64,000 nt of DNA from NCBI GenBank assembly GCA_947629315.1, contig CANRDB010000005.1, positions 1 through 64,000 of the forward strand. The letters run 5' to 3'. Numbering within the stretch: position 1 is the first letter of the stretch; the number at the start of each line of letters is the position of its first letter. The position numbers and the translations under genes were made by a program. The DNA is from an uncultured Bacilli bacterium (GTDB lineage: Bacteria > Bacillota_I > Bacilli_A > RF39 > UBA660). Shown here one piece after another: positions 1 through 64,000 of this stretch. Under the pieces are notes generated by a model that did no database searches, was not told the DNA's origin, and was given only the letters and a program-made list of their open reading frames with translations.

Positions 1-50
1 TATAAAGCGTTCTTACTCTTTCATTATACTACATATTTTTATAAAAGAAA

Positions 51-75
51 AGACCATTGACTTTGTCAACAGTCT
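51..75 (-). terminator. Rho-independent terminator of the AbgT-like gene
   Basis: Read on the minus strand the segment folds as AGACTGTTGAC, loop AAA, GTCAATGGTCT (11 pairs including two G-U pairs), followed by TTTTCTTTT. It lies 40 bases past the stop of the AbgT-like gene. Confidence 0.75.
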
Positions 76-76
76 G

Positions 77-105
77 AATTGCTGATTATATTAGCAATTT
101 TTTTA
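77..105 (+). terminator. Rho-independent terminator for a plus-strand gene left of the window
   Basis: AATTGCT and AGCAATT form a 7-bp stem followed by a T run on the plus strand. It would end a transcript entering from the left, convergent with the minus-strand AbgT-like gene. No plus-strand gene is visible inside the window here, so its owner is inferred. Confidence 0.5.
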
Positions 106-114
106 TTTATCCTG

Positions 115-1611
115 TTATAAAGTAGAAGCTGCTCCTATGCCTATTTTAAATCCTAGCAAACTCCATCCCACAATGATAATAAACCATACTAGAGATAACC
201 ATAAAACGACAGGCATAATTTTTCGCATGGTTCCAAATAATTGAATATCATCATCCTGCGTATCATACTTGTATAAAAATCCTATCATAACAATTAAGAA
301 TACATACAGTGGTGTAAAACATTTTCCAATCGAATCAGCAGCTTTAAAAATCATTAAACTAAAAGATGGAGAAATATTCGCACGTACTAATAGTGGTACA
401 AAGATAGGAGATGCTAACAACCAGTTATGAACGGTGGATGGGTTTAAAATCGTAATAAGAATGCTTATCAAAAAGATAAGGGAAATTAAGAAAATACCAT
501 TCATTTGATTATTGCCAAGTAAGTTAATAAGCCGCAAAGTGAAAACGTCACTAATTTGTGTCCACTCTAAAATATTATACATAATAGAGAAGAAGAATAA
601 TCCTGCAAAGATAAATCCAGTATTTTGAAAAGTCAAAGAAATTGCTTGATTATATTCTCTACTACTTTTGATATTTCTAGATATTTTTCCATAAATATAA
701 CCGCATATTAACGTTATTCCTAATAAGATGACAAGGAAACCTTCTCTAAAAGGTGCTTCTGGTCCAAAGAGTTTTTCCATATATGTTTCAGCATTGGTGT
801 CTAATAGCCATCCTGAAAAAGGAAGTCCGGGAATAATGGCATAAAGTAACAATAATAAGAAAAATAGAAATACGGCTATCGTTACTTTTAAAGCTTTGGG
901 AGAACGAATCCATTCTTTCTCATCAGTTCTTTTCATTTTTTTAGATAATTTCTTTTCAATAAGGAAAGAACCGATAATTGATAAAATAATAGCAGCAACA
1001 ACCTCCATATAAATCATAGACCAAGAGCCAAAAGAATAACTACCTAATACATCTAACGATGCCGTTTCTGCCATTCTTCCTAAAACGATATCTTGGTAAC
1101 TATATAAAATACCTGTTCCATATCCCATAGTCACTCCGATAAAAACAGTCATGATGCCCAGTTTAGGATCACGGTGAAAATACTGATAGAGAATCGCTAC
1201 TAATGGAAATAAAATGGCATAACTGTAATCCCCAATAGCACTCGCAACCATACTAACAAATAATGTCAAAAAAGTAATGAGCCATGGTTTAGGATTATTA
1301 AAATTTCCAACAATAGCATGGAATAGACCACTTACCTCTAATATAGTAACCGCAATTAGGGAAACAACAATGACCGCTAGAGGTTCTAAAGCTCTAAAAT
1401 TGCTAATAGATTCCCCAAAAAGAAACTGAATACCCTCTTTACTAAAAATATTTCTTACTGTTACAACTGTTGTCTCGAGAGTTTCGGGATCTGTCGTATA
1501 ACTTTGAAACTGTATCTTATTCAGTACAAAACTCAAAACAGATAAGAAAATTCCTATCACAATCATGACAGTGATGGGTCCAAAACTGACTTTTCTTTTG
1601 TTCCGCTTCAC
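115..1611 (-). CDS. AbgT-family transporter (p-aminobenzoyl-glutamate type)
   Basis: Integral membrane protein of 498 residues with about a dozen hydrophobic segments. The stretch RALEPLAVIVVSLIAVTILE followed by SGLFHA, and the later NPSTVHNWLLASPIFVPLL region, resemble the AbgT family, known for p-aminobenzoyl-glutamate uptake and for sulfonamide efflux. The substrate here is not established. The chosen start is a GTG six bases after AGGAGG; a longer frame opening at an upstream TTG would place that AGGAGG inside the gene. It follows the DUF951 gene by 13 bases and may be co-transcribed with the mscS/DUF951 pair. A clear terminator follows. Confidence 0.75.
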   Translation of the reverse strand: MKRNKRKVSFGPITVMIVIGIFLSVLSFVLNKIQFQSYTTDPETLETTVVTVRNIFSKEGIQFLFGESISNFRALEPLAVIVVSLIAVTILEVSGLFHAIVGNFNNPKPWLITFLTLFVSMVASAIGDYSYAILFPLVAILYQYFHRDPKLGIMTVFIGVTMGYGTGILYSYQDIVLGRMAETASLDVLGSYSFGSWSMIYMEVVAAIILSIIGSFLIEKKLSKKMKRTDEKEWIRSPKALKVTIAVFLFFLLLLLYAIIPGLPFSGWLLDTNAETYMEKLFGPEAPFREGFLVILLGITLICGYIYGKISRNIKSSREYNQAISLTFQNTGFIFAGLFFFSIMYNILEWTQISDVFTLRLINLLGNNQMNGIFLISLIFLISILITILNPSTVHNWLLASPIFVPLLVRANISPSFSLMIFKAADSIGKCFTPLYVFLIVMIGFLYKYDTQDDDIQLFGTMRKIMPVVLWLSLVWFIIIVGWSLLGFKIGIGAASTL

Positions 1612-1624
1612 AGCAATCCTCCTA

Positions 1625-1807
1625 TCAACCAATTACTTTTTTTAATTTCTTATTGAATTCTATTCTCGGTAACATGATACTTCTTCCACAATGTCTACAT
1701 TTAATTTTAATATCGGCTCCAACCCGTGTAATTTCCCATTCATTGGTTCCACAGGGATGGTCTTTTTTCATAACAACAATACTTCCTAATTTATATTCTT
1801 TATCCAT
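1625..1807 (-). CDS. DUF951 family small protein (YyzM-like)
   Basis: Sixty residues starting MDKEYKLGSIVVMKKDHPCG. The pattern MKKxHPCGxNEWE, RVGADIKIKC and CGRxIMLPR is diagnostic of DUF951, a small family with a CxxC pair (KCRHCG) that suggests a metal-bound or nucleic-acid-binding fold; function is unknown. The start was placed at the ATG that overlaps the end of mscS by 8 bases, because family members begin at this point and the upstream in-frame sequence encodes mscS tail in another frame. The soj-spo0J-mscS-DUF951 neighbourhood is common in Bacillota. Confidence 0.85.
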   Translation of the reverse strand: MDKEYKLGSIVVMKKDHPCGTNEWEITRVGADIKIKCRHCGRSIMLPRIEFNKKLKKVIG

Positions 1808-2600
1808 GATGCACCACCACTTGCGGATAGGCAATGGTAATTCCCTTTTGGTCACATTCTTCTTTAATACGTTCTCTAAATCTTCTCATCAAAGTAAATT
1901 TATCCGCGTATAAAGCCGGAATAACCACTCGAAAATTGACACTGCTATCGGCTAATTCTTCCACACCAAGACATTGCGCTGGATGTTCTAAATGAAATTC
2001 CTTGGTTAATTGTTCGCACAACTCGTCGAAGAATTTTTTCACTTCTTCCACATCATCCTCATAACTAATCGAAATATCTAGTAAAGCATTATTTTCTTCC
2101 ATACTGTGATTAATCACTTCACTAATATTTCGATTCGCAATCATTTTAATTTCACCTGTATATGCTTTTACTTTCGTAGTCTTTAAGCCGAGAGAAATAA
2201 CCGTTCCCGTAAACCCGGTTACGGTAATGACATCCCCAACAGAATACTGATCTTCCAATAAAATTCCAAATCCAGCAATAATATCTTTTAATAAATCTTG
2301 AAGTGCTAGTCCAGCTACTAAACTGACTACTCCTAAAGAGGCCACTAAAGATTTCGTATCAATTCCATATACTTCTAAAATCATCATCAAAGCAACAATT
2401 AAAATGAAATATTTGATAACGTTATTAATTAAACCAACAAACGTCTTTTGACGCTTTTCATTAATACGTTTTGAACGAATACGAAATACTCTTTTAACAA
2501 TACGACTAATAATGCCATACGTAAGTATACTGAATAAAATAATTAAAATGGGTGCTACCACTTCTTTAACTAACACTTTTTCTAATAAAAAATCTATCAT
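1800..2600 (-). CDS. mscS: Small-conductance mechanosensitive channel, MscS family
   Basis: 266 residues: N-terminal hydrophobic helices (about 12-35 and 55-80), then the pore-lining helix with LVASLGVVSLVAGLALQDLL, typical of MscS TM3, followed by the beta domain (GDVITVTGFTGTV) and a C-terminal alpha/beta domain. MscS channels open under membrane tension and release osmolytes on hypo-osmotic shock. Length matches short Bacillota members such as YkuT. It sits 1 base after spo0J and overlaps the DUF951 gene, so it is probably translated in the soj-spo0J operon. Confidence 0.9.
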   Translation of the reverse strand: MIDFLLEKVLVKEVVAPILIILFSILTYGIISRIVKRVFRIRSKRINEKRQKTFVGLINNVIKYFILIVALMMILEVYGIDTKSLVASLGVVSLVAGLALQDLLKDIIAGFGILLEDQYSVGDVITVTGFTGTVISLGLKTTKVKAYTGEIKMIANRNISEVINHSMEENNALLDISISYEDDVEEVKKFFDELCEQLTKEFHLEHPAQCLGVEELADSSVNFRVVIPALYADKFTLMRRFRERIKEECDQKGITIAYPQVVVHHG

Positions 2601-2601
2601 A

Positions 2602-3477
2602 TTATCCTCTAATATGAATCATATCCAAAATACGATTCAAATCTGCTACATTAGTAAAACTAATTTCAATCTTATTTTCTTTGATACGAACTTTGGTATC
2701 TAGTTTTTCCCTTAAAAGTTCCTCTGCATATTTAAATTCTAGATGTTTCTCAGCTGGCTTTTTTTCTACTTTATGCTTTTTTTCTTCGGTTCCTGTCTGA
2801 TATTCCAATTTTCGTACAGAAACTTTATTTTCAACGATATCATGCGCTAACGTAATCATCTTTTCTGGATCTTCTAACTTAGATAGTGTTCTCGCATGTC
2901 CCATCGTCAATTGATTATTATTAACCATTTCTTGTACTTCTTTTGGTAGACGTAACAACCCTAACATATTCGTAATATGACTTCTACTTTTTCCTACCTT
3001 GACACTTAATTCTTCCTGTGTTAGGTTTAGTTTCTCAATCATCGTCCGATAGGCAATAGCCTCTTCCATCGCGCTTAAATTTTCTCTTTGTAAGTTCTCC
3101 AGAAGAGCAATCTGCATCATTTGCGAATCTTCTAAATTACGAACAATCGCAGGCACACTCGTCAATCCTGCCTTTTTACTAGCGCGTACTCGACGTTCTC
3201 CTGCTATAATTTCGTATCCTTTAATACTTTTTTTAACAATGATTGGCTGAAATACTCCATGTTCGCGAATGGATTCTGTTAATTCTTGAAGAGATTCTTC
3301 ATGGAAAACTTTTCTAGGCTGATAAGGATTTGGGCGTAATTCATCGATAGGAATATCGATAATTTCTTCCTTCGTTGCTGTCTCATAAACCCTCTGTTCA
3401 AAACTATCCATATCTAACTTTTCATTCGTGAATAATTGTTCTAGACCTTGTCCTAAAACTCTCTTTTTAATTTCCAT
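2602..3477 (-). CDS. spo0J: Chromosome-partitioning protein Spo0J (ParB), CTPase clamp
   Basis: 291 residues beginning MEIKKRVLGQGLEQLF, the short N-terminal motif that stimulates Soj. ParB/sulfiredoxin-like CTP-binding domain with IIAGERRVRA (about 91-99) and LLENLQREN (126-133), then the helix-turn-helix LTQEELSVKVGKSRSHITN, and a C-terminal dimerisation region. Arg165 in GKSR and Gly in MGHAR are the parS-reading residues of true ParB proteins, in contrast to the Noc paralogue at 31889-33742. Its likely targets are the two parS sites at 51385 and 51527. Start chosen at the ATG; a TTG nine bases upstream is too close to the ribosome-binding site. Overlaps soj by 11 bases. Confidence 0.92.
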   Translation of the reverse strand: MEIKKRVLGQGLEQLFTNEKLDMDSFEQRVYETATKEEIIDIPIDELRPNPYQPRKVFHEESLQELTESIREHGVFQPIIVKKSIKGYEIIAGERRVRASKKAGLTSVPAIVRNLEDSQMMQIALLENLQRENLSAMEEAIAYRTMIEKLNLTQEELSVKVGKSRSHITNMLGLLRLPKEVQEMVNNNQLTMGHARTLSKLEDPEKMITLAHDIVENKVSVRKLEYQTGTEEKKHKVEKKPAEKHLEFKYAEELLREKLDTKVRIKENKIEISFTNVADLNRILDMIHIRG

Positions 3478-4252
3478 TTCGCTCAATCACCTCTTTGGCT
3501 AAATTCAAATAAGCTTCTGTTCCTCTACTTTTTGGATCATACGCATGAATTGGTTTTCCATGGCTAGGTGCCTCTGATAAACGAACCAATCTTGGAATAA
3601 TCGTATCGTAGACTTTTTCTTTAAAATAACTCTTAACATCCTCTACTACTTCTAATCCTAAATTTGTACGATTATCCAACATCGTTAGTAAAACACCCTC
3701 AATATCCAATTGTGGATTTAGTTTCTTTTGCGCTAGCATAATGGAATTGAGAAGTTGAATAATTCCCTCTAAGGCAAAAAATTCACATTGAACAGGGATG
3801 ATAACAGAATTGGATGCCGCTAAAGCATTTAACGTAATCAGACCTAATGATGGTGGGCAATCCAAAATAATATAGTCAAAAATACTAGCAATGTCTTGTA
3901 AATATTTTTTTAACTGTTTCTGGGCAACAAAGTCTTTCCGACTTCTTGCCATCTCCATCAATTCCATATCCACACCTGCTAAATTAATAGAGGCTGGAAT
4001 GATATATAAATTTTTAAATTTTGTTTTGATAACAACATCTTTTACCTCTGCACGATCCGTAAATAAATCGTACACACTCTCCTTTAATTCACTTTTATTA
4101 ATTCCTAAACCAGTAGTACTATTTCCTTGTGGGTCTAAATCTACCAATAATGTTTTCTTTCCTAGTAAACCAAGTGAGGCAGACAAATTAATACTAGATG
4201 TTGTTTTTCCAACGCCGCCTTTTTGATTGACAAAAGCGATAATTTTTCCCAT
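3467..4252 (-). CDS. soj: Chromosome-partitioning ATPase Soj (ParA)
   Basis: 261 residues starting MGKIIAFVNQKGGVGKTTSS, the deviant Walker A motif of ParA ATPases. Further ParA landmarks are LLVDLDPQGNSTTG (Walker A') and ILDCPPSLG (Walker B). Soj forms DNA-bound ATP dimers, regulates DnaA at oriC and is switched by Spo0J. The start was set at the ATG preceded by AGGTGAT; an upstream in-frame ATG lacks such a site. The soj-spo0J pair is about 28 kb away from noc, whereas the genes are adjacent in B. subtilis. Confidence 0.95.
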   Translation of the reverse strand: MGKIIAFVNQKGGVGKTTSSINLSASLGLLGKKTLLVDLDPQGNSTTGLGINKSELKESVYDLFTDRAEVKDVVIKTKFKNLYIIPASINLAGVDMELMEMARSRKDFVAQKQLKKYLQDIASIFDYIILDCPPSLGLITLNALAASNSVIIPVQCEFFALEGIIQLLNSIMLAQKKLNPQLDIEGVLLTMLDNRTNLGLEVVEDVKSYFKEKVYDTIIPRLVRLSEAPSHGKPIHAYDPKSRGTEAYLNLAKEVIERNGN

Positions 4253-4316
4253 TTTATCACCTATTTCTAATTCTTTCACATAATTATTTTATCACATTTT
4301 ATAGGAGAAATCTATG

Positions 4317-4356
4317 AAAAAAGGATAATCTTTCCATCCTCGAAATTAGATTATCC
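4317..4356 (-). terminator. Rho-independent terminator of the 652-residue gene
   Basis: On the minus strand GGATAATC pairs with GATTATCC across an 18-base loop, followed by TTTTTT. The left arm overlaps the stop codon of the unknown protein gene. Confidence 0.65.
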
Positions 4357-6309
4357 ATTTACCCTTTTATCACTTGGATAGAACTTCTGTTTCACCTTTG
4401 GTGAAGACTCTAACTTTTCCTCATAACTAATTGTATAGTCTAATTGGTTTTCATCCATTCGATATCGCTGTAACAATTCTGTTAATGTTTTTTTATCTTG
4501 CAAGACATGATTCAGATATGTGGCATCCGGAGTGCCAGATTCTAATTCTTGCATTAATTGGGTAGAAATATCATCTTTCTTTTCGTTATTCTTCGCATAG
4601 TAATAGTTCGATACTAATAACTCTTTTAGAAATTCCATACATTTTTCTGGTTGTGTCTCATGTAATTGCTGCAAATACTGTGCCGTTTTTGGTGCTCCGT
4701 GTGTATCTAAATAGATATAAAAATCACTCTCACTATATAGTTTACAGTAAGCACTCTCCGTAAGACAACTAGGGTCTAAATTCATCAATCGTGTTAACAT
4801 GGCTGTTCCCTCTAATCGTCTAACAATCCGTTTATGATGATTTTTTCCTAATGACATCATTTCAAAATAACTTGCAATATACCGAGGATACCCTATCAAG
4901 AATAGGGATTGAATATTCGCATTCGTCAAATCAGCATATATTAATCCCTCACAGATAAACCACTCATCAATATCTATTGAACCAACCGTTTGAAAATTCA
5001 CTTTCTCTAAATATTTGCGAGAAAGATATCTCATCAATAGATTTTGGTAATGTTTCATACCTACTTTAGATAGTTCATATGGTTTAAAAGCCTCTTCTGC
5101 CTTTTGAGCGTTCATCGCTATCTCATAAATTTCTTCGGTATAATCGACTGGATGGTTGCGTTTAACTTCCATCAATAACTGATCAAAAATACGAGCAATT
5201 GGTTTTCCCACATACAGAATATTTAGTTCCACTTGTGGTTTCGTATAGAGAGGATCCATCATTTCTATTCTTTTTTGAGCATTCCGATCTTGAATTTTTT
5301 CTCGTTCTTCAAAAATCTTGCCACCCCGTAAAAAATACTCCCGGCAGAAGAATTCTACACAGTCAAAGACATACTCTTTATTACACCAAAAACTTTCCGT
5401 AATGACCTCAAAATTCGCATCGGGATGATTTAATAATTTTAATAGTTCTTCATCCTCTATCGTAAGTACACTAGTTGCCATCTGTTGACCATCTTTTGTA
5501 ATGGGTGTCTGTTTAGCTTGACATAAAAAAGCATAAACATAACTCATGAAGAAACCGATAAAATCATCAATATCATCTTTATCTTGATAAACATCCTCTA
5601 AATAATTGAGAATCGTCTCAAACAATTCTTGTTGTACTTGTTCTAAAATTTCTAGTTCTGAAGAAATTTCCTCTTCTAACTCTTCCTCATCTAATTCTTC
5701 ATCCTCATTCAAATAAACCAAGTCAAACGAATACGACTCTTCCTCTTCTTCAGGATGATATTTCGCATAAACATCATCATAAATTAATGCAATTTCATCT
5801 AAAACACCAATATAACTTTCATATCTTGCCAATTCATCATAAAAGATAGTAGGTTCTTCTTGAATATACTCTTGACAATCTAAAATAAATTGTTTTGGTT
5901 GTGTTGTATAAACAAAATAATCTAGCAATAAAGTTCTTACTTTCAATTCGTTTTTAGCATCATGGAAATATCCTTGTAACTGTCCAATAGAAAAAGGTAA
6001 GTCCTCTAACTCTGACATAATTTCTTCTTCTAGTGGGGAAGTAGCATGCATCGTTTTCACATAGCGCCAATACTGATAAACCGTAAAAATAATATCAATA
6101 ATCATATCATGTCGGTAAAGTTCTAACTCTTCGGGTCTTATTTCATACGTATAACAAAGTTTCTCTGCCAATAAATACTTGGAATGTTCTTTTCCCATCA
6201 AAAAATCATACATCATATCGAGTAATTCTTCATCGGATAATTTAGCATGTTCATTATAGAGTTTCACCAATAAATCCCGTGCGAAATCCAATCTATTTTT
6301 ACTATCCAT
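4351..6309 (-). CDS. Unknown 652-residue acidic, soluble protein
   Basis: I do not recognise this protein. It starts MDSKNRLDFARDLL, has no signal peptide and no convincing membrane span, and looks alpha-helical throughout. An acidic stretch (about residues 188-225, rich in EEE and DEEELEEE) interrupts the sequence; the last 20 residues are basic. There are no P-loop, zinc-ribbon or catalytic motifs that I can see. It is flanked by soj and by the orphan ncRNA, and has its own promoter (6338-6366) and terminator, so it is probably monocistronic. Ribosome-binding site is GGGGG seven bases before ATG. A helical-repeat scaffold is possible but unsupported. Confidence 0.85.
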   Translation of the reverse strand: MDSKNRLDFARDLLVKLYNEHAKLSDEELLDMMYDFLMGKEHSKYLLAEKLCYTYEIRPEELELYRHDMIIDIIFTVYQYWRYVKTMHATSPLEEEIMSELEDLPFSIGQLQGYFHDAKNELKVRTLLLDYFVYTTQPKQFILDCQEYIQEEPTIFYDELARYESYIGVLDEIALIYDDVYAKYHPEEEEESYSFDLVYLNEDEELDEEELEEEISSELEILEQVQQELFETILNYLEDVYQDKDDIDDFIGFFMSYVYAFLCQAKQTPITKDGQQMATSVLTIEDEELLKLLNHPDANFEVITESFWCNKEYVFDCVEFFCREYFLRGGKIFEEREKIQDRNAQKRIEMMDPLYTKPQVELNILYVGKPIARIFDQLLMEVKRNHPVDYTEEIYEIAMNAQKAEEAFKPYELSKVGMKHYQNLLMRYLSRKYLEKVNFQTVGSIDIDEWFICEGLIYADLTNANIQSLFLIGYPRYIASYFEMMSLGKNHHKRIVRRLEGTAMLTRLMNLDPSCLTESAYCKLYSESDFYIYLDTHGAPKTAQYLQQLHETQPEKCMEFLKELLVSNYYYAKNNEKKDDISTQLMQELESGTPDATYLNHVLQDKKTLTELLQRYRMDENQLDYTISYEEKLESSPKVKQKFYPSDKRVNG

Positions 6310-6337
6310 ATTTTAACCCCCGTTTGAAAATGCTTAT

Positions 6338-6366
6338 ATTATAATATAATCTCCCTAAAAAGTAAA
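6338..6366 (-). promoter_or_regulatory. Sigma-A-type promoter of the 652-residue gene
   Basis: On the minus strand TTTACT, 17-base spacer, TATAAT. It lies downstream of the ncRNA terminator and about 28 bases before the ATG of the unknown gene, so that gene need not rely on read-through. Confidence 0.6.
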
Positions 6367-6378
6367 GAAAAAAAGCAC

Positions 6379-6408
6379 AAAAAAAGACAGCGTTGACTGG
6401 ACGCCATC
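6379..6408 (-). terminator. Rho-independent terminator of the orphan ncRNA
   Basis: GATGGCGT, loop CCAGTCA, ACGCTGTC (8 pairs, two of them G-U) followed by seven U. It is G+C-rich compared with its surroundings. Confidence 0.85.
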
Positions 6409-6697
6409 CTAGTTTGAATCAATCTCCTTTTTAGTCTTAAAGGTGACTGCCTATTCGAAGTTTTCTTTCTCCATATAGCTATATACTTAATAGATAATAA
6501 GACTCTTTTTCAGAGCATTCATATATAGTAGTATTCTTCATACTAATATATTAAAGGACAAGCATATATATTATTATCGTAATATATATTTTTTGATTAA
6601 TAATAATTGATAAGTGAACTCCAATCCCTATTTTATAAATAGTTTTCTTTGCTTTGCTTATTTTTTTATTACTAATTGCTTGTCTGTTCTATTAAGT
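6379..6697 (-). ncRNA. Orphan structured non-coding RNA, ~319 nt, family not recognised
   Basis: A 465-base stretch without a gene that carries a complete transcription unit: consensus promoter (6704-6732) and strong terminator (6379-6408). The RNA has long-range pairing: ATACTTAATAGA at its 5' end (6688-6699) is perfectly complementary to 6483-6494 (12 bp), and just inside it GACAAGCA (6677-6684) pairs with TGCTTGTC (6557-6564). Local hairpins inside include TAGTAT/ATACTA near 6540, GCTCT/AGAGT near 6510 and an A+T helix near 6575-6595. A 3' domain (6482-6409) precedes the terminator. Only very short frames without ribosome-binding sites occur. I find no RNase P, tmRNA or SRP signature. Confidence 0.7.
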
Positions 6698-6703
6698 ATC
6701 TTA

Positions 6704-6732
6704 AATATACCACAGTTTTTTCTATTTTTCAA
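6704..6732 (-). promoter_or_regulatory. Sigma-A-type extended -10 promoter of the orphan ncRNA
   Basis: Minus strand: TTGAAA, 17-base spacer, TATATT, preceded by TGG (extended -10). Predicted start near 6697-6699, exactly at the 5' arm of the outer helix. It lies just after the typA terminator. Confidence 0.75.
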
Positions 6733-6742
6733 CATATTTTTT

Positions 6743-6776
6743 TAAAAAAACAGATAATTTTTGTCAATTATCTGTT
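6743..6776 (-). terminator. Rho-independent terminator of typA
   Basis: AACAGATAAT and ATTATCTGTT form a 10-bp stem with an 8-base loop, followed by a T run, overlapping the typA stop codon on the minus strand. Confidence 0.85.
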
Positions 6777-8589
6777 ATAACCCTTTTTTACTGTCTAATT
6801 TTTTACGCTCTGCCGTGTTGAGTATCTTTTTACGCATCCGATAACTATGAGGAGTTACTTCTACTAATTCATCATCATTAATATAATCTAAACATTCCTC
6901 TAAACTCATTTGCCTTGGTCTTTTTAATACTACTGTATGGTCCTTACTTGAACTTCGAGTATTCGTTAAATTCTTTCCTTTCACAACATTTACCGCTAAA
7001 TCGTTTTCATGATTATTTTCACCAACAATCATTCCCTCATAGACATCTACACCAGGTTCGATAAACATAACTCCCCGATCTTCTAATCCACCTAAAGCAT
7101 ATGCGGTAGACTTTCCATTCTCCATAGATACCAATACACCAAATTTACGATATCCAATCATCGCTCCAGCTTCCTTACGATATTCCTTATAGGTATGGTT
7201 CATAATTCCATATCCTTTCGTCATCGTCATAAATTCTGTCATAAAGCCAATAAGTCCTCTAGTTGGTACAGTATATTGTAATTTTACTTGATTTTCAACT
7301 GTTTCCATATTTTCCATAATTGCTTCTCGATTTCCTAATGCTTCAATAACTGAACCGACATATTCCTCAGGAACATCAATTTGTAAATCTTCGTAAGGTT
7401 CACACATGACTCCGTTAATCTCTTTCCGAATAATCTGTGGTTTGGAAACCTGTAACTCAAACCCTTCTCGACGCATATTTTCAATTAAAATAGAAAGATG
7501 AAGTTCTCCTCTTCCTGATACAATATAAGACTCTGAATCATTTTGTACCACTTTTAAAGAAACATCTCGCTCCGTCTCTTTCATTAATCGCTCTTCAATT
7601 TTACGAGCAGTAACAATCTTTCCTTCCCGTCCACAGAAAGGAGAAGTATTCACGCCAAAGGTCATCTGCAAAGTAGGCTCATCAATATGTAATAGTGGCA
7701 ATGCTTCCTCTTTTCCGACATCACAAATAGTTTCTCCTACTGAAATGTCAGGAAGTCCAGCAATCGCTACGATATCTCCTGCTTCCGCACTTTCCACTTC
7801 AATTCTCTTTAGTCCTAAAAAGCCATAGATTTTTGCAATTCTAAAAGATTTTATGGAACCGTCTATCCGAACACAACTAACCATTTCTCCTACTTTCATC
7901 GTTCCTCTTTTGACACGACCAATACCAATTCTTCCCACGAAATCATTATAGTCTAAAAGCGCTGGTTGAAATTGAAGAGAACCTTCTTTATCAACGACAG
8001 GCTCTGGAATATATTCAATAATCATATCTAAGATTTTTTCCATTCCTGGTTCTTGGGTTGATACATCTGGATCAAGAGAAGAAGTTCCGTTAATAGCAGA
8101 ACAGTAAGCAACTGGAAAATCTAAATCATCCACATCTGCTCCTAAATCAATAAATAAATCCATAACCTCATCCACTACTTCTTTTGGACGAGCAGATTCT
8201 TTGTCAATTTTATTGACAATCACAATTGGTTTTACTCCAGCATCCATTGCTTTTTTCAAAACGAAACGGGTCTGTGGCATCGTTCCCTCATAGGCATCTA
8301 CTACTAGTAGTACTCCATCTACCATATTCATAATACGTTCTACTTCTCCACCAAAGTCAGCATGCCCTGGTGTGTCTAAAATATTAATATTATAATCTTT
8401 ATAATGAATAGCTGTCGTTTTCGCTAAAATCGTGATACCACGTTCTCTTTCAATATCATTAGAATCAAGAGCACGTTCCTGTACTTCTTCATTCGCACGA
8501 AAAGTTCCAGAAGAAGATAATAATTGATCAACTAAAGTCGTCTTTCCATGGTCTACGTGAGCAATAATGGCAATATTTCTCTTTTTCAT
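6775..8589 (-). CDS. typA: Translational GTPase TypA/BipA
   Basis: 604 residues, the usual length. G1 [12 protein letters not shown]2 region RERGITI, G3 [12 protein letters not shown]4 NKID are all present, followed by EF-G-like domains and the TypA-specific C-terminal region. TypA binds the 70S ribosome in place of EF-G and assists 50S assembly under cold or other stress. It is transcribed alone: a terminator follows at once and an unrelated gene lies upstream. Confidence 0.97.
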
Positions 8590-8662
8590 ACTAAAACTCC
8601 TTTTTCACACTTTATGGATTATAGCACGAATACTTTTTCTTGTAAAGATTTTCTGAAAAACA

Positions 8663-8682
8663 AAAAAGAACTATTTCTAGTT
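8663..8682 (-). terminator. Rho-independent terminator of the 218-residue membrane protein gene
   Basis: AACTA, loop GAAA, TAGTT then CTTTTTT on the minus strand. The stem is short, so this is a moderate call. Confidence 0.45.
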
Positions 8683-9337
8683 ACTTTTTATACTTTTTCA
8701 TGATAGAGCGATAATTCTTTTTATAATAGGATACTAAAGAGTCATAACTACGACTACTGCGTTGATAAGCAAAGAAATCATACGCACCGCCTGTTTTGAC
8801 ATCAATACCGATGATAAAATCATAAATATTCTCATTTAGATCTTGATAGACACAGAGAATACAATGTTGTTCTGGTTGAATGATACCATTTTCTTCATGA
8901 ACTAATACACAAGTTTGAACAGATTTTTCTGTATCTTTGGAAATATCAAAGGTAGTTGAACGTTTCTGATTGATAGATTCTGATCGCTCTTGAACCCCCA
9001 TAACTGATTCTGCTGTATTTAAATCATATAACTTGATATTGCTAGCAACCCCATATCCTATATTTCGAAAAGCAAGTGATATTCGAATATGCGATTCTTT
9101 TGTACTCTCCGAAAGAATCTCCTGACGTTCTTTATCATAAAAATATTTTCCTAAAATGATAAAAAAATAAGAAAAACGATCAATTCGATCAATTCGCGAT
9201 AGCTCTCCAAGTGCTAAATAGGGTTTATGTTCCTCTCTATTTTCGTTACGAATTCGAATATATCCTGTATAGATTGTCGCAAATACCGGTACAATAATGG
9301 TTATTAGAGTTAAAAGAATACTAAGATAATCACTCAT
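8681..9337 (-). CDS. Unknown membrane-anchored protein, 218 residues
   Basis: One N-terminal membrane segment (about residues 5-27, ILLTLITIIVPVFATIYTGY), then a soluble domain. The segment RISLAFRNIGYGVASNIKLYDLN and later VLVHEENGIIQPEQHCILCVY has the beta-strand look of domains found in uncharacterised phage or host membrane proteins, but I do not recognise a named family. C-terminus is basic (KKNYRSIMKKYKK). Preceded by an AGGATGTGAT-type ribosome-binding site. Stands between typA and the DUF421 gene, separately from both. Confidence 0.75.
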   Translation of the reverse strand: MSDYLSILLTLITIIVPVFATIYTGYIRIRNENREEHKPYLALGELSRIDRIDRFSYFFIILGKYFYDKERQEILSESTKESHIRISLAFRNIGYGVASNIKLYDLNTAESVMGVQERSESINQKRSTTFDISKDTEKSVQTCVLVHEENGIIQPEQHCILCVYQDLNENIYDFIIGIDVKTGGAYDFFAYQRSSRSYDSLVSYYKKNYRSIMKKYKK

Positions 9338-9382
9338 ACTATCACATCCTACCGGAATTATAACAGACTTTTCTTACTTTGT

Positions 9383-10099
9383 CTATTCCAAAACATCTAG
9401 AGATTCGATTGTATGATTCTCACGAAATAAAGTCAATTTTCCTGTTTCATCCAACGTTGCTAAAAAAATTTCTTTCATATTAGAAATACCTTTATCCTGT
9501 AGTTGTTTCTTTAGCCAAGATTCTTCTTTTCCAAATTTTTTTAAATTTTGCTTCATGATTTTACCATCAATAATTACATTACCTGTTAAAAAATTACGAG
9601 TTACTTTTTGATTCATCACCTTTGGTGTCAATGGCTGATATTCCGCATAAGGAAGAAAACTCATTTCCCCATTTGCCTCCATCACACCGTATTGAATTTG
9701 AGAGATATCAAAATATCCCTTAATACGAGCTTCTTCTAATAAGTTATTCATATCTAATCTTACCTTTTTCATGTTTTTACGGATTAATTTTCCATCCTGA
9801 ATAATGATGGTTGGTGTCCCCATAAAGAACCGACGCAACCAAATACTATGTAACGTAATATAAGAAACAAAATAAGCAACAACTCCAAATATTAAAACAG
9901 CTAAAATACCATCAAATTCTGGAGAATCTATATTAATCGTCATCTCGGCCGCAAAATTCCCTATTGATATTCCAATAACATAGTCAAACAAACTGAATTC
10001 AGAAACTTGTTTTTTACCCACTATCTTCGTTACAATAAATAGCGTTGCTAAAGAAATTAATGCCCGATACAAAACAGCATAAAAGTTTGCAAATTCCAT
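9383..10099 (-). CDS. DUF421 membrane protein (YetF/YdfS family)
   Basis: 238 residues beginning MEFANFYAVLYRALISL. Three N-terminal membrane helices contain the family signature GKKQVSEFSLFDYVIGISIGNFAAE, followed by the cytoplasmic DUF421 domain with PTIIIQDGKLIRKNMKKVRLDMNNLLEEAR and VIIDGKIM. In spore formers several members (YetF, YrbG, SpoVA-linked proteins) sit in the membrane or affect germination; function is otherwise unclear. Start chosen at the ATG after GGTGATGGT rather than an in-frame start 45 bases upstream. Confidence 0.88.
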   Translation of the reverse strand: MEFANFYAVLYRALISLATLFIVTKIVGKKQVSEFSLFDYVIGISIGNFAAEMTINIDSPEFDGILAVLIFGVVAYFVSYITLHSIWLRRFFMGTPTIIIQDGKLIRKNMKKVRLDMNNLLEEARIKGYFDISQIQYGVMEANGEMSFLPYAEYQPLTPKVMNQKVTRNFLTGNVIIDGKIMKQNLKKFGKEESWLKKQLQDKGISNMKEIFLATLDETGKLTLFRENHTIESLDVLE

Positions 10100-10145
10100 A
10101 CCATCACCATTTTTAATATGAGTGCGATTAAAACTTTTATACAAA

Positions 10146-10169
10146 AAAAATACTAAATGACTTAGTATT
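10146..10169 (-). terminator. Rho-independent terminator of rpmE
   Basis: Minus strand AAATACTAA, loop GTCAT, TTAGTATTT then a T run, immediately after the rpmE stop. Confidence 0.8.
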
Positions 10170-10385
10170 TTACTTTTCTGTTTTTAAACCATATTTACGG
10201 TTAAACTTTTCTACACGACCTGCTTTAGAGGCAGCTGCTCCCTCTTTATTTCCACTAAAGAAAGGATGACATTTGTCGCATACTTCAATATGTAACTCTG
10301 GTTTGTTAGATTGTACTGTAAAAGTATTTCCACAAGAACAAGTTACTTTGGTTTCCATAAATTGTGGATGAATATTCTTTTTCAT
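10170..10385 (-). CDS. rpmE: 50S ribosomal protein L31
   Basis: 71 residues starting MKKNIHPQF. Zinc-binding form: CSCG near residue 15 and CDKCHPFFSG near residue 35, with the typical GRVEKFNRKYG C-terminus. The Cys-containing L31 binds zinc; Cys-lacking paralogues replace it under zinc limitation in relatives, but none is in the window. The start was set at the ATG seven bases after GGAAGGAG; a longer reading would add 35 unlikely residues. Transcribed alone with its own terminator. Confidence 0.95.
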   Translation of the reverse strand: MKKNIHPQFMETKVTCSCGNTFTVQSNKPELHIEVCDKCHPFFSGNKEGAAASKAGRVEKFNRKYGLKTEK

Positions 10386-10502
10386 GCTTTCTCTCCTTCC
10401 GCCATGACTGAAAATCCAGCCATAGATAATTAATACGTTCCTATTGTAGCAAATATTTTTTGGAATTGCAATACATAAAAAAGTAAACATTTACGTTTAC
10501 TT

Positions 10503-11144
10503 TTAATCTTTACTTCTTCCAAATAACTCTAATAGTCTTAAGAATAGGTTAATAAAATCTAGATAGATTTCAAGTGCTCCATAGATTGCTAATTTATTCT
10601 CATCATCAATTCCATAGAGATTTCTCTTTACGACTTGAACGTCATAAGCAATATATCCCATAAATATGACAATACCTAAGCAACAAAGAATAAAGTCAAA
10701 TGTTTCACTACCAATAAACATATTCACAAGTGTAGCAATCAAGATAGCAATTAACATCATTAATAGAAAAGTTCCAAATTTCGTTAAATCTATATTCGTA
10801 AAATAACCAATAGCGGCAAATAACAATAGGACCCCAGCTGTAATCGCAAATACCCAGACAATAGACATAATCTTATATAAAATAAAAATAGAAGATAATG
10901 TCAATCCAGTCAATGCAGAATACAGGAAGAATAATATGACCGCTGTAGTAAATTCCATCTTCCGGATTCTAGCCGATAAGACGATGACTACAACCAGTTC
11001 AGCAATCCAAACAATCCAATACTTTCCACCGGAAAATAAATTGTATACCATATTATCATTAGTAGATACTGCATAAGCAATACCAAACGTTACTAATAAT
11101 CCTAGAAAGAGCCACATAAAGACTTTCGAAAATAATTTATTCAT
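10503..11144 (-). CDS. Bax inhibitor-1 (BI-1/YbhL/YccA) family membrane protein
   Basis: 213 residues starting MNKLFSKVFMWLFLGLLVTF, with about seven hydrophobic helices. The pattern LTGLTLSSIF, followed by FTNIDLTKFGTFLLM and a C-terminal acidic pair (YDVQVVKR, DFINLFLRLLELFG) is that of the BI-1 superfamily, whose bacterial member YetJ is a pH-sensitive calcium leak channel. Two starts are possible (ATG at 11144 after GGTGGAG, or ATG at 11159 after AGGTGAG); I chose the better spacing. Confidence 0.9.
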   Translation of the reverse strand: MNKLFSKVFMWLFLGLLVTFGIAYAVSTNDNMVYNLFSGGKYWIVWIAELVVVIVLSARIRKMEFTTAVILFFLYSALTGLTLSSIFILYKIMSIVWVFAITAGVLLLFAAIGYFTNIDLTKFGTFLLMMLIAILIATLVNMFIGSETFDFILCCLGIVIFMGYIAYDVQVVKRNLYGIDDENKLAIYGALEIYLDFINLFLRLLELFGRSKD

Positions 11145-11169
11145 CGTTTCTCCACCCATAAACTCACCT

Positions 11170-11601
11170 CTATATTATTATATCATATTTTTTACATAAT
11201 ATAGATATTTTTTGGTTGGTATATCGAGCGATATCAGAATTCTCAGTTAGAAGAACAAGTTTTATTTTTTCTTTGCAATAACTTCTCAAAAGTTTCAATA
11301 ACTCTTCTAAATCGTCTAATTGAGTAAGTACACTATGATAATTCGTCAAATGAAATAAAGAATTTACATCTAATATAATAAGAGGTGTTTTTACTAATAT
11401 CTGTTGAAATTCTTTTCCTTGTACTTTTGTATTTTGCTCAATATTCATACTAATTTCGGTAATTCTTAAATCTTCTTGATCGTAGTAGATATCGCCTTCT
11501 TTATTACCAATAGAAAAGGTAAATGATTCTTTTTTTTGTAATCGTTCATAAATACCAAATACCAATAAAAAAATCCCCAAAATATAAATTATTTTTTTCA
11601 T
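11170..11601 (-). CDS. Unknown small membrane-anchored protein, 143 residues
   Basis: A single N-terminal hydrophobic segment (MKKIIYILGIFLLVFGIY) serves as signal or anchor. The remainder is soluble and would lie outside the cytoplasm. The half around LVKTPLIILDVNSLFHL and KIKLVLLTENSDIARYTNQK looks like alternating beta strands and helices, vaguely HAD- or Rossmann-like, but I see no complete motif and assign no function. Ribosome-binding site GGTGATAAG precedes the ATG. It lies 35 bases downstream of murA, past a hairpin terminator, and just upstream of the BI-1 gene. Confidence 0.7.
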   Translation of the reverse strand: MKKIIYILGIFLLVFGIYERLQKKESFTFSIGNKEGDIYYDQEDLRITEISMNIEQNTKVQGKEFQQILVKTPLIILDVNSLFHLTNYHSVLTQLDDLEELLKLLRSYCKEKIKLVLLTENSDIARYTNQKISILCKKYDIII

Positions 11602-11612
11602 CTTATCACCAT

Positions 11613-11635
11613 AAAAAGTAGCTTAACGCTACTTT
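11613..11635 (-). terminator. Hairpin terminator after murA
   Basis: AAAGTAGC, loop GTTAA, GCTACTTTTT on the minus strand, between the murA stop and the next gene. Confidence 0.65.
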
Positions 11636-11636
11636 A

Positions 11637-12890
11637 TTATATTTCTTCTAATTCAATTTTAGCACCCACATTTGTTAATTTTTCAATGAGATTTTCATAC
11701 CCTCTTAAGAGATGCTCTACATTATCAATAACGGTTGTTCCCTCTGCTTTTAATCCAGCTAGTACAAGACAAGCACCAGCACGTAAATCCGTAGCTTGAA
11801 CCTCTTTCCCTACCAAAGTAGTAGGACCATATATGTGAATCTTTTTCCCATCAATTTGAATATTCGCTCCCATATCATTGAGATAGGGCACATTTTGAAA
11901 ACGATTTTCATAAATAGTTTCCTCTAAAATAGATTCCCCCATACACTGTGTCAATAAGACCGTTAATGGTTGCTGCAAATCAGTCGCAAATCCTGGATAT
12001 CCTTGTGTCTTTACGTTCACTTTATTCAATTTCATAGCGGCTGATACAACGACCGCATCTCTCTCTTCTTGAATGGGAACTCCCATCTCTCTCAATTTAC
12101 TAAGAAGAGAATCAATATGCTCTGGAATAATATTCTCTACTCGTAAATTTTCTCCCATGAGCGCTCCTGCAAGAACATAGGTACCTGCCTCAATACGATC
12201 AGGAATTACTTCCATAAAACAACTACCTAAATAATCTACACCAGTAATACGAATGGTACTCGTACCAGCCCCTGTAATTTTAGCGCCCATGTTATTCAAG
12301 AAAGTGGCTACATTCACAATTTCTGGCTCTTTCGCAGCATTTTCAATGACGGTTTCCCCTTTTGCTTTTACAGCTACTAGAATCGTATTGATAGTAGCAC
12401 CTACACTAGGCATATCTAAATATACTTCTGCCCCTATTAATTCTTTCGCATCAATGGTATATTTATTCCCCTCTTCCTGAACAGTTGCTCCTAAAGCACG
12501 ATATCCCTTTAACGTTTGATCAATCGGTCTTGCTCCAATCGCACATCCACCTGGAAAATACATCTCCACATGTTTATATTTTCCTAACAATGAGGACATA
12601 AAATAGTAAGAAGCACGTAATTTTTTAGAGATATCTTCTGGTATTTCTTTATTGACAATACTAGAAGAATCTATGGACATAACACTTCCCTCTCTACTAA
12701 CTTTCGCTCCTAGATAAGCTAATATTTCATTGAGTGCATCAATATCTGAAATATTAGGGATATTATCAATTTTTACTATTTCATCTGATAAAAGAGAAGC
12801 AGGCACTAACGCAACTGCACTATTTTTAGCGCCACTAATGCGAATAGTTCCCTGAAGTTTATGTTGACCCTCTATTCGTATCCTTTTCAT
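11637..12890 (-). CDS. murA: UDP-N-acetylglucosamine 1-carboxyvinyltransferase MurA
   Basis: 417 residues, canonical length. First committed step of peptidoglycan synthesis: adds enolpyruvate from PEP to UDP-GlcNAc. The active-site loop FPGGCAIGARPID places the catalytic cysteine at residue 116, so the enzyme is predicted fosfomycin-sensitive. KNSAVALVPASLL at the N-terminus and DLRAGACLVLAGLKAEG near the C-terminus are family signatures. Start is the ATG after GGAGGAAAAT; an upstream in-frame ATG lies at the ribosome-binding site. Follows fba. Confidence 0.97.
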   Translation of the reverse strand: MKRIRIEGQHKLQGTIRISGAKNSAVALVPASLLSDEIVKIDNIPNISDIDALNEILAYLGAKVSREGSVMSIDSSSIVNKEIPEDISKKLRASYYFMSSLLGKYKHVEMYFPGGCAIGARPIDQTLKGYRALGATVQEEGNKYTIDAKELIGAEVYLDMPSVGATINTILVAVKAKGETVIENAAKEPEIVNVATFLNNMGAKITGAGTSTIRITGVDYLGSCFMEVIPDRIEAGTYVLAGALMGENLRVENIIPEHIDSLLSKLREMGVPIQEERDAVVVSAAMKLNKVNVKTQGYPGFATDLQQPLTVLLTQCMGESILEETIYENRFQNVPYLNDMGANIQIDGKKIHIYGPTTLVGKEVQATDLRAGACLVLAGLKAEGTTVIDNVEHLLRGYENLIEKLTNVGAKIELEEI

Positions 12891-12933
12891 ATTTTCCTCC
12901 ATTACTACTATATGTTATTTACCTAGATGTGTT

Positions 12934-13788
12934 CTAGTTGGCAATGTTCATTGTTCCTAACAATTCTATTTTTGCCTTGATAGCCTCTTTCATATTGGCT
13001 TCTCCTGCTTTGATAACTTTTCTTGGATCATATACCTCTTGATCGGCTTGTAATTTTTCTCGTACACCTTTCGTCCATGCTTGTTGTAGTTCAGTATTAA
13101 TATTTAATTTGCAAATACCACAAGAAATAGCTTTGCGAATTTGTTCATCATAGATACCACTACCACCATGTAAGACAAGTGGTAGATGAGTCTGCTCTTT
13201 AATCTCTTCCATTCTATCAAAAGCAAGAACTGGATCTCCATGATATGGTCCATGAACACTTCCTAAAGCAGGTGCTAAAAAGTCGATTCCTGTACTATTT
13301 ACATAAGTGACACAATCAGCAACCTCTGCATAGAGAATTCCTGCTACCACACCGTCTTCTTGTCCTCCGACATGACCAATTTCTCCTTCCACTGAAACTC
13401 CTCTTGGATGAGCATAGTCAACCACTTTTTTAGAAATTTCAATATTGGTATTTAAATCCTCATGAGAGGCATCAATCATAACAGATGTAAAACCTGCATC
13501 AATCGCACTGACACAAGATTCATAACTGCTGGCATGATCTAAATGGATTGCGACGGGAACAGTAATGGATAAATACTGCATTAAGTTTTTAATCATCCCT
13601 ACTACCGTTTCATATCCACCCATATATTTCGCAGCTCCTTCACTAACTCCTAAAATAACGGGACTCTTACATGCTTCACATTCCTCTAAAATAAACCGAG
13701 TCCATTCTAGATTATTGATATTAAATTGCGCTACTGCGTATTTATGTTCTTTTGCTTCCTGTAACATTCTAGTCATATTTTCTAACAT
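12934..13788 (-). CDS. fba: Class II fructose-1,6-bisphosphate aldolase
   Basis: 284 residues. Zinc-dependent aldolase cleaving fructose-1,6-bisphosphate to glyceraldehyde-3-phosphate and dihydroxyacetone phosphate. Motifs: AVAQFNINNLEW at the N-terminus, IHLDHASSYE (catalytic Asp and zinc His), VEGEIGHVGG, LVLHGGSG and KLNINTELQ. The fba-murA order is shared with B. subtilis (fbaA ... murAB). Ribosome-binding site AGGTGAT precedes ATG. Substrate could also be tagatose-bisphosphate in some paralogues, but the genomic setting favours glycolytic use. Confidence 0.95.
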   Translation of the reverse strand: MLENMTRMLQEAKEHKYAVAQFNINNLEWTRFILEECEACKSPVILGVSEGAAKYMGGYETVVGMIKNLMQYLSITVPVAIHLDHASSYESCVSAIDAGFTSVMIDASHEDLNTNIEISKKVVDYAHPRGVSVEGEIGHVGGQEDGVVAGILYAEVADCVTYVNSTGIDFLAPALGSVHGPYHGDPVLAFDRMEEIKEQTHLPLVLHGGSGIYDEQIRKAISCGICKLNINTELQQAWTKGVREKLQADQEVYDPRKVIKAGEANMKEAIKAKIELLGTMNIAN

Positions 13789-13852
13789 ATTATCACCTAA
13801 CTATAGTATATTATTGAACACAATAGAAAGCAAGAATTTTAAAAAGAATATG

Positions 13853-13881
13853 AAAAATACTGTCAACTATTTGACAGTATT
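13853..13881 (-). terminator. Rho-independent terminator of the mntP-like gene
   Basis: ATACTGTCAA, loop ATAG, TTGACAGTAT then TTTTT on the minus strand: a perfect 10-bp stem just after the stop codon. Confidence 0.8.
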
Positions 13882-14398
13882 AGAGGTGTAAAAAAGCGAG
13901 AATAAGAAAAAATAAACCACCTAGAACGATTGCTATTTTTCCAAAATATTGATACATTTTCTTACCAATCTTTAATCCTAAATAGGTAAAAAAACTACTA
14001 AAAAGAGCGAACGAGAATGGTGCTACCAAAGTAAAAGTAGAAAGAGCAATACCAACTGTAAAACTGTCTAAACTGACTGCCAAACTAAAGAGAACAATGT
14101 CACGAATAGTAGTCAATCGAGAAACGGTTCGTTCTTCTTTCAATTCTAATAGAAGCATAATTCCTAAATATAAATAAATAATAAAGGTAACAAAATGGAG
14201 AGATAAATGAGAATATTCTACTAGATAATACTTGACACCCATTCCTAGTACTGGCATTAGAAAATGAAAAATACCAACGGTGAGAGAAAGTTTTTTACAA
14301 ACTATGGAGTCTAATTCTAATGTTCCATAAGCAAGCGCTAAAGAAAAAGCATCCATACTAAGCGATATGGATACTAAGATGATTGATAGTATTTCCAC
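13880..14398 (-). CDS. MntP/YtaF family membrane protein
   Basis: 172 residues, six membrane segments in two related halves, each with the family signature: SLSMDAFSLALAYG (about 12-25) and AVSLDSFTVGIALS (about 107-120). MntP exports manganese; the related YtaF is expressed during sporulation in Bacillus. Placement next to spoIIR slightly favours the YtaF-type role, but sequence alone cannot decide. Start is a GTG after AGGTGATACT. Confidence 0.85.
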   Translation of the reverse strand: MEILSIILVSISLSMDAFSLALAYGTLELDSIVCKKLSLTVGIFHFLMPVLGMGVKYYLVEYSHLSLHFVTFIIYLYLGIMLLLELKEERTVSRLTTIRDIVLFSLAVSLDSFTVGIALSTFTLVAPFSFALFSSFFTYLGLKIGKKMYQYFGKIAIVLGGLFFLILAFLHL

Positions 14399-14441
14399 AG
14401 TATCACCTATAACAGTTTACTAAGAAATACGAATATTTATA

Positions 14442-14951
14442 CTAAAAATATTTTTCAATCATATCTGCTACTAAAGACCGATATTCTACTTCTTCCATTT
14501 GATTATTTTCTAATAAGCATAGCGGAGGAAATAATACACACCACCAGTTCTTACCATTGCCACTTCCTAACGTTACTACTAACGATTGATAATAACCCTC
14601 ATCATAAGTAATTCCTTTATACTCTTTTTGGGGAAAATAGTTCATACCGTAATGAATCGAAAAATCTTGATTTCCTAGTTGATTGGCGATTAATTTTTCT
14701 ACCGTCGGTAAACTACGTTCAATCACAGCAGATGCATTAGAAACTCCTTTGACATCCTTTAACTGATGGTAGTAATATTGTTCTAATTCGTCCTTGATAG
14801 AGAGTTTTAATTGTTGATCACGTTCTTCATTGCTATTGCCAATAACACGAATACGGATTGCTTCTTTAGGAATCATTTGGGTATCTGAAACTACCTTTCC
14901 CATCATGAAATAAAAACTAATAATTGCTATTAAAAAAAGTATCTTTTTCAT
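14442..14951 (-). CDS. spoIIR: Stage II sporulation protein R (SpoIIR)
   Basis: 169 residues with an N-terminal signal segment (about 3-18). The motifs IPKEAIRIRVIGNSNEERDQ and GNGKNWWCVLFPPLCLL are diagnostic of SpoIIR, the forespore-secreted signal that activates the SpoIIGA protease to process pro-sigma-E in the mother cell. Family length is about 200, so this copy is slightly short at the C-terminus. In Bacillus the gene is read by sigma-F; a GTATA box lies about 40 bases upstream (near 14991), but I see no good -10 partner. Good evidence of a sporulation programme now or in the recent past. Confidence 0.93.
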   Translation of the reverse strand: MKKILFLIAIISFYFMMGKVVSDTQMIPKEAIRIRVIGNSNEERDQQLKLSIKDELEQYYYHQLKDVKGVSNASAVIERSLPTVEKLIANQLGNQDFSIHYGMNYFPQKEYKGITYDEGYYQSLVVTLGSGNGKNWWCVLFPPLCLLENNQMEEVEYRSLVADMIEKYF

Positions 14952-14995
14952 TTTATCACCTACTCTATGTTGGACTATTTAATAACTTTTTATAC

Positions 14996-15022
14996 AAAAA
15001 AAATATGAAAATTCATATTTTT
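14996..15022 (-). terminator. Rho-independent terminator of the zinc-ribbon membrane protein gene
   Basis: AAAAAATATGAA and TTCATATTTTTT form an A+T-rich stem followed by T residues on the minus strand. Confidence 0.7.
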
Positions 15023-15026
15023 TTCA

Positions 15027-15389
15027 TTATTCTAGAGCAAGGATAATGCAATTGACAATAAAACCAATAATTCCTGCTATACCAGCATACTTAGCCGTAT
15101 TTGGTTTCGTATGCATAAAAACAGCATACAAAATCCAACCAGCAATAGGGATAAAAAATCCTAAAACAACCCATCCCCAACCTACATTCATATCTACAGG
15201 GCGTACATAAGGATTATAAGGTTGCCCATTATAGATAGGTTGTGAACTCATAGGTGCTGATCCATGATACATAGGCTGTGAATTCATAGGAGATGTACCA
15301 TTTTGATTAGGATACGGACCACCACAATTCGCACATACTAAGTGATAGTCTTCCATAGTATTTCCACAATAAGGACAAATTTTTGCCAT
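15027..15389 (-). CDS. Zinc-ribbon membrane protein, 120 residues
   Basis: Starts MAKICPYCGNTMEDYHLVCANCG: two CxxC knuckles forming a small zinc ribbon, then a Met/Pro/Ser/Asn-rich linker with two near-repeats (PMNSQPMYHGSA, PMSSQPIYNG), then two membrane helices (WGWVVLGFFIPIAGWILYAVF and YAGIAGIIGFIVNCIIL). The start is fixed by a perfect AAGGAGGT site. Function unknown; the same architecture recurs at 36516-36875. It lies just downstream of rlmH. Confidence 0.88.
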   Translation of the reverse strand: MAKICPYCGNTMEDYHLVCANCGGPYPNQNGTSPMNSQPMYHGSAPMSSQPIYNGQPYNPYVRPVDMNVGWGWVVLGFFIPIAGWILYAVFMHTKPNTAKYAGIAGIIGFIVNCIILALE

Positions 15390-15402
15390 AGTTACCTCCT
15401 TT

Positions 15403-15858
15403 TTATTTATGATAAGATTCATGATTTTGAATCTTATATGCACGATAAATTTGTTCTAACAACAATACGCGAAATAATTGATGGGGAAAGGTTAATTTTG
15501 AAAATGACAAAGCATAGTGAGCATTGTGCTTTAAAGTTGGATGAAGTCCGTAAGAGCCTCCAATAATAAACGTAATATTGGCATAATGTCCAGATAATCG
15601 TTCTAATTTCTGTTGAAAAGCAATAGAATCTAACTCTTCTCCCTCAATTTCTAATGTAATGACATAATCTTTTAAAGAAAGATGTCTTTCAATCTCTTCC
15701 TTTTCTTTTTCTAAGATAACGGGAATTTCCATTCCACTATAATCGTTACATTCAATAATTTCCAATTTGGTATATTTCGATAATCGTTTTTCATATTCTT
15801 TGATAGCATTTTTCCAATATTCTTCTTTTATTTTACCCACACAAATAATTTTTATCAT
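15403..15858 (-). CDS. rlmH: 23S rRNA pseudouridine-1915 N3-methyltransferase RlmH
   Basis: 151 residues, near the usual 155-160. SPOUT-class methyltransferase that modifies helix 69 of 23S rRNA. VGKIKEEYWKNAIKEYEKRL at the N-terminus and the knot motif FIIGGSYGLHP, then ALSFSKLTFPHQLFRVLLLEQIYRAYKI, are diagnostic. Overlaps walJ by four bases (ATGA). The walJ-rlmH pairing matches the B. subtilis yycJ-yydA region. Confidence 0.96.
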   Translation of the reverse strand: MIKIICVGKIKEEYWKNAIKEYEKRLSKYTKLEIIECNDYSGMEIPVILEKEKEEIERHLSLKDYVITLEIEGEELDSIAFQQKLERLSGHYANITFIIGGSYGLHPTLKHNAHYALSFSKLTFPHQLFRVLLLEQIYRAYKIQNHESYHK

Positions 15859-16616
15859 AATAAGAACATCTCCGTAGCTTCTTTTTGAGAAGCAATGACA
15901 ATATTGGAAAAAGAGATATTATGGTCATGTAACTCCTTCTGAAGAGAAGTAAGTGCTAAATCAGGAGTATTATTCTGTTCACTTAAATGCGCTAACACAA
16001 CCACTTTTGTATCTTCGCCTATAAATTTAGATAAATAATAAGCGGAATCTTCATTAGACAAGTGTCCTTGATCACTTAATATTCTCATTTTAGTTTGGTG
16101 TGGATAATTGGGATTATTCATTAATTTTTCTACATTATGATTACTTTCAAAAACATAGACAGTTCGATTTTTTAACAAAGAATGATATTTCTCATGAACA
16201 TAACCGGTATCAGTGATATAGACAACCGATTTTCCATCCTCTTCAATAAGATAGCCATTAGAATCTTCTACATCATGAGAAGTTTTGATAACATGGATTG
16301 TCATCGAATCTACCTTGGCAGAAGTATCTATATAGATAGGATTACTTAGTTCTAAATGGGCTTCTCGTTCAATCTTTTCGGTAATATAAACAGTTGGATG
16401 ATATTTTTTCAAAAAGACTGGTAGTCCACTCACGTGATCGACATGAGCATGAGTAATGAGCACCATATCAATACTATCTGGTTCAACACCTCTTGCACGC
16501 AATCTTCTCTCTACATTGATACAAGTAATTCCAATATCAATGAGAATGCGATGATTCTTTGTCTCAACGTAAGTACAATTTCCTTTACTACCACTCGCTA
16601 ATACACAACACTTCAT
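15855..16616 (-). CDS. walJ: Metallo-beta-lactamase fold protein WalJ (YycJ)
   Basis: 253 residues. N-terminus MKCCVLASGSKGNCTYVE is typical of YycJ, and THAHVDHVSGL is the metal-binding HxHxDH motif; a second metal-site His lies in VVLAHLSEQNN. YycJ proteins act as 5'-exonucleases in mismatch repair in Bacillus and are often linked to the WalKR operon. Here walK, walR, walH and walI are absent from the window. Co-directional and overlapping with rlmH. Confidence 0.92.
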   Translation of the reverse strand: MKCCVLASGSKGNCTYVETKNHRILIDIGITCINVERRLRARGVEPDSIDMVLITHAHVDHVSGLPVFLKKYHPTVYITEKIEREAHLELSNPIYIDTSAKVDSMTIHVIKTSHDVEDSNGYLIEEDGKSVVYITDTGYVHEKYHSLLKNRTVYVFESNHNVEKLMNNPNYPHQTKMRILSDQGHLSNEDSAYYLSKFIGEDTKVVVLAHLSEQNNTPDLALTSLQKELHDHNISFSNIVIASQKEATEMFLL

Positions 16617-16617
16617 A

Positions 16618-18603
16618 TTATTTCCTCAAATAAGGAAGAGGATTCGTGACACAATTTCTTCCCGCACAAGTTCTAATCTCAAAATGAAGATGAGGTCCCG
16701 TACAAGCACCTGTACATCCTACATATCCAATCGTTTGTCCACGCGATACTTTAACACCTTCATGAATACCTTCTGCAAATCGACTCATATGCCCATAAAG
16801 AGAATAATATCCATTGTTATGATTGATGATAATGTGTTTTCCATATCCTACTTTTCCATCATCTTTGATTGTCATAATAGTACCATTATTCGTTGCATAA
16901 ACTGGTGAACCCATACCTGTTCCAGCAATATCCAAACCAGAATGTAAAACACGTTTTCCTGAACCAAATGGGTCTGGTCTCCATCCATAATAAGATGATA
17001 ACGTATATCCTGATTTCGTAGGCCAGTACCAAGAAGACAAACTTCCGACACCATCGATAATTTTCGTTCCTACTCTCGTAATCTCATTTTTAGGTTCCTT
17101 TAAAACGACGGTACTAACAGGTTTTACGTACGTAATAGCGCCATTCACACGACGTACATTTTGAGACACTCTCGATTTTCCATTGACACCTTTTTGAGAA
17201 AGAATTCGCATTCCATCATTTAAATTCTTATCTGGTTCCTCTATTTTGACATAATCAATATCTTTATCTTCTACTGTATACTGTTCGACAACAATACTAA
17301 TTTGTGGATTTGTCTCAGCAATGACAATTGGTTGATTTTCATAGAACAAATTATTCACACTGGTAAAGGAAGGATTAGAAAGGAAAAACTCCTCTGTACT
17401 AATACCATACTTGTAGGTAAGAGAAAGAATGTTGTCAGTTGCGGAAGCATAAACTGTTTTTTCTTTCTTTTCACCACCATAAAGTAAGAAACTCGAAAGT
17501 TCATCAGCATCATTATAAATTTGTTCACCAACGGATATATTTGTTTTCTTAATGGTAATATCCTCTGCTACGTAGACATCATCGATTCGAGTACCCGTTT
17601 CCACAATTTCTTCTTGAGTTCCCTTATTATACTTTTCTAACTGTTCTGTTCCTACGAAGATAGCTTCTAGTTTCCGAATAGCATCTTCAAATACTTTCTT
17701 ATCAGTTACAAAAATGATAACATCATCGGAATCGGTATTCGTAAGAGTCTCATAATCCTCTAATAGATAGGCTCCTACAATAGAGTATTTAGAAACTGTT
17801 CCATTATCTTTCTTAATTCGAAATTGGTATCCCTCAATCGTACAAGGTTTTTCTTTTACAATCTTTTGGTAAACCTCTTCTACAGAAGAAAGATTGGCTT
17901 GATAAGTATTCATTTTTTCTACATAAATTCCTACTGGATTATATACATTATCCGCATACAAATATACTTCATTTGTTTTTACGTAATCTTCCATATATTT
18001 TTGTTTGATATAGGAAATATCTCCTAATTGTTGCTTTTGATAATTTTCCAAATAGTAGGTTTCTGTTTCTGTCAAAGATAGGGAGGTTTGATTGTTCTCA
18101 ATGTACTCAATCAAACTCTGTTTTTGGGATTGTAATGCATCTTCTATTTGCTTCTTAATTGCTTCATAGTTCCAAAAACGATTCTCTCCTACATCTAATT
18201 CATTAATAGCAAAAAAAGATACTAATTCCATAATTGTATCATGGTCTTTTTCTTCAAACTGACCATTTTCATCTACTAATGACATCAATTGATGATAGTA
18301 ATCAATCATCAATTGATAACGTTCTTTATCATCATTTTTCTTTAATTTTTCTATCATAGAATCCACTTGGTGTAAAATCGCTAATTGATCTTGATAAACC
18401 ATGACTTGGTTTTTGATGAGAGTTCCTTGTTTACTAACATACTGTTCTAGTTCATCCTCAGATTCAATCATACCAATTACCGAATCATCCAAATATACTT
18501 GATAATAGGTATGTGGTTGGTATGTCTTTTGGTACTGAAACTGTAACCCAAACGTAATCATACTTAGCAAAATAATACCCAGTATCATTCCATATTTTTT
18601 CAC
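16618..18603 (-). CDS. Secreted M23 metallopeptidase with LysM-like and G5-like domains
   Basis: 661 residues starting from a GTG after AGGTGAT. One N-terminal membrane segment (about 3-21), a long helical extracytoplasmic region (to about 330), a LysM-like segment (about 385-430), a G5-like segment (about 435-525), and a C-terminal LytM/M23 domain with HSGLDIAG, YGHMSRF and HLHFEIRT, the zinc ligands of active peptidoglycan endopeptidases. Unlike SpoIIQ, the active-site histidines are intact. It probably cuts peptide crossbridges. Sits 8 bases downstream of dnaB. Confidence 0.9.
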   Translation of the reverse strand: MKKYGMILGIILLSMITFGLQFQYQKTYQPHTYYQVYLDDSVIGMIESEDELEQYVSKQGTLIKNQVMVYQDQLAILHQVDSMIEKLKKNDDKERYQLMIDYYHQLMSLVDENGQFEEKDHDTIMELVSFFAINELDVGENRFWNYEAIKKQIEDALQSQKQSLIEYIENNQTSLSLTETETYYLENYQKQQLGDISYIKQKYMEDYVKTNEVYLYADNVYNPVGIYVEKMNTYQANLSSVEEVYQKIVKEKPCTIEGYQFRIKKDNGTVSKYSIVGAYLLEDYETLTNTDSDDVIIFVTDKKVFEDAIRKLEAIFVGTEQLEKYNKGTQEEIVETGTRIDDVYVAEDITIKKTNISVGEQIYNDADELSSFLLYGGEKKEKTVYASATDNILSLTYKYGISTEEFFLSNPSFTSVNNLFYENQPIVIAETNPQISIVVEQYTVEDKDIDYVKIEEPDKNLNDGMRILSQKGVNGKSRVSQNVRRVNGAITYVKPVSTVVLKEPKNEITRVGTKIIDGVGSLSSWYWPTKSGYTLSSYYGWRPDPFGSGKRVLHSGLDIAGTGMGSPVYATNNGTIMTIKDDGKVGYGKHIIINHNNGYYSLYGHMSRFAEGIHEGVKVSRGQTIGYVGCTGACTGPHLHFEIRTCAGRNCVTNPLPYLRK

Positions 18604-18611
18604 AAAATCAC

Positions 18612-19955
18612 CTATTCTTCTGTTGCCGTACTATTGGCAACATTCACAAATGTACTAGTTGGTCTTTGAAATAAAAGAGGAATATCTTTTAGTGGACCAT
18701 TACGATGTTTTCTGATAACTAGTTCAATTAAACTATCTTCTTTTTCGATTTGATCATCTGGACAGTGGAGGAATGCTACAATATCCGCATCCTGTTCAAT
18801 CGCTCCAGATTCCCTCAAATCACTTAACATTGGCTTTTTATCTGTACGTTGTTCAATACCTCTCGATAACTGAGATAAAGCAATAACTGGAACATCTAAT
18901 TCCATAGCCATTGTCTTTAATGCACGAGAAATATCCGCTACTTCTTGTTGTCTATTTTGACCTGTACTACCGCCTCTATTCGCACTCTGAATAAGGGTTA
19001 AATAGTCGATAATAACGATATCTAATCCATCTGGAGAACTTTTTAAACGACGACACTTAGAACGAATATCTGCGACAGATTGACCTGCTGTATCATCAAT
19101 AAATAATTTGGTATTCGATAATCTACTAATTGCTTCATTCACACGTTTCCAATCACTATGTTCCAAAGCTCCCGTACGCAATTTATTACCATCAATTTGA
19201 CCGACAGAAGAAAGCATTCTCGTTACTAATTGCTCTGCTCCCATCTCCATATTAAAAATGGCTACTGTCTTATTAGAATGTATAGCAATATTCGTTGCCA
19301 TATTTAAAGCAATAGCTGTTTTTCCTTGTCCTGGACGAGCAGCAATAATAATTAATTCGTGAGGATGAAAACCAGAGGTAATCTTATCAAGATCATAAAA
19401 TCCACTAGCAATCCCAGTAATCTCTCCCTTATGAGACGCTAAAGTCTCTAAATCTGATTGCGCCTTTGTTAACACAGTCTGAATATTTTTGAATTCAGAC
19501 CCCCTAAGACCTTGCGATACATCCGCAATTTTCTTTTGGGATTGATATAAGAAATCTCCAATATTACTGCCAATATGATAACTATCTTGGACAATGGAAG
19601 TAGCTTCATCAATCAATTTTCTAAGAAGAGATTTCTCTGATACAATATTAATATATTCATCTATATTAGCGGTTGTCGGTACACTATTGATAACTTCCGC
19701 TAAATATTCAATATCTCCTATTTGTTTCAACCAACCACGATGATTTAATTCTTCAGATACCGTCGTAATATCTACTGGTCTTTTTTCTTCATCAATCGTT
19801 TTCATAACCGTAAAAATTTTTTGATGAGAATCTAAATAAAAATCTTCTGGCAATAAAAGTTCTAATCCCTTTTGAAGGGCTTTTTTAGTTAAAAACATAG
19901 ATCCTATTACGGATTGTTCTGCTTCTAGATTATGAGGGATTGTTTTTTCATTCAT
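18612..19955 (-). CDS. dnaB: Replicative DNA helicase DnaB (DnaC in B. subtilis)
   Basis: 447 residues. N-terminal DnaG-binding domain beginning IPHNLEAEQSVIGSMF, then the RecA-like motor with Walker A AARPGQGKTAIALNMA (about 204), DIVIIDYLTLI (Walker B), LSQLSRGIEQR and the C-terminal KHRNGPL loop. Ring helicase at the replication fork. Part of the gdpP-rplI-dnaB order conserved across Bacilli. Confidence 0.97.
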   Translation of the reverse strand: MNEKTIPHNLEAEQSVIGSMFLTKKALQKGLELLLPEDFYLDSHQKIFTVMKTIDEEKRPVDITTVSEELNHRGWLKQIGDIEYLAEVINSVPTTANIDEYINIVSEKSLLRKLIDEATSIVQDSYHIGSNIGDFLYQSQKKIADVSQGLRGSEFKNIQTVLTKAQSDLETLASHKGEITGIASGFYDLDKITSGFHPHELIIIAARPGQGKTAIALNMATNIAIHSNKTVAIFNMEMGAEQLVTRMLSSVGQIDGNKLRTGALEHSDWKRVNEAISRLSNTKLFIDDTAGQSVADIRSKCRRLKSSPDGLDIVIIDYLTLIQSANRGGSTGQNRQQEVADISRALKTMAMELDVPVIALSQLSRGIEQRTDKKPMLSDLRESGAIEQDADIVAFLHCPDDQIEKEDSLIELVIRKHRNGPLKDIPLLFQRPTSTFVNVANSTATEE

Positions 19956-19965
19956 TTTCTTCGCC

Positions 19966-20403
19966 TCACTTTTCTAGATTAACTCGCACAACCGCATGAA
20001 CTTTCTTATGTAGTTCAATTTCTACTTGATGATATCCTAACGTAGATAGAGGTTCTTTTTCTTTTACTTGTTTTTTATCGATAGCATATCCTTTTTCCTT
20101 CAAGGCATCCGCAATTTGTTTTGGACTAACGCTACCAAATACTTTATCCATTGCTCCTGTTTTAACAGAAAACTTCAATTCTACTTTAGACAATTTCTCT
20201 TTCAATTGAAGAGCTTCTTGATAAATTTTCTCTTCCTCTTTTTGTTTCGCTAAATTTTCTTTTTCTAAACGATCAACACCAACTTTAGAAGCTACTACAG
20301 CTTGTTTATTCTTAATTAAAAATGCACCATAACCATCTTTTACTTCTAAAATATCTCCCTTTTTTCCTTGTTTTCTAACATCTTCTAATAAAATAATTTT
20401 CAT
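19966..20403 (-). CDS. rplI: 50S ribosomal protein L9
   Basis: 145 residues. N-terminal MKIILLEDVRKQGKKGDILEV and the long connecting helix (ENLAKQKEEEKIYQEALQLKEKL) leading to the C-terminal domain with GSVSPKQIADAL are typical of L9, which binds domain V of 23S rRNA. Overlaps the upstream gdpP-like stop by four bases. Confidence 0.97.
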   Translation of the reverse strand: MKIILLEDVRKQGKKGDILEVKDGYGAFLIKNKQAVVASKVGVDRLEKENLAKQKEEEKIYQEALQLKEKLSKVELKFSVKTGAMDKVFGSVSPKQIADALKEKGYAIDKKQVKEKEPLSTLGYHQVEIELHKKVHAVVRVNLEK

Positions 20404-21374
20404 AGCAATTCCCCCAATATATTTTTTAATTTCCGTTCTACTTCTTTCACTGTTTTATCTTGTACTTCACAAGCAGCATTGGTGATATGTCCACCACCAC
20501 CCATAGCTTTCATCACATCACAAACATTGATATCTCCCATAGAACGAGCACTCACTCCTACTGTATTTTCATTCAGTTGTCCAATAGCAAATGTCGCTTC
20601 AATATATTCAAAATTTAAAAGTTCTTCCGCTACTTCTGCTAACTCCTCTTTTTTACAATTAGGAGTTGGTAATACACACATACCAATATTTTTATGAAAT
20701 ACAAAACTACTTTTGATAAAATCTGCTCTTCTTAAAAATTCATCTTTACTTTCTTTCAAAAGTGTTTGTTTTAACACACTATCCGCACCCATACTAGTTA
20801 AGAATGCTGCCACTTCAAAAGTCTTTTCAGTGGTCTTTAAGTTAAATCCGTTCGTATCAATTTCCATTCCTGCTAACATAATAGTAGAGACAATGACACT
20901 TAAATTCACTCCACAATATTTCGCGTAGTGAGAAATGAGTTCTACCATACTAGACATTGTCGAATCAATGTAGAATAATTCTGTATCTTTGATATAAGAA
21001 TTACTCTTTATATGGTGATCTAAAACAATTACATTTGAAACAAGATCAAAAATCTCGGGATATTCTACTCTCTCTTTTTGATGGACATCTAGTACAATCA
21101 ACACCGTATCTTCACCAATTTTCTTTGAAAGAGTCTCGGGATATAAAAATTCTACAGTATGAACTTTTTCTAATGCTTGCTGCACGGAACTATTATACTC
21201 TTTTTTATCTTTCGTATGGAGTAGTATATAACTTTTTTTTCCCATTTCTGTTAAAATTTGACTCAACCCCATCGAAGAACCAATCGCATCCAAATCAGGG
21301 TTTTGATGAGACATAATAATAATTGTTTGATACTTTGATAAAACTTCAGTTAACTTTTGAAACAATGTTTCCAT
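20400..21374 (-). CDS. GdpP-like cyclic-di-AMP phosphodiesterase lacking sensor domains
   Basis: 324 residues comprising only DHH (N-terminal) and DHHA1 (C-terminal) domains. MSHQNPDLDAIGSSMGL, VLDHH, AGMEIDTNGFNLKT and MGGGGHITNAAC match the catalytic half of GdpP closely. Full GdpP is about 650 residues with two membrane helices, a PAS-like and a degenerate GGDEF domain; here translation begins directly at the DHH domain after GGGGTGATAG, and only 88 bases separate it from whiA. The gdpP-rplI-dnaB order supports orthology with loss of the sensor half. It may hydrolyse c-di-AMP or pApA; NrnA-type RNase is less likely. Confidence 0.85.
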   Translation of the reverse strand: METLFQKLTEVLSKYQTIIIMSHQNPDLDAIGSSMGLSQILTEMGKKSYILLHTKDKKEYNSSVQQALEKVHTVEFLYPETLSKKIGEDTVLIVLDVHQKERVEYPEIFDLVSNVIVLDHHIKSNSYIKDTELFYIDSTMSSMVELISHYAKYCGVNLSVIVSTIMLAGMEIDTNGFNLKTTEKTFEVAAFLTSMGADSVLKQTLLKESKDEFLRRADFIKSSFVFHKNIGMCVLPTPNCKKEELAEVAEELLNFEYIEATFAIGQLNENTVGVSARSMGDINVCDVMKAMGGGGHITNAACEVQDKTVKEVERKLKNILGELL

Positions 21375-21462
21375 TCTATCACCCCAGTAGTACTATTATA
21401 CTATAAAACCCATGATTTCACAATGTACAAGAAAAAAAGAAATAGGCAAAAGCGATATTTCT

Positions 21463-22380
21463 TTAGGACTGATTTTTTTCACGAATACGAGCTGCTAATT
21501 CCTTAATTTTCCGAAAACGATGATGAATTCCTGATTTCGTAATTTTTTCATTCGTCTCCATACTGATAATTTCACTTAATTCTAATAGAGATGCCTCTTT
21601 ATATTTTAATCGATAAATTGCTACTAATTGTTCTTTTTCTCCTAGTAACCCTAATCCACCATGTTGCTCAATTAGTTCAATATCTTTGACTTGTTGAGAA
21701 GCCGTTTCCACAATTTTATCTACGTTCGCTTGTTCACAGTTATTGAGACGATTCGTCATATTTTTATGATCGCGATAAATCCGAATATCTTCAAAGTAAA
21801 ATAAGGCTTGAATGGCTTGAATCATACGGAGAAAATCCCCTATTTTTTCTGCCTCTTTGACATAGATCATATAACGGTTATCTTTCTTTAAGACCTTACT
21901 ATTGAGCCCATACTCATTCAATAAGGATGAACAGAAATTCGCATACTGTTCTTGTTCTACAAAAAATTCTAAATGATATCTAGATTTTTTAGGATCATTA
22001 ATACTTCCTGTCGCTAAAAAGAGTCCCCGTAAATAAGCTCTTTTCGTATCATCATCATCAATTAGGTAATGATCGGGAATTTCCTTATCTAGACATAAAT
22101 CTTTTTGAATTTGGAAAATCTGATGGGAAACTTCTAAGATATAATAGTAATTCTTATTGTAATTATAACCTTGACGAACTGTAATTTGCGGAATTATTCC
22201 ATATACATCTTTTAGGAAATGAAAAATATGTCTCGCTACTGAGGCATTTTCTGTTGTAATTTTGATTTTTTGATCAATCATGGCATTATTTTTAAGAAAA
22301 GCCGATAACTCGGCTATACTCTCTATTTTTCCAAATTCTAACTTACTTACTTCATTTTTTACTGTACTAGTAAAAGACAT
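21463..22380 (-). CDS. whiA: DNA-binding protein WhiA
   Basis: 305 residues. Begins MSFTSTVKNEVSKLE, has a LAGLIDADG-like middle portion (RAYLRGLFLATGSINDP) and a C-terminal helix-turn-helix (LLELSEIISMETNEKITKSGIHHRFRKI). WhiA influences cell division and chromosome segregation in Bacillus and sporulation in Streptomyces. It stands 9 bases after yvcK, as in most Bacillota, but rapZ, normally just upstream of yvcK, is not present here. Confidence 0.95.
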   Translation of the reverse strand: MSFTSTVKNEVSKLEFGKIESIAELSAFLKNNAMIDQKIKITTENASVARHIFHFLKDVYGIIPQITVRQGYNYNKNYYYILEVSHQIFQIQKDLCLDKEIPDHYLIDDDDTKRAYLRGLFLATGSINDPKKSRYHLEFFVEQEQYANFCSSLLNEYGLNSKVLKKDNRYMIYVKEAEKIGDFLRMIQAIQALFYFEDIRIYRDHKNMTNRLNNCEQANVDKIVETASQQVKDIELIEQHGGLGLLGEKEQLVAIYRLKYKEASLLELSEIISMETNEKITKSGIHHRFRKIKELAARIREKNQS

Positions 22381-22388
22381 GTTATCAC

Positions 22389-23339
22389 CTACAATTGCAT
22401 TAAATAGGAAAAAACGTGAAATCCCAATTTTACTTCATTATGACGAAGCATATTATGAGAAACGGTTACTAAATCATCACCAATCACTTGATTATCCATT
22501 TTTTTAAAGTTTTCAACGTCATAACGTACCGGATCTTTTCTTTCTAATGTCTCATATTTATGCGCTAAATCAGGATGAATAGGTCCGTTATTAGCAATCA
22601 CAACGTCTACTTTTCTCTTACCTAAATACTGATTTAACATTTCTACGTGATCTGTCACAGTAAAATTATCTGTTTCTCCTGGTTGGGTGACAATATTACA
22701 AATGTACATAATTTTTGCGGGACTATTTTCGATAGCAGAAACAATTTTATCACATATTAAATTAGGAATAATACTCGTAAACAAACTGCCCATACTAAGA
22801 ATAATTAAATCGGCCTCTTCAATGGCCTTTAAAGCACCTAACGTAGGAGTAGGATTTTCTTTATAAAAAACACGTTTAATTTTTCTTTTGTCAACTGTAA
22901 TATGATGTTCTCCCTCGACGATGTCTCCATCTTCCATCTCAGCCATTAAAACGACACTATCTTCTGTTAAAGGAACTACTTTTCCTTTTAAATTTAATAC
23001 TTTACTCAAAGCCTCTATACCATCGGATAAATTGCCAGTAATATTTTTCATCGCTGTTAATAATAAATTTCCAACAGCATGCCCATCTAAATCACTCGTT
23101 GTCTGAAAACGATAATCAAATAAATCAAACACCAATGGTTCTGTTTCTGACAGTGCGATTAACACTTTACGAATATCTCCTACTGCTGGAATATTAAATT
23201 CCTCTCTCAAAACGCCAGTACTACCTCCATCATCACAGACTGATACAATTGCTGTAATATCTATGGGGTACTGTTTTAAACTACGTAGAAGAGAAGAAAG
23301 TCCAGAACCTCCTCCTAGTACCACTACCTTTTTATTCAT
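22389..23339 (-). CDS. yvcK: Gluconeogenesis factor YvcK/MgfK (UDP-sugar binding)
   Basis: 316 residues starting MNKKVVVLGGGSGLSSLLRSLK, followed by AIVSVCDDGGSTGVLR and the conserved D-H-A-V-G-N-L-L element. YvcK binds UDP-sugars and supports growth on gluconeogenic carbon and peptidoglycan precursor supply through GlmS. Start placed at the ATG after AAAGGAA, overlapping the end of lgt by 8 bases. The usual neighbour rapZ is missing. Confidence 0.95.
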   Translation of the reverse strand: MNKKVVVLGGGSGLSSLLRSLKQYPIDITAIVSVCDDGGSTGVLREEFNIPAVGDIRKVLIALSETEPLVFDLFDYRFQTTSDLDGHAVGNLLLTAMKNITGNLSDGIEALSKVLNLKGKVVPLTEDSVVLMAEMEDGDIVEGEHHITVDKRKIKRVFYKENPTPTLGALKAIEEADLIILSMGSLFTSIIPNLICDKIVSAIENSPAKIMYICNIVTQPGETDNFTVTDHVEMLNQYLGKRKVDVVIANNGPIHPDLAHKYETLERKDPVRYDVENFKKMDNQVIGDDLVTVSHNMLRHNEVKLGFHVFSYLMQL

Positions 23340-24129
23340 AAACGATTTCCTTTCTATGATAATATTTATCCGAACGAATCGCAAAATTCAACCACGCTAA
23401 TCCAACAAGAACCATCAAAACAGAAACGAGTTGCGCTACTTTTAAGCCTCCTAGCATTAAACTATCTTGACGCAAAGCCTCTATAAAGAAACGAGTCGCT
23501 CCATAGATACAAAAATAAAGAGAACTAGAGACACCAAGATGTACTTTTTTACGAGAGCGAATCCATAGAATCAATATAAAACCTATCAAACAAGCGATGG
23601 ATTCATAGAAAAAAGTAGGATGATAATATGTACCTCCAATATACATACCATCAATGACAAAAGTAGGCAAATGATATCCCTCTAATACGGATCTTAGAAC
23701 TTCAGGTCCATAAGCCTCTCCATTAAAGAAATTTCCCCATCTACCAATCGCTTGACCAAGAATGACAACAGGAGATACCATATCCAATAATTTGATTACA
23801 GAAACATGATGTTTTTTCGTATAGTAAAGTGTAAATAAGATACCGGCAATCAAACCACCATGGATAGCGAGACCTCCCTCCCAAATCGCAACGATAGAAA
23901 GAGGATCATTGACATAATTAGACCATTCAAAAATGACATAATATATTCTTGCTCCCAGAATGACAATAGGTACTAAATAGAAAAAATAATCACTTAAAAA
24001 CGTAAGAGACATTTTTTCTTTTTTACATTCTCGGTACGTTAAAAAATAACCGAGTGCAAATGCTAATAAAATCAAAAAGGAATACCAATAAATCGTAATT
24101 GGTCCAATGGATAAAAAGACTCTGTTCAT
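23332..24129 (-). CDS. lgt: Prolipoprotein diacylglyceryl transferase
   Basis: 265 residues, seven membrane helices. WEGGLAIHGGLIAG and the signature GRWGNFFNGEAYG with the catalytic region are diagnostic. Lgt adds diacylglycerol to the lipobox cysteine of prolipoproteins such as the YidC in this window. Overlaps the PF04020 gene by four bases and yvcK by eight. HprK, often adjacent in Bacilli, is absent. Confidence 0.96.
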   Translation of the reverse strand: MNRVFLSIGPITIYWYSFLILLAFALGYFLTYRECKKEKMSLTFLSDYFFYLVPIVILGARIYYVIFEWSNYVNDPLSIVAIWEGGLAIHGGLIAGILFTLYYTKKHHVSVIKLLDMVSPVVILGQAIGRWGNFFNGEAYGPEVLRSVLEGYHLPTFVIDGMYIGGTYYHPTFFYESIACLIGFILILWIRSRKKVHLGVSSSLYFCIYGATRFFIEALRQDSLMLGGLKVAQLVSVLMVLVGLAWLNFAIRSDKYYHRKEIVYE

Positions 24130-24560
24130 TTCTTAATTCCTTTCAAAAATGTATCAATAATAACGTTATCCATAATCGCATTCATAATAGAAATGATAAT
24201 GGATACTAAAAAAATCATGAAAAAGCCCTGAATTTGAAAATGGTCAAACAAAAGAAAATCCGTTAAGTATAAGACAATGACATTAATAATGGGATAAAAA
24301 AGACCTAACGTTAATCCTGTTAATGGTAAGGTTAACCAGAATAAAAGTGGTTTTACCGTACGATTTAGAATAAAGATAATAATCACTGCTAGTAATCCCC
24401 ATAATCCAAAAAATTCATTATCGATATAGACCGTTTCTTTAAAAATAATAGATACCGTAATCAACACTAATGTATAACCAACAACATGAATAAACCAATC
24501 TAAAAACTTATTAATCTGTGGTTTATGGATAGGAAGTTCTTTCAAAACTTTCTGTTTCAT
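24126..24560 (-). CDS. YvlD-like small membrane protein (PF04020, phage holin 4 superfamily)
   Basis: 144 residues, four predicted helices. NRTVKPLLFWLTLPLTGLTL followed by GLFYPIINVIVLYLTDFLL is the PF04020 signature. The phage-holin name is historical; in Bacillus relatives (YvlD) the gene belongs to an envelope-stress operon near lgt-type genes. Here it is in the lgt-yvcK-whiA operon, so no phage origin is implied. Confidence 0.85.
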   Translation of the reverse strand: MKQKVLKELPIHKPQINKFLDWFIHVVGYTLVLITVSIIFKETVYIDNEFFGLWGLLAVIIIFILNRTVKPLLFWLTLPLTGLTLGLFYPIINVIVLYLTDFLLFDHFQIQGFFMIFLVSIIISIMNAIMDNVIIDTFLKGIKK

Positions 24561-24587
24561 GAGTTCATCTCCTCATTCATTATATCA

Positions 24588-26531
24588 TCATTCACTTTGT
24601 AATTCAAATAAAGCATCTCGTAATTCCATTGCTCTTTCAAAGTCAAGATTTTTAGCAGCCTCTTTCATTTCTGCCTCAATACGGATTGCTAAATCATTCT
24701 TTTCTTTCTTACTCATCTTAGGTGTTTCTTTCTTACTTTCCTTATTATTAGCAATCGTTTCTCTTATTTCTTTTATGATAGTTTTCGGTACAATATGATG
24801 CTCCTCATTATATTTTTCTTGAATCGTTCTCCTTCGTTCTGTTTCAGATATTGCTTTTTTCATGGATTCGCTAATCTCATCCGCATACATAATAACACGT
24901 CCATCTTGATTTCTGGCTGCTCTACCAACCGTTTGAATCAAACTTCGATCACTACGTAAAAATCCTTGTTTATCTGCATCCATAATCGCTACTAACTCTA
25001 CTTCTGGAATATCAATTCCCTCTCGCAATAAGTTAATTCCTACTAATACATCATATTTTCCTAATCGTAAATCCCGAATAATCTGCATCCGTTCCAAAGT
25101 CTTTACTTCAGAATGCAAATAGGCAACTTTTATATCTAATTTTTTTAAATAGTTCGTTAATTCCTCTGCCATCCGAATCGTAAGAGTAGTAACTAATACT
25201 CTAGCATTCTTCTCTTTACAAGCATAAATTTGTTCAACGAGATCATCAATTTGTCCTTTCGTAGGATGAACTGTAATTTTAGGATCCAATAATCCCGTTG
25301 GGCGAATAATCTGTTCAATCACCCCATTACTTTTCTCCAATTCATAATCTCCAGGGGTTGCTGATATATAGATAACTTGATTCATTTTACTTTCAAATTC
25401 ATCGAACATTAAAGGACGATTATCTAAAGCACTCGGTAGACGAAATCCATATTCCACTAGTACTTCTTTTCTAGCTCTATCTCCATTATACATTCCTCTT
25501 ATTTGCGGAACCGTTACATGGGATTCATCTATTACTAATAAAAAGTCATCTGGAAAGAAATCAATTAATGTCGATGGGGTCTCTCCTGGTTGTTTCAATG
25601 CTATATGACGAGAATAATTTTCAATTCCACGACAAAAACCAGTTTCTTCCAACATTTCCATATCATAATTGGTTCTCTCTTCTAAACGTTGATATTCTAA
25701 TAACTTATTTTCCTGTTTAAACTTTTCCAATTGTTCTTTTAATTCTATTCGAATATTTTCGATTGCTTTCTTTAGTTTCCAATCAGCCGTTACAAAGTGA
25801 CTAGCCGGAAAAATACTGACTGTCTTCTTGTCAGTTAAAATAGCACCTGTTACGACATCAAATTCACTAATTCTTTCAATTTCATCGCCAAAAAACTCTA
25901 CGCGAATTCCTTTCGCATGTTCATTGGAAGGAATAATTTCTAAAACATCGCCTTTGGCTCGGAATGTCCCTCTTTTAAAATCAAGATTATTCCGTTCATA
26001 TAACATAGAAATGAGTTTTTCAATCACATCATCTCTCTCAATGGCATCGCCTTCATTTAACGTAAGCATCTTGTCAGCATAATCTTCTCGGTCACCAATT
26101 CCATAGATACAAGATACGGATGCAACGACAATAACATCTCGATTATTTAATAATGCACTTGTTGCAGCATGACGCAATTCATCAATTTCATCATTAATAG
26201 CGGCATCCTTTTCAATATAAGTATCTGTTTTTGCTACATAGGCCTCTGGCTGATAATAATCATAATAAGAAACAAAATAACAAACATGATTATTCGGAAA
26301 CAACTCTTTAAACTCTGCATAAAGTTGTCCTGCTAAAGTTTTGTTATGCGCTAAAACGAGAGTTGGTCGGTCAACTTGAGCAATTACATTTGCTATCGTA
26401 AAAGTTTTTCCCGTACCAGTTGCTCCTAATAATACTTGATCTTTTTTTCCTTCTTGAATTCCTTTGACTAGTTCTTCAATGGCTTTCGGTTGATCGCCAC
26501 TAGGTTCATACTTTGAGACTAATTGAAACAT
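24588..26531 (-). CDS. uvrB: Excinuclease ABC subunit UvrB
   Basis: 647 residues starting [20 protein letters not shown]. Walker [11 protein letters not shown], beta-hairpin region [11 protein letters not shown], helicase motifs DESH and QTVGRAARN, and C-terminal UVR domain ([22 protein letters not shown]). Damage-verification helicase of nucleotide excision repair. The start follows CAGGAGGCAATT; an extra 17 residues upstream are in frame but unsupported. uvrA is not in the window, though the two genes are usually adjacent. Confidence 0.97.
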
Positions 26532-26621
26532 AATTGCCTCCTGTTCTTGCTTTATTTTAGCATGGATTTTTATAGAACACAAATCATCCCTTATTCTTTA
26601 TTGTTCATCTATTCTAGCAGA

Positions 26622-27320
26622 TTATTCTAAGGATTTGTTCTTGGAAAAGAAACATTCTTTGATAAACTTTTTTTCTTCTTCTTTCGCATCTTTCTCATAC
26701 TCTTCCTCCTCTTTCAAAAGAGGCGTACCTAGTAACTGATATAAGTCATAAGCATGACGAAACTCATGAATATTAATTAAAGCTGTTTTTAAATTGACAA
26801 CAACAGGAACTCCTACATGCATGTCAATTACTCGGTTCTCTTGATCACACTTTATATTCACCAAATAAAAAAATTGATGTTCTTCTATATGACTATCTCT
26901 AAGAGAGATTCGCGGTTGAATATATTTCCAAAATTCATTTGGATAATTTAAATAAGATATAACATCTAAGATTGTCAATAAAAGGCTTTGTAAACGAATG
27001 CGAAAATCATCTTGCTCTGTTAATAATTGAAAATGGCGGGTTCCATTTTGATTCTGGAAACAAGATTTATAATACGCAAATGTTTTTTCCTCTAAAGAAA
27101 AGAAATCGTTTAAAAACAAAGTTACTTCTAAAGCATCCATTCTTTCATAATGTTCCTCTAAAAATTGAAGAAGATTGTCTTCCTCTTGTAATACCAAAGA
27201 ATATTCTTCTAAGAGTTCTTTCCTTTTTTTAGGAGACGAATTTAAAAGACTTTGATTTTTCCACCAAGAAAATGCTACTTGATGAAAAGTTCTCACTTTT
27301 TCTAATTCCTTTTTGTCCAT
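26622..27320 (-). CDS. Unknown protein with HExxH zincin-like motif
   Basis: 232 residues, no signal peptide or membrane span. The only recognisable feature is INIHEFRHAYDLYQLLG (HEFRH at 185-189), a match to the HExxH motif of zinc metallopeptidases, followed about 20 residues later by EEEEYEKDAKEEEKKF, where a glutamate could be the third ligand as in gluzincins. The N-terminal 170 residues are helical and unfamiliar. One pentapeptide is weak evidence for catalysis, so function is left open. Neighbour of uvrB and of the NAGPA gene, with its own start region. Confidence 0.72.
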   Translation of the reverse strand: MDKKELEKVRTFHQVAFSWWKNQSLLNSSPKKRKELLEEYSLVLQEEDNLLQFLEEHYERMDALEVTLFLNDFFSLEEKTFAYYKSCFQNQNGTRHFQLLTEQDDFRIRLQSLLLTILDVISYLNYPNEFWKYIQPRISLRDSHIEEHQFFYLVNIKCDQENRVIDMHVGVPVVVNLKTALINIHEFRHAYDLYQLLGTPLLKEEEEYEKDAKEEEKKFIKECFFSKNKSLE

Positions 27321-27344
27321 AGTTCATCACGAAAGATTATTATA

Positions 27345-27372
27345 CAAAAAAATACTAGACAAATCTAGTATT
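27345..27372 (-). terminator. Rho-independent terminator of the NAGPA-domain gene
   Basis: AATACTAGA, loop TTTG, TCTAGTATT then TTTTT on the minus strand, directly after the stop codon. Confidence 0.8.
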
Positions 27373-28677
27373 TTATTTGACTATCCATGCATTTGGATGA
27401 TCTCTTTCTCCAGTGGAAGAGTAAGCAACTGGATGGTTCACAATTTTATTGTTTTCTATCAATATACTAGAAGCACCACCATCTAGGTTTGCTGCTGTAT
27501 ATACATTATATCGTTGTAATACTTCTACTACTTTTGTATAGGTAGCTCCTCCACGATAGCCATATTTATTCCCATTTCCATCTATTATCACAAAAAGGAC
27601 AATACCATCTTTTCGTTGAGCAATAACACTTCTTGGATGTTTTTGACTAGATTTTCCTTGAATTGGTTTTCCATTCACAATTAAGAATGGTCCAAAGGAA
27701 ATGGCATCTACCATTCCATTTTTAATCGCAGTAGTGGCATTTTCCTTAGTTAATACTAGTTTATGTTCTTTATTAAATCCAATGAGTCCACTAATCCAAT
27801 GGGTATTCTTACCTTTCCAAACAATTTTACCATCTTTAATGACGACTCCTGTAGGTCTAGCACCATTTCCCATTCCACCTGGATCTTCAAACCCACTTGC
27901 ATTCATCGCTAAAATAGCATCATTCTTTTTGGCAATCTCACGAATCGTTTCTCCTCTTCTTCCAAGATATTGAGAGTTCACTAAATGAATTCGTGAAGGT
28001 TCATAAATAACAGCTATATAAAACGTACATCCATCTTCTTGAAAGTGAATAATTTTATAAAGATTATTCCCCTCGTCTTTTTTCAAAATTTGTTCTTCAT
28101 ATTCGGATTCATAATTGTGTGTTTCATAATTACCAATGACAATTTCATCGGTATTGGTCTCTTCATTTACTTCAATAATAGTATTTTCTTTCAGTACCTG
28201 TTGAATGGTATCCTCATCATAAATCATTCGCGCTAAATACTTATGATTCATAGTTGACATAGCCGTTGTAATCAGAAAATTTTTAAATTCTTCATTGGGA
28301 CCATACGCTAACACTAAACAACCAATCGCACCAAGATCTAATATGAAACAAAGGAAAACCACCCAAAGGGATAATTTTTTCTTTTTCTTTTTTCTTTTTT
28401 TATCCTGTTGTTCGTGTTCGTTAGGTACACTTTCCTTTTTAACAGAATCCTTCTTTTTTTTCTTACAAACAGTAGTTCTACTAGATAGTTTCGGTTCTTT
28501 TTTAGAAGCGATATCCTTATGTTCCTTTGTAATTGATTTTTTCTTGGATATGGATTCTGATTTTGATTCTTTCGCTTTTTTAGTTTTTTTCAATAAAGTA
28601 GAAGTTTTAGAAACACTTTTTCTCTTTGGTTTCTGTTCCTTTTTAGGGGATTCTATTTTCTCTTTTTGTTCTTTCAT
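27373..28677 (-). CDS. Membrane-anchored phosphodiester glycosidase (NAGPA domain) with lysine-rich N-terminus
   Basis: 434 residues. Residues 1-101 are extremely Lys/Ser/Glu-rich (ending in a run of lysines), followed by one membrane helix (about 102-125) and an extracytoplasmic PF09992 domain from about 195: ILAMNASGFEDP, GARPTGVVIKDGKIVW, HPRSVIAQRKDGIVLFVIID and the signature ANLDGGASSILIENN. The domain cleaves sugar phosphodiesters such as GlcNAc-1-P or wall teichoic acid links. The basic tail would be cytoplasmic and could contact nucleic acid, membrane or FtsZ-like partners; that is speculation. One base separates it from the DUF6273-like gene, so they form an operon. Confidence 0.88.
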   Translation of the reverse strand: MKEQKEKIESPKKEQKPKRKSVSKTSTLLKKTKKAKESKSESISKKKSITKEHKDIASKKEPKLSSRTTVCKKKKKDSVKKESVPNEHEQQDKKRKKKKKKLSLWVVFLCFILDLGAIGCLVLAYGPNEEFKNFLITTAMSTMNHKYLARMIYDEDTIQQVLKENTIIEVNEETNTDEIVIGNYETHNYESEYEEQILKKDEGNNLYKIIHFQEDGCTFYIAVIYEPSRIHLVNSQYLGRRGETIREIAKKNDAILAMNASGFEDPGGMGNGARPTGVVIKDGKIVWKGKNTHWISGLIGFNKEHKLVLTKENATTAIKNGMVDAISFGPFLIVNGKPIQGKSSQKHPRSVIAQRKDGIVLFVIIDGNGNKYGYRGGATYTKVVEVLQRYNVYTAANLDGGASSILIENNKIVNHPVAYSSTGERDHPNAWIVK

Positions 28678-29892
28678 CTAATCACCTACCACATAAGGAC
28701 TATCCACATATCCAACTCCACTATGAATCATTAAATCTTTTCGTAGTACAAGGACAGGATAAATATCCAATGCTTTCTTTCCCTCATTCGCTGTTAATTT
28801 GTTTTCTTCATTCATCGAATAGATATAATTGCCACTCTTTGACAATAAGTAACTATTTGGTACATCCATAGTGAAATAATCCCCTACTTTTAATGCTCCC
28901 ACATATGCTTTCACATTGGTATTTTTGGTATCTTGATAATCCATTACATATTCGCCGGTATCCCATTTACTAGACACCAAATCATCTTTGTTGAAACCTT
29001 CAAGATAATCATGATTCAGATAATACCCCAATCCCTTTTTATCACTTGTGGAATATGCATTAGAATTAGATGAGAATGGCAATTGTTTTTCGATTGGGGA
29101 AACACTTAACACTTTAACTCCATTTTCGTTTTTTTCAATAACTCTCCATACATTACTGTTATATTCAATATATTCTCCCACATATACATCTTCTAATGTC
29201 TCTGCTACTGTATTCTCAAAAAGATATGGATTTTCATAGGTTCCATCGCCATCGATATAAAAATTCTCGCTATCAAATATAACAACTGGTTTGACAGCTA
29301 AAAAGTCTGCATAGGATTCTGTTTTTTGAACATCTCCTTGCTCTGTAATAATTAAAGCATTTTCTCCATCTAATGCCCAAAAATCCTGCTCTAATACAAA
29401 ACTATCTTTCGCTCCAATCTTAGAATAAGTTTCTTTATCTAATAGTGTAACTTTCTCACCATTTAAATATTCCTCTTTTAAATTCGCTAAAAAGACATTT
29501 TCTAACCATGTTTTTACATTCGATTCTTGATATTGAGAAGAAGACCCATACTTTAAATTTGTAACGGATTTCTCTATAATAGCATAAATACTTTTTTCAT
29601 TAAAATATAAAATTCTATAATAAAAACCACAAAAATAGATATAATTGTTATCAGCATCTAATGGATATCGATAAGATTCCTTATCTTTAATCAATTTTTG
29701 TTTCATCAAATGATCTTCTCGAGTTAGGTATTCATATATCGTAGAAGAACTAGAATCCTTTTTTTGTTCTAGTCGGTAAAAATGAATGAGACGAGAACCA
29801 TAAAAACCAATCATTCCTCCTATAAATAATAAACTACAATAAACAAAAACATACTTGGAAATAATAAGTATTTTCCTTACCGTTTTCTTCAT
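28678..29892 (-). CDS. Membrane-anchored surface protein, two DUF6273-like segments
   Basis: 404 residues starting MKKTVRKILI; one N-terminal membrane helix (about 12-32), then an extracytoplasmic region with two related segments. Each carries a strand-rich pattern: YYRILYFNEKSIYAIIEKS with a later VKTWLENVFLANL, and VWRVIEKNENGVKVLSVSP with GLGYYLNHDYLEGF, resembling DUF6273, followed by VKPVVIF or IYPVLVLRKDL closing motifs. No catalytic residues are apparent; a wall-binding or adhesin role is possible. The ATG was preferred because the in-frame GTG upstream is part of the AAGGTG ribosome-binding site. Operon partner of the NAGPA gene. Confidence 0.75.
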   Translation of the reverse strand: MKKTVRKILIISKYVFVYCSLLFIGGMIGFYGSRLIHFYRLEQKKDSSSSTIYEYLTREDHLMKQKLIKDKESYRYPLDADNNYIYFCGFYYRILYFNEKSIYAIIEKSVTNLKYGSSSQYQESNVKTWLENVFLANLKEEYLNGEKVTLLDKETYSKIGAKDSFVLEQDFWALDGENALIITEQGDVQKTESYADFLAVKPVVIFDSENFYIDGDGTYENPYLFENTVAETLEDVYVGEYIEYNSNVWRVIEKNENGVKVLSVSPIEKQLPFSSNSNAYSTSDKKGLGYYLNHDYLEGFNKDDLVSSKWDTGEYVMDYQDTKNTNVKAYVGALKVGDYFTMDVPNSYLLSKSGNYIYSMNEENKLTANEGKKALDIYPVLVLRKDLMIHSGVGYVDSPYVVGD

Positions 29893-30036
29893 TATCAACA
29901 CCTTAAATTCTTTTTCATTATATTATAATAATTCCATTTTATCAACCTATCCAAAACATTTTTATTGATTTTTTTTGAGGATTCAGTTTCATTTTGTGTA
30001 TGATAGACATATACTACCTGTACACTATTTTTTTAA

Positions 30037-30063
30037 CAAAAAAGTTATCTTATCGATAACTCT
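30037..30063 (-). terminator. Rho-independent terminator of the kinase/phosphoesterase operon
   Basis: AGTTATC, loop GATAA, GATAACT then TTTTTT on the minus strand, overlapping the stop codon of the phosphoesterase. Confidence 0.8.
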
Positions 30064-30928
30064 TATAGTCAGTTGGCATATTGACAAATTTTTTAATCAT
30101 ATAGTCAGGAGAAGTACTGCTGGCAATAGATGACAACATCTTCTCTCTATCATAAGGTACTAAAACTTCCTCTAGAGAATATCCTTTTTTTGTCTCTGTT
30201 AACATGACATAGGATGCTTTATCTTCCTCATTTTTTTCATAGGCCATTCCTGCTGCTCGTATCGTATAATATTCCGTCCGAAGACTTCTCTCATAGAGTT
30301 TAAAATGAACATGTCCTTGAATAATGGCATCAAATTGATCTACTTTTTTTCCACCAAATAAAGCATCTTGTTGATAAGACAAATATCCTTTCATAAAATC
30401 ATCTGTTTCATCATAACTACTTAGCATTTGTTTAATCTCTTTTAATTGTTCTATACTATTCGTATAAGAAAATTGTGAATAACCTGGTTTTCCTTCACGA
30501 ATACGACTTTGATAGGACCATGTACTTCTTACGCCAAAATCAATTCTCACATCATTCGCAAAATGACACAATCCGATTTTTTTATGACCCATACATAATT
30601 CAATAGAATGTGGATATAACGATATTTGATATTTTTGATGATCACTTAATTGCGATAACGTCCATTGTAAACTTTTTTGTTTCTCACTATGAAAATAACT
30701 ACGAAAAGGCTGATATCCTAATGTCACATACTCTTCAGAATTTCCTGCTAAAGAAATAATACCATATTCTTCTAGTAAATCCATCACTTCGCTTGGATTA
30801 GGACCAACGCCAATATTATCCCCTAAGGAATAAATCTGTGTAATATTCCTCTTTTGAATATCTTCAAGAATCGCTTGCGTTGGTTCTAACAAGGCATGAG
30901 AATCCGTAAAGATAGCCACTTTATTCAT
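30050..30928 (-). CDS. Calcineurin-like metallophosphoesterase
   Basis: 292 residues with the ordered metal-site motifs of the family: FTDSHALL (D-x-H, residue 9-11), SLGDNIGVGPNP (GD), LAGNSEEY (GN, the usual GNHD is altered), HFAND, and IIQGHVHFKLY (GHxH). Substrate unknown: protein, nucleotide and phosphodiester substrates all occur in this superfamily. It overlaps the HipA-like kinase gene by eight bases and shares its promoter, suggesting matched production. Confidence 0.85.
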   Translation of the reverse strand: MNKVAIFTDSHALLEPTQAILEDIQKRNITQIYSLGDNIGVGPNPSEVMDLLEEYGIISLAGNSEEYVTLGYQPFRSYFHSEKQKSLQWTLSQLSDHQKYQISLYPHSIELCMGHKKIGLCHFANDVRIDFGVRSTWSYQSRIREGKPGYSQFSYTNSIEQLKEIKQMLSSYDETDDFMKGYLSYQQDALFGGKKVDQFDAIIQGHVHFKLYERSLRTEYYTIRAAGMAYEKNEEDKASYVMLTETKKGYSLEEVLVPYDREKMLSSIASSTSPDYMIKKFVNMPTDYKSYR

Positions 30929-31808
30929 CTATTTTTCCCCCTTTTTGATATACCTTTTTTGTTTTCTGTAATACCTGTTCTATCATCTGACGATTTCTTC
31001 TAAATCCAATTAGAATTTCTTTTTCAATCGTAGATTGTAGTGGTGCATGAATTCTTTTGGAAACACGTTCTAAAGCTGATTGAACATTTTCTTCCGAAAT
31101 AATCCATAATTTATCTAAAAATAATTGATAATCCTCCATAGAACAATTTCTTAAATATTTTTCTAAAAAATTTTCTCCCTCTGGAATCACGAATGGATTC
31201 ATTAAAGATTGAGCATCTTGATGGTCAATGCCAATGCGATATACTCCATAACTTAAACAAAATTCGTCTAACATCAATTCATTATCAAGTAATCGAGCAA
31301 AAGAAACATTACCATCTCGTTCCTCTACAAATAAATTCTTTTCATGTCTATCGATATTCGCTATGAAAATATCAAAGAAAAAAATATTTGTAAATTGACG
31401 CATTAATTCTTGTTCTACTTGTGGATTGTGATAATAAATGGAAAAGGCTTTTCCAACATCCTCAAAATTATTGTACACTCTTCGTTCATTCCAAGAAAGG
31501 AATGGATAAGCACGCGCTAATATGTCATCTAAAGATACTACTTTCGCCCCATCATGAAAAGCATGCTCACTAACAAACCCCATAAAATTATGAACAACCG
31601 CTAAATCATAATGAACACAAGGAATACCATAATCTTTCGCTAATTCCTCTGCCAATAATTCATGATAACAAGAATACCAATTCTTAATACGTTTAAAATA
31701 ATACTTGTTCTGTTGATAGTCAAAGACAAATTGTTTGGTACTAGTAACTGGTGCGAAAGAATCTAAATCAAGCCAGCCATCTGATAAACGTAAATGTTCC
31801 ATATCCAC
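30921..31808 (-). CDS. HipA-like kinase-fold protein
   Basis: 295 residues from a GTG seven bases after GGGGGG. Kinase-like landmarks: KYYFKRIKN (nucleotide-binding Lys), SCYHELLAEELAKDYGIP (conserved Glu helix), FDIFIANIDRHEKNLFV (catalytic N-x-D-R-H-x-x-N loop) and RLLDNELMLD (metal-binding Asp). This pattern fits the HipA/PI3K-like atypical kinases, though it lacks the usual HipA N-terminal domain and no HipB-type regulator is nearby. A TTG that opens a longer frame is really the -35 box of the promoter at 31834-31862. Overlaps the phosphoesterase gene. Confidence 0.72.
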   Translation of the reverse strand: MDMEHLRLSDGWLDLDSFAPVTSTKQFVFDYQQNKYYFKRIKNWYSCYHELLAEELAKDYGIPCVHYDLAVVHNFMGFVSEHAFHDGAKVVSLDDILARAYPFLSWNERRVYNNFEDVGKAFSIYYHNPQVEQELMRQFTNIFFFDIFIANIDRHEKNLFVEERDGNVSFARLLDNELMLDEFCLSYGVYRIGIDHQDAQSLMNPFVIPEGENFLEKYLRNCSMEDYQLFLDKLWIISEENVQSALERVSKRIHAPLQSTIEKEILIGFRRNRQMIEQVLQKTKKVYQKGGKIDE

Positions 31809-31833
31809 ACTATTTCCCCCCAAACGGTATCTT

Positions 31834-31862
31834 ACTCTACCATATTTTAGTTTTCTTGTCAA
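31834..31862 (-). promoter_or_regulatory. Promoter of the kinase/phosphoesterase operon
   Basis: Minus strand: TTGACA, 17-base spacer ending TGG (extended -10), TAGAGT. It sits between the noc terminator and the GTG start. Confidence 0.7.
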
Positions 31863-31867
31863 ATAAA

Positions 31868-31891
31868 AAGGTTAAAAGTAAAATTCTTCTA
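31868..31891 (-). terminator. Rho-independent terminator of noc
   Basis: AAAGGTTA and TTAACCTTT pair across a 14-base loop, followed by TTTTTATTT on the minus strand. Confidence 0.65.
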
Positions 31892-33742
31892 ACCTTTATT
31901 AATCTTGAAAATCACTTGATATTCGTTTTCCAAATCAATTTCTTCTAAATCAATCGTATAACCCCAATCTTCTATTTGATCTCCAGTATCTCGAATCAAA
32001 TTAATAACTTTTCTAAAATCAACTACTTCTGCTGGTTTAGAAGATGGAGGTAATACTGGATCATACTGTTTGTTATAATCCGTAATAATAATTGGCTGAA
32101 TATCTGTTTTTTCTTCAGGCTTTGTCTCTACTGGTGCGGGTTCTACTACTTCTGGCATGACAAGCTCTGGTGGTTCTATTGGTTCTGGTTCTTCTGCTTT
32201 AGAGGAATCATGAGAGTTCATAAATATATCTGGTAAAGCATTTTCTACAATAGGGGTAGATGGAATATCATCTAAAGACGGAACAGATACCGCTGGAGAT
32301 GCACTAGGGGTAACTACTGGTGGCTCCTCTGGTTGTGGAGGTTGCACAGATATACTAGGTATCGTTGGCTGTACAGATGGTTCTGGCATAACCGTTTTTG
32401 GTGGTTCTAATGGTGGGAACACTCTTTCCGGTGCAACAGTAGTAGCTGCCTCTGGAGTGGAAGAGAAGATTGATGGCATTTCTGCTGGAGCTGCTGGTGC
32501 TGGTGAAACAAAGGATGTTGGCTCGGTTTCTTTTAAAGCATCTTCCATAACTTGTGCTTCTCTTTGTGATGGAGTCGCTAATAAAGCTGCCATGTCTAAT
32601 GGTTTTTCCTCTACCACTACTCCATTTTTATCAAATACAAAACTACTAGTTGGTACGTATCCGGAATTTTGAGAAATCATAGAAGGTCCTCCTGCAAGTG
32701 GGGAAGCAGAATCCATCATCGTCGTCGAAGCAATTGTTGGTTCCTCAATGATTGGTGTAGTTGGCATGCCACTCATTGGTTTTGGTGTTTGTGGTGGCTT
32801 TGGGGTTCCCCCTCCTGATGGAGGATTGCTACTCAATGGTTGAGGATTAGAAACTGGTTTTGGAGATAACTCCGTTAAAGATACCTGTGAAGATTCAGTT
32901 GGAACAACCACTGGTTTTTCTTCTCTTGGCGCCGTCGGCGTTGGAGAAACAACTGGAGATGGTTGACTAGGTTTTTGTGACATCAACAAATTATTAAAAT
33001 CAACTGGCTTGTTTTGTGGTATGATTTCCTTTGCTTGACTCTCAATCTTATCAACATCCACAAATCCAGGATTATTAGGAGAAAAAGCATTTGGATTTTT
33101 TTCTGATTCTGGTTCTACAACTGTATCTGATATGAATCGATTCATTTTCTCAATCTCCTCCTCCACTTTTCTAACTGTTAATCTCTCATCTATAATTCTT
33201 TTTAACATTTCTCTTTGTTTAGAAGCATCTTTTAACTTTAATAATGATCTTGCATGCCTTTCTGAAATTTTATCTTCCATTAAGGCTTCTTGTACTTCAT
33301 CACATAAATTTAATAGCCGAATTTTATTGGCAACAGCCGATTGACTCTTTCCTAGTTTAATGGCTAATTGTTCTTGGGTTAAATAGTCCATATCCAATAT
33401 TTTCTTATAAGAAATTGCTTCTTCAATAGGAGATAAATCTCTTCTTTGAACATTTTCTATAAGAGCTATTTCTGCACTATCTTTATCATTAAAATCAGAA
33501 ATAATGGCAGGAATAGTATCTTTTCCTGCTAAGACACTCGCTTTATATCTTCTTTCTCCTGCTATAATTTCATATTTATCACCTATGGGTCTTACAATAA
33601 TGGGTTGAATAACACCATGTTCCTTAATAGATTCTGAAAGTTCTATAATAGCATCTTCATTAAATTTTATTCGTGGTTGGAACCGATTAGGTAATATATC
33701 ATTTAGATTTAATTCTATTACTTTTGTTCTTGTTTCATCCAT
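31889..33742 (-). CDS. noc: Noc-type nucleoid occlusion protein with long proline-rich insertion
   Basis: 617 residues, over twice the usual ~285. Residues 1-200 are a ParB-type CTP-binding and helix-turn-helix module: IIAGERRYKAS (59-69), LIENVQRRD (94-102), GKSQSAVANK (131-140) and ISERHARSL. Gln134, Lys140 and Arg162 are the Noc-type specificity residues (ParB has Arg, Thr/other, Gly), and an exact Noc-binding site exists at 57994. Residues ~215-555 are Pro/Ser/Thr/Val-rich and presumably disordered; the last ~60 (VVDFRKVINLIRD to the end) form a short conserved-looking end. The amphipathic N-terminal helix of Bacillus Noc is not evident. Position downstream of rsmG is that of noc. Confidence 0.88.
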   Translation of the reverse strand: MDETRTKVIELNLNDILPNRFQPRIKFNEDAIIELSESIKEHGVIQPIIVRPIGDKYEIIAGERRYKASVLAGKDTIPAIISDFNDKDSAEIALIENVQRRDLSPIEEAISYKKILDMDYLTQEQLAIKLGKSQSAVANKIRLLNLCDEVQEALMEDKISERHARSLLKLKDASKQREMLKRIIDERLTVRKVEEEIEKMNRFISDTVVEPESEKNPNAFSPNNPGFVDVDKIESQAKEIIPQNKPVDFNNLLMSQKPSQPSPVVSPTPTAPREEKPVVVPTESSQVSLTELSPKPVSNPQPLSSNPPSGGGTPKPPQTPKPMSGMPTTPIIEEPTIASTTMMDSASPLAGGPSMISQNSGYVPTSSFVFDKNGVVVEEKPLDMAALLATPSQREAQVMEDALKETEPTSFVSPAPAAPAEMPSIFSSTPEAATTVAPERVFPPLEPPKTVMPEPSVQPTIPSISVQPPQPEEPPVVTPSASPAVSVPSLDDIPSTPIVENALPDIFMNSHDSSKAEEPEPIEPPELVMPEVVEPAPVETKPEEKTDIQPIIITDYNKQYDPVLPPSSKPAEVVDFRKVINLIRDTGDQIEDWGYTIDLEEIDLENEYQVIFKINKG

Positions 33743-33772
33743 AGGTAATCCTCTTTTCTATCCTATGTTTTT

Positions 33773-33801
33773 ATTATAATATAATTTGGGAAATAATACA
33801 A
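33773..33801 (-). promoter_or_regulatory. Promoter of noc, with half-site in the spacer
   Basis: Minus strand TTGTAT, 17 bases, TATAAT. The spacer contains ATTTCCC (33788-33794), the half-site of the Noc-binding sequence, which suggests self-repression. Confidence 0.65.
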
Positions 33802-33808
33802 GAACATT

Positions 33809-33830
33809 TTGGGAAATAAATATTTCCCAA
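33809..33830 (-). promoter_or_regulatory. Inverted repeat upstream of the noc promoter, possible Noc operator
   Basis: Arms TTGGGAAATA and TATTTCCCAA separated by two bases, just upstream of the -35 box. Each arm contains a 7-base half of the Noc-binding sequence, but in everted order. A terminator role is unlikely because its T run would lie on the wrong side for minus-strand transcription. Confidence 0.45.
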
Positions 33831-33853
33831 AAAAAAGAAGAAACCATTCTTCT
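33829..33853 (-). terminator. Rho-independent terminator of rsmG
   Basis: AGAAGAA and TTCTTCT with a short loop (TGGT), followed by eight T on the minus strand. Confidence 0.75.
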
Positions 33854-33868
33854 TTCTCATGCTTTTAT

Positions 33869-34564
33869 TTATAGACTTTTTCTCTTTATCTCTGAAAATT
33901 TTCTAGGATATTGGGGGGACGTTTTTTGATCTTTACAAATGACATATAATTGTCTTTTACTATTTTCTATTGGAAGAACAAAATCATCAATTTTCTCTAC
34001 ATGACAATGCAATTTCGTTAGGGCATGATCAAACTGCTCTTCATTCGAACCTTTCATAGGAATAAAATATCCTCCTACTTTAACCAACGGGATACAGTAT
34101 TCCATCAAAATTGGTAAAGCCGCAACTGCACGGGCTGTTACCATATCAAATTCTTCTCTATGAATTTTTGCATATTCCTCTGCGCGAGCAGGAACAATTT
34201 CCAGAGACGATAGTTCTAGTTGTGCAGCTACTACTTTCAAAAATTCTATTCTTTTATGTAAAGAATCTACCAATGTAACTTTTAAATGTGGAAAAACAAT
34301 TTTTAAAACCATCCCGGGAAAACCAGCACCCGTTCCCACATCACATACAGTAGATATATTAGAAAAATCACATACTCTAGCAAGTGTTAGACTATCATAA
34401 AAATGTTTCAAGTATACTTCTTTGTGTTCGGTAATACCAGTTAAGTTCATCACTTTATTGTATTCTACTAACAATTGATAATACTGTTCTAACTGCTCTA
34501 GTTGTTTTGGTGTTAACTCTATAGAAAGAATTCTTAATGCCTCGATAAATTCTTTAATTTCCAT
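33869..34564 (-). CDS. rsmG: 16S rRNA (guanine527-N7)-methyltransferase RsmG
   Basis: 231 residues. S-adenosylmethionine-binding core: [26 protein letters not shown] and [15 protein letters not shown], all typical of RsmG/GidB. Loss of this enzyme gives low-level streptomycin resistance in relatives. Overlaps mnmG by 11 bases; the mnmE-mnmG-rsmG-noc order is that of Bacillus. Confidence 0.96.
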
Positions 34565-36422
34565 GATGATACTCCTTCTTTAAATATACCATAATAAGAG
34601 AAATATCTGCTGGATTAACACCACTAATACGAAGGGCTTGTCCAATAGATGTCGGTTGAATTTTTTTTAATTTCTGCTTTGCTTCACTGGCTAGATTATG
34701 AATGGCATCATAATTTATATCATCTGGTATTTTTTTATTATCTAAATCTACCATTTTTAAAGCTTCTTTATTTGCTTTCGCAATATATCCCTCATATTTG
34801 ATAGCTACTGTGATTTGTTCTTCTATTTCTGGAGTTGTTTTTAAATCTATAAAATGTTTTATGTGTTCAAAAGTGATTTCAGGTCTCTTCAAGAAATCAT
34901 ATAACGTAATTCCATCCTTTAATAAAGCAGTGGGGATATTCTCTAAATATTGTTGTGTAGAATCCGTAGGAGTAATTTTTGTCTCTTTTAGAAGATTTTC
35001 AATTTCTTTGATACGTTCTTTCTTTTGTAAAAATTTCTGATATTTCTCTTCAGGGACTAACCCTACTTGATAACCATAATCCCGTAATCGTAAATCGGCA
35101 TTATCATGTCTCAACAAAAGACGATATTCTGCTCGTGAGGTTAATAATCGATATGGATCAATAATTCCTTTCGTGACTAAATCATCAATTAAAACTCCAA
35201 TATAAGCTTCATTTCTCTTTAATATTAATGGGTCTTTACCCTCCAATTTTAAAGCAGCATTAATACCTGCCATCAATCCTTGACAAGCAGCTTCTTCATA
35301 TCCACTGGTACCATTAATCTGTCCAGCCGTATATAGATTTTCAACCACTTTTGTCTCCAATGATTGTTTTAATTGTTTGGCATCTATCGCATCATATTCA
35401 ATGGCATAAGCATATTTCAATATTTTGGCATGTTCTAATCCAGGTAGACTGTGAACCATTTGTTCTTGAATATCTTTTGGCATACTTGTAGAAAATCCCT
35501 GAATATATATATCATCGTAATATAAACTTTCAGGTTCTAAAAATAGTTGATGTCTTTCTTTATCGGCGAATCGAACAATTTTATCTTCAATCGATGGACA
35601 ATAGCGTGGTCCCACTCCTTTAATATCGGAAAGACCTCCATACATACTAGATTGATGTAGATTTTCTTTTATGATTTGATGGGTCTTTGGTTGCGTATAT
35701 ATTAAATGACAAGGTACTTGTGAATCAATATCATAGTATATTTCATTGTCAAAACTAAATGTATGATAGACTCTATCTCCTTGTTCTTCTTGTGTCTTGG
35801 AAAAATCAATACTATTTTTATCAATTCGTTGTGGAGTACCCGTTTTTAAACGAATAATATCAAACCCATACGCTTTTAATTGATCACTTAAATGATTACT
35901 TGGTTTCTCTCCATGAGGACCTTGCCTTGTTCTGGTATCTCCTACTAATATATCAGCCTTTAAATAGGTTCCTGTTGTTAAAATTACACACTTACTTTCG
36001 ATTCTTTCCCCTTGTTCTAGAACAATTCCCTTTACGATATGATTTTCTACGATTAAGTCTTCTACCATCGCTTCTTTGATATCTAAATGAGGAGTACTTT
36101 CTAGTGTTTTTATCATATTTTTAGGATACGTAATTTTATCTGCTTGTGCGCGAAGAGCTTGGACAGCAGGACCTTTCGCAACATTCAACATCTTCATTTG
36201 CAGTAAACTTTTATCGGCATTTCGTCCCATCTCTCCACCTAAAGCATCAATTTCACGAACAACAATTCCTTTCGCACTACCACCAATAGATGGATTACAA
36301 GGCATATCAGCAATATTATGAATATTTCCAGTAACGAGCAAAGTGGAATGTCCTTTACGAGCAGTCGCTAAAGCAGCTTCGCATCCAGCATGTCCTCCTC
36401 CTACTACAATTACCTCATACAT
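34554..36422 (-). CDS. mnmG: tRNA uridine-34 carboxymethylaminomethyl-modifying enzyme MnmG (GidA)
   Basis: 622 residues. FAD-binding N-terminus [21 protein letters not shown], then [11 protein letters not shown], and C-terminal helical domain with [19 protein letters not shown]. Works with MnmE to modify wobble U34 of several tRNAs. Starts at ATG after AAAGAGGTGAT. Confidence 0.97.
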
Positions 36423-36515
36423 AAAATCACCTCTTTTTCACTTTTCCCATTATAATACAGAAACTTTGTTTTCACAATAAAAAATTTTTTTATCTATTTA
36501 TTCCATTAAGAATCC

Positions 36516-36875
36516 TTAATCTCTGAGTGGTCGTCCTTGACCATCCGTTCGAATAGTTCCACTAAGAATCATAATACCTTCAATAAGTCCCCATACTCCT
36601 CCCATTCCAAAGGTAAAAATAGTCACTAAAATTTGGATAAAACCTTTGGCCGTATATCCTAAATAAAAATTATGAACCCCAAAGGCCCCTAATAATATTC
36701 CTAGTAAGCCAGCTACCGCTCTAGATTTTAAATTCGTGCTTGCATATCCTTCACTAGATGAATTCATCATTGGGGATGGAGATACCACTGATTTTGGTAA
36801 TACTGCTCCACACATGGGACAACTATGAAAATCATCTTCTGCCATAAAGCCACAGTTTTCACATATTTTTGCCAT
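36516..36875 (-). CDS. Zinc-ribbon plus TM2-domain membrane protein
   Basis: 119 residues: N-terminal zinc ribbon (ICENCGFMAEDDFHSCPMCG), Pro/Ser/Met-rich linker, and a C-terminal TM2 domain (KSRAVAGLLGILLGAFGVHN, FYLGYTAKG, GGVWGLIEGIMIL). TM2 proteins are small two-helix membrane proteins of unknown role. Ribosome-binding site GGGAG. It lies between mnmE and mnmG, interrupting the conserved pair, and shares its architecture with 15027-15389. Confidence 0.9.
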   Translation of the reverse strand: MAKICENCGFMAEDDFHSCPMCGAVLPKSVVSPSPMMNSSSEGYASTNLKSRAVAGLLGILLGAFGVHNFYLGYTAKGFIQILVTIFTFGMGGVWGLIEGIMILSGTIRTDGQGRPLRD

Positions 36876-36906
36876 TTAAACACTCCCTTTGATTGAGAAA
36901 AATCTT

Positions 36907-38259
36907 TTATTTTCCTAGACAAAATCTACTAAACATTTCATCTAATAATTCCTCTGTATAGGTTTCTCCTATAATTTCACCTAATAAATTCCAAGCATTT
37001 TTTAAGTCAATTTCTATCATATCGATTGGTAATGATTGCGCAATTCCCTCTTTAACAGCTTGTAGTGCCTGTAAACTTTGTTTTAACAGAGAAATACTTC
37101 TCGCACTACTTAAATAGGTATAATCTGTTTGTTCTATTTGCTCTAAATGAAAAATCTTTTTGATTTCTGCACGAAGTTCCTCAATGCCATCATTTTCTAA
37201 AGCCGACATCCTGATAACAGGAATATCCGTTTTCGGTAATTGTAATTGGCATGGTAAATCCTTTTTATTCACAATAATAATACTCGTTTTCTTTTCTATC
37301 TGTTTTAAAAGTTCTTCCTCTTCTTCGGATAAGATTTCATTATTATTAAATACACAGAGGACTAAATCGGCTTTTTGAATCCATTCTAAACTTTTTTTAA
37401 CACCGATACTTTCTACTTTATCTTGTGTTTCACGAATACCAGCCGTATCAATCATATGAAGAAGAATGCCATCGATAGCAATATCTCCTTCCACAACATC
37501 TCTCGTGGTTCCAGCTATATCCGTTACAATTGCCTTTTCTTCTTCTAATAAACGGTTTAAAATACTACTTTTTCCAACATTTGGCTTTCCGACAATAACT
37601 GTTTTTATTCCCTCTTTGATAAGCGAACCTGTTTCTGAACGCGCTAATATCCTTTGAATCTCTTTTTCTATATAGGTAACATTTTCTTTTACTTGTTCTA
37701 TCGTTACGACCTCAATATCCTCATATTCTGGATAGTCAATATTAACCTCTATATTGGAAATAACATCCGCTATTTTAGTTCTCAGTTGATGAATCATATT
37801 GGATACTTCACCTGTCATTTGTGAGAGTGCTAAAGAACGAGATTTATCTGTTTTTGAGGAAATTAAATCCATTACTCCTTCTGCTTCAATGAGGTCAATT
37901 CTGCCATTTAAAAAAGCTCTTTTTGTAAATTCACCAGGCTCTGCTAAACGACATCCATTCGTTAATAATAATTCTAATATGCGGTTCGTAGTGGCAATTC
38001 CTCCATGAGAATTAATTTCAATAATATCTTCTTTGGTAAATGTTTTCGGTGCTTTCATTATAGATAATAATACTTCATCAATTAACTCTTCCTGATCATA
38101 AATAAAACCATAATGAATCGTATGGCTAGGTACTTTCGTCAAATCTTTCCCTTTCCATATTTTACTCACAATAGCAATACTATCTTCTCCACTAACACGA
38201 ATAATCGAAATAGCGCCTACTCCTAAAGCTGTTGATATGGCAGCAATCGTATCATTCAT
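36907..38259 (-). CDS. mnmE: tRNA modification GTPase MnmE (TrmE)
   Basis: 450 residues. N-terminal folate-binding domain (MNDTIAAISTALGVGAISII), helical domain, inserted G domain with GKPNVGKSSILNRL, DIAGTTRDVVEG, DTAGIR and NKKDL, and the C-terminal FCLGK motif with the essential cysteine. Partner of MnmG. The ATG at 38259 follows GAGGTG; a GTG three codons earlier is part of that site. Confidence 0.97.
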   Translation of the reverse strand: MNDTIAAISTALGVGAISIIRVSGEDSIAIVSKIWKGKDLTKVPSHTIHYGFIYDQEELIDEVLLSIMKAPKTFTKEDIIEINSHGGIATTNRILELLLTNGCRLAEPGEFTKRAFLNGRIDLIEAEGVMDLISSKTDKSRSLALSQMTGEVSNMIHQLRTKIADVISNIEVNIDYPEYEDIEVVTIEQVKENVTYIEKEIQRILARSETGSLIKEGIKTVIVGKPNVGKSSILNRLLEEEKAIVTDIAGTTRDVVEGDIAIDGILLHMIDTAGIRETQDKVESIGVKKSLEWIQKADLVLCVFNNNEILSEEEEELLKQIEKKTSIIIVNKKDLPCQLQLPKTDIPVIRMSALENDGIEELRAEIKKIFHLEQIEQTDYTYLSSARSISLLKQSLQALQAVKEGIAQSLPIDMIEIDLKNAWNLLGEIIGETYTEELLDEMFSRFCLGK

Positions 38260-38320
38260 AACATGCACCTCTTCGCAATGATTTTAACATAGAACCCACA
38301 AAAAAGAAAGTTCAACAAAC

Positions 38321-38354
38321 AAAAACTCTAGAAAATAAATCAATTATCTAGAGT
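38321..38354 (-). terminator. Rho-independent terminator of pta
   Basis: ACTCTAGA and TCTAGAGT form an 8-bp stem around a 14-base loop, then TTTTTG on the minus strand. Confidence 0.7.
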
Positions 38355-38362
38355 GATTTCTA

Positions 38363-39337
38363 CTATTCTTGAACTTGAACAGACGTAATGGCAATGACAC
38401 CAACGATATCTTCTTTTGAACAACCTCTTGATAAATCATTAATAGGTTTTGCAATTCCTTGCGTAATTGGTCCATAAGCTTCTGCATGCGCTAAACGTTG
38501 TACTAGTTTATAACCAATATTGCCCGCATCCAAATCAGGAAAAACAAGAACGTTTGCGTGTCCTGCTACCTCACTACCCGGAGCTTTACTCATAGCTACT
38601 CCCTCATCAATGGCAGCATCTAATTGTAATTCTCCATCTATTTTATATTGTGGATAGTTCTCTTGTGCTATTTTCGTTGCTTCTACGACTTTATCAACAT
38701 CAGCATGAGAGGCACTTCCTTTCGTCGAATGAGATAACATGGCAACAATTGGTTCTTTTTCTACTAATAATTGAAAACTAGAAGCACTACTTGCTGCAAT
38801 GGCCGCTAACCGATCAGCAGTAGGATTTTGTTCTAATCCAGAATCAGCAAAGATAAAAGTTCCCTTTTCTCCATACTCACAATTTGGAACAATCATTAGA
38901 AAAAAGGCAGATACTAATGGTACTCCTGGCTTTGTTTTGATAATTTGTAAGGATGGACGCAAAGTATTCGCAGTAGAATGACAAGCACCGCTGACTACCC
39001 CATCGGCATATCCTAATTTTACTAACATACAAGCATAGTACATATAATCTGTAAAAATAAGTTTCCGAGCTTCTTCTAGAGTCATTCCCTTTTCTTTACG
39101 TAGATTATATAATTCCATAATCAACGTTTCCGTCCTACTATCCTCTTCCGGAATAATCACTTCAATACCGCTTAAATCAATATCGTGAGTTGGTTTTCCT
39201 ATTATGATTATATGGGCAATCTTTTCATCTGTCGCCATACGAGCTGCTTGCATAACTCTTTCATCCATTGTTTCTGGTAATATAATTCTCTTTTGATGAA
39301 GACGAGCACGTTCTTTAATACTTTCAATGAAACTCAT
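38363..39337 (-). CDS. pta: Phosphate acetyltransferase
   Basis: 324 residues, the size of the short single-domain form. Interconverts acetyl-CoA and acetyl phosphate in fermentative acetate production. Motifs: IILPETMDERVMQAA, YADGVVSGACHSTANTLRP, TKGSASHADVDKV and ELQLDAAIDEGVA. A fermentative lifestyle is suggested but ackA is not in the window. Preceded by AAGGAAATAGATA. Confidence 0.95.
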   Translation of the reverse strand: MSFIESIKERARLHQKRIILPETMDERVMQAARMATDEKIAHIIIIGKPTHDIDLSGIEVIIPEEDSRTETLIMELYNLRKEKGMTLEEARKLIFTDYMYYACMLVKLGYADGVVSGACHSTANTLRPSLQIIKTKPGVPLVSAFFLMIVPNCEYGEKGTFIFADSGLEQNPTADRLAAIAASSASSFQLLVEKEPIVAMLSHSTKGSASHADVDKVVEATKIAQENYPQYKIDGELQLDAAIDEGVAMSKAPGSEVAGHANVLVFPDLDAGNIGYKLVQRLAHAEAYGPITQGIAKPINDLSRGCSKEDIVGVIAITSVQVQE

Positions 39338-39366
39338 TATCTATTTCCTTCTTTCTCATTCAATTT

Positions 39367-39801
39367 TTACATCTGTTTTGGTGTATCAACACCATATAAC
39401 CTTGAAAATTCTTCATTTTCTTGCCTTGTTTTTTCTACTAATTCTATTTCTTCAGAAGCAATAGTTGTGCGGATTGCTGTTGCTTGATAAAATTCAGGTC
39501 CTTTTTTAGAAAAATGAAGAATAACCTCTCTCAGTTCATACGTTACTTTATTGTTTATAAGATCTTCTATAAATTGATAAGCAATTCGATTCATAGAGTC
39601 TGTTCCGTCTAGTGCCTCTAAATACTTTAATACCATTTCTACATAACGTTCATTGGATTGAATCCATTTTTCCCATGCTGAGTATCTTTCAGGAAAGATG
39701 ACAGACTGCCCGCGAGAAATCCAGGAAGAAATTTTTTCATCTGTTTTTGACTGAATCTTTAATTGTTCCAAGCCTGTTTCACGAGTTAAATTCTCTGCCA
39801 T
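39367..39801 (-). CDS. Unknown soluble protein, 144 residues
   Basis: Starts MAENLTRETGLEQLKIQSKT seven bases after GAGGAG (a closer in-frame ATG leaves only one base of spacing). No signal peptide or membrane span. Helical, with a central VEMVLKYLEALDGTDSMNRIA and a C-terminal basic/acidic end (RLYGVDTPKQM). I recognise no family. It lies 29 bases upstream of pta, so the two could be co-transcribed. Confidence 0.72.
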   Translation of the reverse strand: MAENLTRETGLEQLKIQSKTDEKISSWISRGQSVIFPERYSAWEKWIQSNERYVEMVLKYLEALDGTDSMNRIAYQFIEDLINNKVTYELREVILHFSKKGPEFYQATAIRTTIASEEIELVEKTRQENEEFSRLYGVDTPKQM

Positions 39802-39893
39802 TTTCATACTCCTCTTCTATTTTTTTATTGTAACATAGTCAATTTAAATAAACAATAAATTTTCATAAAAATAATAGCGCAAGTGTAAACCAA

Positions 39894-39924
39894 CAAAAAA
39901 AGAATAGTAATTTTACTACTATTC
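39894..39924 (-). terminator. Rho-independent terminator of the rnpA-yidC-jag operon
   Basis: GAATAGTA, loop GTAAAAT, TACTATTC then TTTTTTT on the minus strand, overlapping the jag stop. Confidence 0.8.
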
Positions 39925-40515
39925 TCCTATATACTTAATAACCACACAACGATTAGGTTCTTCCCCTACACTTTCCGTTGTAACATTACTAAAATCACTC
40001 AATAAAGAATGCACTATTCTTCTTTGATAAGAATTCATAGGATCTAATTTTGCATCGGTTTTTGTTTTCTGTACTTCCCGCACAATATTCTTTATTTCGT
40101 ATTCAAATCTTTTAATTTTTTTAGCCCGATAATTGGAAGCATCTAAATTGACTTTCACATTAAAGCCAGTTTTATTTTGAAGAGTTTGTCGTAATAGAAA
40201 TTGAATTGCAGTCATGGTTCTTCCATCTTTTCCTATTAAAATTGGATTATTATTAGATACCATTGTTACATTGAAAACATCTTCTTCTTCTCTTACTTCT
40301 AGTTGTATTTCAACATTCATTTGTTTTCCAATTTCTTTAATATATTCTTTTATAAAATGCATAACATCTTCTTTTTTTACAACCTTCATTCGATAAGCAT
40401 TCTCTTCTTCTGTTGCTTCTACTAAGATATCAGAACTATAAACATCTAAATCTTCTATACATTTTTCATAACAACTTTCTTCATCTTCTGCTTCATACTC
40501 ATATACTTCTATCAT
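39919..40515 (-). CDS. jag: RNA-binding protein Jag/KhpB (SpoIIIJ-associated)
   Basis: 198 residues: N-terminal Jag domain (EVYEYEAEDEESCYEK), KH domain (NPILIGKDGRTMTAIQFLLR) and C-terminal R3H domain (YQRRIVHSLLSDFSNVTTES). Jag/KhpB binds small RNAs and mRNAs with KhpA and influences cell elongation. Adjacent to yidC by one base, as in most Gram-positive origin regions. Confidence 0.95.
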   Translation of the reverse strand: MIEVYEYEAEDEESCYEKCIEDLDVYSSDILVEATEEENAYRMKVVKKEDVMHFIKEYIKEIGKQMNVEIQLEVREEEDVFNVTMVSNNNPILIGKDGRTMTAIQFLLRQTLQNKTGFNVKVNLDASNYRAKKIKRFEYEIKNIVREVQKTKTDAKLDPMNSYQRRIVHSLLSDFSNVTTESVGEEPNRCVVIKYIGE

Positions 40516-40516
40516 A

Positions 40517-41518
40517 CTACTTACTCCTTTTCACAATTAGATTTTGAATAATAGTAAAGGTATTATTCGTAATCCAGTAAAAGATAATTGCTGTAGACAT
40601 AGTAAACGACATCATCGTAATGACAATATTCATAATGTTCATCGTCATCGACATTTGTTTTGCTTGTTCTCCAGCCATTCCTGCTCCACTATTTAACTTA
40701 AATGAGAAATAAGTCGCTAAGAATACCAATACTGGCAAAATTATATATAGCCAATTGCCCATTCCCATTCCTTTAATTGGTGATGTAGACATCTGGAATC
40801 CTAATAAAACATCTTCAAATAATACTGGTAATCTGTACAAAGCTTCATAGAATGCAAAGAATAATGGTATCTGTAGAAAACTAAATAGACATCCAGATAA
40901 TGGATTAATATTGTATTTTTTATAAACCATCATGGTTTCTTGAGCTTTTCTATTTAAACTGTCTTGATCATTTTTATTACGATATTTCTTTTCAATCTTC
41001 TCTAAATCTGGTTGTGCTTTCTTTAAATTTTCAGACTGTTTAGCGGTCTTTAACGTAATTGGATACATGATTAAACGAATAATTAAAGTAACAAAAACAA
41101 TCGCTAAACCATAATTTCCTAAAAATTTTCCTATTTTGATTAATACCCATGATAATGGTCTTACAAATAAAGTAGTCCAAATACCTCCATTCCCATCTCC
41201 TAAGATTGTGAATTTATCACAAGATGGATAATCCTCCACATCCATGATGGAAGCAATTTTCTTATCATATTCTTTTTTTCCAATGTCTCCAGAATCTAAT
41301 TCTTCTTTATATTTTTTCTCTAAAGCTATTTTATTTTCTTTATATAACTGAATAATATCTTCATCCGTTGGTGCACAAAGAATATTAGATGGTAGTACCT
41401 GCCCTGTTTCTGTATTGGTAACTACCTTTCCATCTGGTCCTTTTAACTGTTTCGTACACCCGGTTACACAAAGAATCATAACGAAAAGAAAAGTAATTGC
41501 TATTTTTCTTTTTTGCAT
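40517..41518 (-). CDS. yidC: Membrane protein insertase YidC (SpoIIIJ type, lipoprotein)
   Basis: 333 residues. Lipoprotein signal with lipobox VTGC (residue ~21), then the five-helix YidC core: VFVTLIIRLIMYPITLKTAKQS, LQIPLFFAFYEALYRLPVLF and FYWITNNTFTIIQN. Inserts membrane proteins, including F0c-like substrates, with or without SecYEG. An unusually long charged stretch lies between the lipobox and the first core helix. Overlaps rnpA by 19 bases; the ribosome-binding site GGGGAGGAACT is inside rnpA. Confidence 0.95.
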   Translation of the reverse strand: MQKRKIAITFLFVMILCVTGCTKQLKGPDGKVVTNTETGQVLPSNILCAPTDEDIIQLYKENKIALEKKYKEELDSGDIGKKEYDKKIASIMDVEDYPSCDKFTILGDGNGGIWTTLFVRPLSWVLIKIGKFLGNYGLAIVFVTLIIRLIMYPITLKTAKQSENLKKAQPDLEKIEKKYRNKNDQDSLNRKAQETMMVYKKYNINPLSGCLFSFLQIPLFFAFYEALYRLPVLFEDVLLGFQMSTSPIKGMGMGNWLYIILPVLVFLATYFSFKLNSGAGMAGEQAKQMSMTMNIMNIVITMMSFTMSTAIIFYWITNNTFTIIQNLIVKRSK

Positions 41519-41853
41519 AGTTCCTCCCCACTATATATATTTAAATGATTAAGGGCCTCCCATAAATTATCTCTCATCTCGGTATAATTTTTCGTAAGAA
41601 TTCCCTTGCCTAATATTATAATACAATTGAAGTTTTTTTGATAGTCCTTTTCAGAAATAATAGAACGGATTTGCCTTTTTAATTTATTTCTCGTAACAGC
41701 ATTTCCTAGTTTTTTACTGACAGAAATTCCAAAATGGAAATCCCCTTCCACTCTTTCTAGATATATCACATAATCTTTATACTTATATGGTTTATTATGG
41801 TGGATAATTCTTTGGAAGTCTCGATTATTTTTCACAATATTCTTTTTCTTCAT
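41500..41853 (-). CDS. rnpA: Ribonuclease P protein component
   Basis: 117 residues, basic. FHFGISVSKKLGNAVTRNKLKRQIRS contains the RNR signature of the RNase P protein, which helps the catalytic RNA bind pre-tRNA. Follows rpmH after a terminator and overlaps yidC. The catalytic RNA gene is not in the window. Confidence 0.96.
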   Translation of the reverse strand: MKKKNIVKNNRDFQRIIHHNKPYKYKDYVIYLERVEGDFHFGISVSKKLGNAVTRNKLKRQIRSIISEKDYQKNFNCIIILGKGILTKNYTEMRDNLWEALNHLNIYSGEELCKKEK

Positions 41854-41883
41854 TCCTATACCCCTCTTTTAACAGATTATAAG

Positions 41884-41909
41884 AAAAAAACCACTGACGA
41901 ACAGCGGTT
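41884..41909 (-). terminator. Hairpin terminator between rpmH and rnpA
   Basis: AACCGCTG, loop TTCGT, CAGTGGTT then TTTTTTT on the minus strand. It probably lowers rnpA expression relative to rpmH. Confidence 0.75.
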
Positions 41910-41911
41910 GA

Positions 41912-42034
41912 TTAATGAGATAATACTTTGCGCCCTTTTTTTCTTCTATTATTAATGATTTTAGTTTCCATACGAGCGAAAAAACCCATTTTCTTACTTT
42001 TTCTATGATTATTTGGTTGATAAGTTCTTTTCAT
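41912..42034 (-). CDS. rpmH: 50S ribosomal protein L34
   Basis: 40-residue protein reading [20 protein letters not shown] and ending KKGRKVLSH. The family is 44-47 residues; here a few residues in the middle are missing relative to most members. The start follows CGGAGGTGTGAAA. First gene of the left arm, divergent from dnaA across oriC. Confidence 0.96.
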
Positions 42035-42075
42035 TTTCACACCTCCGATTATTCTAATGCCTGCTTGCTTTATCA

Positions 42076-42104
42076 ATTATATAGATTTTTTTTGTATTTG
42101 TCAA
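42076..42104 (-). promoter_or_regulatory. Consensus sigma-A promoter of rpmH
   Basis: Minus strand TTGACA, 17-base spacer, TATAAT: a perfect match, in keeping with strong ribosomal protein expression. Confidence 0.88.
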
Positions 42105-42412
42105 ACATTTTTGATAGATTCTCAACTGTTTACAAAAGAAAGTGCAAAAATAGGGGAGTTATGCACAACGAAAGAGCATAATTTTTAATATTTTTTAAAG
42201 TTATACACATAATTGTGCACAATAAATACACACGAATAGATGTTTTTGTTCATAAAAAAACACATAATTGTGCATAACTCGATTTTTTCATAAAAAATAA
42301 TACCTTATCAGTGTGCATAAAAATATTCCAAAAAATTCTATTCATTTTCTTTTTTTTTTATTTTAAATAGTGTAGAATATAGGTATAAATAACTTTAAAG
42401 TGGGGTGATTCT
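42105..42412. other. oriC, left half (rpmH-dnaA intergenic DnaA-box cluster)
   Basis: About 375 bases without a gene between the divergent rpmH and dnaA. Contains DnaA-box-like sequences TTATGCACA (42159 +), TTATACACA (42201 +), TTGTGCACA (42213, both strands overlapping), and TGTGCATAA (42269 and 42312, minus orientation), embedded in A+T-rich DNA. This is the standard incA/incB-like half of bipartite Bacilli origins. The dnaA promoter presumably lies near 42373 (TAGAAT), so DnaA is likely autoregulated. Confidence 0.85.
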
Positions 42413-43765
42413 ATGGATTTGAATAGTATTTGGAATTCTTTTTTGGAAGAAATTAAAAAAGAACTAAAACAAACTTCCTATGATGTATGGTTTTCTGATA
42501 CCAAATTGATTTCTCTAGATGATGGTATTGCCAAAGTATTGGTAGATTCCTTTGTTATTAAAAAGAATTTAAAAGAACATTATATTGATTTAATAGAAGA
42601 AAAATTTACGGATGTCACAGGTACTAATTTTAAATTTGAATTTGTCCTTCAACAAGAATTAGAAAATGAGGTAGTTATTAATACAGATGAAATAGGAATT
42701 CCTCATAATACTTTTGAAAGTAATTTGAATCCTAGATATCAATTTTCTAATTTTGTGATTGGAAATAGTAATAAGTTTGCGGCAACAAGTGCTTTAGCAG
42801 TAGCAGAACAACCAGGAAATATGTATAATCCATTATTTATTTATGGATCAAGTGGGTTAGGAAAAACCCATTTAATGCACGCAATTGGAAATTATATTGT
42901 GGAAAACAATAAAAAAATGAAAGTTTTATACATTCCTTGTGATAAGTTTGTATCAGATTTTGTGGATATCTGCCGCAAAAGTGCGAATGAAAATAATATG
43001 GAATCCATCAAACAATTTAAAAATAAGTATCGAGAAATTGACGTACTTATCATTGATGATATCCATAATCTAGTAGGGGCAACAAGTGCACAACAAGAAT
43101 TCTTTAATACTTTTAATGAACTCTATAATAACAAAAAGCAAATTATTATATCTTCCGATCGTTCTCCAGAAGATATTAAAAAACTAGAAGAGCGAATTAA
43201 AACGAGATTTAGTTGGGGACTTCAAATCGATATTTTACCGCCTGAATTTGAACTTCGGATGAACATTATTAATAAGAAAATAGAAGGGCAAAAGTTAGAT
43301 ATCGTCTTTCCAGAAAATGTCAAAGAATATATTGCCAGTAATTGCGTAGGGGATATTAGAAAATTGGAAGGGGCTATCACGAGAGTAATTGCGTATGCAA
43401 CCTTCATGAATGGATCTGATATTACCTTTGATTTAGCAGTCGAAGCTCTAAAAGATTTCTTTGTCCAAACCCCATCTTCTAAAAATAAAATGGAACAGGT
43501 CATTCAACTAGTAAGTGAAAACTACAATATTAGTGCAGAAGATTTAAAAAGTAAAAAGAAAACAAATAATGTTGCCATTCCTAGAATGATTGCCATGTAC
43601 ATCTGTAGAATTTACCTAGAAGAGAATCTTACCAAAATAGGAATTGAATTTGGTGGAAAAAATCATACAACAGTTATGCACGCAGTTGATAAAATCAAAA
43701 AAGAAATTTTAAAAGATGAAGCTCTCAACAATGAAATTCAAAAAATTATAAACAAAATTCATTAA
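42413..43765 (+). CDS. dnaA: Chromosomal replication initiator DnaA
   Basis: 450 residues. Domain I (1-80), linker, AAA+ domain with Walker A YGSSGLGKTHLMHAIGN (about 142-158), Walker B VLIIDDIHNL, and C-terminal domain IV with the DnaA-box-binding signature FGGKNHTTVMHAVDKI (the family consensus has Asp-His-Thr-Thr; here Asn-His-Thr-Thr). Start after GTGGGGTGATTCT. Confidence 0.98.
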   Translation: MDLNSIWNSFLEEIKKELKQTSYDVWFSDTKLISLDDGIAKVLVDSFVIKKNLKEHYIDLIEEKFTDVTGTNFKFEFVLQQELENEVVINTDEIGIPHNTFESNLNPRYQFSNFVIGNSNKFAATSALAVAEQPGNMYNPLFIYGSSGLGKTHLMHAIGNYIVENNKKMKVLYIPCDKFVSDFVDICRKSANENNMESIKQFKNKYREIDVLIIDDIHNLVGATSAQQEFFNTFNELYNNKKQIIISSDRSPEDIKKLEERIKTRFSWGLQIDILPPEFELRMNIINKKIEGQKLDIVFPENVKEYIASNCVGDIRKLEGAITRVIAYATFMNGSDITFDLAVEALKDFFVQTPSSKNKMEQVIQLVSENYNISAEDLKSKKKTNNVAIPRMIAMYICRIYLEENLTKIGIEFGGKNHTTVMHAVDKIKKEILKDEALNNEIQKIINKIH

Positions 43766-43906
43766 AGAATGTGCATAATTTGTGGATAATCAAAAATTAT
43801 ACACACGAATGTTTACATTGAAAAATAAAGGAAAATAGGGGTTATGCACAGCTATGAACACTAATAATAAAAATAATATAATAAATAATTAGAAAAGAGG
43901 TCAATT
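43766..43906. other. oriC, right half (dnaA-dnaN intergenic, unwinding region)
   Basis: 141 bases containing four DnaA boxes: TGTGCATAA (43770), TGTGGATAA (43781, perfect consensus), TTATACACA (43797 +) and TTATGCACA (43842 +). The last is followed by a G/C-containing step and then triplet-like A+T DNA (AATAATAAAAATAATATAAT) up to the dnaN ribosome-binding site, the arrangement expected of a DnaA-trio-containing unwinding element. Confidence 0.85.
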
Positions 43907-45028
43907 ATGAAATTAAAAATCAAACAAAAAATTTTAATGGAACATCTAAACTATGTTATCAAAGGAATATCATCCAAGAATTTAATTCCTATTTTAAACT
44001 GTATCAAATTTGATTTAAAAAAAGAAGGACTCTATTTAATGAGTACAGATAATGAAATAGCTATCAAAACGTTTATCGATGCAAAAGACATTGAAGAAAT
44101 CGAAGAAAAAGGGGATATTGTTGTTTCTGGAAAATATATTTATGATATTATTAAAAAATTATCCAATGAAGTAATTAATTTAGAAGAAATCATTTCTTCC
44201 CAATTGTTAATTACAACTTCTCGATCTTCTTTTAAATTAAATTGTAATAATGCATCGGAATTTCCAAATTTAGATTTAGAGTTTAGTAAAACACCAATCA
44301 CCCTAAATCAACAATCTTTTAAAACCATGATTAATCAAACAATCTTTGCTACATCTACCCAAGAATCTAGACCAGTTTTAACAGGAATTAATTTTAAAAT
44401 CAAAGAAAACCATTTTGAATGTACAGCAACGGATTCTTATCGATTAGCTCGAAAAGAAATAGAACTCCCAGAACCAATTGAACATGATATTGATATTATT
44501 GTACCAGCAAAAAATTTAATAGAAATAACGAGACTATTAAATAGTGATGAAGAGGATTTGAAGTTGCATATATTTAATAATAAGATTATCTTTGAGTTTG
44601 GTAGTTTAATTGTATTATCTCGTTTAATCAATGGAACTTATCCAGATACTAATAAATTAATTCCAGAAGAATTTGCCGCTACGATTCGTGTAAATCTTAC
44701 AGATTTTTATAATTCAATTGATAGAGCATCTACTTTAACTAATGAAGAAGAGAAAAATATTATCAAATTAGAAAGTAAAGGCGATTATTTATTAATTTCT
44801 TCTAATATTCCAGAGATTGGAAATGTAGAAGAACAAGTTGATTTGCAAGAAAAAATCAATGAAAGTGTAAAAATTGCCTTTAGTTCCAAATATATGATGG
44901 ATGCTGTTAAAGTATTTGATAGTGAAGAAATAACCATTAAATATAATGGGGAGATAAAACCTATCATTATTACAGATGGAGAAAGTAATCATTTAATTCA
45001 ATTAATTGTACCAATTCGAACATATTAA
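43907..45028 (+). CDS. dnaN: DNA polymerase III beta sliding clamp
   Basis: 373 residues, three repeated clamp domains. N-terminus MKLKIKQKILMEHLNYVIKG and C-terminal HLIQLIVPIRTY are typical; the C-terminal end matches the conserved MPIR tail of clamps. Encircles DNA as the polymerase processivity factor. Follows oriC after AAAAGAGGTCAATT and ends in its own terminator. Confidence 0.97.
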   Translation: MKLKIKQKILMEHLNYVIKGISSKNLIPILNCIKFDLKKEGLYLMSTDNEIAIKTFIDAKDIEEIEEKGDIVVSGKYIYDIIKKLSNEVINLEEIISSQLLITTSRSSFKLNCNNASEFPNLDLEFSKTPITLNQQSFKTMINQTIFATSTQESRPVLTGINFKIKENHFECTATDSYRLARKEIELPEPIEHDIDIIVPAKNLIEITRLLNSDEEDLKLHIFNNKIIFEFGSLIVLSRLINGTYPDTNKLIPEEFAATIRVNLTDFYNSIDRASTLTNEEEKNIIKLESKGDYLLISSNIPEIGNVEEQVDLQEKINESVKIAFSSKYMMDAVKVFDSEEITIKYNGEIKPIIITDGESNHLIQLIVPIRTY

Positions 45029-45051
45029 CAAAAAATATGTTCTTTTTTTTT
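45018..45051 (+). terminator. Rho-independent terminator of dnaN
   Basis: GAACATATT and AATATGTTC form a 9-bp stem with a 7-base loop followed by nine T; the left arm overlaps the end of the coding region. It separates dnaN from the comK homologue. Confidence 0.85.
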
Positions 45052-45140
45052 CATTTTCGTCATTTTTCGTCAAAATTCGATAAAAAAAGAGAATATAAGA
45101 GAATTATTCAATTTGATTTGAATTAGGGGGAGGTGCATGG

Positions 45141-45596
45141 ATGTTAGAAGAATATGAAATTAATTCTTCCACTTTAGCTATTATTCCTATCGATGATAGC
45201 AGTTCTAGAGTATATGAGGAAGAAACCGAATATATTGTGAACAAGAGTGTGCATAAAATCATGGATTATAATTGTAAATTCTATGGTAGCAGTTATCAGG
45301 GGAGATGTGAGGGTACCAAGTACTTAACAGGAATTAAGTCTAAATTTCCCATTATCGTAGAGGAGAGTAGGAACCTTATCTTTTTTCCTACCAATTCTAT
45401 TAGAAATTTAGATAATGCATGGATTTCTTTAAATAAAATAAAGGATTATAAACCTAGTTTTGCTGGAGCTACCATCGAATTTATCAATCAACAGCAAGTG
45501 GAGGTTCCTATTTCTTTTTATTCATTAGAAAACCAGTATTGCCGTGCAGTCTTATTAAAAGCAAAATTATATGATTTGAAAAGTATAAAAAAATAG
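45141..45596 (+). CDS. comK: ComK-family competence transcription factor
   Basis: 151 residues. YEINSSTLAIIPI (5-17), CKFYGSSYQGRCEGTKYLTG (45-64), IKSKFPIIVEE, FFPTNSIRNLDNAWISLNKI (81-100) and a C-terminal YSLENQYCRAVLLKAKL match the ComK family along its length. In Bacillus ComK is the master activator of DNA-uptake genes and binds AT-boxes. Length is shorter than B. subtilis ComK (192), lacking the C-terminal tail. Strong ribosome-binding site GGGGGAGGTG. It occupies the position between dnaN and recF where a small S4-domain gene (rlbA/yaaA) usually lies. Confidence 0.85.
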   Translation: MLEEYEINSSTLAIIPIDDSSSRVYEEETEYIVNKSVHKIMDYNCKFYGSSYQGRCEGTKYLTGIKSKFPIIVEESRNLIFFPTNSIRNLDNAWISLNKIKDYKPSFAGATIEFINQQQVEVPISFYSLENQYCRAVLLKAKLYDLKSIKK

Positions 45597-45635
45597 AGTT
45601 TTTCTCTGTTTTTTCTTTTTTATGGCAGTTATTTA

Positions 45636-45644
45636 TGGTATAAT
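45636..45644 (+). promoter_or_regulatory. Extended -10 promoter for recF-gyrB-gyrA
   Basis: TGGTATAAT upstream of recF, with no clear -35; typical of an extended -10 promoter. It lies after the comK homologue, about 80 bases before recF. Confidence 0.5.
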
Positions 45645-45722
45645 ATTATATGTGTATAGGAGTATTACTTAATGGTATTTTTCCTGTAACGGTCATAAAA
45701 ATACAAAAAAAGAGGTATTTCC

Positions 45723-46853
45723 ATGATTTTAAAAAAAATAGAGCTGCGCAATTTTCGCAATTATGACAGATTAACCGCACGTTTTTATAAAGGCATCAAT
45801 ATTATTTATGGAGATAATGCTCAGGGAAAGACAAATTTGCTAGAGAGTATCTATGTGTTAGGACTAACGAAGTCACACCGTTCTTTTATTGATGGAAATC
45901 TTATTCAAAATAATAAAGAATCTCTTTCAATAACAGGAATTGTCAGTGGGGGAGTCTTAGACAAAAAATTAGAAATCACAATCGATAATCATAATAAATA
46001 TTTTAAGATAGACGATACTTCTATTAAAAAAGTAAGTGATTATATATCGAGCATGAATATAATCATTTTTTATCCCGATGATTTAGAGATTCTAAAAGGT
46101 GCTCCTAAGGTTCGAAGAAGATATTTAAATATGGAATTATCCCAACTATACAATAGTTATTTTGTAGTAGTTAATGGTTATAATAAATTATTAAAAATTA
46201 GAAATGATTACTTAAAGAAAATGAAATTAGGGATGCCTGTTGATCAAAATTACTTTGATATAGTAACTTCTTATTTATTAGATAAAGCAGTGATTATTTA
46301 TCAAATGCGGAACAAATATGTTGAAAAAATTAATCAATATTGTGAAGATATCTATAAAGATATTATGGATGTGGAACATTTTCATATTCGTTATGTTCCA
46401 AATATCGAAATAGAAGACTTTAAAGATAGTAATTTGAAACAAAAATTATGGAACGAATTTGAAAAAAAATTGGTATATGATAAGAAACTAGCGACGACAA
46501 CGTTAGGTCCTCATAAAGATGATATCGAATTTTATATAGGGGATAAGAATGTCAAGGTTTATGGATCGCAAGGTCAACAACGAATTGCCGTATTAGCTTT
46601 AAAATTATCGGAAATTCCAATTTTTAAAAAGTATAAAGATACAACTCCTATTTTATTATTAGATGATGTTTTTAGCGAATTATCGGATGATAAAAAAAAT
46701 AATTTAATGAAATATATTCATAAGGATATACAAACCATCATAACAACAACTGATTTAACAAATTTAGATGAAAAATTAATTAAAAAATCAAAATTATTTA
46801 AAGTAGAAAGTGGAAAATTAATAAAAATCAAAGAGGTGAAAGAAAATGAATGA
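45723..46853 (+). CDS. recF: DNA replication and repair protein RecF
   Basis: 376 residues. Walker [20 protein letters not shown] (about 30-48), signature [17 protein letters not shown] and Walker [16 protein letters not shown]-like ATPase that loads RecA at gaps with RecO and RecR. Overlaps gyrB by eight bases. Confidence 0.97.
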
Positions 46854-48765
46854 ACATTATGATGCTTCGGACATACAAGTCTTAGAGGGATTGGAAGCTG
46901 TTCGAAAAAGACCAGGTATGTATATTGGAACAACTGACGTAAAAGGATTACACCACTTAGTATGGGAAATAGTAGATAATGCTATCGATGAATCGTTAGC
47001 TGGATATTGTAACAATATAGAGGTCGTTATCAACAAAGATAATTCTATTACAGTAAAAGATGATGGACGTGGAATTCCGGTTGATATCCATCCTAAAACA
47101 AAGATATCTACAGTAGAAACTGTTTATACAGTGTTGCATGCTGGTGGAAAATTTGGTGGCGGAGGATATAAAGTATCTGGAGGACTCCATGGAGTCGGTG
47201 CTTCTGTTGTGAATGCCTTATCAAAATGGGTAGAAGTAAAAGTATATAAGAATGGAAACGTATATTTTATTCGTTTTGAAAACGGTGGACATACAGTAGA
47301 ACCATTGAAAATTATTGATACTTGTGATAGTTCCCGTACTGGTACGGTTGTAACATTTAAACCAGACCCAGAAATTTTTGATACTGATATCTATGATTAT
47401 AATACTTTGATGGTAAGAATTCGGGAATTAGCCTTTTTAAACAAGGGATTAAAAATAACGATTCGTGATGATCGAGATGATGAAGATACAACAGGAGAAA
47501 CTTTCTTATATGAGGGAGGAATCTCAGAATACGTTAAATTTATCAATCAAGAAAAGACAGTGATTCATGAAAATGTGATTCATTTATCTGGAGAAGAAGA
47601 TGGTGTCTTTTTTGAAGTTGCTATGCAATACAATACAGGATACAATGACAATATTTATTCCTTTGTTAATAACATTAATACGCACGATGGCGGAACTCAT
47701 GAAGAGGGAGTTCGAAGAGCTCTTACAAGAGTAATTAATAATTATGCGAAAAAAGCAGGTATTTTAAAGGAAAAAGATGAATCTTTAACTGGTGATGATG
47801 TCAAAGAAGGACTTACAATGATTATTTCTTGTAAGCACCCAAATCCTCAATTTGAAGGTCAGACAAAAGGGCGTTTAGGAAATTCTGAAGTAAGAAAATT
47901 AGCGGACAATGTATTTTCAGAGGGATTTGAAAAGTTTTTGTTAGAAAATCCAGAGGAAGCAAGGGCTATTGTTGAAAAGTCCATGTTAGCTTGTCGTGCT
48001 AGAAATGCTGCAAAAAAAGCAAGAGAAATTACCCGTAAAAGTGATTTAGCTACGACCAATTTTTTTGGTAAATTATCTGATTGTAAAAGTAAAGATCCAA
48101 AAGTATCTGAAATTTTTATTGTCGAGGGAGATTCTGCCGGAGGTTCTGCAAAAAAGGGTAGAGATTCCATGACGCAAGCCATTCTTCCACTTCGTGGTAA
48201 AATTTTGAATGTAGAAAAAACTCGATTAGATCGAGCACTTGGAAATGAAGAAATTAGAACGATTATAACCGCTTTTGGTACTGGAATAGGGGAAGAATTT
48301 AACTTATCCAAGTTACGTTATGATAAAATCATTATTATGACCGATGCCGATGTGGATGGTTCTCATATCCGTGTGTTATTGTTAACATTATTTTATCGCT
48401 TTTTCAAACCTATTGTGGAGGAAGGTCATGTCTATGCTGCCCAACCACCATTATTTAGAATTATGCATGGAAAAACAAGAAAATATGTGTTGAACGAAGA
48501 AGAAAAAGAAAAATATTTAATGAGTTTACCAGAGAACGTACGTTCGCGTGCTGAAATTGCTCGTATGAAAGGATTAGGAGAGATGGATGCCGAAGAACTA
48601 AATGAAACAACGATGGATATTGAGAAACGTATCTTAAGAAAAATAACAGTAGAAGATTGTATGGCGGCCGATGCTGTATTTTCTAAATTGATGGGTGATG
48701 AAGTAGAACCTAGAAGAAAATTTATAGAAGAAAATGCAGGCTATGTTCAAAATCTAGACATATAG
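46846..48765 (+). CDS. gyrB: DNA gyrase subunit B
   Basis: 639 residues. GHKL ATPase domain ([35 protein letters not shown]), Toprim domain [14 protein letters not shown] and [10 protein letters not shown]-terminal [16 protein letters not shown]. With GyrA introduces negative supercoils. Start after AAAGAGGTGAAAGAAA within recF. Confidence 0.98.
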
Positions 48766-48775
48766 GAGGTGAAGT

Positions 48776-51370
48776 ATGGAAGAAGAAAATAAGAATTTAG
48801 AAGAAACAATAGAGGAAACCGATGATTCTAGTGAACAAGAAGGATCTAGTGCTCTTGCTGAAAATACTCATTTTAATGGTTATTTTCATGAAAGAGATAG
48901 ATTAGCTGAAAATAATATTGTTAGTGAGGTAGAAACATCATTCTTAGAGTATTCCATGAGTGTCATTGCTTCTCGTGCTTTACCAGATTTACGTGATGGA
49001 TTAAAACCTGTTCACAGAAGAATTTTATGGTCTATGTATGAATCGGGATATACTCCTGATAAACCACATAGAAAGTCTGCTACAACAGTAGGATATGTAA
49101 TGGGGCATTATCATCCACATGGAGATTCTTCTATCTATGAAGCTATGGTACGTATGGCTCAAGATTTTAATCAACGTTATCTATTAGTAGATGGACACGG
49201 AAATTTTGGTAATATAGAGGGTGATGGCGCTGCAGCTATGCGTTATACAGAATCTAGATTATCGAAAATTTCATTGGAATTATTAAGAGATATCAACAAA
49301 GATACAGTCGACTTTGATCCAAACTTTGATGAAACAGTAAAGGAACCAAAAGTATTACCATCTAGATTTCCTAATATTTTAGTAAATGGTACCATGGGAA
49401 TTGCCGTAGGTATGGCTACGAATATTCCTCCACATAATTTAGGAGAAGTAATTGATGGTTGTGTCGCATTTATTGATAACCCTGATATTGATACGGTTGG
49501 ATTGATGCAATATATCAAGGGACCAGATTTTCCTACGGGAGGTATTATTTTAGGAAATTCAGGTATTCGTCAAGCTTATGAAACTGGTAAAGGAACGATT
49601 ACCATTAGAAGTAAAGCTTCTATTGAAGAAATTAATGGCCATAATTGTATTGTTATTACAGAAGTTCCTTATGGAATCAATACAATGGAGTTAAAAAATA
49701 AAGTTGCGGAACTTGTTCATAATAAAATTATTGATGGTATTGCTGATTATCACACAGACTTAAAAGAAGGAGTAAAAATAACGATTACTCTTAAGAAAGA
49801 AGCAAATCCACAAGTTGTATTGAATAATTTATACAAACATACAGCTTTTCAAACAAATTATGGAATTACATTCTTAATGTTAGATGGATTAACTCCTAAG
49901 ACATTACCATTAAAAATGATTATCTCTAAATATATTGATCATCAAAAAGAAGTAATTATTAGAAGAACTAGATTTGATTTAAAAAAATCAGAAGCACGTG
50001 TTCATATTCTAGAGGGATATAAGATTGCCTTAGATAACATTGATGAAGTTATCAAAATAATTAGAGAGTCTGAAACAGATGAAGAGGCAAGAGATACGTT
50101 AATGAGTCGCTTTGGTCTTAGTCAAATTCAAGCAGAGAGTATTTTAGAGTTAAGATTAAAGAGATTAACTGGTTTAGAAAGAGCTAAGATAGAAGAAGAA
50201 TTAGAGGAACTTCTAAAATTAATTGAAGAGTTAAAGAGTATTTTAGCAAGTGAGCAAAAAGTACTTGATATTATTAAGAAAGAAATGCTTGAAATTAAAA
50301 ATAAATATGCCGATGAGAGAAAGACAACTATTGATATGACGGCTATTGATTATATTGATGATGAATCTTTAATTCCAGTAGAAGACATAATTGTTACATT
50401 GACGAATAAAGGTTATATCAAGAGAATCGCTAGTGATACCTATAAAACGCAGAATAGGGGCGGTGTTGGTATCAAAGGTATGACTACCAATGAGGAAGAT
50501 TTTGTAGAAAAATTAGTATCGTTAACAACTCATGATTATTTATTGTTCTTTACGAATATGGGTAGGGTATACCGAATGAAAGGATATGAAGTTCCATTAT
50601 TCAATAGACAATCAAAAGGACTTCCAATTATCAATTTATTACCATTAGAAAAAGAAGAAGTTATTAAATCTATGTTACAGGTAAAAACTGATGATGAAAG
50701 TAAATATGTTATTTTCTGTACCAAAGATGGTATTATTAAACGTACAAATATTAATGAATTTGATAATATTAGAAACAGTGGTAAAATTGCGATTACTCTT
50801 CGGGATGGCGATGAATTATTAGATGTTAAAAAGACAACAGGAACCAATGAAATATTGATAGCTAGTACTAATGGTAGAATGATTCGATTTAAAGAATCAG
50901 AAGTAAGAATCATAGGTAGAACGGCTGCTGGTGTTCGAGGTATCGATGTTGGAGAAGGAAAAGCAGTAGGATTAGAAGTTGCTGTTGAAAACGAATCTGT
51001 GCTAGTTGTTACAGAAAATGGATATGGAAAACAGACGAAACTAGAAGAATATCGACTAACCCATAGAGGTAGTAAAGGAGTTAAGGCACTCAATATTACA
51101 GATAAGAATGGAACTATTGTTGATTTTAAATTAGTTCATGGCGATGAAGATTTAATGATTATGACAGATAGTGGAATCATTATTCGATTACCTCTAGAAC
51201 AAATTAGTTCAACTGGTAGGGTTGCACAAGGTGTTAAATTAATTAATTTAAAAGACAATCAAAAAGTTAGTACGGTAACCTTACTAAATAAAGAAGAGTC
51301 TGAAGAAGAAATAACTTCTGAAGAACAAGCAATTGTTGCAGAAGAAACCGTTCAGGAAGATGAGATATAA
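48776..51370 (+). CDS. gyrA: DNA gyrase subunit A (acidic extensions, divergent GyrA box)
   Basis: 864 residues. Breakage-reunion domain with catalytic Tyr157 in [28 protein letters not shown] (unsubstituted Ser118 and Glu122, predicted quinolone-sensitive), and the C-terminal beta-pinwheel. The N-terminus is about 34 residues longer than in B. subtilis and very acidic (first 28 residues), fixed by an AGGAGGTGAAGT start site. The GyrA box reads QNRGGVG instead of the canonical Q(R/K)RGG(R/K)G, losing two basic residues. A short acidic tail ends the protein. Confidence 0.97.
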
Positions 51371-51383
51371 TCATCTTCTTTTT
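51356..51383 (+). terminator. Rho-independent terminator of the gyrB-gyrA operon
   Basis: GAAGATGA, loop GATATAA, TCATCTTC then TTTTT; overlaps the stop codon and ends two bases before a parS site. Confidence 0.85.
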
Positions 51384-51384
51384 A

Positions 51385-51400
51385 TGTTTCACGTGAAACA
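51385..51400. other. parS site 1
   Basis: TGTTTCACGTGAAACA, a perfect 16-base palindrome and match to the B. subtilis parS consensus bound by Spo0J. Lies between the gyrA terminator and the SRP RNA promoter. Confidence 0.93.
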
Positions 51401-51410
51401 TTTTATATTA

Positions 51411-51439
51411 TTGCTTTTTTTTTTAAAATAGTGTATATT
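51411..51439 (+). promoter_or_regulatory. Promoter of the SRP RNA gene
   Basis: TTGCTT, 17-base spacer, TATATT; predicted start about 51446-51448. It starts ten bases after parS site 1. Confidence 0.7.
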
Positions 51440-51447
51440 ACGTATTA

Positions 51448-51525
51448 GCACAACACCTATACTCGAAACAGGTCAGGACCGGAAGGTAGCATCCTTAAGA
51501 GTCACTGAGTGTGTGTGCTTTTTTT
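51448..51525 (+). ncRNA. ffs: Signal recognition particle RNA, small bacterial (4.5S-like) form
   Basis: The core GGTCAGGACCGGAAGGTAGC (51471-51490), with GGAA tetraloop, is the SRP RNA domain IV signature bound by Ffh. Flanking strands pair to make one hairpin: GCACAACAC at the 5' end with GTGTGTGTGC at the 3' end, followed by a T run that terminates transcription. At about 71 nt plus the T tail it lacks the Alu domain found in the ~270-nt Bacillus RNA. Confidence 0.92.
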
Positions 51526-51526
51526 A

Positions 51527-51542
51527 TGTTTCACGTGAAACA
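51527..51542. other. parS site 2
   Basis: A second perfect TGTTTCACGTGAAACA, centred 142 bases from parS site 1 and one base after the SRP RNA T run. It ends 17 bases before the tadA ATG and overlaps its leader. Confidence 0.93.
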
Positions 51543-51558
51543 TAGATGGGAGAAAAAT

Positions 51559-52032
51559 ATGGATGAACAATATATGCAAGTAGCAATAGAAGAAGCAAAA
51601 AAATCCTTAGCCATGGATGAAGTACCTATAGGTGCCATTATTGTCCATCAAGGAACTATTATTTCCCAAGCACACAATTTAAAAGAACATGAAAAAAATG
51701 CTATTTCCCATGCAGAAATTTTAGCAATCCAAGAGGCTTGCAAAAAAATAGGAGATTGGCGATTAAATGATTGTACGATGTATGTAACAGTAGAACCTTG
51801 TTTGATGTGTGCGGGAGCAATCTTGCAGGCAAGAATTAGTAGACTGGTATATGTAGTACCAAATCCTAAATTTGGATATGTAGAAAGCATTGATCAAATT
51901 CTTCAAAATTCTAAAAATAATCATAAAGTAATTGTTGAAAAAATGGAAAATGAAGAATGCTTAAATTTGCTTCAACAATTCTTTCAAAAACGAAGAAAAG
52001 CAACTTTGAATTCAGAATCAAAAAGTGTATAA
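51559..52032 (+). CDS. tadA: tRNA-specific adenosine-34 deaminase TadA
   Basis: 157 residues starting MDEQYMQVAIEEAKKSL. Zinc-deaminase motifs HAEILAIQEA (H-A-E) and TVEPCLMCAGAI (P-C-x-x-C). Converts wobble A34 to inosine in tRNA-Arg(ACG). Start chosen at the ATG after GGGAGAAAAAT; longer in-frame reading would run back through parS site 2. Confidence 0.95.
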   Translation: MDEQYMQVAIEEAKKSLAMDEVPIGAIIVHQGTIISQAHNLKEHEKNAISHAEILAIQEACKKIGDWRLNDCTMYVTVEPCLMCAGAILQARISRLVYVVPNPKFGYVESIDQILQNSKNNHKVIVEKMENEECLNLLQQFFQKRRKATLNSESKSV

Positions 52033-52056
52033 TGAAAGTAGAACAGAAGGTGAAAT

Positions 52057-53775
52057 ATGTATCAAGCCTTATATCGAAAATATCGTCCAAAAAATTTTGA
52101 AGATGTAGTGGGGCAAGAAGTTATTATTAAAACACTAACAAATGCTATAAAATATGATAAAGTTAGCCATGCTTACTTGTTTACAGGACCTCGAGGTACG
52201 GGAAAAACAAGTATTGCTAAAATATATGCAAAAATATTAAACTGCGAACATCTTGAAAATTTACGTCCGTGTGAAAAATGTACATCTTGTATGCAAATTA
52301 ACAATAATCAAAATATTGACGTAATTGAGATAGATGCAGCTTCTAATAGTGGAGTAGGAGAAATCCGAGAAATTAGAAATAAAGTAAGCCTAGTGCCATC
52401 AAATAGTAAATATAAAATCTATATTATTGATGAAGTACATATGCTAACGAAAGAGGCTTTTAATGCATTATTGAAAACATTAGAAGAACCACCTAGTCAT
52501 ATTATTTTCATTTTTGCGACAACAGAGTTACATAAAATACCACAGACAATTTTATCTAGATGTCAAAAGTTTGATTTTAAAAAAATTAGCAATAAACAAA
52601 TTGTAGACAGGTTGACTTATATTTCCCAAATTGAAAATATAAAAATAACAAAAGAAGCTCTAGAAGAAATTGCTGTTCTAGCAGATGGAGGATTAAGAGA
52701 TTCTGTAGGAATGTTAGATCAGGCTGTTTCTTATTCTGATAACGAAATTACATTACAAGACATTCATGATATTAATGGAACAATTGACCAATTAGAAATT
52801 AGAAAAATGTTGGAAGATTTGTTTACAAAAAATTTAGTATCCTTATTAGAAAAAATAGAAAAATATGAAGAAGAGGGAAAAAACATTATTAAAATTTCCC
52901 AAGAAATTATTGAAGAATTAAAAAATATTATTTTATACTGTAATGCTAAAGATTTTTTTAAGGAGGAGGATCCTTATTATGAATCTGTCAAACATCTGGT
53001 AAATAATAATCAACTATATAACTATATTCGTTCTCTTTCTGAATTGGTCGAAAGTATGAAAAATACTAGTAATCAAAAAATACTATTAGAAATTGAACTA
53101 GTCAAAATGGTAAATCAATTGGGAAATATTTCCCAATTAGAACAACCTGTAGAATTACCAAAAACAAATCATGTAAGTCAAGCAAGTGAACAAAAAAAAT
53201 ATAGTGAATCACAATCTACTGTAGATGTAACTGACAAAATAGAAAAGAGTAAACCAACGTCAAAAAAAGAAATTGATTTCACGTCTACTTTAAGTGAAGA
53301 AAGTATGAAAGAACTAGAAGCACTAAAAAAAATAAGAATAAATAATGCTTTAGTATCTGTGTCTCAAAAAACACGAAATCAATTTAAAGAAAAATTAGAA
53401 GAATTGAAAGAATTGCTATTGAACCCAGACTACAGTAAATTAATTTCTTTATTATTTGATGGAGAATTAAAATCTATTAGTGATAAAAATATTATTTTTG
53501 TTTATAAAACCAGTTTATTGGCAGATGCATTTAATCTAGAATTAATATCATTAGAAAAAATATTTGAGGAAAAATTTAAAGAACACTATCGATTAATTGC
53601 AGTGGATGAAACAGAATGGAATACTATTAAAAATGAATATAATAAAAACAAAAGTAGTCATGAATATCAAGAAGAAACAGTCGATATCCACAAAATATTA
53701 GAATCTCAAGAAAATACTGAAAATAAGAAAAATATTATTGATGAATTGTTTGATAATATAGTAGAATATGAATAG
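52057..53775 (+). CDS. dnaX: DNA polymerase III subunits gamma/tau
   Basis: 572 residues. AAA+ clamp-loader domain: FTGPRGTGKTSIAKIYAKIL (Walker A), zinc knuckle CEHLENLRPCEKCTSC, IIDEVHMLTKEAF (Walker B), sensor 1 FATTE and SRC. Linker is Lys/Ser-rich, followed by the tau-type C-terminal region (from about 400). Followed by ybaB and recR as in most bacteria. Confidence 0.97.
   Translation: MYQALYRKYRPKNFEDVVGQEVIIKTLTNAIKYDKVSHAYLFTGPRGTGKTSIAKIYAKILNCEHLENLRPCEKCTSCMQINNNQNIDVIEIDAASNSGVGEIREIRNKVSLVPSNSKYKIYIIDEVHMLTKEAFNALLKTLEEPPSHIIFIFATTELHKIPQTILSRCQKFDFKKISNKQIVDRLTYISQIENIKITKEALEEIAVLADGGLRDSVGMLDQAVSYSDNEITLQDIHDINGTIDQLEIRKMLEDLFTKNLVSLLEKIEKYEEEGKNIIKISQEIIEELKNIILYCNAKDFFKEEDPYYESVKHLVNNNQLYNYIRSLSELVESMKNTSNQKILLEIELVKMVNQLGNISQLEQPVELPKTNHVSQASEQKKYSESQSTVDVTDKIEKSKPTSKKEIDFTSTLSEESMKELEALKKIRINNALVSVSQKTRNQFKEKLEELKELLLNPDYSKLISLLFDGELKSISDKNIIFVYKTSLLADAFNLELISLEKIFEEKFKEHYRLIAVDETEWNTIKNEYNKNKSSHEYQEETVDIHKILESQENTENKKNIIDELFDNIVEYE
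53117..53138. repeat. 22-base perfect palindrome inside dnaX
   Basis: A perfect inverted repeat with arms AATTGGGAAAT and ATTTCCCAATT, directly abutting. Its arms contain the same sequence as the repeat upstream of noc (33809-33830). It encodes part of the DnaX linker, so coding constraint could produce it by chance. Confidence 0.55.
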
Positions 53776-53799
53776 GATAATAGAAAGAAGGAAAAAAAT

Positions 53800-54096
53800 A
53801 TGAATATGCAAGCAATGATGCAACAGGCAAAAAAATTACAAAAAGATATGTTGGAAACTCAAAAACAGATAGAGGCGATGAAATTTACTGGAAAGTCTTC
53901 AATTGTAACAGTGGTAATGAACGGTCAAAAAAAATTGGAATCCGTAAAAATTGATTCTAAATCTATGGACCAAGATGAAATTGAGATGTTAGAGGACATG
54001 ATTATGGTAGCAATCAATGATGCTATGAAACAAATAGATAAAGTTACAGAAGAAAAAATGGGTGTATACACAAAGGGTATGCCAGGTTTATTCTAA
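53800..54096 (+). CDS. ybaB: Nucleoid-associated protein YbaB/EbfC
   Basis: 98 residues starting MNMQAMMQQAKKLQKDMLET, typical of YbaB/EbfC, which binds DNA as a dimer. Conserved VTVVMNGQKKLESVKID and a C-terminal KMGVYTKGMPGLF. Sits between dnaX and recR and shares a TAATG junction with recR. Confidence 0.97.
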   Translation: MNMQAMMQQAKKLQKDMLETQKQIEAMKFTGKSSIVTVVMNGQKKLESVKIDSKSMDQDEIEMLEDMIMVAINDAMKQIDKVTEEKMGVYTKGMPGLF

Positions 54097-54704
54097 TGAA
54101 ATATCCTACTACTATTCAAAATTTAATAGAGTGTTTTGAGCATCTTCCAGGAATTGGCGAAAAGACAGCTGAGCGTTTAGCACTCGCAACTTTAGATTTC
54201 GATGAAGAAGTTATTGATATCTTTGCAAAATCATTAAAAGATACAAAAAAGAAAATAAAAAGATGTTCTCGTTGTAATAATTTAGCAGAGTCAGAATTGT
54301 GTGATGTTTGTAAGGATGATACACGAGATCATGAAATATTATGTGTAGTTGAAAACCCAAAAAATATTATATTATTTGAAAAATTAGGAACTTTTCATGG
54401 ATATTATCATGTAATTGACGGATTAATTTCCCCATTAGATGGTATTAATCCAGAAGATGTTCATATTCCACAATTAATTGATCGAATTCAAAAGGAAAAT
54501 ATCAAAGAAGTTATTTTAGCACTAAAACCAAGTGTTGAGGGAGAAACTACTTCTCTTTATATTTCAAAATTATTAAATAATACAAATGTTCTTGTTTCTA
54601 AAATAGCGCATGGAGTTCCTTTAGGAGCTGATATGGATTATGTGGATTCTTTGACACTAGAATTAGCGCTTGAAAACAGGAAAAAAATATCTAATGATGA
54701 TTAG
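54096..54704 (+). CDS. recR: Recombination protein RecR
   Basis: 202 residues. Helix-hairpin-helix HLPGIGEKTAERLAL, zinc finger CSRCNNLAESELCDVC, Toprim motif CVVENPKNIILFE and a C-terminal Walker-B-like segment. Ring-forming partner of RecF and RecO in gap repair. Starts in the stop codon of ybaB. Confidence 0.97.
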   Translation: MKYPTTIQNLIECFEHLPGIGEKTAERLALATLDFDEEVIDIFAKSLKDTKKKIKRCSRCNNLAESELCDVCKDDTRDHEILCVVENPKNIILFEKLGTFHGYYHVIDGLISPLDGINPEDVHIPQLIDRIQKENIKEVILALKPSVEGETTSLYISKLLNNTNVLVSKIAHGVPLGADMDYVDSLTLELALENRKKISNDD

Positions 54705-54748
54705 TTCTTAACCTTGTTTCTTTGAATACATTTTATTAGGTGAAATGT

Positions 54749-54934
54749 ATGAAAAAAATATGGAAAGGTATTCGAAGAATCATTATTAGTTCTTTTTTGC
54801 TTTATGGATATAATTTGTTAGTACAACCTCTCAATTTAATGATTCCTATTAATCTTATTACTGTTTCTGTAGTTTCTCTATTGGGAGTTCCTTCTCTCAT
54901 TGCTATGATTTTAATTTTAATATATATTTACTAG
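54749..54934 (+). CDS. bofA: BofA-family pro-sigma-K processing regulator
   Basis: 61 residues with two membrane segments. The signature LLVQPLNLMIPINLITVSVV, then SLLGVPSLIAM, matches the BofA family, which in Bacillus holds the SpoIVFB protease inactive until late sporulation. Gene order recR-bofA is that of B. subtilis, strengthening the call. It is shorter than Bacillus BofA (87). The ATG after TTAGGTGAAATGT was preferred to an in-frame GTG three codons upstream, which is part of the ribosome-binding site. Confidence 0.85.
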   Translation: MKKIWKGIRRIIISSFLLYGYNLLVQPLNLMIPINLITVSVVSLLGVPSLIAMILILIYIY

Positions 54935-54946
54935 TAGGAGGTAAGC

Positions 54947-55903
54947 ATGTTAGATGAATATCAATTAGAACAACCAATTATCTATAAAACCATCTTAAAT
55001 GCTATTAAAAAGGATACCATTACTCATGCTTATTTAATAGAATTAAATGGTTATTCTAAAGGACTAGATTTTGCGCTTTCCATGGCAAAATTTCTCCTTT
55101 GTCCTCATCATTATACCAATTTAAAACAATGCCAGGATTGTCATCAATGTCAGACTATTGATGATGGAAATTTTCTAGAAATAAAAATTATCAAACCAGA
55201 TGGGCAATGGATTAAAAAAGAACAATTAGAAGAATTACAACAAGAATTTAATAGAAAGGCGATTGTCGGAAATCAAAAAATTTATATTATTGATGGGGTT
55301 GATCATCTCAATACATATTCTGCTAATTCAATTCTAAAATTTTTAGAAGAACCCGTTCCTGGAATTATTGCTATCTTACTAGTTGATAATGCTTATCAAG
55401 TAATGAAGACAATTCTATCAAGGTGTCAAATTTTATCGTTAAAAAAAGAAAAAAATAAAGAATATGACACGTTACCTACAAAACAGTTATTAGCGAATTT
55501 CTCTTTTCATAATCAGGAAGAAATTGATAATTTTTTAGAGACTGCAGATGAAAAGATAGAGGTAATGATTGATTATATTACCTATTTTGAAAAACATGGC
55601 TATCAGTCTATTATCTATAAAAATAAGTCATTTTTAGAAGTGTTTAAAAGTGATTTATTTCTTGTATTTCAGTGGTTTATATTGTATTATAAAGATGTCC
55701 TTAATTATATATTGAATCGACATTTAGAATTCTTTGAACAAGAAAAAGATACTATTCAAGAAGTAGCTAGTCAAAATACCGTATTAAGTATTTCAAAAAA
55801 AATAGAGATTCTACTTACTTTGAGTGAAAAAATTAAATATAATATAAATTCGAATATGTTAATGGACAAGCTTATTATTGAGTTAATGGAGGTGAAAAAA
55901 TGA
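54947..55903 (+). CDS. holB: DNA polymerase III delta' subunit
   Basis: 318 residues. AAA+ clamp-loader fold with a zinc knuckle CPHHYTNLKQCQDCHQC and SRCQILSL; Walker A is absent, as expected for the non-hydrolysing delta' subunit. QEFNRKAIVGNQKIYIIDGVDHLN is the usual Walker-B-like region. tmk, commonly just upstream in Bacilli, is absent. Overlaps ricT by four bases. Confidence 0.93.
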   Translation: MLDEYQLEQPIIYKTILNAIKKDTITHAYLIELNGYSKGLDFALSMAKFLLCPHHYTNLKQCQDCHQCQTIDDGNFLEIKIIKPDGQWIKKEQLEELQQEFNRKAIVGNQKIYIIDGVDHLNTYSANSILKFLEEPVPGIIAILLVDNAYQVMKTILSRCQILSLKKEKNKEYDTLPTKQLLANFSFHNQEEIDNFLETADEKIEVMIDYITYFEKHGYQSIIYKNKSFLEVFKSDLFLVFQWFILYYKDVLNYILNRHLEFFEQEKDTIQEVASQNTVLSISKKIEILLTLSEKIKYNINSNMLMDKLIIELMEVKK

Positions 55904-56694
55904 TTCAAGTAGTAGGAGTTCGATTTAAAGAAAATGGAAAGGTATATCATTTTTCGCCTAACGATGTTGAATTTAATGTAAATGATAAAGTGGTAGTAGA
56001 AACCGAACGGGGATTACAGTTAGGAATCATTGCTACTAATCCTTATGAGATAGAAGATCACAATTTAAAATCTGCTCTTAGTAAAGTAATCCGAATAGCT
56101 ACTGAGGAAGATTTAAAACAGAATGAAAAAAATAAAGAAAATGAGAAAAAAGCATTAAAAAAATGTCGTGATTTGGTAAGAAAATATAAATTAAACATGT
56201 ATATTATTGATGCTAATTATACTCTTGATCGTTCTCAATTATTTTTCCGGTTCATGGCGGATGAAAGAGTAGATTTTCGTTCTTTAGCTAAGGATTTGGC
56301 GAATTTTTATAAGACTAGAATTGAATTACGCCAGATTGGAGTTCGTGATAAGGCAAAAGAAATAGGTGGATATGGTTCTTGTGGCCGTCCATTATGTTGT
56401 GCCAAATTTTTATCGGATTTTGATTCTGTATCTATTAACATGGCAAAAAATCAAAATATTGCTTTAAATCCTACGAAAATTAATGGGGTATGTGGTAGAC
56501 TACTTTGTTGCTTAAAATATGAAGATGAATGTTATCAAGAATGCCGGAAAGGTTTGCCAAAAGTTGGAAAAAAAGTAACAACAGACCAAGGCGAAGGAAA
56601 AGTAATGAGTATTGATGTCTTAAAAGGAACCTATCGCGTGAATATTCCTGATGTAGGAATTGTAGATTTAGAGAAAGAAAAAGATGAAAGTTAA
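55900..56694 (+). CDS. ricT: PSP1 domain protein RicT (YaaT)
   Basis: 264 residues. Starts MIQVVGVRFKENGKVYHFSP. Cys-rich signature GGYGSCGRPLCCAKFLSDFD and GVCGRLLCCLKYEDECY is that of RicT, which together with RicA and RicF binds iron-sulfur clusters and controls RNase Y maturation in B. subtilis, where it also affects competence and sporulation. RicA and RicF are not in the window. Confidence 0.96.
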   Translation: MIQVVGVRFKENGKVYHFSPNDVEFNVNDKVVVETERGLQLGIIATNPYEIEDHNLKSALSKVIRIATEEDLKQNEKNKENEKKALKKCRDLVRKYKLNMYIIDANYTLDRSQLFFRFMADERVDFRSLAKDLANFYKTRIELRQIGVRDKAKEIGGYGSCGRPLCCAKFLSDFDSVSINMAKNQNIALNPTKINGVCGRLLCCLKYEDECYQECRKGLPKVGKKVTTDQGEGKVMSIDVLKGTYRVNIPDVGIVDLEKEKDES

Positions 56695-57403
56695 AAATTA
56701 TTTATTAGGATATAAGAATTTGTATATTTATCAAGATACTAGTATGTTTCATTTTTCATTAGATTCTGTTTTATTACCAAATTTTATTACGATTCCTAAA
56801 AATACTAGAAAGATTCTTGATATAGGGTGTGGAAATGCACCGATTCCTTTAATTTTATCAACGAAAGTGGATTGTCCTATTGTCGGTGTCGAAATTCAAA
56901 AAGATGTTGCCTCATTAGCGCAAGAATCTGTATGTTGTAATCATTTGGAAAAGCAAATTACCATATTAGAGGGAGATATTAATGAATTATCAAAGGATAT
57001 GGAAGAAGAATCTTTTGATATAATTACATGTAATCCCCCTTATTTTAAGTATAAAAAGACATCAAATGTCAATGATAGCGAATATAAGACAATTGCTCGT
57101 CATGAAGTTTCTTTGACTTTGGAACAGTTGATACAGATAAGTGGTCGGTTACTATCTCATAATGGAGTATTAGGATTAGTCCATCGACCAGAACGCATGA
57201 TGGAGATATTAGAATATATGAGAATGTATCATATTGAACCAAAGAAAATTAGATTGATTCATCCCCATTTAGAGGAAGAAGCAAATATTCTATTAATTGA
57301 GGGAAGAAAAAATGGAAAAACAGGTTTAAAAGTCTTACCTCCTTTAATTACCCATACCAAAACAGGAGAATATACTGACGAAGTAAAAAAATATTTTGAA
57401 TAA
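56684..57403 (+). CDS. trmN6: tRNA1(Val) (adenine37-N6)-methyltransferase family protein (TrmN6/YabB)
   Basis: 239 residues. S-adenosylmethionine site ILDIGCGNAPIPLIL and the N6-adenine methylase motif ITCNPPYFK. Corresponds to yabB downstream of ricT in B. subtilis. Overlaps ricT by 11 bases. Confidence 0.92.
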   Translation: MKVKNYLLGYKNLYIYQDTSMFHFSLDSVLLPNFITIPKNTRKILDIGCGNAPIPLILSTKVDCPIVGVEIQKDVASLAQESVCCNHLEKQITILEGDINELSKDMEEESFDIITCNPPYFKYKKTSNVNDSEYKTIARHEVSLTLEQLIQISGRLLSHNGVLGLVHRPERMMEILEYMRMYHIEPKKIRLIHPHLEEEANILLIEGRKNGKTGLKVLPPLITHTKTGEYTDEVKKYFE

Positions 57404-57420
57404 AGTAAAGAGGTGATGTT

Positions 57421-58269
57421 ATGTCACAGAAAAGTTATGATGGAAGTCCAACTCTCTATTTAATTCCAACACCCATTGGAAATATGGATGATTTAACCTA
57501 TCGTACTGTAAAAGTATTAGAAGAAGTGGATGTCTTATTTTGTGAAGATACACGAGAGACAGGACTTCTTTTAAACTACTTAGGGATTAAAAAGAAATTG
57601 ATTGCGAACCATGAACACAATGAGACTCATAATTATCAAAAAATATTGAAACTATTACAAGATGGAAAGCAAGTTGGACTAGTGAGTGATAGAGGAACAC
57701 CTGTCATTAGCGATCCGGGATATGAACTTGCAAAATTTGTAATGGAAAACGGATACAATGTAGTGGCTCTTCCGGGAGCAACTGCACTGATTCCTGCTTT
57801 AATTAGTTCTGGATTACCTCCACATCCCTTTTTGTTTTATGGATTTTTAAATAGTAAAATTTCTAAAAAAGAAAAAGAATTAGAGAGTTTAAAAAATGAG
57901 AAAGCAACGATGATATTTTATGAAGCTCCGCATCGTATGCTAGAGACTTTAAACTGTATGAGAAAGGTGTTGGGAAATAATCGTGGTATTAGTATTTCCC
58001 GGGAAATAACAAAAAAGTATGAAGAAATTTATCGAGGTACAATTTGTGGATTACTGGAAAATCCGATAGAATTAAAGGGTGAATTTGTACTCGTAGTAGC
58101 GGGAAATAATGATATGGAAGATTTTTCTCATTTAACTCTTCAAGAGCATGTGAATCTCTATTTAGAAGATGGTCTTTCGAAAATGGATGCCATCAAAAAA
58201 GTTGCACAAGAGCGCGGAATGAAAAAAAGTGAAGTCTATAATGAATACTTAAAACAGGAGGAGAGCTAA
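57421..58269 (+). CDS. rsmI: 16S rRNA (cytidine1402-2'-O)-methyltransferase RsmI
   Basis: 282 residues. TLYLIPTPIGNMDDLTYRTVK, CEDTRET, LVSDRGTPVISDPGYELAKF and LPGATALIPALISSGL are RsmI signatures of this tetrapyrrole-methylase-fold enzyme. Start after AAAGAGGTGATGTT. It carries an exact Noc-binding sequence within its coding region (57994-58007). Confidence 0.96.
   Translation: MSQKSYDGSPTLYLIPTPIGNMDDLTYRTVKVLEEVDVLFCEDTRETGLLLNYLGIKKKLIANHEHNETHNYQKILKLLQDGKQVGLVSDRGTPVISDPGYELAKFVMENGYNVVALPGATALIPALISSGLPPHPFLFYGFLNSKISKKEKELESLKNEKATMIFYEAPHRMLETLNCMRKVLGNNRGISISREITKKYEEIYRGTICGLLENPIELKGEFVLVVAGNNDMEDFSHLTLQEHVNLYLEDGLSKMDAIKKVAQERGMKKSEVYNEYLKQEES
57994..58007. other. Exact Noc-binding site (NBS)
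   Basis: ATTTCCCGGGAAAT, a perfect 14-base palindrome identical to the B. subtilis Noc-binding consensus, within rsmI codons for Ser-Arg-Glu. A Noc-type protein with matching specificity residues is encoded at 31889-33742. Confidence 0.8.
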
Positions 58270-58270
58270 C

Positions 58271-58831
58271 ATGAAATTGATGGTAGGTTTGGGAAATCCT
58301 GGAAAAGAATATGAGAATACAAGACATAATGTTGGATTCATGGCAATTGATCGAATTGCTCAATTTTTAAATGTAACTTTTGATAAAGAAAAGTTTCAGG
58401 GAAAATACGCAGAAGTTTTATACGAAAACGAAAAATATATTCTATTAAAACCTCAAAAATACATGAATTTATCGGGTGAGGTAGTAGGTGACTTTGTTCG
58501 ATTTTTTAAAATAGACATTTCGGATATCCTTATTCTATATGATGACTTAGATACTCCCGTAGGAAGTATGAGATTACGGTCTCAGGGAAGTAGTGGAGGA
58601 CATAATGGTATTAAAAATATTGAGCAGCACTTACAAACCCAAAAATATAATCGTATAAAATTTGGAATATCCAACAATAAAATGATGGATACTAAAGATT
58701 ATGTATTAGGTCGCTTTTCTAAAGAAGAACAAGAAGTGATGAATCAAACATTAGAAAAGGTAGTCGATATTTTTAAAGATTATCCAAAGATGAGTTTTGA
58801 AAATTTAATGAATAAATATAATGGTAAATGA
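58271..58831 (+). CDS. pth: Peptidyl-tRNA hydrolase
   Basis: 186 residues. LMVGLGNPGKEYENTRHNVGFMA with the catalytic His, KPQKYMNLSGE and LILYDDLDTPVG are conserved. Releases tRNA from prematurely dropped peptidyl-tRNA. Starts one base after rsmI, with its own terminator. Confidence 0.97.
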   Translation: MKLMVGLGNPGKEYENTRHNVGFMAIDRIAQFLNVTFDKEKFQGKYAEVLYENEKYILLKPQKYMNLSGEVVGDFVRFFKIDISDILILYDDLDTPVGSMRLRSQGSSGGHNGIKNIEQHLQTQKYNRIKFGISNNKMMDTKDYVLGRFSKEEQEVMNQTLEKVVDIFKDYPKMSFENLMNKYNGK

Positions 58832-58847
58832 TGATTTATCATTTTTT
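58826..58847 (+). terminator. Rho-independent terminator of pth
   Basis: AAATGAT, loop GATTT, ATCATTT then TTT, overlapping the end of the gene. Short A+T-rich stem. Confidence 0.5.
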
Positions 58848-58864
58848 CGCGTAGGGAGGAAATT

Positions 58865-61800
58865 ATGACAAAGTATTTTTCAGTATTTCAACAATCAGAT
58901 GTTTTTCAAAAAGAAGATGCTATTGCAGGATTGACACCAGAATTAAAAGTTCAATATGTCGTCAATTCCTTTGAAAATAGAGAAGACTCTATCGTTTTTG
59001 TGTGTTCTACTCTCTATGAAGCGAATCAATATTTTCAAAAATTTTTGAATTATACGAATCATGTCTATTTTTTTCCAATGGATGATTTTTTAACAAGTGA
59101 AGCGTTAGCAATTTCTCCAGAATTAAAAATTACGAGATTAGAAACATTAAAAAAAATAACAGAAGAACGTTCGATTGTAGTTACTAATTTGATGGGGTAT
59201 CTTCGTTTTTTACCTCCTAAAGAAATTTATCTAGATAGCTATGTCTCTTTAAAAGTTAACGAAGATCATGAATTAGAAAAATTAGTAGAAAAATTATATG
59301 CTATTGGGTATTCGAGAGAAACCATTGTAAATAAAACAGGAGAAATGGCTGTTCGTGGATATGTAGTTGATATTTTCCCTATTGGCAGAGAAAACCCTAT
59401 TCGTCTTGAATATTGGGGGGATACGATTGAAAGTATTCGGGAATTTAATGTCGATACGCAGCTGACTATTCTTCCTTTGCAGGAGATTTCGATTGCTCCT
59501 AATACAGAATTTTTGATTGGCAAACCTTTAGAATTAGAAGAAAAACAAAAAAATTTACCAAAATATGTAAAACCAGTTTCTCTTTCTGATTATTTTGAAA
59601 AAACTTGTGTTGTCTTCAATGATTATCAAACAATTGAGGCAAATGTAGCCATTTTAATAGAAGAAATGGAAGAATATCGAAAGAATAATGATGAAGATTC
59701 CCATACAGAGTATATGTTTCCTTTTCAAATTCCTAAAAATGTATTATATTTAACAGATTTTGATAATCCTGTGATGACAGCCAAAAACACGAAAAAATAT
59801 CAATCATTTTCCTTAGACAATTTTCAGGGAAAGCCAGCAGATATCAATAAAAGATTAAATCAGTATCTAAAAGACCACTATATTGTTATTCTTTGTTTAA
59901 GTAGTCGTTATTTAGCCAACCGTTTAATGGATCAATTAGAGAATCCATTTATGGTACTGACAAATGCTTCAGAATTATTTGAAGATAAAATTAACGTTAT
60001 TTTATGTAAGATTTCTGAGGGGTATATCTACGATAAATATGTAGTAATTACGGAAAAAGAAATTTTTAATAAAAAAGAAGTCAATACTGCTTATAAAACG
60101 AACTTTAAAATGGGCAGTAAAGTCAGGGATATTAATAAACTGGAGATAGGGGATTATATTGTTCATAATGTCCATGGTATTGGTAGGTATTGTGGAATTA
60201 AAACTTTAACGAAAAATGGATTGCAGAAAGATTATTTGATGCTGGAATATAAAGGAGGAGATAAACTATATATTCCGGTTGAAAAATTGGAACTCATCAG
60301 TAAGTATTCTTCTGCAGAAGGAATTGCTCCTCATTTGAATAAATTAGGAGGCGTAGAGTGGCAAAAAACGAAATTACGAGTAAAGCAAAAGTTAGAAAGT
60401 ATTGCGAAGGAATTGTTGGAATTGTATGCTTTACGGGAGAGTTCTGAGGGATTTTCTTTTCAACCGGATGATGAAAATCAATTAGCTTTTGAGAAAGAAT
60501 TTATTTATGAAGAAACACCTGATCAAATCCGCGTTATTGATGAAATAAAAAAAGATATGGAAAGTACTCATCCGATGGATCGATTACTTTGTGGAGATGT
60601 CGGTTATGGTAAGACAGAAGTGGCTTTCCGAGCTATCTTTAAAGCCGTTATGTCGGGAAAACAGGTAGCCTTGTTATGTCCAACAACCATTCTTTCTAAT
60701 CAACACTACTACAATGCTTTAGATCGCTTTAAAAATTTTTCTGCTAATATTGAACTGTTGAATCGGTTTGTTTCTCCTAAAAAACAAAAAGAAATTATTC
60801 AAAGATTAAAAGAAGGAAAAGTAGATGTTTTAATAGGAACCCATCGTATTTTAAGTGATGATATTGTATTTAAAAATTTAGGATTATTAATCATTGATGA
60901 GGAACAGCGTTTTGGCGTTAAACACAAAGAGAAAATTAAACAGTACAAAAATAATATTGATGTTTTAACTTTATCAGCAACCCCTATTCCAAGAACTCTT
61001 CAAATGTCGATGACGGGGGTGAGAAGTCTTTCTCTTATCGAAACACCTCCGACCAATCGATATCCCATTCAAACTTATGTCTTAGAGGAAAATCGACAAA
61101 TTATCAAAGATGCTATCTATAAAGAGTTATCTCGAGAGGGGCAAGTATTTATTCTCTATAATAATATTGAGAACATGACTGAAAAAGCACGAGAGATTCA
61201 GTTACTAGTTCCAGAAGCTAGGATTGTATGTGCTCATGGAAAAATGGATAAACAATCCTTGGAAGATGTCATGATACATTTTATGGATAAAGAATATGAT
61301 ATTCTTCTTTGTACAACTATTATTGAAACGGGAATTGATATTCCTAGTGTAAATACACTAATTATTATCGATGCCGATCGCTTTGGATTATCTCAACTTT
61401 ATCAAATTCGCGGTCGAGTAGGAAGAAGTAATAAAATTGCTTATTGTTATTTAATGTATAATAAAGGAAAAATTCTTTCTGATATTGCTACCAAAAGATT
61501 AAATGTCATTAAAGAATTTACTGAGCTTGGTAGTGGGTTTAGTATTGCCATGCGAGATTTGGCTATTCGTGGCGCAGGTGATTTACTTGGAAGTGAACAG
61601 GCAGGATTCGTCGATAGTGTGGGAGTAGAATTGTTTATCCGGATGTTGAATGATGAAGTAAAACGTCTAAAAGGGGAAAAAGTCGAAGAGGAAACAGCGG
61701 AAACTCAACCATTATTAGAAGTAGCGACTACAATTACCGATGATTATGTGCAAGAAGAGGACTTAAAAATTGAAATTCACAAAATGATTAATGAGATTCA

Positions 61801-62155
61801 TACAGAAGAAGATTTTGAAAGAGTAAAGCAAGAACTAGAAGATCGCTTTGGAACACTTAATGACGAAGTATTAATTTATATGAAAGAGGAATTGTTTGAA
61901 ACCGAAGCAAAGGAACTAGCTATTACTAAAATTATGCAAACGAAGAATTTTATTGAAATTCATCTTCCAAAAGAATTAACTAACCATATCAATGGAGATC
62001 AGTTATTCTTAAGAGTATGCTCATTAACTCGTAAATTCCGCTTTGGCATGAAAAATCAAGAACTAATTATTATTTTAGATACAGTGAATTTAGACAAACA
62101 TTATATTGATTATTTAATGGAATTACTTAAAATTATTAAGGAATCTAAAAAGTAA
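58865..62155 (+). CDS. mfd: Transcription-repair coupling factor Mfd
   Basis: 1096 residues. UvrB-homology domains 1-3 at the N-terminus, RNA-polymerase-interacting domain (VHNVHGIGRYCGIKTL), helicase with Walker A CGDVGYGKTEVAFRA, DEEQRFGV (DEEQ box), SATPIPRTLQM, and C-terminal TRG/regulatory domain (DSVGVELFIRML). Displaces stalled RNA polymerase and recruits UvrA/B. Fin (yabK), which lies between pth and mfd in Bacillus, is absent. Confidence 0.97.
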   Translation: MTKYFSVFQQSDVFQKEDAIAGLTPELKVQYVVNSFENREDSIVFVCSTLYEANQYFQKFLNYTNHVYFFPMDDFLTSEALAISPELKITRLETLKKITEERSIVVTNLMGYLRFLPPKEIYLDSYVSLKVNEDHELEKLVEKLYAIGYSRETIVNKTGEMAVRGYVVDIFPIGRENPIRLEYWGDTIESIREFNVDTQLTILPLQEISIAPNTEFLIGKPLELEEKQKNLPKYVKPVSLSDYFEKTCVVFNDYQTIEANVAILIEEMEEYRKNNDEDSHTEYMFPFQIPKNVLYLTDFDNPVMTAKNTKKYQSFSLDNFQGKPADINKRLNQYLKDHYIVILCLSSRYLANRLMDQLENPFMVLTNASELFEDKINVILCKISEGYIYDKYVVITEKEIFNKKEVNTAYKTNFKMGSKVRDINKLEIGDYIVHNVHGIGRYCGIKTLTKNGLQKDYLMLEYKGGDKLYIPVEKLELISKYSSAEGIAPHLNKLGGVEWQKTKLRVKQKLESIAKELLELYALRESSEGFSFQPDDENQLAFEKEFIYEETPDQIRVIDEIKKDMESTHPMDRLLCGDVGYGKTEVAFRAIFKAVMSGKQVALLCPTTILSNQHYYNALDRFKNFSANIELLNRFVSPKKQKEIIQRLKEGKVDVLIGTHRILSDDIVFKNLGLLIIDEEQRFGVKHKEKIKQYKNNIDVLTLSATPIPRTLQMSMTGVRSLSLIETPPTNRYPIQTYVLEENRQIIKDAIYKELSREGQVFILYNNIENMTEKAREIQLLVPEARIVCAHGKMDKQSLEDVMIHFMDKEYDILLCTTIIETGIDIPSVNTLIIIDADRFGLSQLYQIRGRVGRSNKIAYCYLMYNKGKILSDIATKRLNVIKEFTELGSGFSIAMRDLAIRGAGDLLGSEQAGFVDSVGVELFIRMLNDEVKRLKGEKVEEETAETQPLLEVATTITDDYVQEEDLKIEIHKMINEIHTEEDFERVKQELEDRFGTLNDEVLIYMKEELFETEAKELAITKIMQTKNFIEIHLPKELTNHINGDQLFLRVCSLTRKFRFGMKNQELIIILDTVNLDKHYIDYLMELLKIIKESKK

Positions 62156-62158
62156 AAT

Positions 62159-62190
62159 GATATTCAGATGATTACTGGATATCTTTTTTT
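62159..62190 (+). terminator. Rho-independent terminator of mfd
   Basis: GATATTCAG, loop ATGATTA, CTGGATATC then seven T. The remaining bases up to the spoVT-like gene show nothing else I can support. Confidence 0.85.
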
Positions 62191-62322
62191 CAATGTCAAA
62201 ATGAAAAATATAGAAAAGTTTAATATGTCGTTTCAAAAAGAAGATTATAGAATGATTTATTTTGAAAATTCCTTGTATAACTAGAAAAAAAACAAACAAA
62301 CTATTGTTAGAGAGGAGTTTGT

Positions 62323-62757
62323 ATGTCAAAAACAACAATTATACGAAAAATAGATGAATTAGGGCGAATTGTCTTGCCAAAAGATATTCGAAAAAGTTTA
62401 AATATTCATACAGGAGATTTATTGGAATTAAAAACGGATGCCGAAACACTATCGATTTCCAAGTATTCCAGCATTCAAGATATTCGTTATTTGGCCACCT
62501 TATTATTAGATACTGTTTATGAACAGTACCATATAGAGGGAATTTTAGTAGAAAATGACAATATCATTAGTATTCCTGGAGCAGTTTCAAAAAAGAAAAT
62601 AGAAGAAAAGCAAATGTTAGGAGAGAAAATAGTAGAACATATCGTAGTAGATGAGAGAACAGTGGGGGACTTTATCTTTTTTGTATCCTCGGAAAAAGGA
62701 AAAGAACTCCTTTCTTTTCTAACCTTATTTTTGAAAAAATATCTTGAAGAAAGTTAG
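62323..62757 (+). CDS. spoVT: SpoVT-like AbrB-family transcription regulator
   Basis: 144 residues. N-terminal swapped-hairpin AbrB domain (IIRKIDELGRIVLPKDIRKS, then LNIHTGDLLELKT) followed by a shortened GAF-like C-terminal domain. SpoVT is a sigma-G-dependent regulator of late forespore genes, 178 residues in B. subtilis; this copy is shorter but in the syntenic position after mfd. A different AbrB paralogue cannot be excluded by sequence alone. Start after GAGAGGAG. Confidence 0.85.
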   Translation: MSKTTIIRKIDELGRIVLPKDIRKSLNIHTGDLLELKTDAETLSISKYSSIQDIRYLATLLLDTVYEQYHIEGILVENDNIISIPGAVSKKKIEEKQMLGEKIVEHIVVDERTVGDFIFFVSSEKGKELLSFLTLFLKKYLEES

Positions 62758-62772
62758 AAGTTGTGCTATAAT
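62744..62772 (+). promoter_or_regulatory. Promoter of the T-box-dut-metG unit
   Basis: TTGAAG, 17-base spacer, TATAAT, inside the last codons of spoVT. Predicted start about 62779. Confidence 0.75.
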
Positions 62773-62778
62773 GAAGCC

Positions 62779-62991
62779 ATTCAAAGGCGAAGAAAGAAAG
62801 AAGAATAAGGAAGATTATTTAGAGAACTTGGATAGGTGAAAGCAAGTTAATTGGAATTATTTCGAATGGGTCTGGAGCTTTTTATAGGAAAGTATAAAAC
62901 GTATACCGCGTTAAGGTTTGAGTGTATAAATTTATTTATAAATTAAGGTGGTACCGCGTCATCACGTCCTTATGTTGGACGTGATTTTTTT
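62779..62991 (+). promoter_or_regulatory. T-box riboswitch, methionine specifier
   Basis: Stem I with apical GGTGAAAGC (62834-62842) and, on its 3' side, the specifier loop CGAATGGGTCTGGAG in which ATG (62866-62868) is the Met codon; then the universal T-box AAGGTGGTACCGCG (62945-62958), which would form the antiterminator with uncharged tRNA, and a terminator ATCACGTCC/GGACGTGAT with T run (62961-62991). Uncharged tRNA-Met should thus permit read-through into dut and metG. The specifier agrees with the downstream synthetase. Confidence 0.93.
62961..62991 (+). terminator. T-box-controlled terminator
   Basis: ATCACGTCC, loop TTATGTT, GGACGTGAT, then TTTTTT; alternative to the antiterminator formed by AAGGTGGTACCGCG. 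Confidence 0.9.
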
Positions 62992-63006
62992 GTAAGTAGG
63001 TGTAAA

Positions 63007-63489
63007 ATGAGAAAATTTGAAAAAATTAGTTTTGAGAGGTGGCAAAAGGACATAAATTCTTCTAGAGAAGAGTACAATCGTTTTGAACTTCCCAAGAGAC
63101 AAACAAAATATAGTGCAGGATATGATTTTCGAATGCCTATTGACTGTACTATCCAACCCGGAGAAAGAAAGAATCTTCCAACAGGAGTTAAGATTCAAAT
63201 GAATTCAGATGAGATGCTTTTATTAGTAGTAAGAGGAAGTACAGGAGTAAAACATAATGTTCGCTTGACGAATCAAGTAGGTGTCTTTGAAAGTGATTTT
63301 TATAATAATGAAACAAATGAAGGACATGCTATGGTTAGTCTTCAAAATGAGGGAACAGAGCCCTTTGTCATCAAAAAGGGAGATCGTTTAGTACAAGGAA
63401 TATTTACGAAATTTTTAACTGTTGATAATGAAGAAACAATTACTAATATTCGTAAAGGTTCTAATGGAAGTACAAATATGGAGGAATAA
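63007..63489 (+). CDS. dut: dUTPase-family nucleotide hydrolase
   Basis: 160 residues. Trimeric dUTPase motifs in order: YSAGYDFRM (1), VRGSTGVKHN (2), TNQVGVFESDFYNN (3), IKKGDRLVQGIF (4) and IRKGSNGSTN (5). The enzyme would make dUMP and keep uracil out of DNA; motif 2 is slightly atypical (RGSTG rather than RSGLA-like), so dCTP-deaminase-like activity cannot be excluded. It lies between the Met T-box and metG and so is predicted to be co-regulated with the synthetase. Confidence 0.82.
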   Translation: MRKFEKISFERWQKDINSSREEYNRFELPKRQTKYSAGYDFRMPIDCTIQPGERKNLPTGVKIQMNSDEMLLLVVRGSTGVKHNVRLTNQVGVFESDFYNNETNEGHAMVSLQNEGTEPFVIKKGDRLVQGIFTKFLTVDNEETITNIRKGSNGSTNMEE

Positions 63490-63491
63490 GA

Positions 63492-64000
63492 ATGAAAGAA
63501 AAATATTATATTTCAACCGCTATTGCGTATACATCTGGAAAACCACATATTGGAAATACTTATGAGATTATTTTAGCGGATGCGATAGCGCGTTTTAAAA
63601 GAGCAGAAGGATACGATGTCTATTTTCAAACAGGTACTGATGAACATGGTGAAAAAATTGAATTGAAAGCGAAAGAAGCATCCGTAACGCCACAAGAGTA
63701 TGTAGATAATGTTTCTCATGTAATTCAAGGTATTTGGGATAAAATGAATACTAGTTATGATCGTTTTGTCAGAACAACTGATAAAAAACATGAGGAACAA
63801 GTACAAAAAATATTTAAAAAAATGTATGATAAAGGAGATATTTATAAGGGTGAATATAAAGGATTATATTGTACGCCTTGTGAATCGTTTTGGACGGAGT
63901 CACAGTTAGTGGATGGAAAATGCCCTGACTGTGGTAGAGAAGTGAAAGAGGCAACAGAAGAGGCATATTTCTTTAAATTATCAAAATATCAAGATAAATT
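63492..64000 (+). CDS. metG: Methionyl-tRNA synthetase (N-terminal part, cut by window end)
   Basis: First 169 residues visible. MKEKYYISTAIAYTSGKPHI leads into HIGN, then ILADAIARFKRAEGYDVYFQ, TGTDEHGEKIE, and a zinc ribbon CTPCESFWTE...CPDCG. Class I synthetase charging tRNA-Met, regulated by the upstream T-box of matching specificity. Ribosome-binding site GGAGG lies within the end of dut. Confidence 0.95.
   Translation, partial: MKEKYYISTAIAYTSGKPHIGNTYEIILADAIARFKRAEGYDVYFQTGTDEHGEKIELKAKEASVTPQEYVDNVSHVIQGIWDKMNTSYDRFVRTTDKKHEEQVQKIFKKMYDKGDIYKGEYKGLYCTPCESFWTESQLVDGKCPDCGREVKEATEEAYFFKLSKYQDK

Follow-up and report, generated by a model that had tools for sequence, protein, structure and literature searches.

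A diverged relative of PGK RNA encoded by a standalone gene in uncultured gut Bacilli, with a pseudoknotted core and a putative homodimer palindrome

The window analysed here (a 64-kb stretch of DNA, taken as a whole) contains an RNA gene of ~320 nt which, as judged from its sequence, is real, independently transcribed and structured, and is a diverged relative of PGK RNA (RF03040). The window RNA represents a second subfamily of PGK RNA, the T-type, with the palindrome UAGCUA. It is likely to be a constitutive, standalone RNA of the PGK superfamily that has a pseudoknotted core, docks its hairpin P5 onto its terminator, forms a homodimer through the palindrome and probably acts as a scaffold.

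The RNA gene and its transcription signals

The RNA gene lies between typA (6775–8589) and a gene for a 652-aa protein (4351–6309), both on the minus strand, and homologues were found between the same two genes in four relatives (G001, G004, G008, and G009). Its features are listed in Table 1. The window comes from an incomplete MAG, whose gut Bacilli lineage is close to the rabbit-gut 'Lapin' MAGs.

A first-pass annotation had described a structured RNA that has a promoter and a terminator of its own; the sequence elements, the folding energy, and the homologues at the same locus all agree with this description. The promoter, with its upstream TG, was confirmed at the claimed place. A scan of this A+T-rich stretch yielded 11 consensus promoters versus 8.9 expected, which is not above chance by itself; near-consensus promoters are also present at the equivalent place in relatives. 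The quality of the promoter, taken alone, suggests high expression. The strong terminator was likewise recovered and consists of AGGATGGCGT-CCAGTCA-ACGCTGTCTT and a T-run. The window RNA folds at −74.9 kcal/mol versus −49.2 ± 4.15 kcal/mol for dinucleotide shuffles (z = −6.19), and both of the helices initially proposed, one of 12 bp starting at the predicted +1 and one of 8 bp in the 5′ domain (around 6684–6677 with 6564–6557), are present in the MFE and centroid structures. ORFs overlapping the transcript are all of 43 aa or less, in line with the claim that no meaningful ORF exists. The earlier description centred on the 5′ part of the transcript and was incomplete in this respect: the 3′ third is equally important, and the 5′ domain differs widely in length and sequence among relatives.

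Ordinary Rfam matches in the window comprise a T-box leader (62781–62974), a small SRP RNA (51437–51533), and an L31 leader (10393–10425). As identities for the RNA gene, SRP RNA (matched at 51437 of the window), 6S RNA (matched elsewhere, at G000:C4), RNase P RNA (matched elsewhere, at G000:C2), and tmRNA (no match in the 64-kb window) were rejected. No tRNA was found in the 64-kb window.

Table 1. Predicted features of the window RNA gene and the evidence on which each is based
Feature	Positions	Strand	Basis
Sigma-A type promoter TTGAAA-17-TATATT, extended −10 TG	6704–6732	−	TTGACA/TATAAT-like sequences in the corresponding position of relatives, selected independently of pairing
Whole RNA gene (~320 nt), predicted +1 to terminator	6379–6700	−	Fold; homologues in G001, G004, G008, and G009
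Helix P1, 5′ strand AUACUUAAUAGA, transcript start	6688–6699	−	Fold, pairing in relatives, covariation
Helix P1, 3′ strand UCUAUUAAGUAU	6483–6494	−	Fold, pairing in relatives, covariation
Pseudoknot stem PK, 5′ strand CUUAUU	6496–6501	−	Sequence variants, compensatory changes, covariation
Pseudoknot stem PK, 3′ strand AAUAGG	6450–6455	−	PK loop holds the P1 3′ strand
Palindrome AUAUAGCUAUAU, proposed homodimer contact	6473–6484	−	Palindrome counts, covariation, homodimer energy
Hairpin P4, GGAG-AAAGAAAA-CUUC, conserved A-rich loop	6457–6472	−	Comparison of relatives
Hairpin P5, loop GACU at 6436–6433	6420–6449	−	Fold, comparison of relatives
Conserved single-stranded motif AAACUAG, before terminator	6409–6415	−	Comparison of relatives
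Intrinsic terminator, loop AGUC (6398–6395) complementary to P5 loop GACU	6379–6410	−	Sequence
Variable 5′ domain with internal helices (e.g. 6684–6678 with 6563–6557)	6510–6687	−	Fold, relatives
Match to Rfam PGK RNA RF03040, 27.9 bits, sub-cut-off	6430–6508	−	Permissive covariance-model search

The pseudoknotted core

The 12-bp helix (P1), originally regarded as the outer helix, is real and covaries in relatives, but it is more than a closing helix: because its 3′ strand resides within the loop of the PK stem, the two helices form a pseudoknot. This pseudoknot is absent from the Rfam model, which includes only the 3′ strand of P1.

To define the 5′ partner, the promoter at each locus was chosen without regard to pairing (most were near TTGACA-17-TATAAT) and set the +1 segment. 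The complementarity of this segment to the P1 3′ strand was matched by at most 1 of 50 shuffles in 68 of 94 RNAs, and the mean pairing score was 16.4, versus 6.6 for shuffled sequences and 10.3 with a partner taken from another genome. Approximately 60 sequence variants of P1 (e.g. UUGCUUAGU/GCUAAGCAA, UUGUCUAGU/GCUAGACAA, GUUUAGAG/CUCUAAAC, and UUGAACCUAG/CUAGGUUCAA) and 50 of PK were observed. Thirty diverse RNAs were also aligned in spliced form, with the 5′ segment, selected by promoter and not by pairing, joined to the core; the covariation score over the P1, PK, P4, and palindrome pairs was 0.362 versus 0.191 ± 0.013 for shuffles (0/500). The slid-partner control for the same alignment gave 0.07–0.13 and is free of the inflation by relatedness to which the shuffle comparison is open. 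Among nine T-type sequences, 17 of 27 pairs show compensatory change. At the level of sequence comparison, these data establish the RNA gene, P1, PK, P4, and the constraint on the palindrome.

Relationship to PGK RNA

The RNA had been presented as an orphan belonging to no known family, with a search of Rfam as the suggested check. This search gave no match at the RNA locus at the gathering thresholds, but a permissive e-value search gave PGK RNA as the best match, located in the 3′ third of the transcript; its score of 27.9 bits is below the gathering cut-off of RF03040 (50.8 bits). Other permissive matches at the locus (e.g. PyrR) were dismissed as chance. No PGK match in the source genome scores higher, and the same-locus copies likewise rank first in G008 and G004, which is why the match is not regarded as chance. 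The PGK-matching stretch also coincides with the most conserved stretch in the DNA search. Relatives from the same bacterial family exceed the RF03040 cut-off, and intermediates that pass it link the window RNA to PGK RNA: the T-type copy in G377, which is closely similar to the window RNA, scores 50.9 bits with RF03040, just above the cut-off, and 116.6 bits with the T-type model R1, in whose training set it was itself included.

The PGK consensus stems, CUuauC/GauaAG and GAG/CUC with an A-rich loop, have their counterparts in the window stems CUUAUU/AAUAGG and GGAG/CUUC, with compensatory changes. The window RNA thus shares with PGK RNA the PK stem, the P1 3′ strand region, the palindrome, the A-rich hairpin loop, and the following hairpin, and differs from it in having GACU instead of CUGAUAA in the P5 loop and in its sub-cut-off score. 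The orphan status is therefore replaced by that of a diverged subfamily of the PGK superfamily, which the Rfam model misses. That model spans 92 nt, lacks the P1 5′ strand, the 5′ domain, and the terminator, and is typed as cis-regulatory. No mention of RF03040 was found in the literature searched, and the PGK RNA of uncultured gut Bacilli is little studied.

Distribution of the two subfamilies

PGK RNA was found in 79 of 385 genomes of the order, representing 24 genera, and all matches fell within one family. PGK matches in a class-level sample were confined to the same family; a phylum-level sample gave none, and the control was also silent there. Detection was limited to a part of the family, about a quarter of the 385 genomes, which means either that the RNA is not essential or that it is often too diverged to be found. 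Two PGK-like matches (L018 and L025), both inside a pta gene, were dropped as chance.

Strong PGK matches (63–78 bits) were obtained in 5 of the 12 genomes of the window's genus, at a locus other than typA; these five copies (L013–L017) belong to the S-type and adjoin spoIVA and, mostly, also a penicillin-binding protein gene. The other five genomes of the genus with a detectable copy all carry it at the typA locus, and the two types were never found together in one genome within this genus. Between the core and the terminator, T-type RNAs, including the window RNA, have a single hairpin, whose loop is GACU, and S-type RNAs have a CUGAUAA hairpin and often one more. Model R1 matched in 33 of the 385 genomes (16 genera), the weakest matches being intermediate forms or cross-matches to the S-type.

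Both types are carried by G078, G082, G198, G388, G233, G291, and G296, and their S and T palindromes differ in all seven. Exclusive pairing within each type would predict such a difference, although simple divergence could also explain it. Two genomes (G309 and G394) each contain two S-type RNAs arranged in tandem, ~300 nt apart (L179, L190; L184, L193).

Gene context

Copies of PGK RNA adjoin unrelated genes, and the window RNA is a standalone RNA and not a pgk leader, because the neighbours differ from genus to genus. They include pgk, murG, lepA, efp, spoIVA, HU, and acpS (gene names read from protein sequences), and several of the next genes are located on the strand opposite to the RNA. 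In genera other than that of the window, acpS is a frequent neighbour of T-type RNAs and is located on the other strand. Only G063 and G327 have pgk downstream; they represent one genus among those examined and account for the Rfam name; the window RNA, at its place after typA, is not upstream of pgk.

That the RNA is a cis-acting leader regulating its downstream gene, in the window the 652-aa gene, is very unlikely. The cis-reg type label in Rfam and the presence of pgk on the same strand in g48 genomes speak for this explanation, as does the distribution of the 652-aa gene, whose homologues follow the RNA in each of the five genomes of the genus with a T-type copy and are absent from the other seven. 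Nearly all copies read, however, end in a terminator of their own, the 652-aa gene is preceded by a promoter-like sequence of its own, located past the RNA (6366–6338), and neither the changes of neighbour between genera nor the opposite-strand genes fit a leader. The terminator is located ~100–190 nt past the core start in most copies; the terminator scan was too strict in its stem and loop rules and missed g33 and others, for which direct reading shows the UUAUCAG hairpin.

The homologues of the 652-aa protein (28–39% identity) are found in exactly these five members of the genus, always right after the RNA. The protein has no Pfam family at cut-off. Because no homologue was found beside the T-type RNAs of other genera, the link is kept as a note only: the protein may be a partner of the RNA or may simply reflect shared ancestry.

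A symmetric palindrome and the proposed homodimer

A palindrome is located directly after P1, CAAUUG in most S-type RNAs. Relatives also have CGAUCG, GCGCGC, UACGUA, CAUAUG, CACGUG, UGAUCA, UGUACA, AUGCAU, and GAAUUC, so that at least ten different sequences occur with the symmetry kept, their centres being AAUU, AGCU, GAUC, ACGU, AUAU, UAUA, UGCA, CGCG, and GUAC. Palindromes of at least 8 nt were present in 73 of 93 sequences (~9 expected) and those of at least 10 nt in 44 of 93 (2.4 expected); ~10 of the 93, mostly from one sub-branch, have no palindrome. The T-type copies found later with model R1 (L239 and L251 left out of the readout) add UGGCCA, ACGCGU, CAGCUG, GUACGUAC, and AACUAGUU, and serve as an independent check since they were found after the idea was formed. 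The g43 RNAs (L203 and L219; G303 and G356) lack the palindrome and have an apparent second core-like element, GGGGAAGGAAAACCCC, ~230 nt downstream.

In the 30-sequence alignment, the palindrome helix is paired in 97% of cells, and its two adjacent central columns switch together (AU in 21, CG in 6, and GC in 3), which a single chain cannot explain because adjacent columns cannot pair intramolecularly. With ViennaRNA, the window palindrome segment had no monomer fold and a homodimer energy of −15.7 kcal/mol. Switching palindromes are also a signature from which symmetric loop–loop dimers have been deduced in GOLLD RNAs. In OLE RNA, switching among GGCC, GAUC, and AGCU backs the dimer contact (PMC12286853), and the covarying, symmetric palindrome by which such contacts are recognised in OLE, GOLLD, and ROOL RNAs, with the criterion of the same study, is present here. 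Together, these observations suggest that two copies of the RNA join as a homodimer through the palindrome.

In a standalone RNA that works as a monomer, the palindrome would instead fold into a short hairpin or, at the DNA level, be bound by a dimeric protein. A weak hairpin of 4–6 bp with a 4-nt loop is conceivable for some of the palindromes, and protein sites are commonly palindromic. A 4-nt hairpin loop, however, need not be palindromic, whereas the centre here takes at least nine palindromic forms; at a protein site the sequence itself, and not its symmetry alone, would be conserved; and the window palindrome forms no monomer hairpin. We consider the monomer improbable and retain the homodimer.

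A wider reading, to which we give slightly less than an even chance, is that PGK RNA has been misread as a pgk leader and is one fragment of a two-subfamily class of small (~200–500 nt) homodimeric RNAs, whose S and T paralogues in the same cell keep distinct palindromes and thereby pair only within their own type. If true, few natural RNA dimers would be smaller or more diverse in sequence.

Proposed loop–loop docking and a model of assembly

Complementarity between the loops of P5 and the terminator is kept as both change, with the pairs CUGAUAA/UUAUCAG in most S-type RNAs, CUGACA/UGUCAG, CUAGUAA/UUACUAG, and GACU/AGUC in the T-type, including the window RNA. This points, less strongly than in the case of the core helices, to pairing of the P5 loop with the terminator hairpin loop; in the window RNA the contact comprises only 4 bp (−4.4 kcal/mol).

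Exposed loops could also target mRNAs in trans, as in a base-pairing regulatory sRNA, and such a function would be compatible with the RNA's own promoter and terminator and with the conserved sequences of the A-rich loop AAAGAAAA and the P5 loop. It is nonetheless unlikely: conservation is strong in the internal structure but does not extend to the freely varying 5′ domain, and the P5 loop would already be engaged by that of the terminator.

In the scaffold model that we prefer, folding would begin once the 3′ third is transcribed. The 5′ end would then form P1 by pairing inside the PK loop, generating the pseudoknotted core, and the loop of P5 would dock onto that of the terminator hairpin. 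Two molecules would pair with each other through their palindromes, next to P1, and the resulting symmetric homodimer would probably serve as a scaffold for a protein or ribonucleoprotein. The scaffold role, suggested by likeness to OLE RNA, is the weakest step.

These results turn a family labelled as cis-regulatory into a standalone RNA gene, supply its missing 5′ half and pseudoknot, and add a subfamily. They also provide a structural clue for an uncultured lineage of gut bacteria whose genomes are small. As a natural signature of RNA self-pairing, the palindrome, which takes well over ten forms with its symmetry kept, is very clear, and it offers a cheap test for natural homodimers.

Comparison with other standalone RNAs

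The window RNA is about half the length of OLE RNA. Both are standalone structured RNAs with a palindrome that switches between palindromic sequences, and the palindromic loop of OLE RNA is a dimer contact by cryo-EM (PMC12286853). Unlike OLE RNA, the window RNA belongs to a lineage restricted to one family of gut Bacilli and has no known protein partner; the two share no sequence match, and no Rfam match to the OLE, GOLLD, or ROOL sequence families was found at the window RNA. The raiA motif RNA/ModT (RF03072) was rejected as an identity, with no covariance-model match in the window or in eight genomes of the family (the genome-search control was silent). The raiA motif RNA/ModT is a standalone Bacillota RNA with pseudoknots and its own terminator (PMC11706538), and the window RNA resembles it in being standalone and pseudoknotted and in ending at a terminator of its own.
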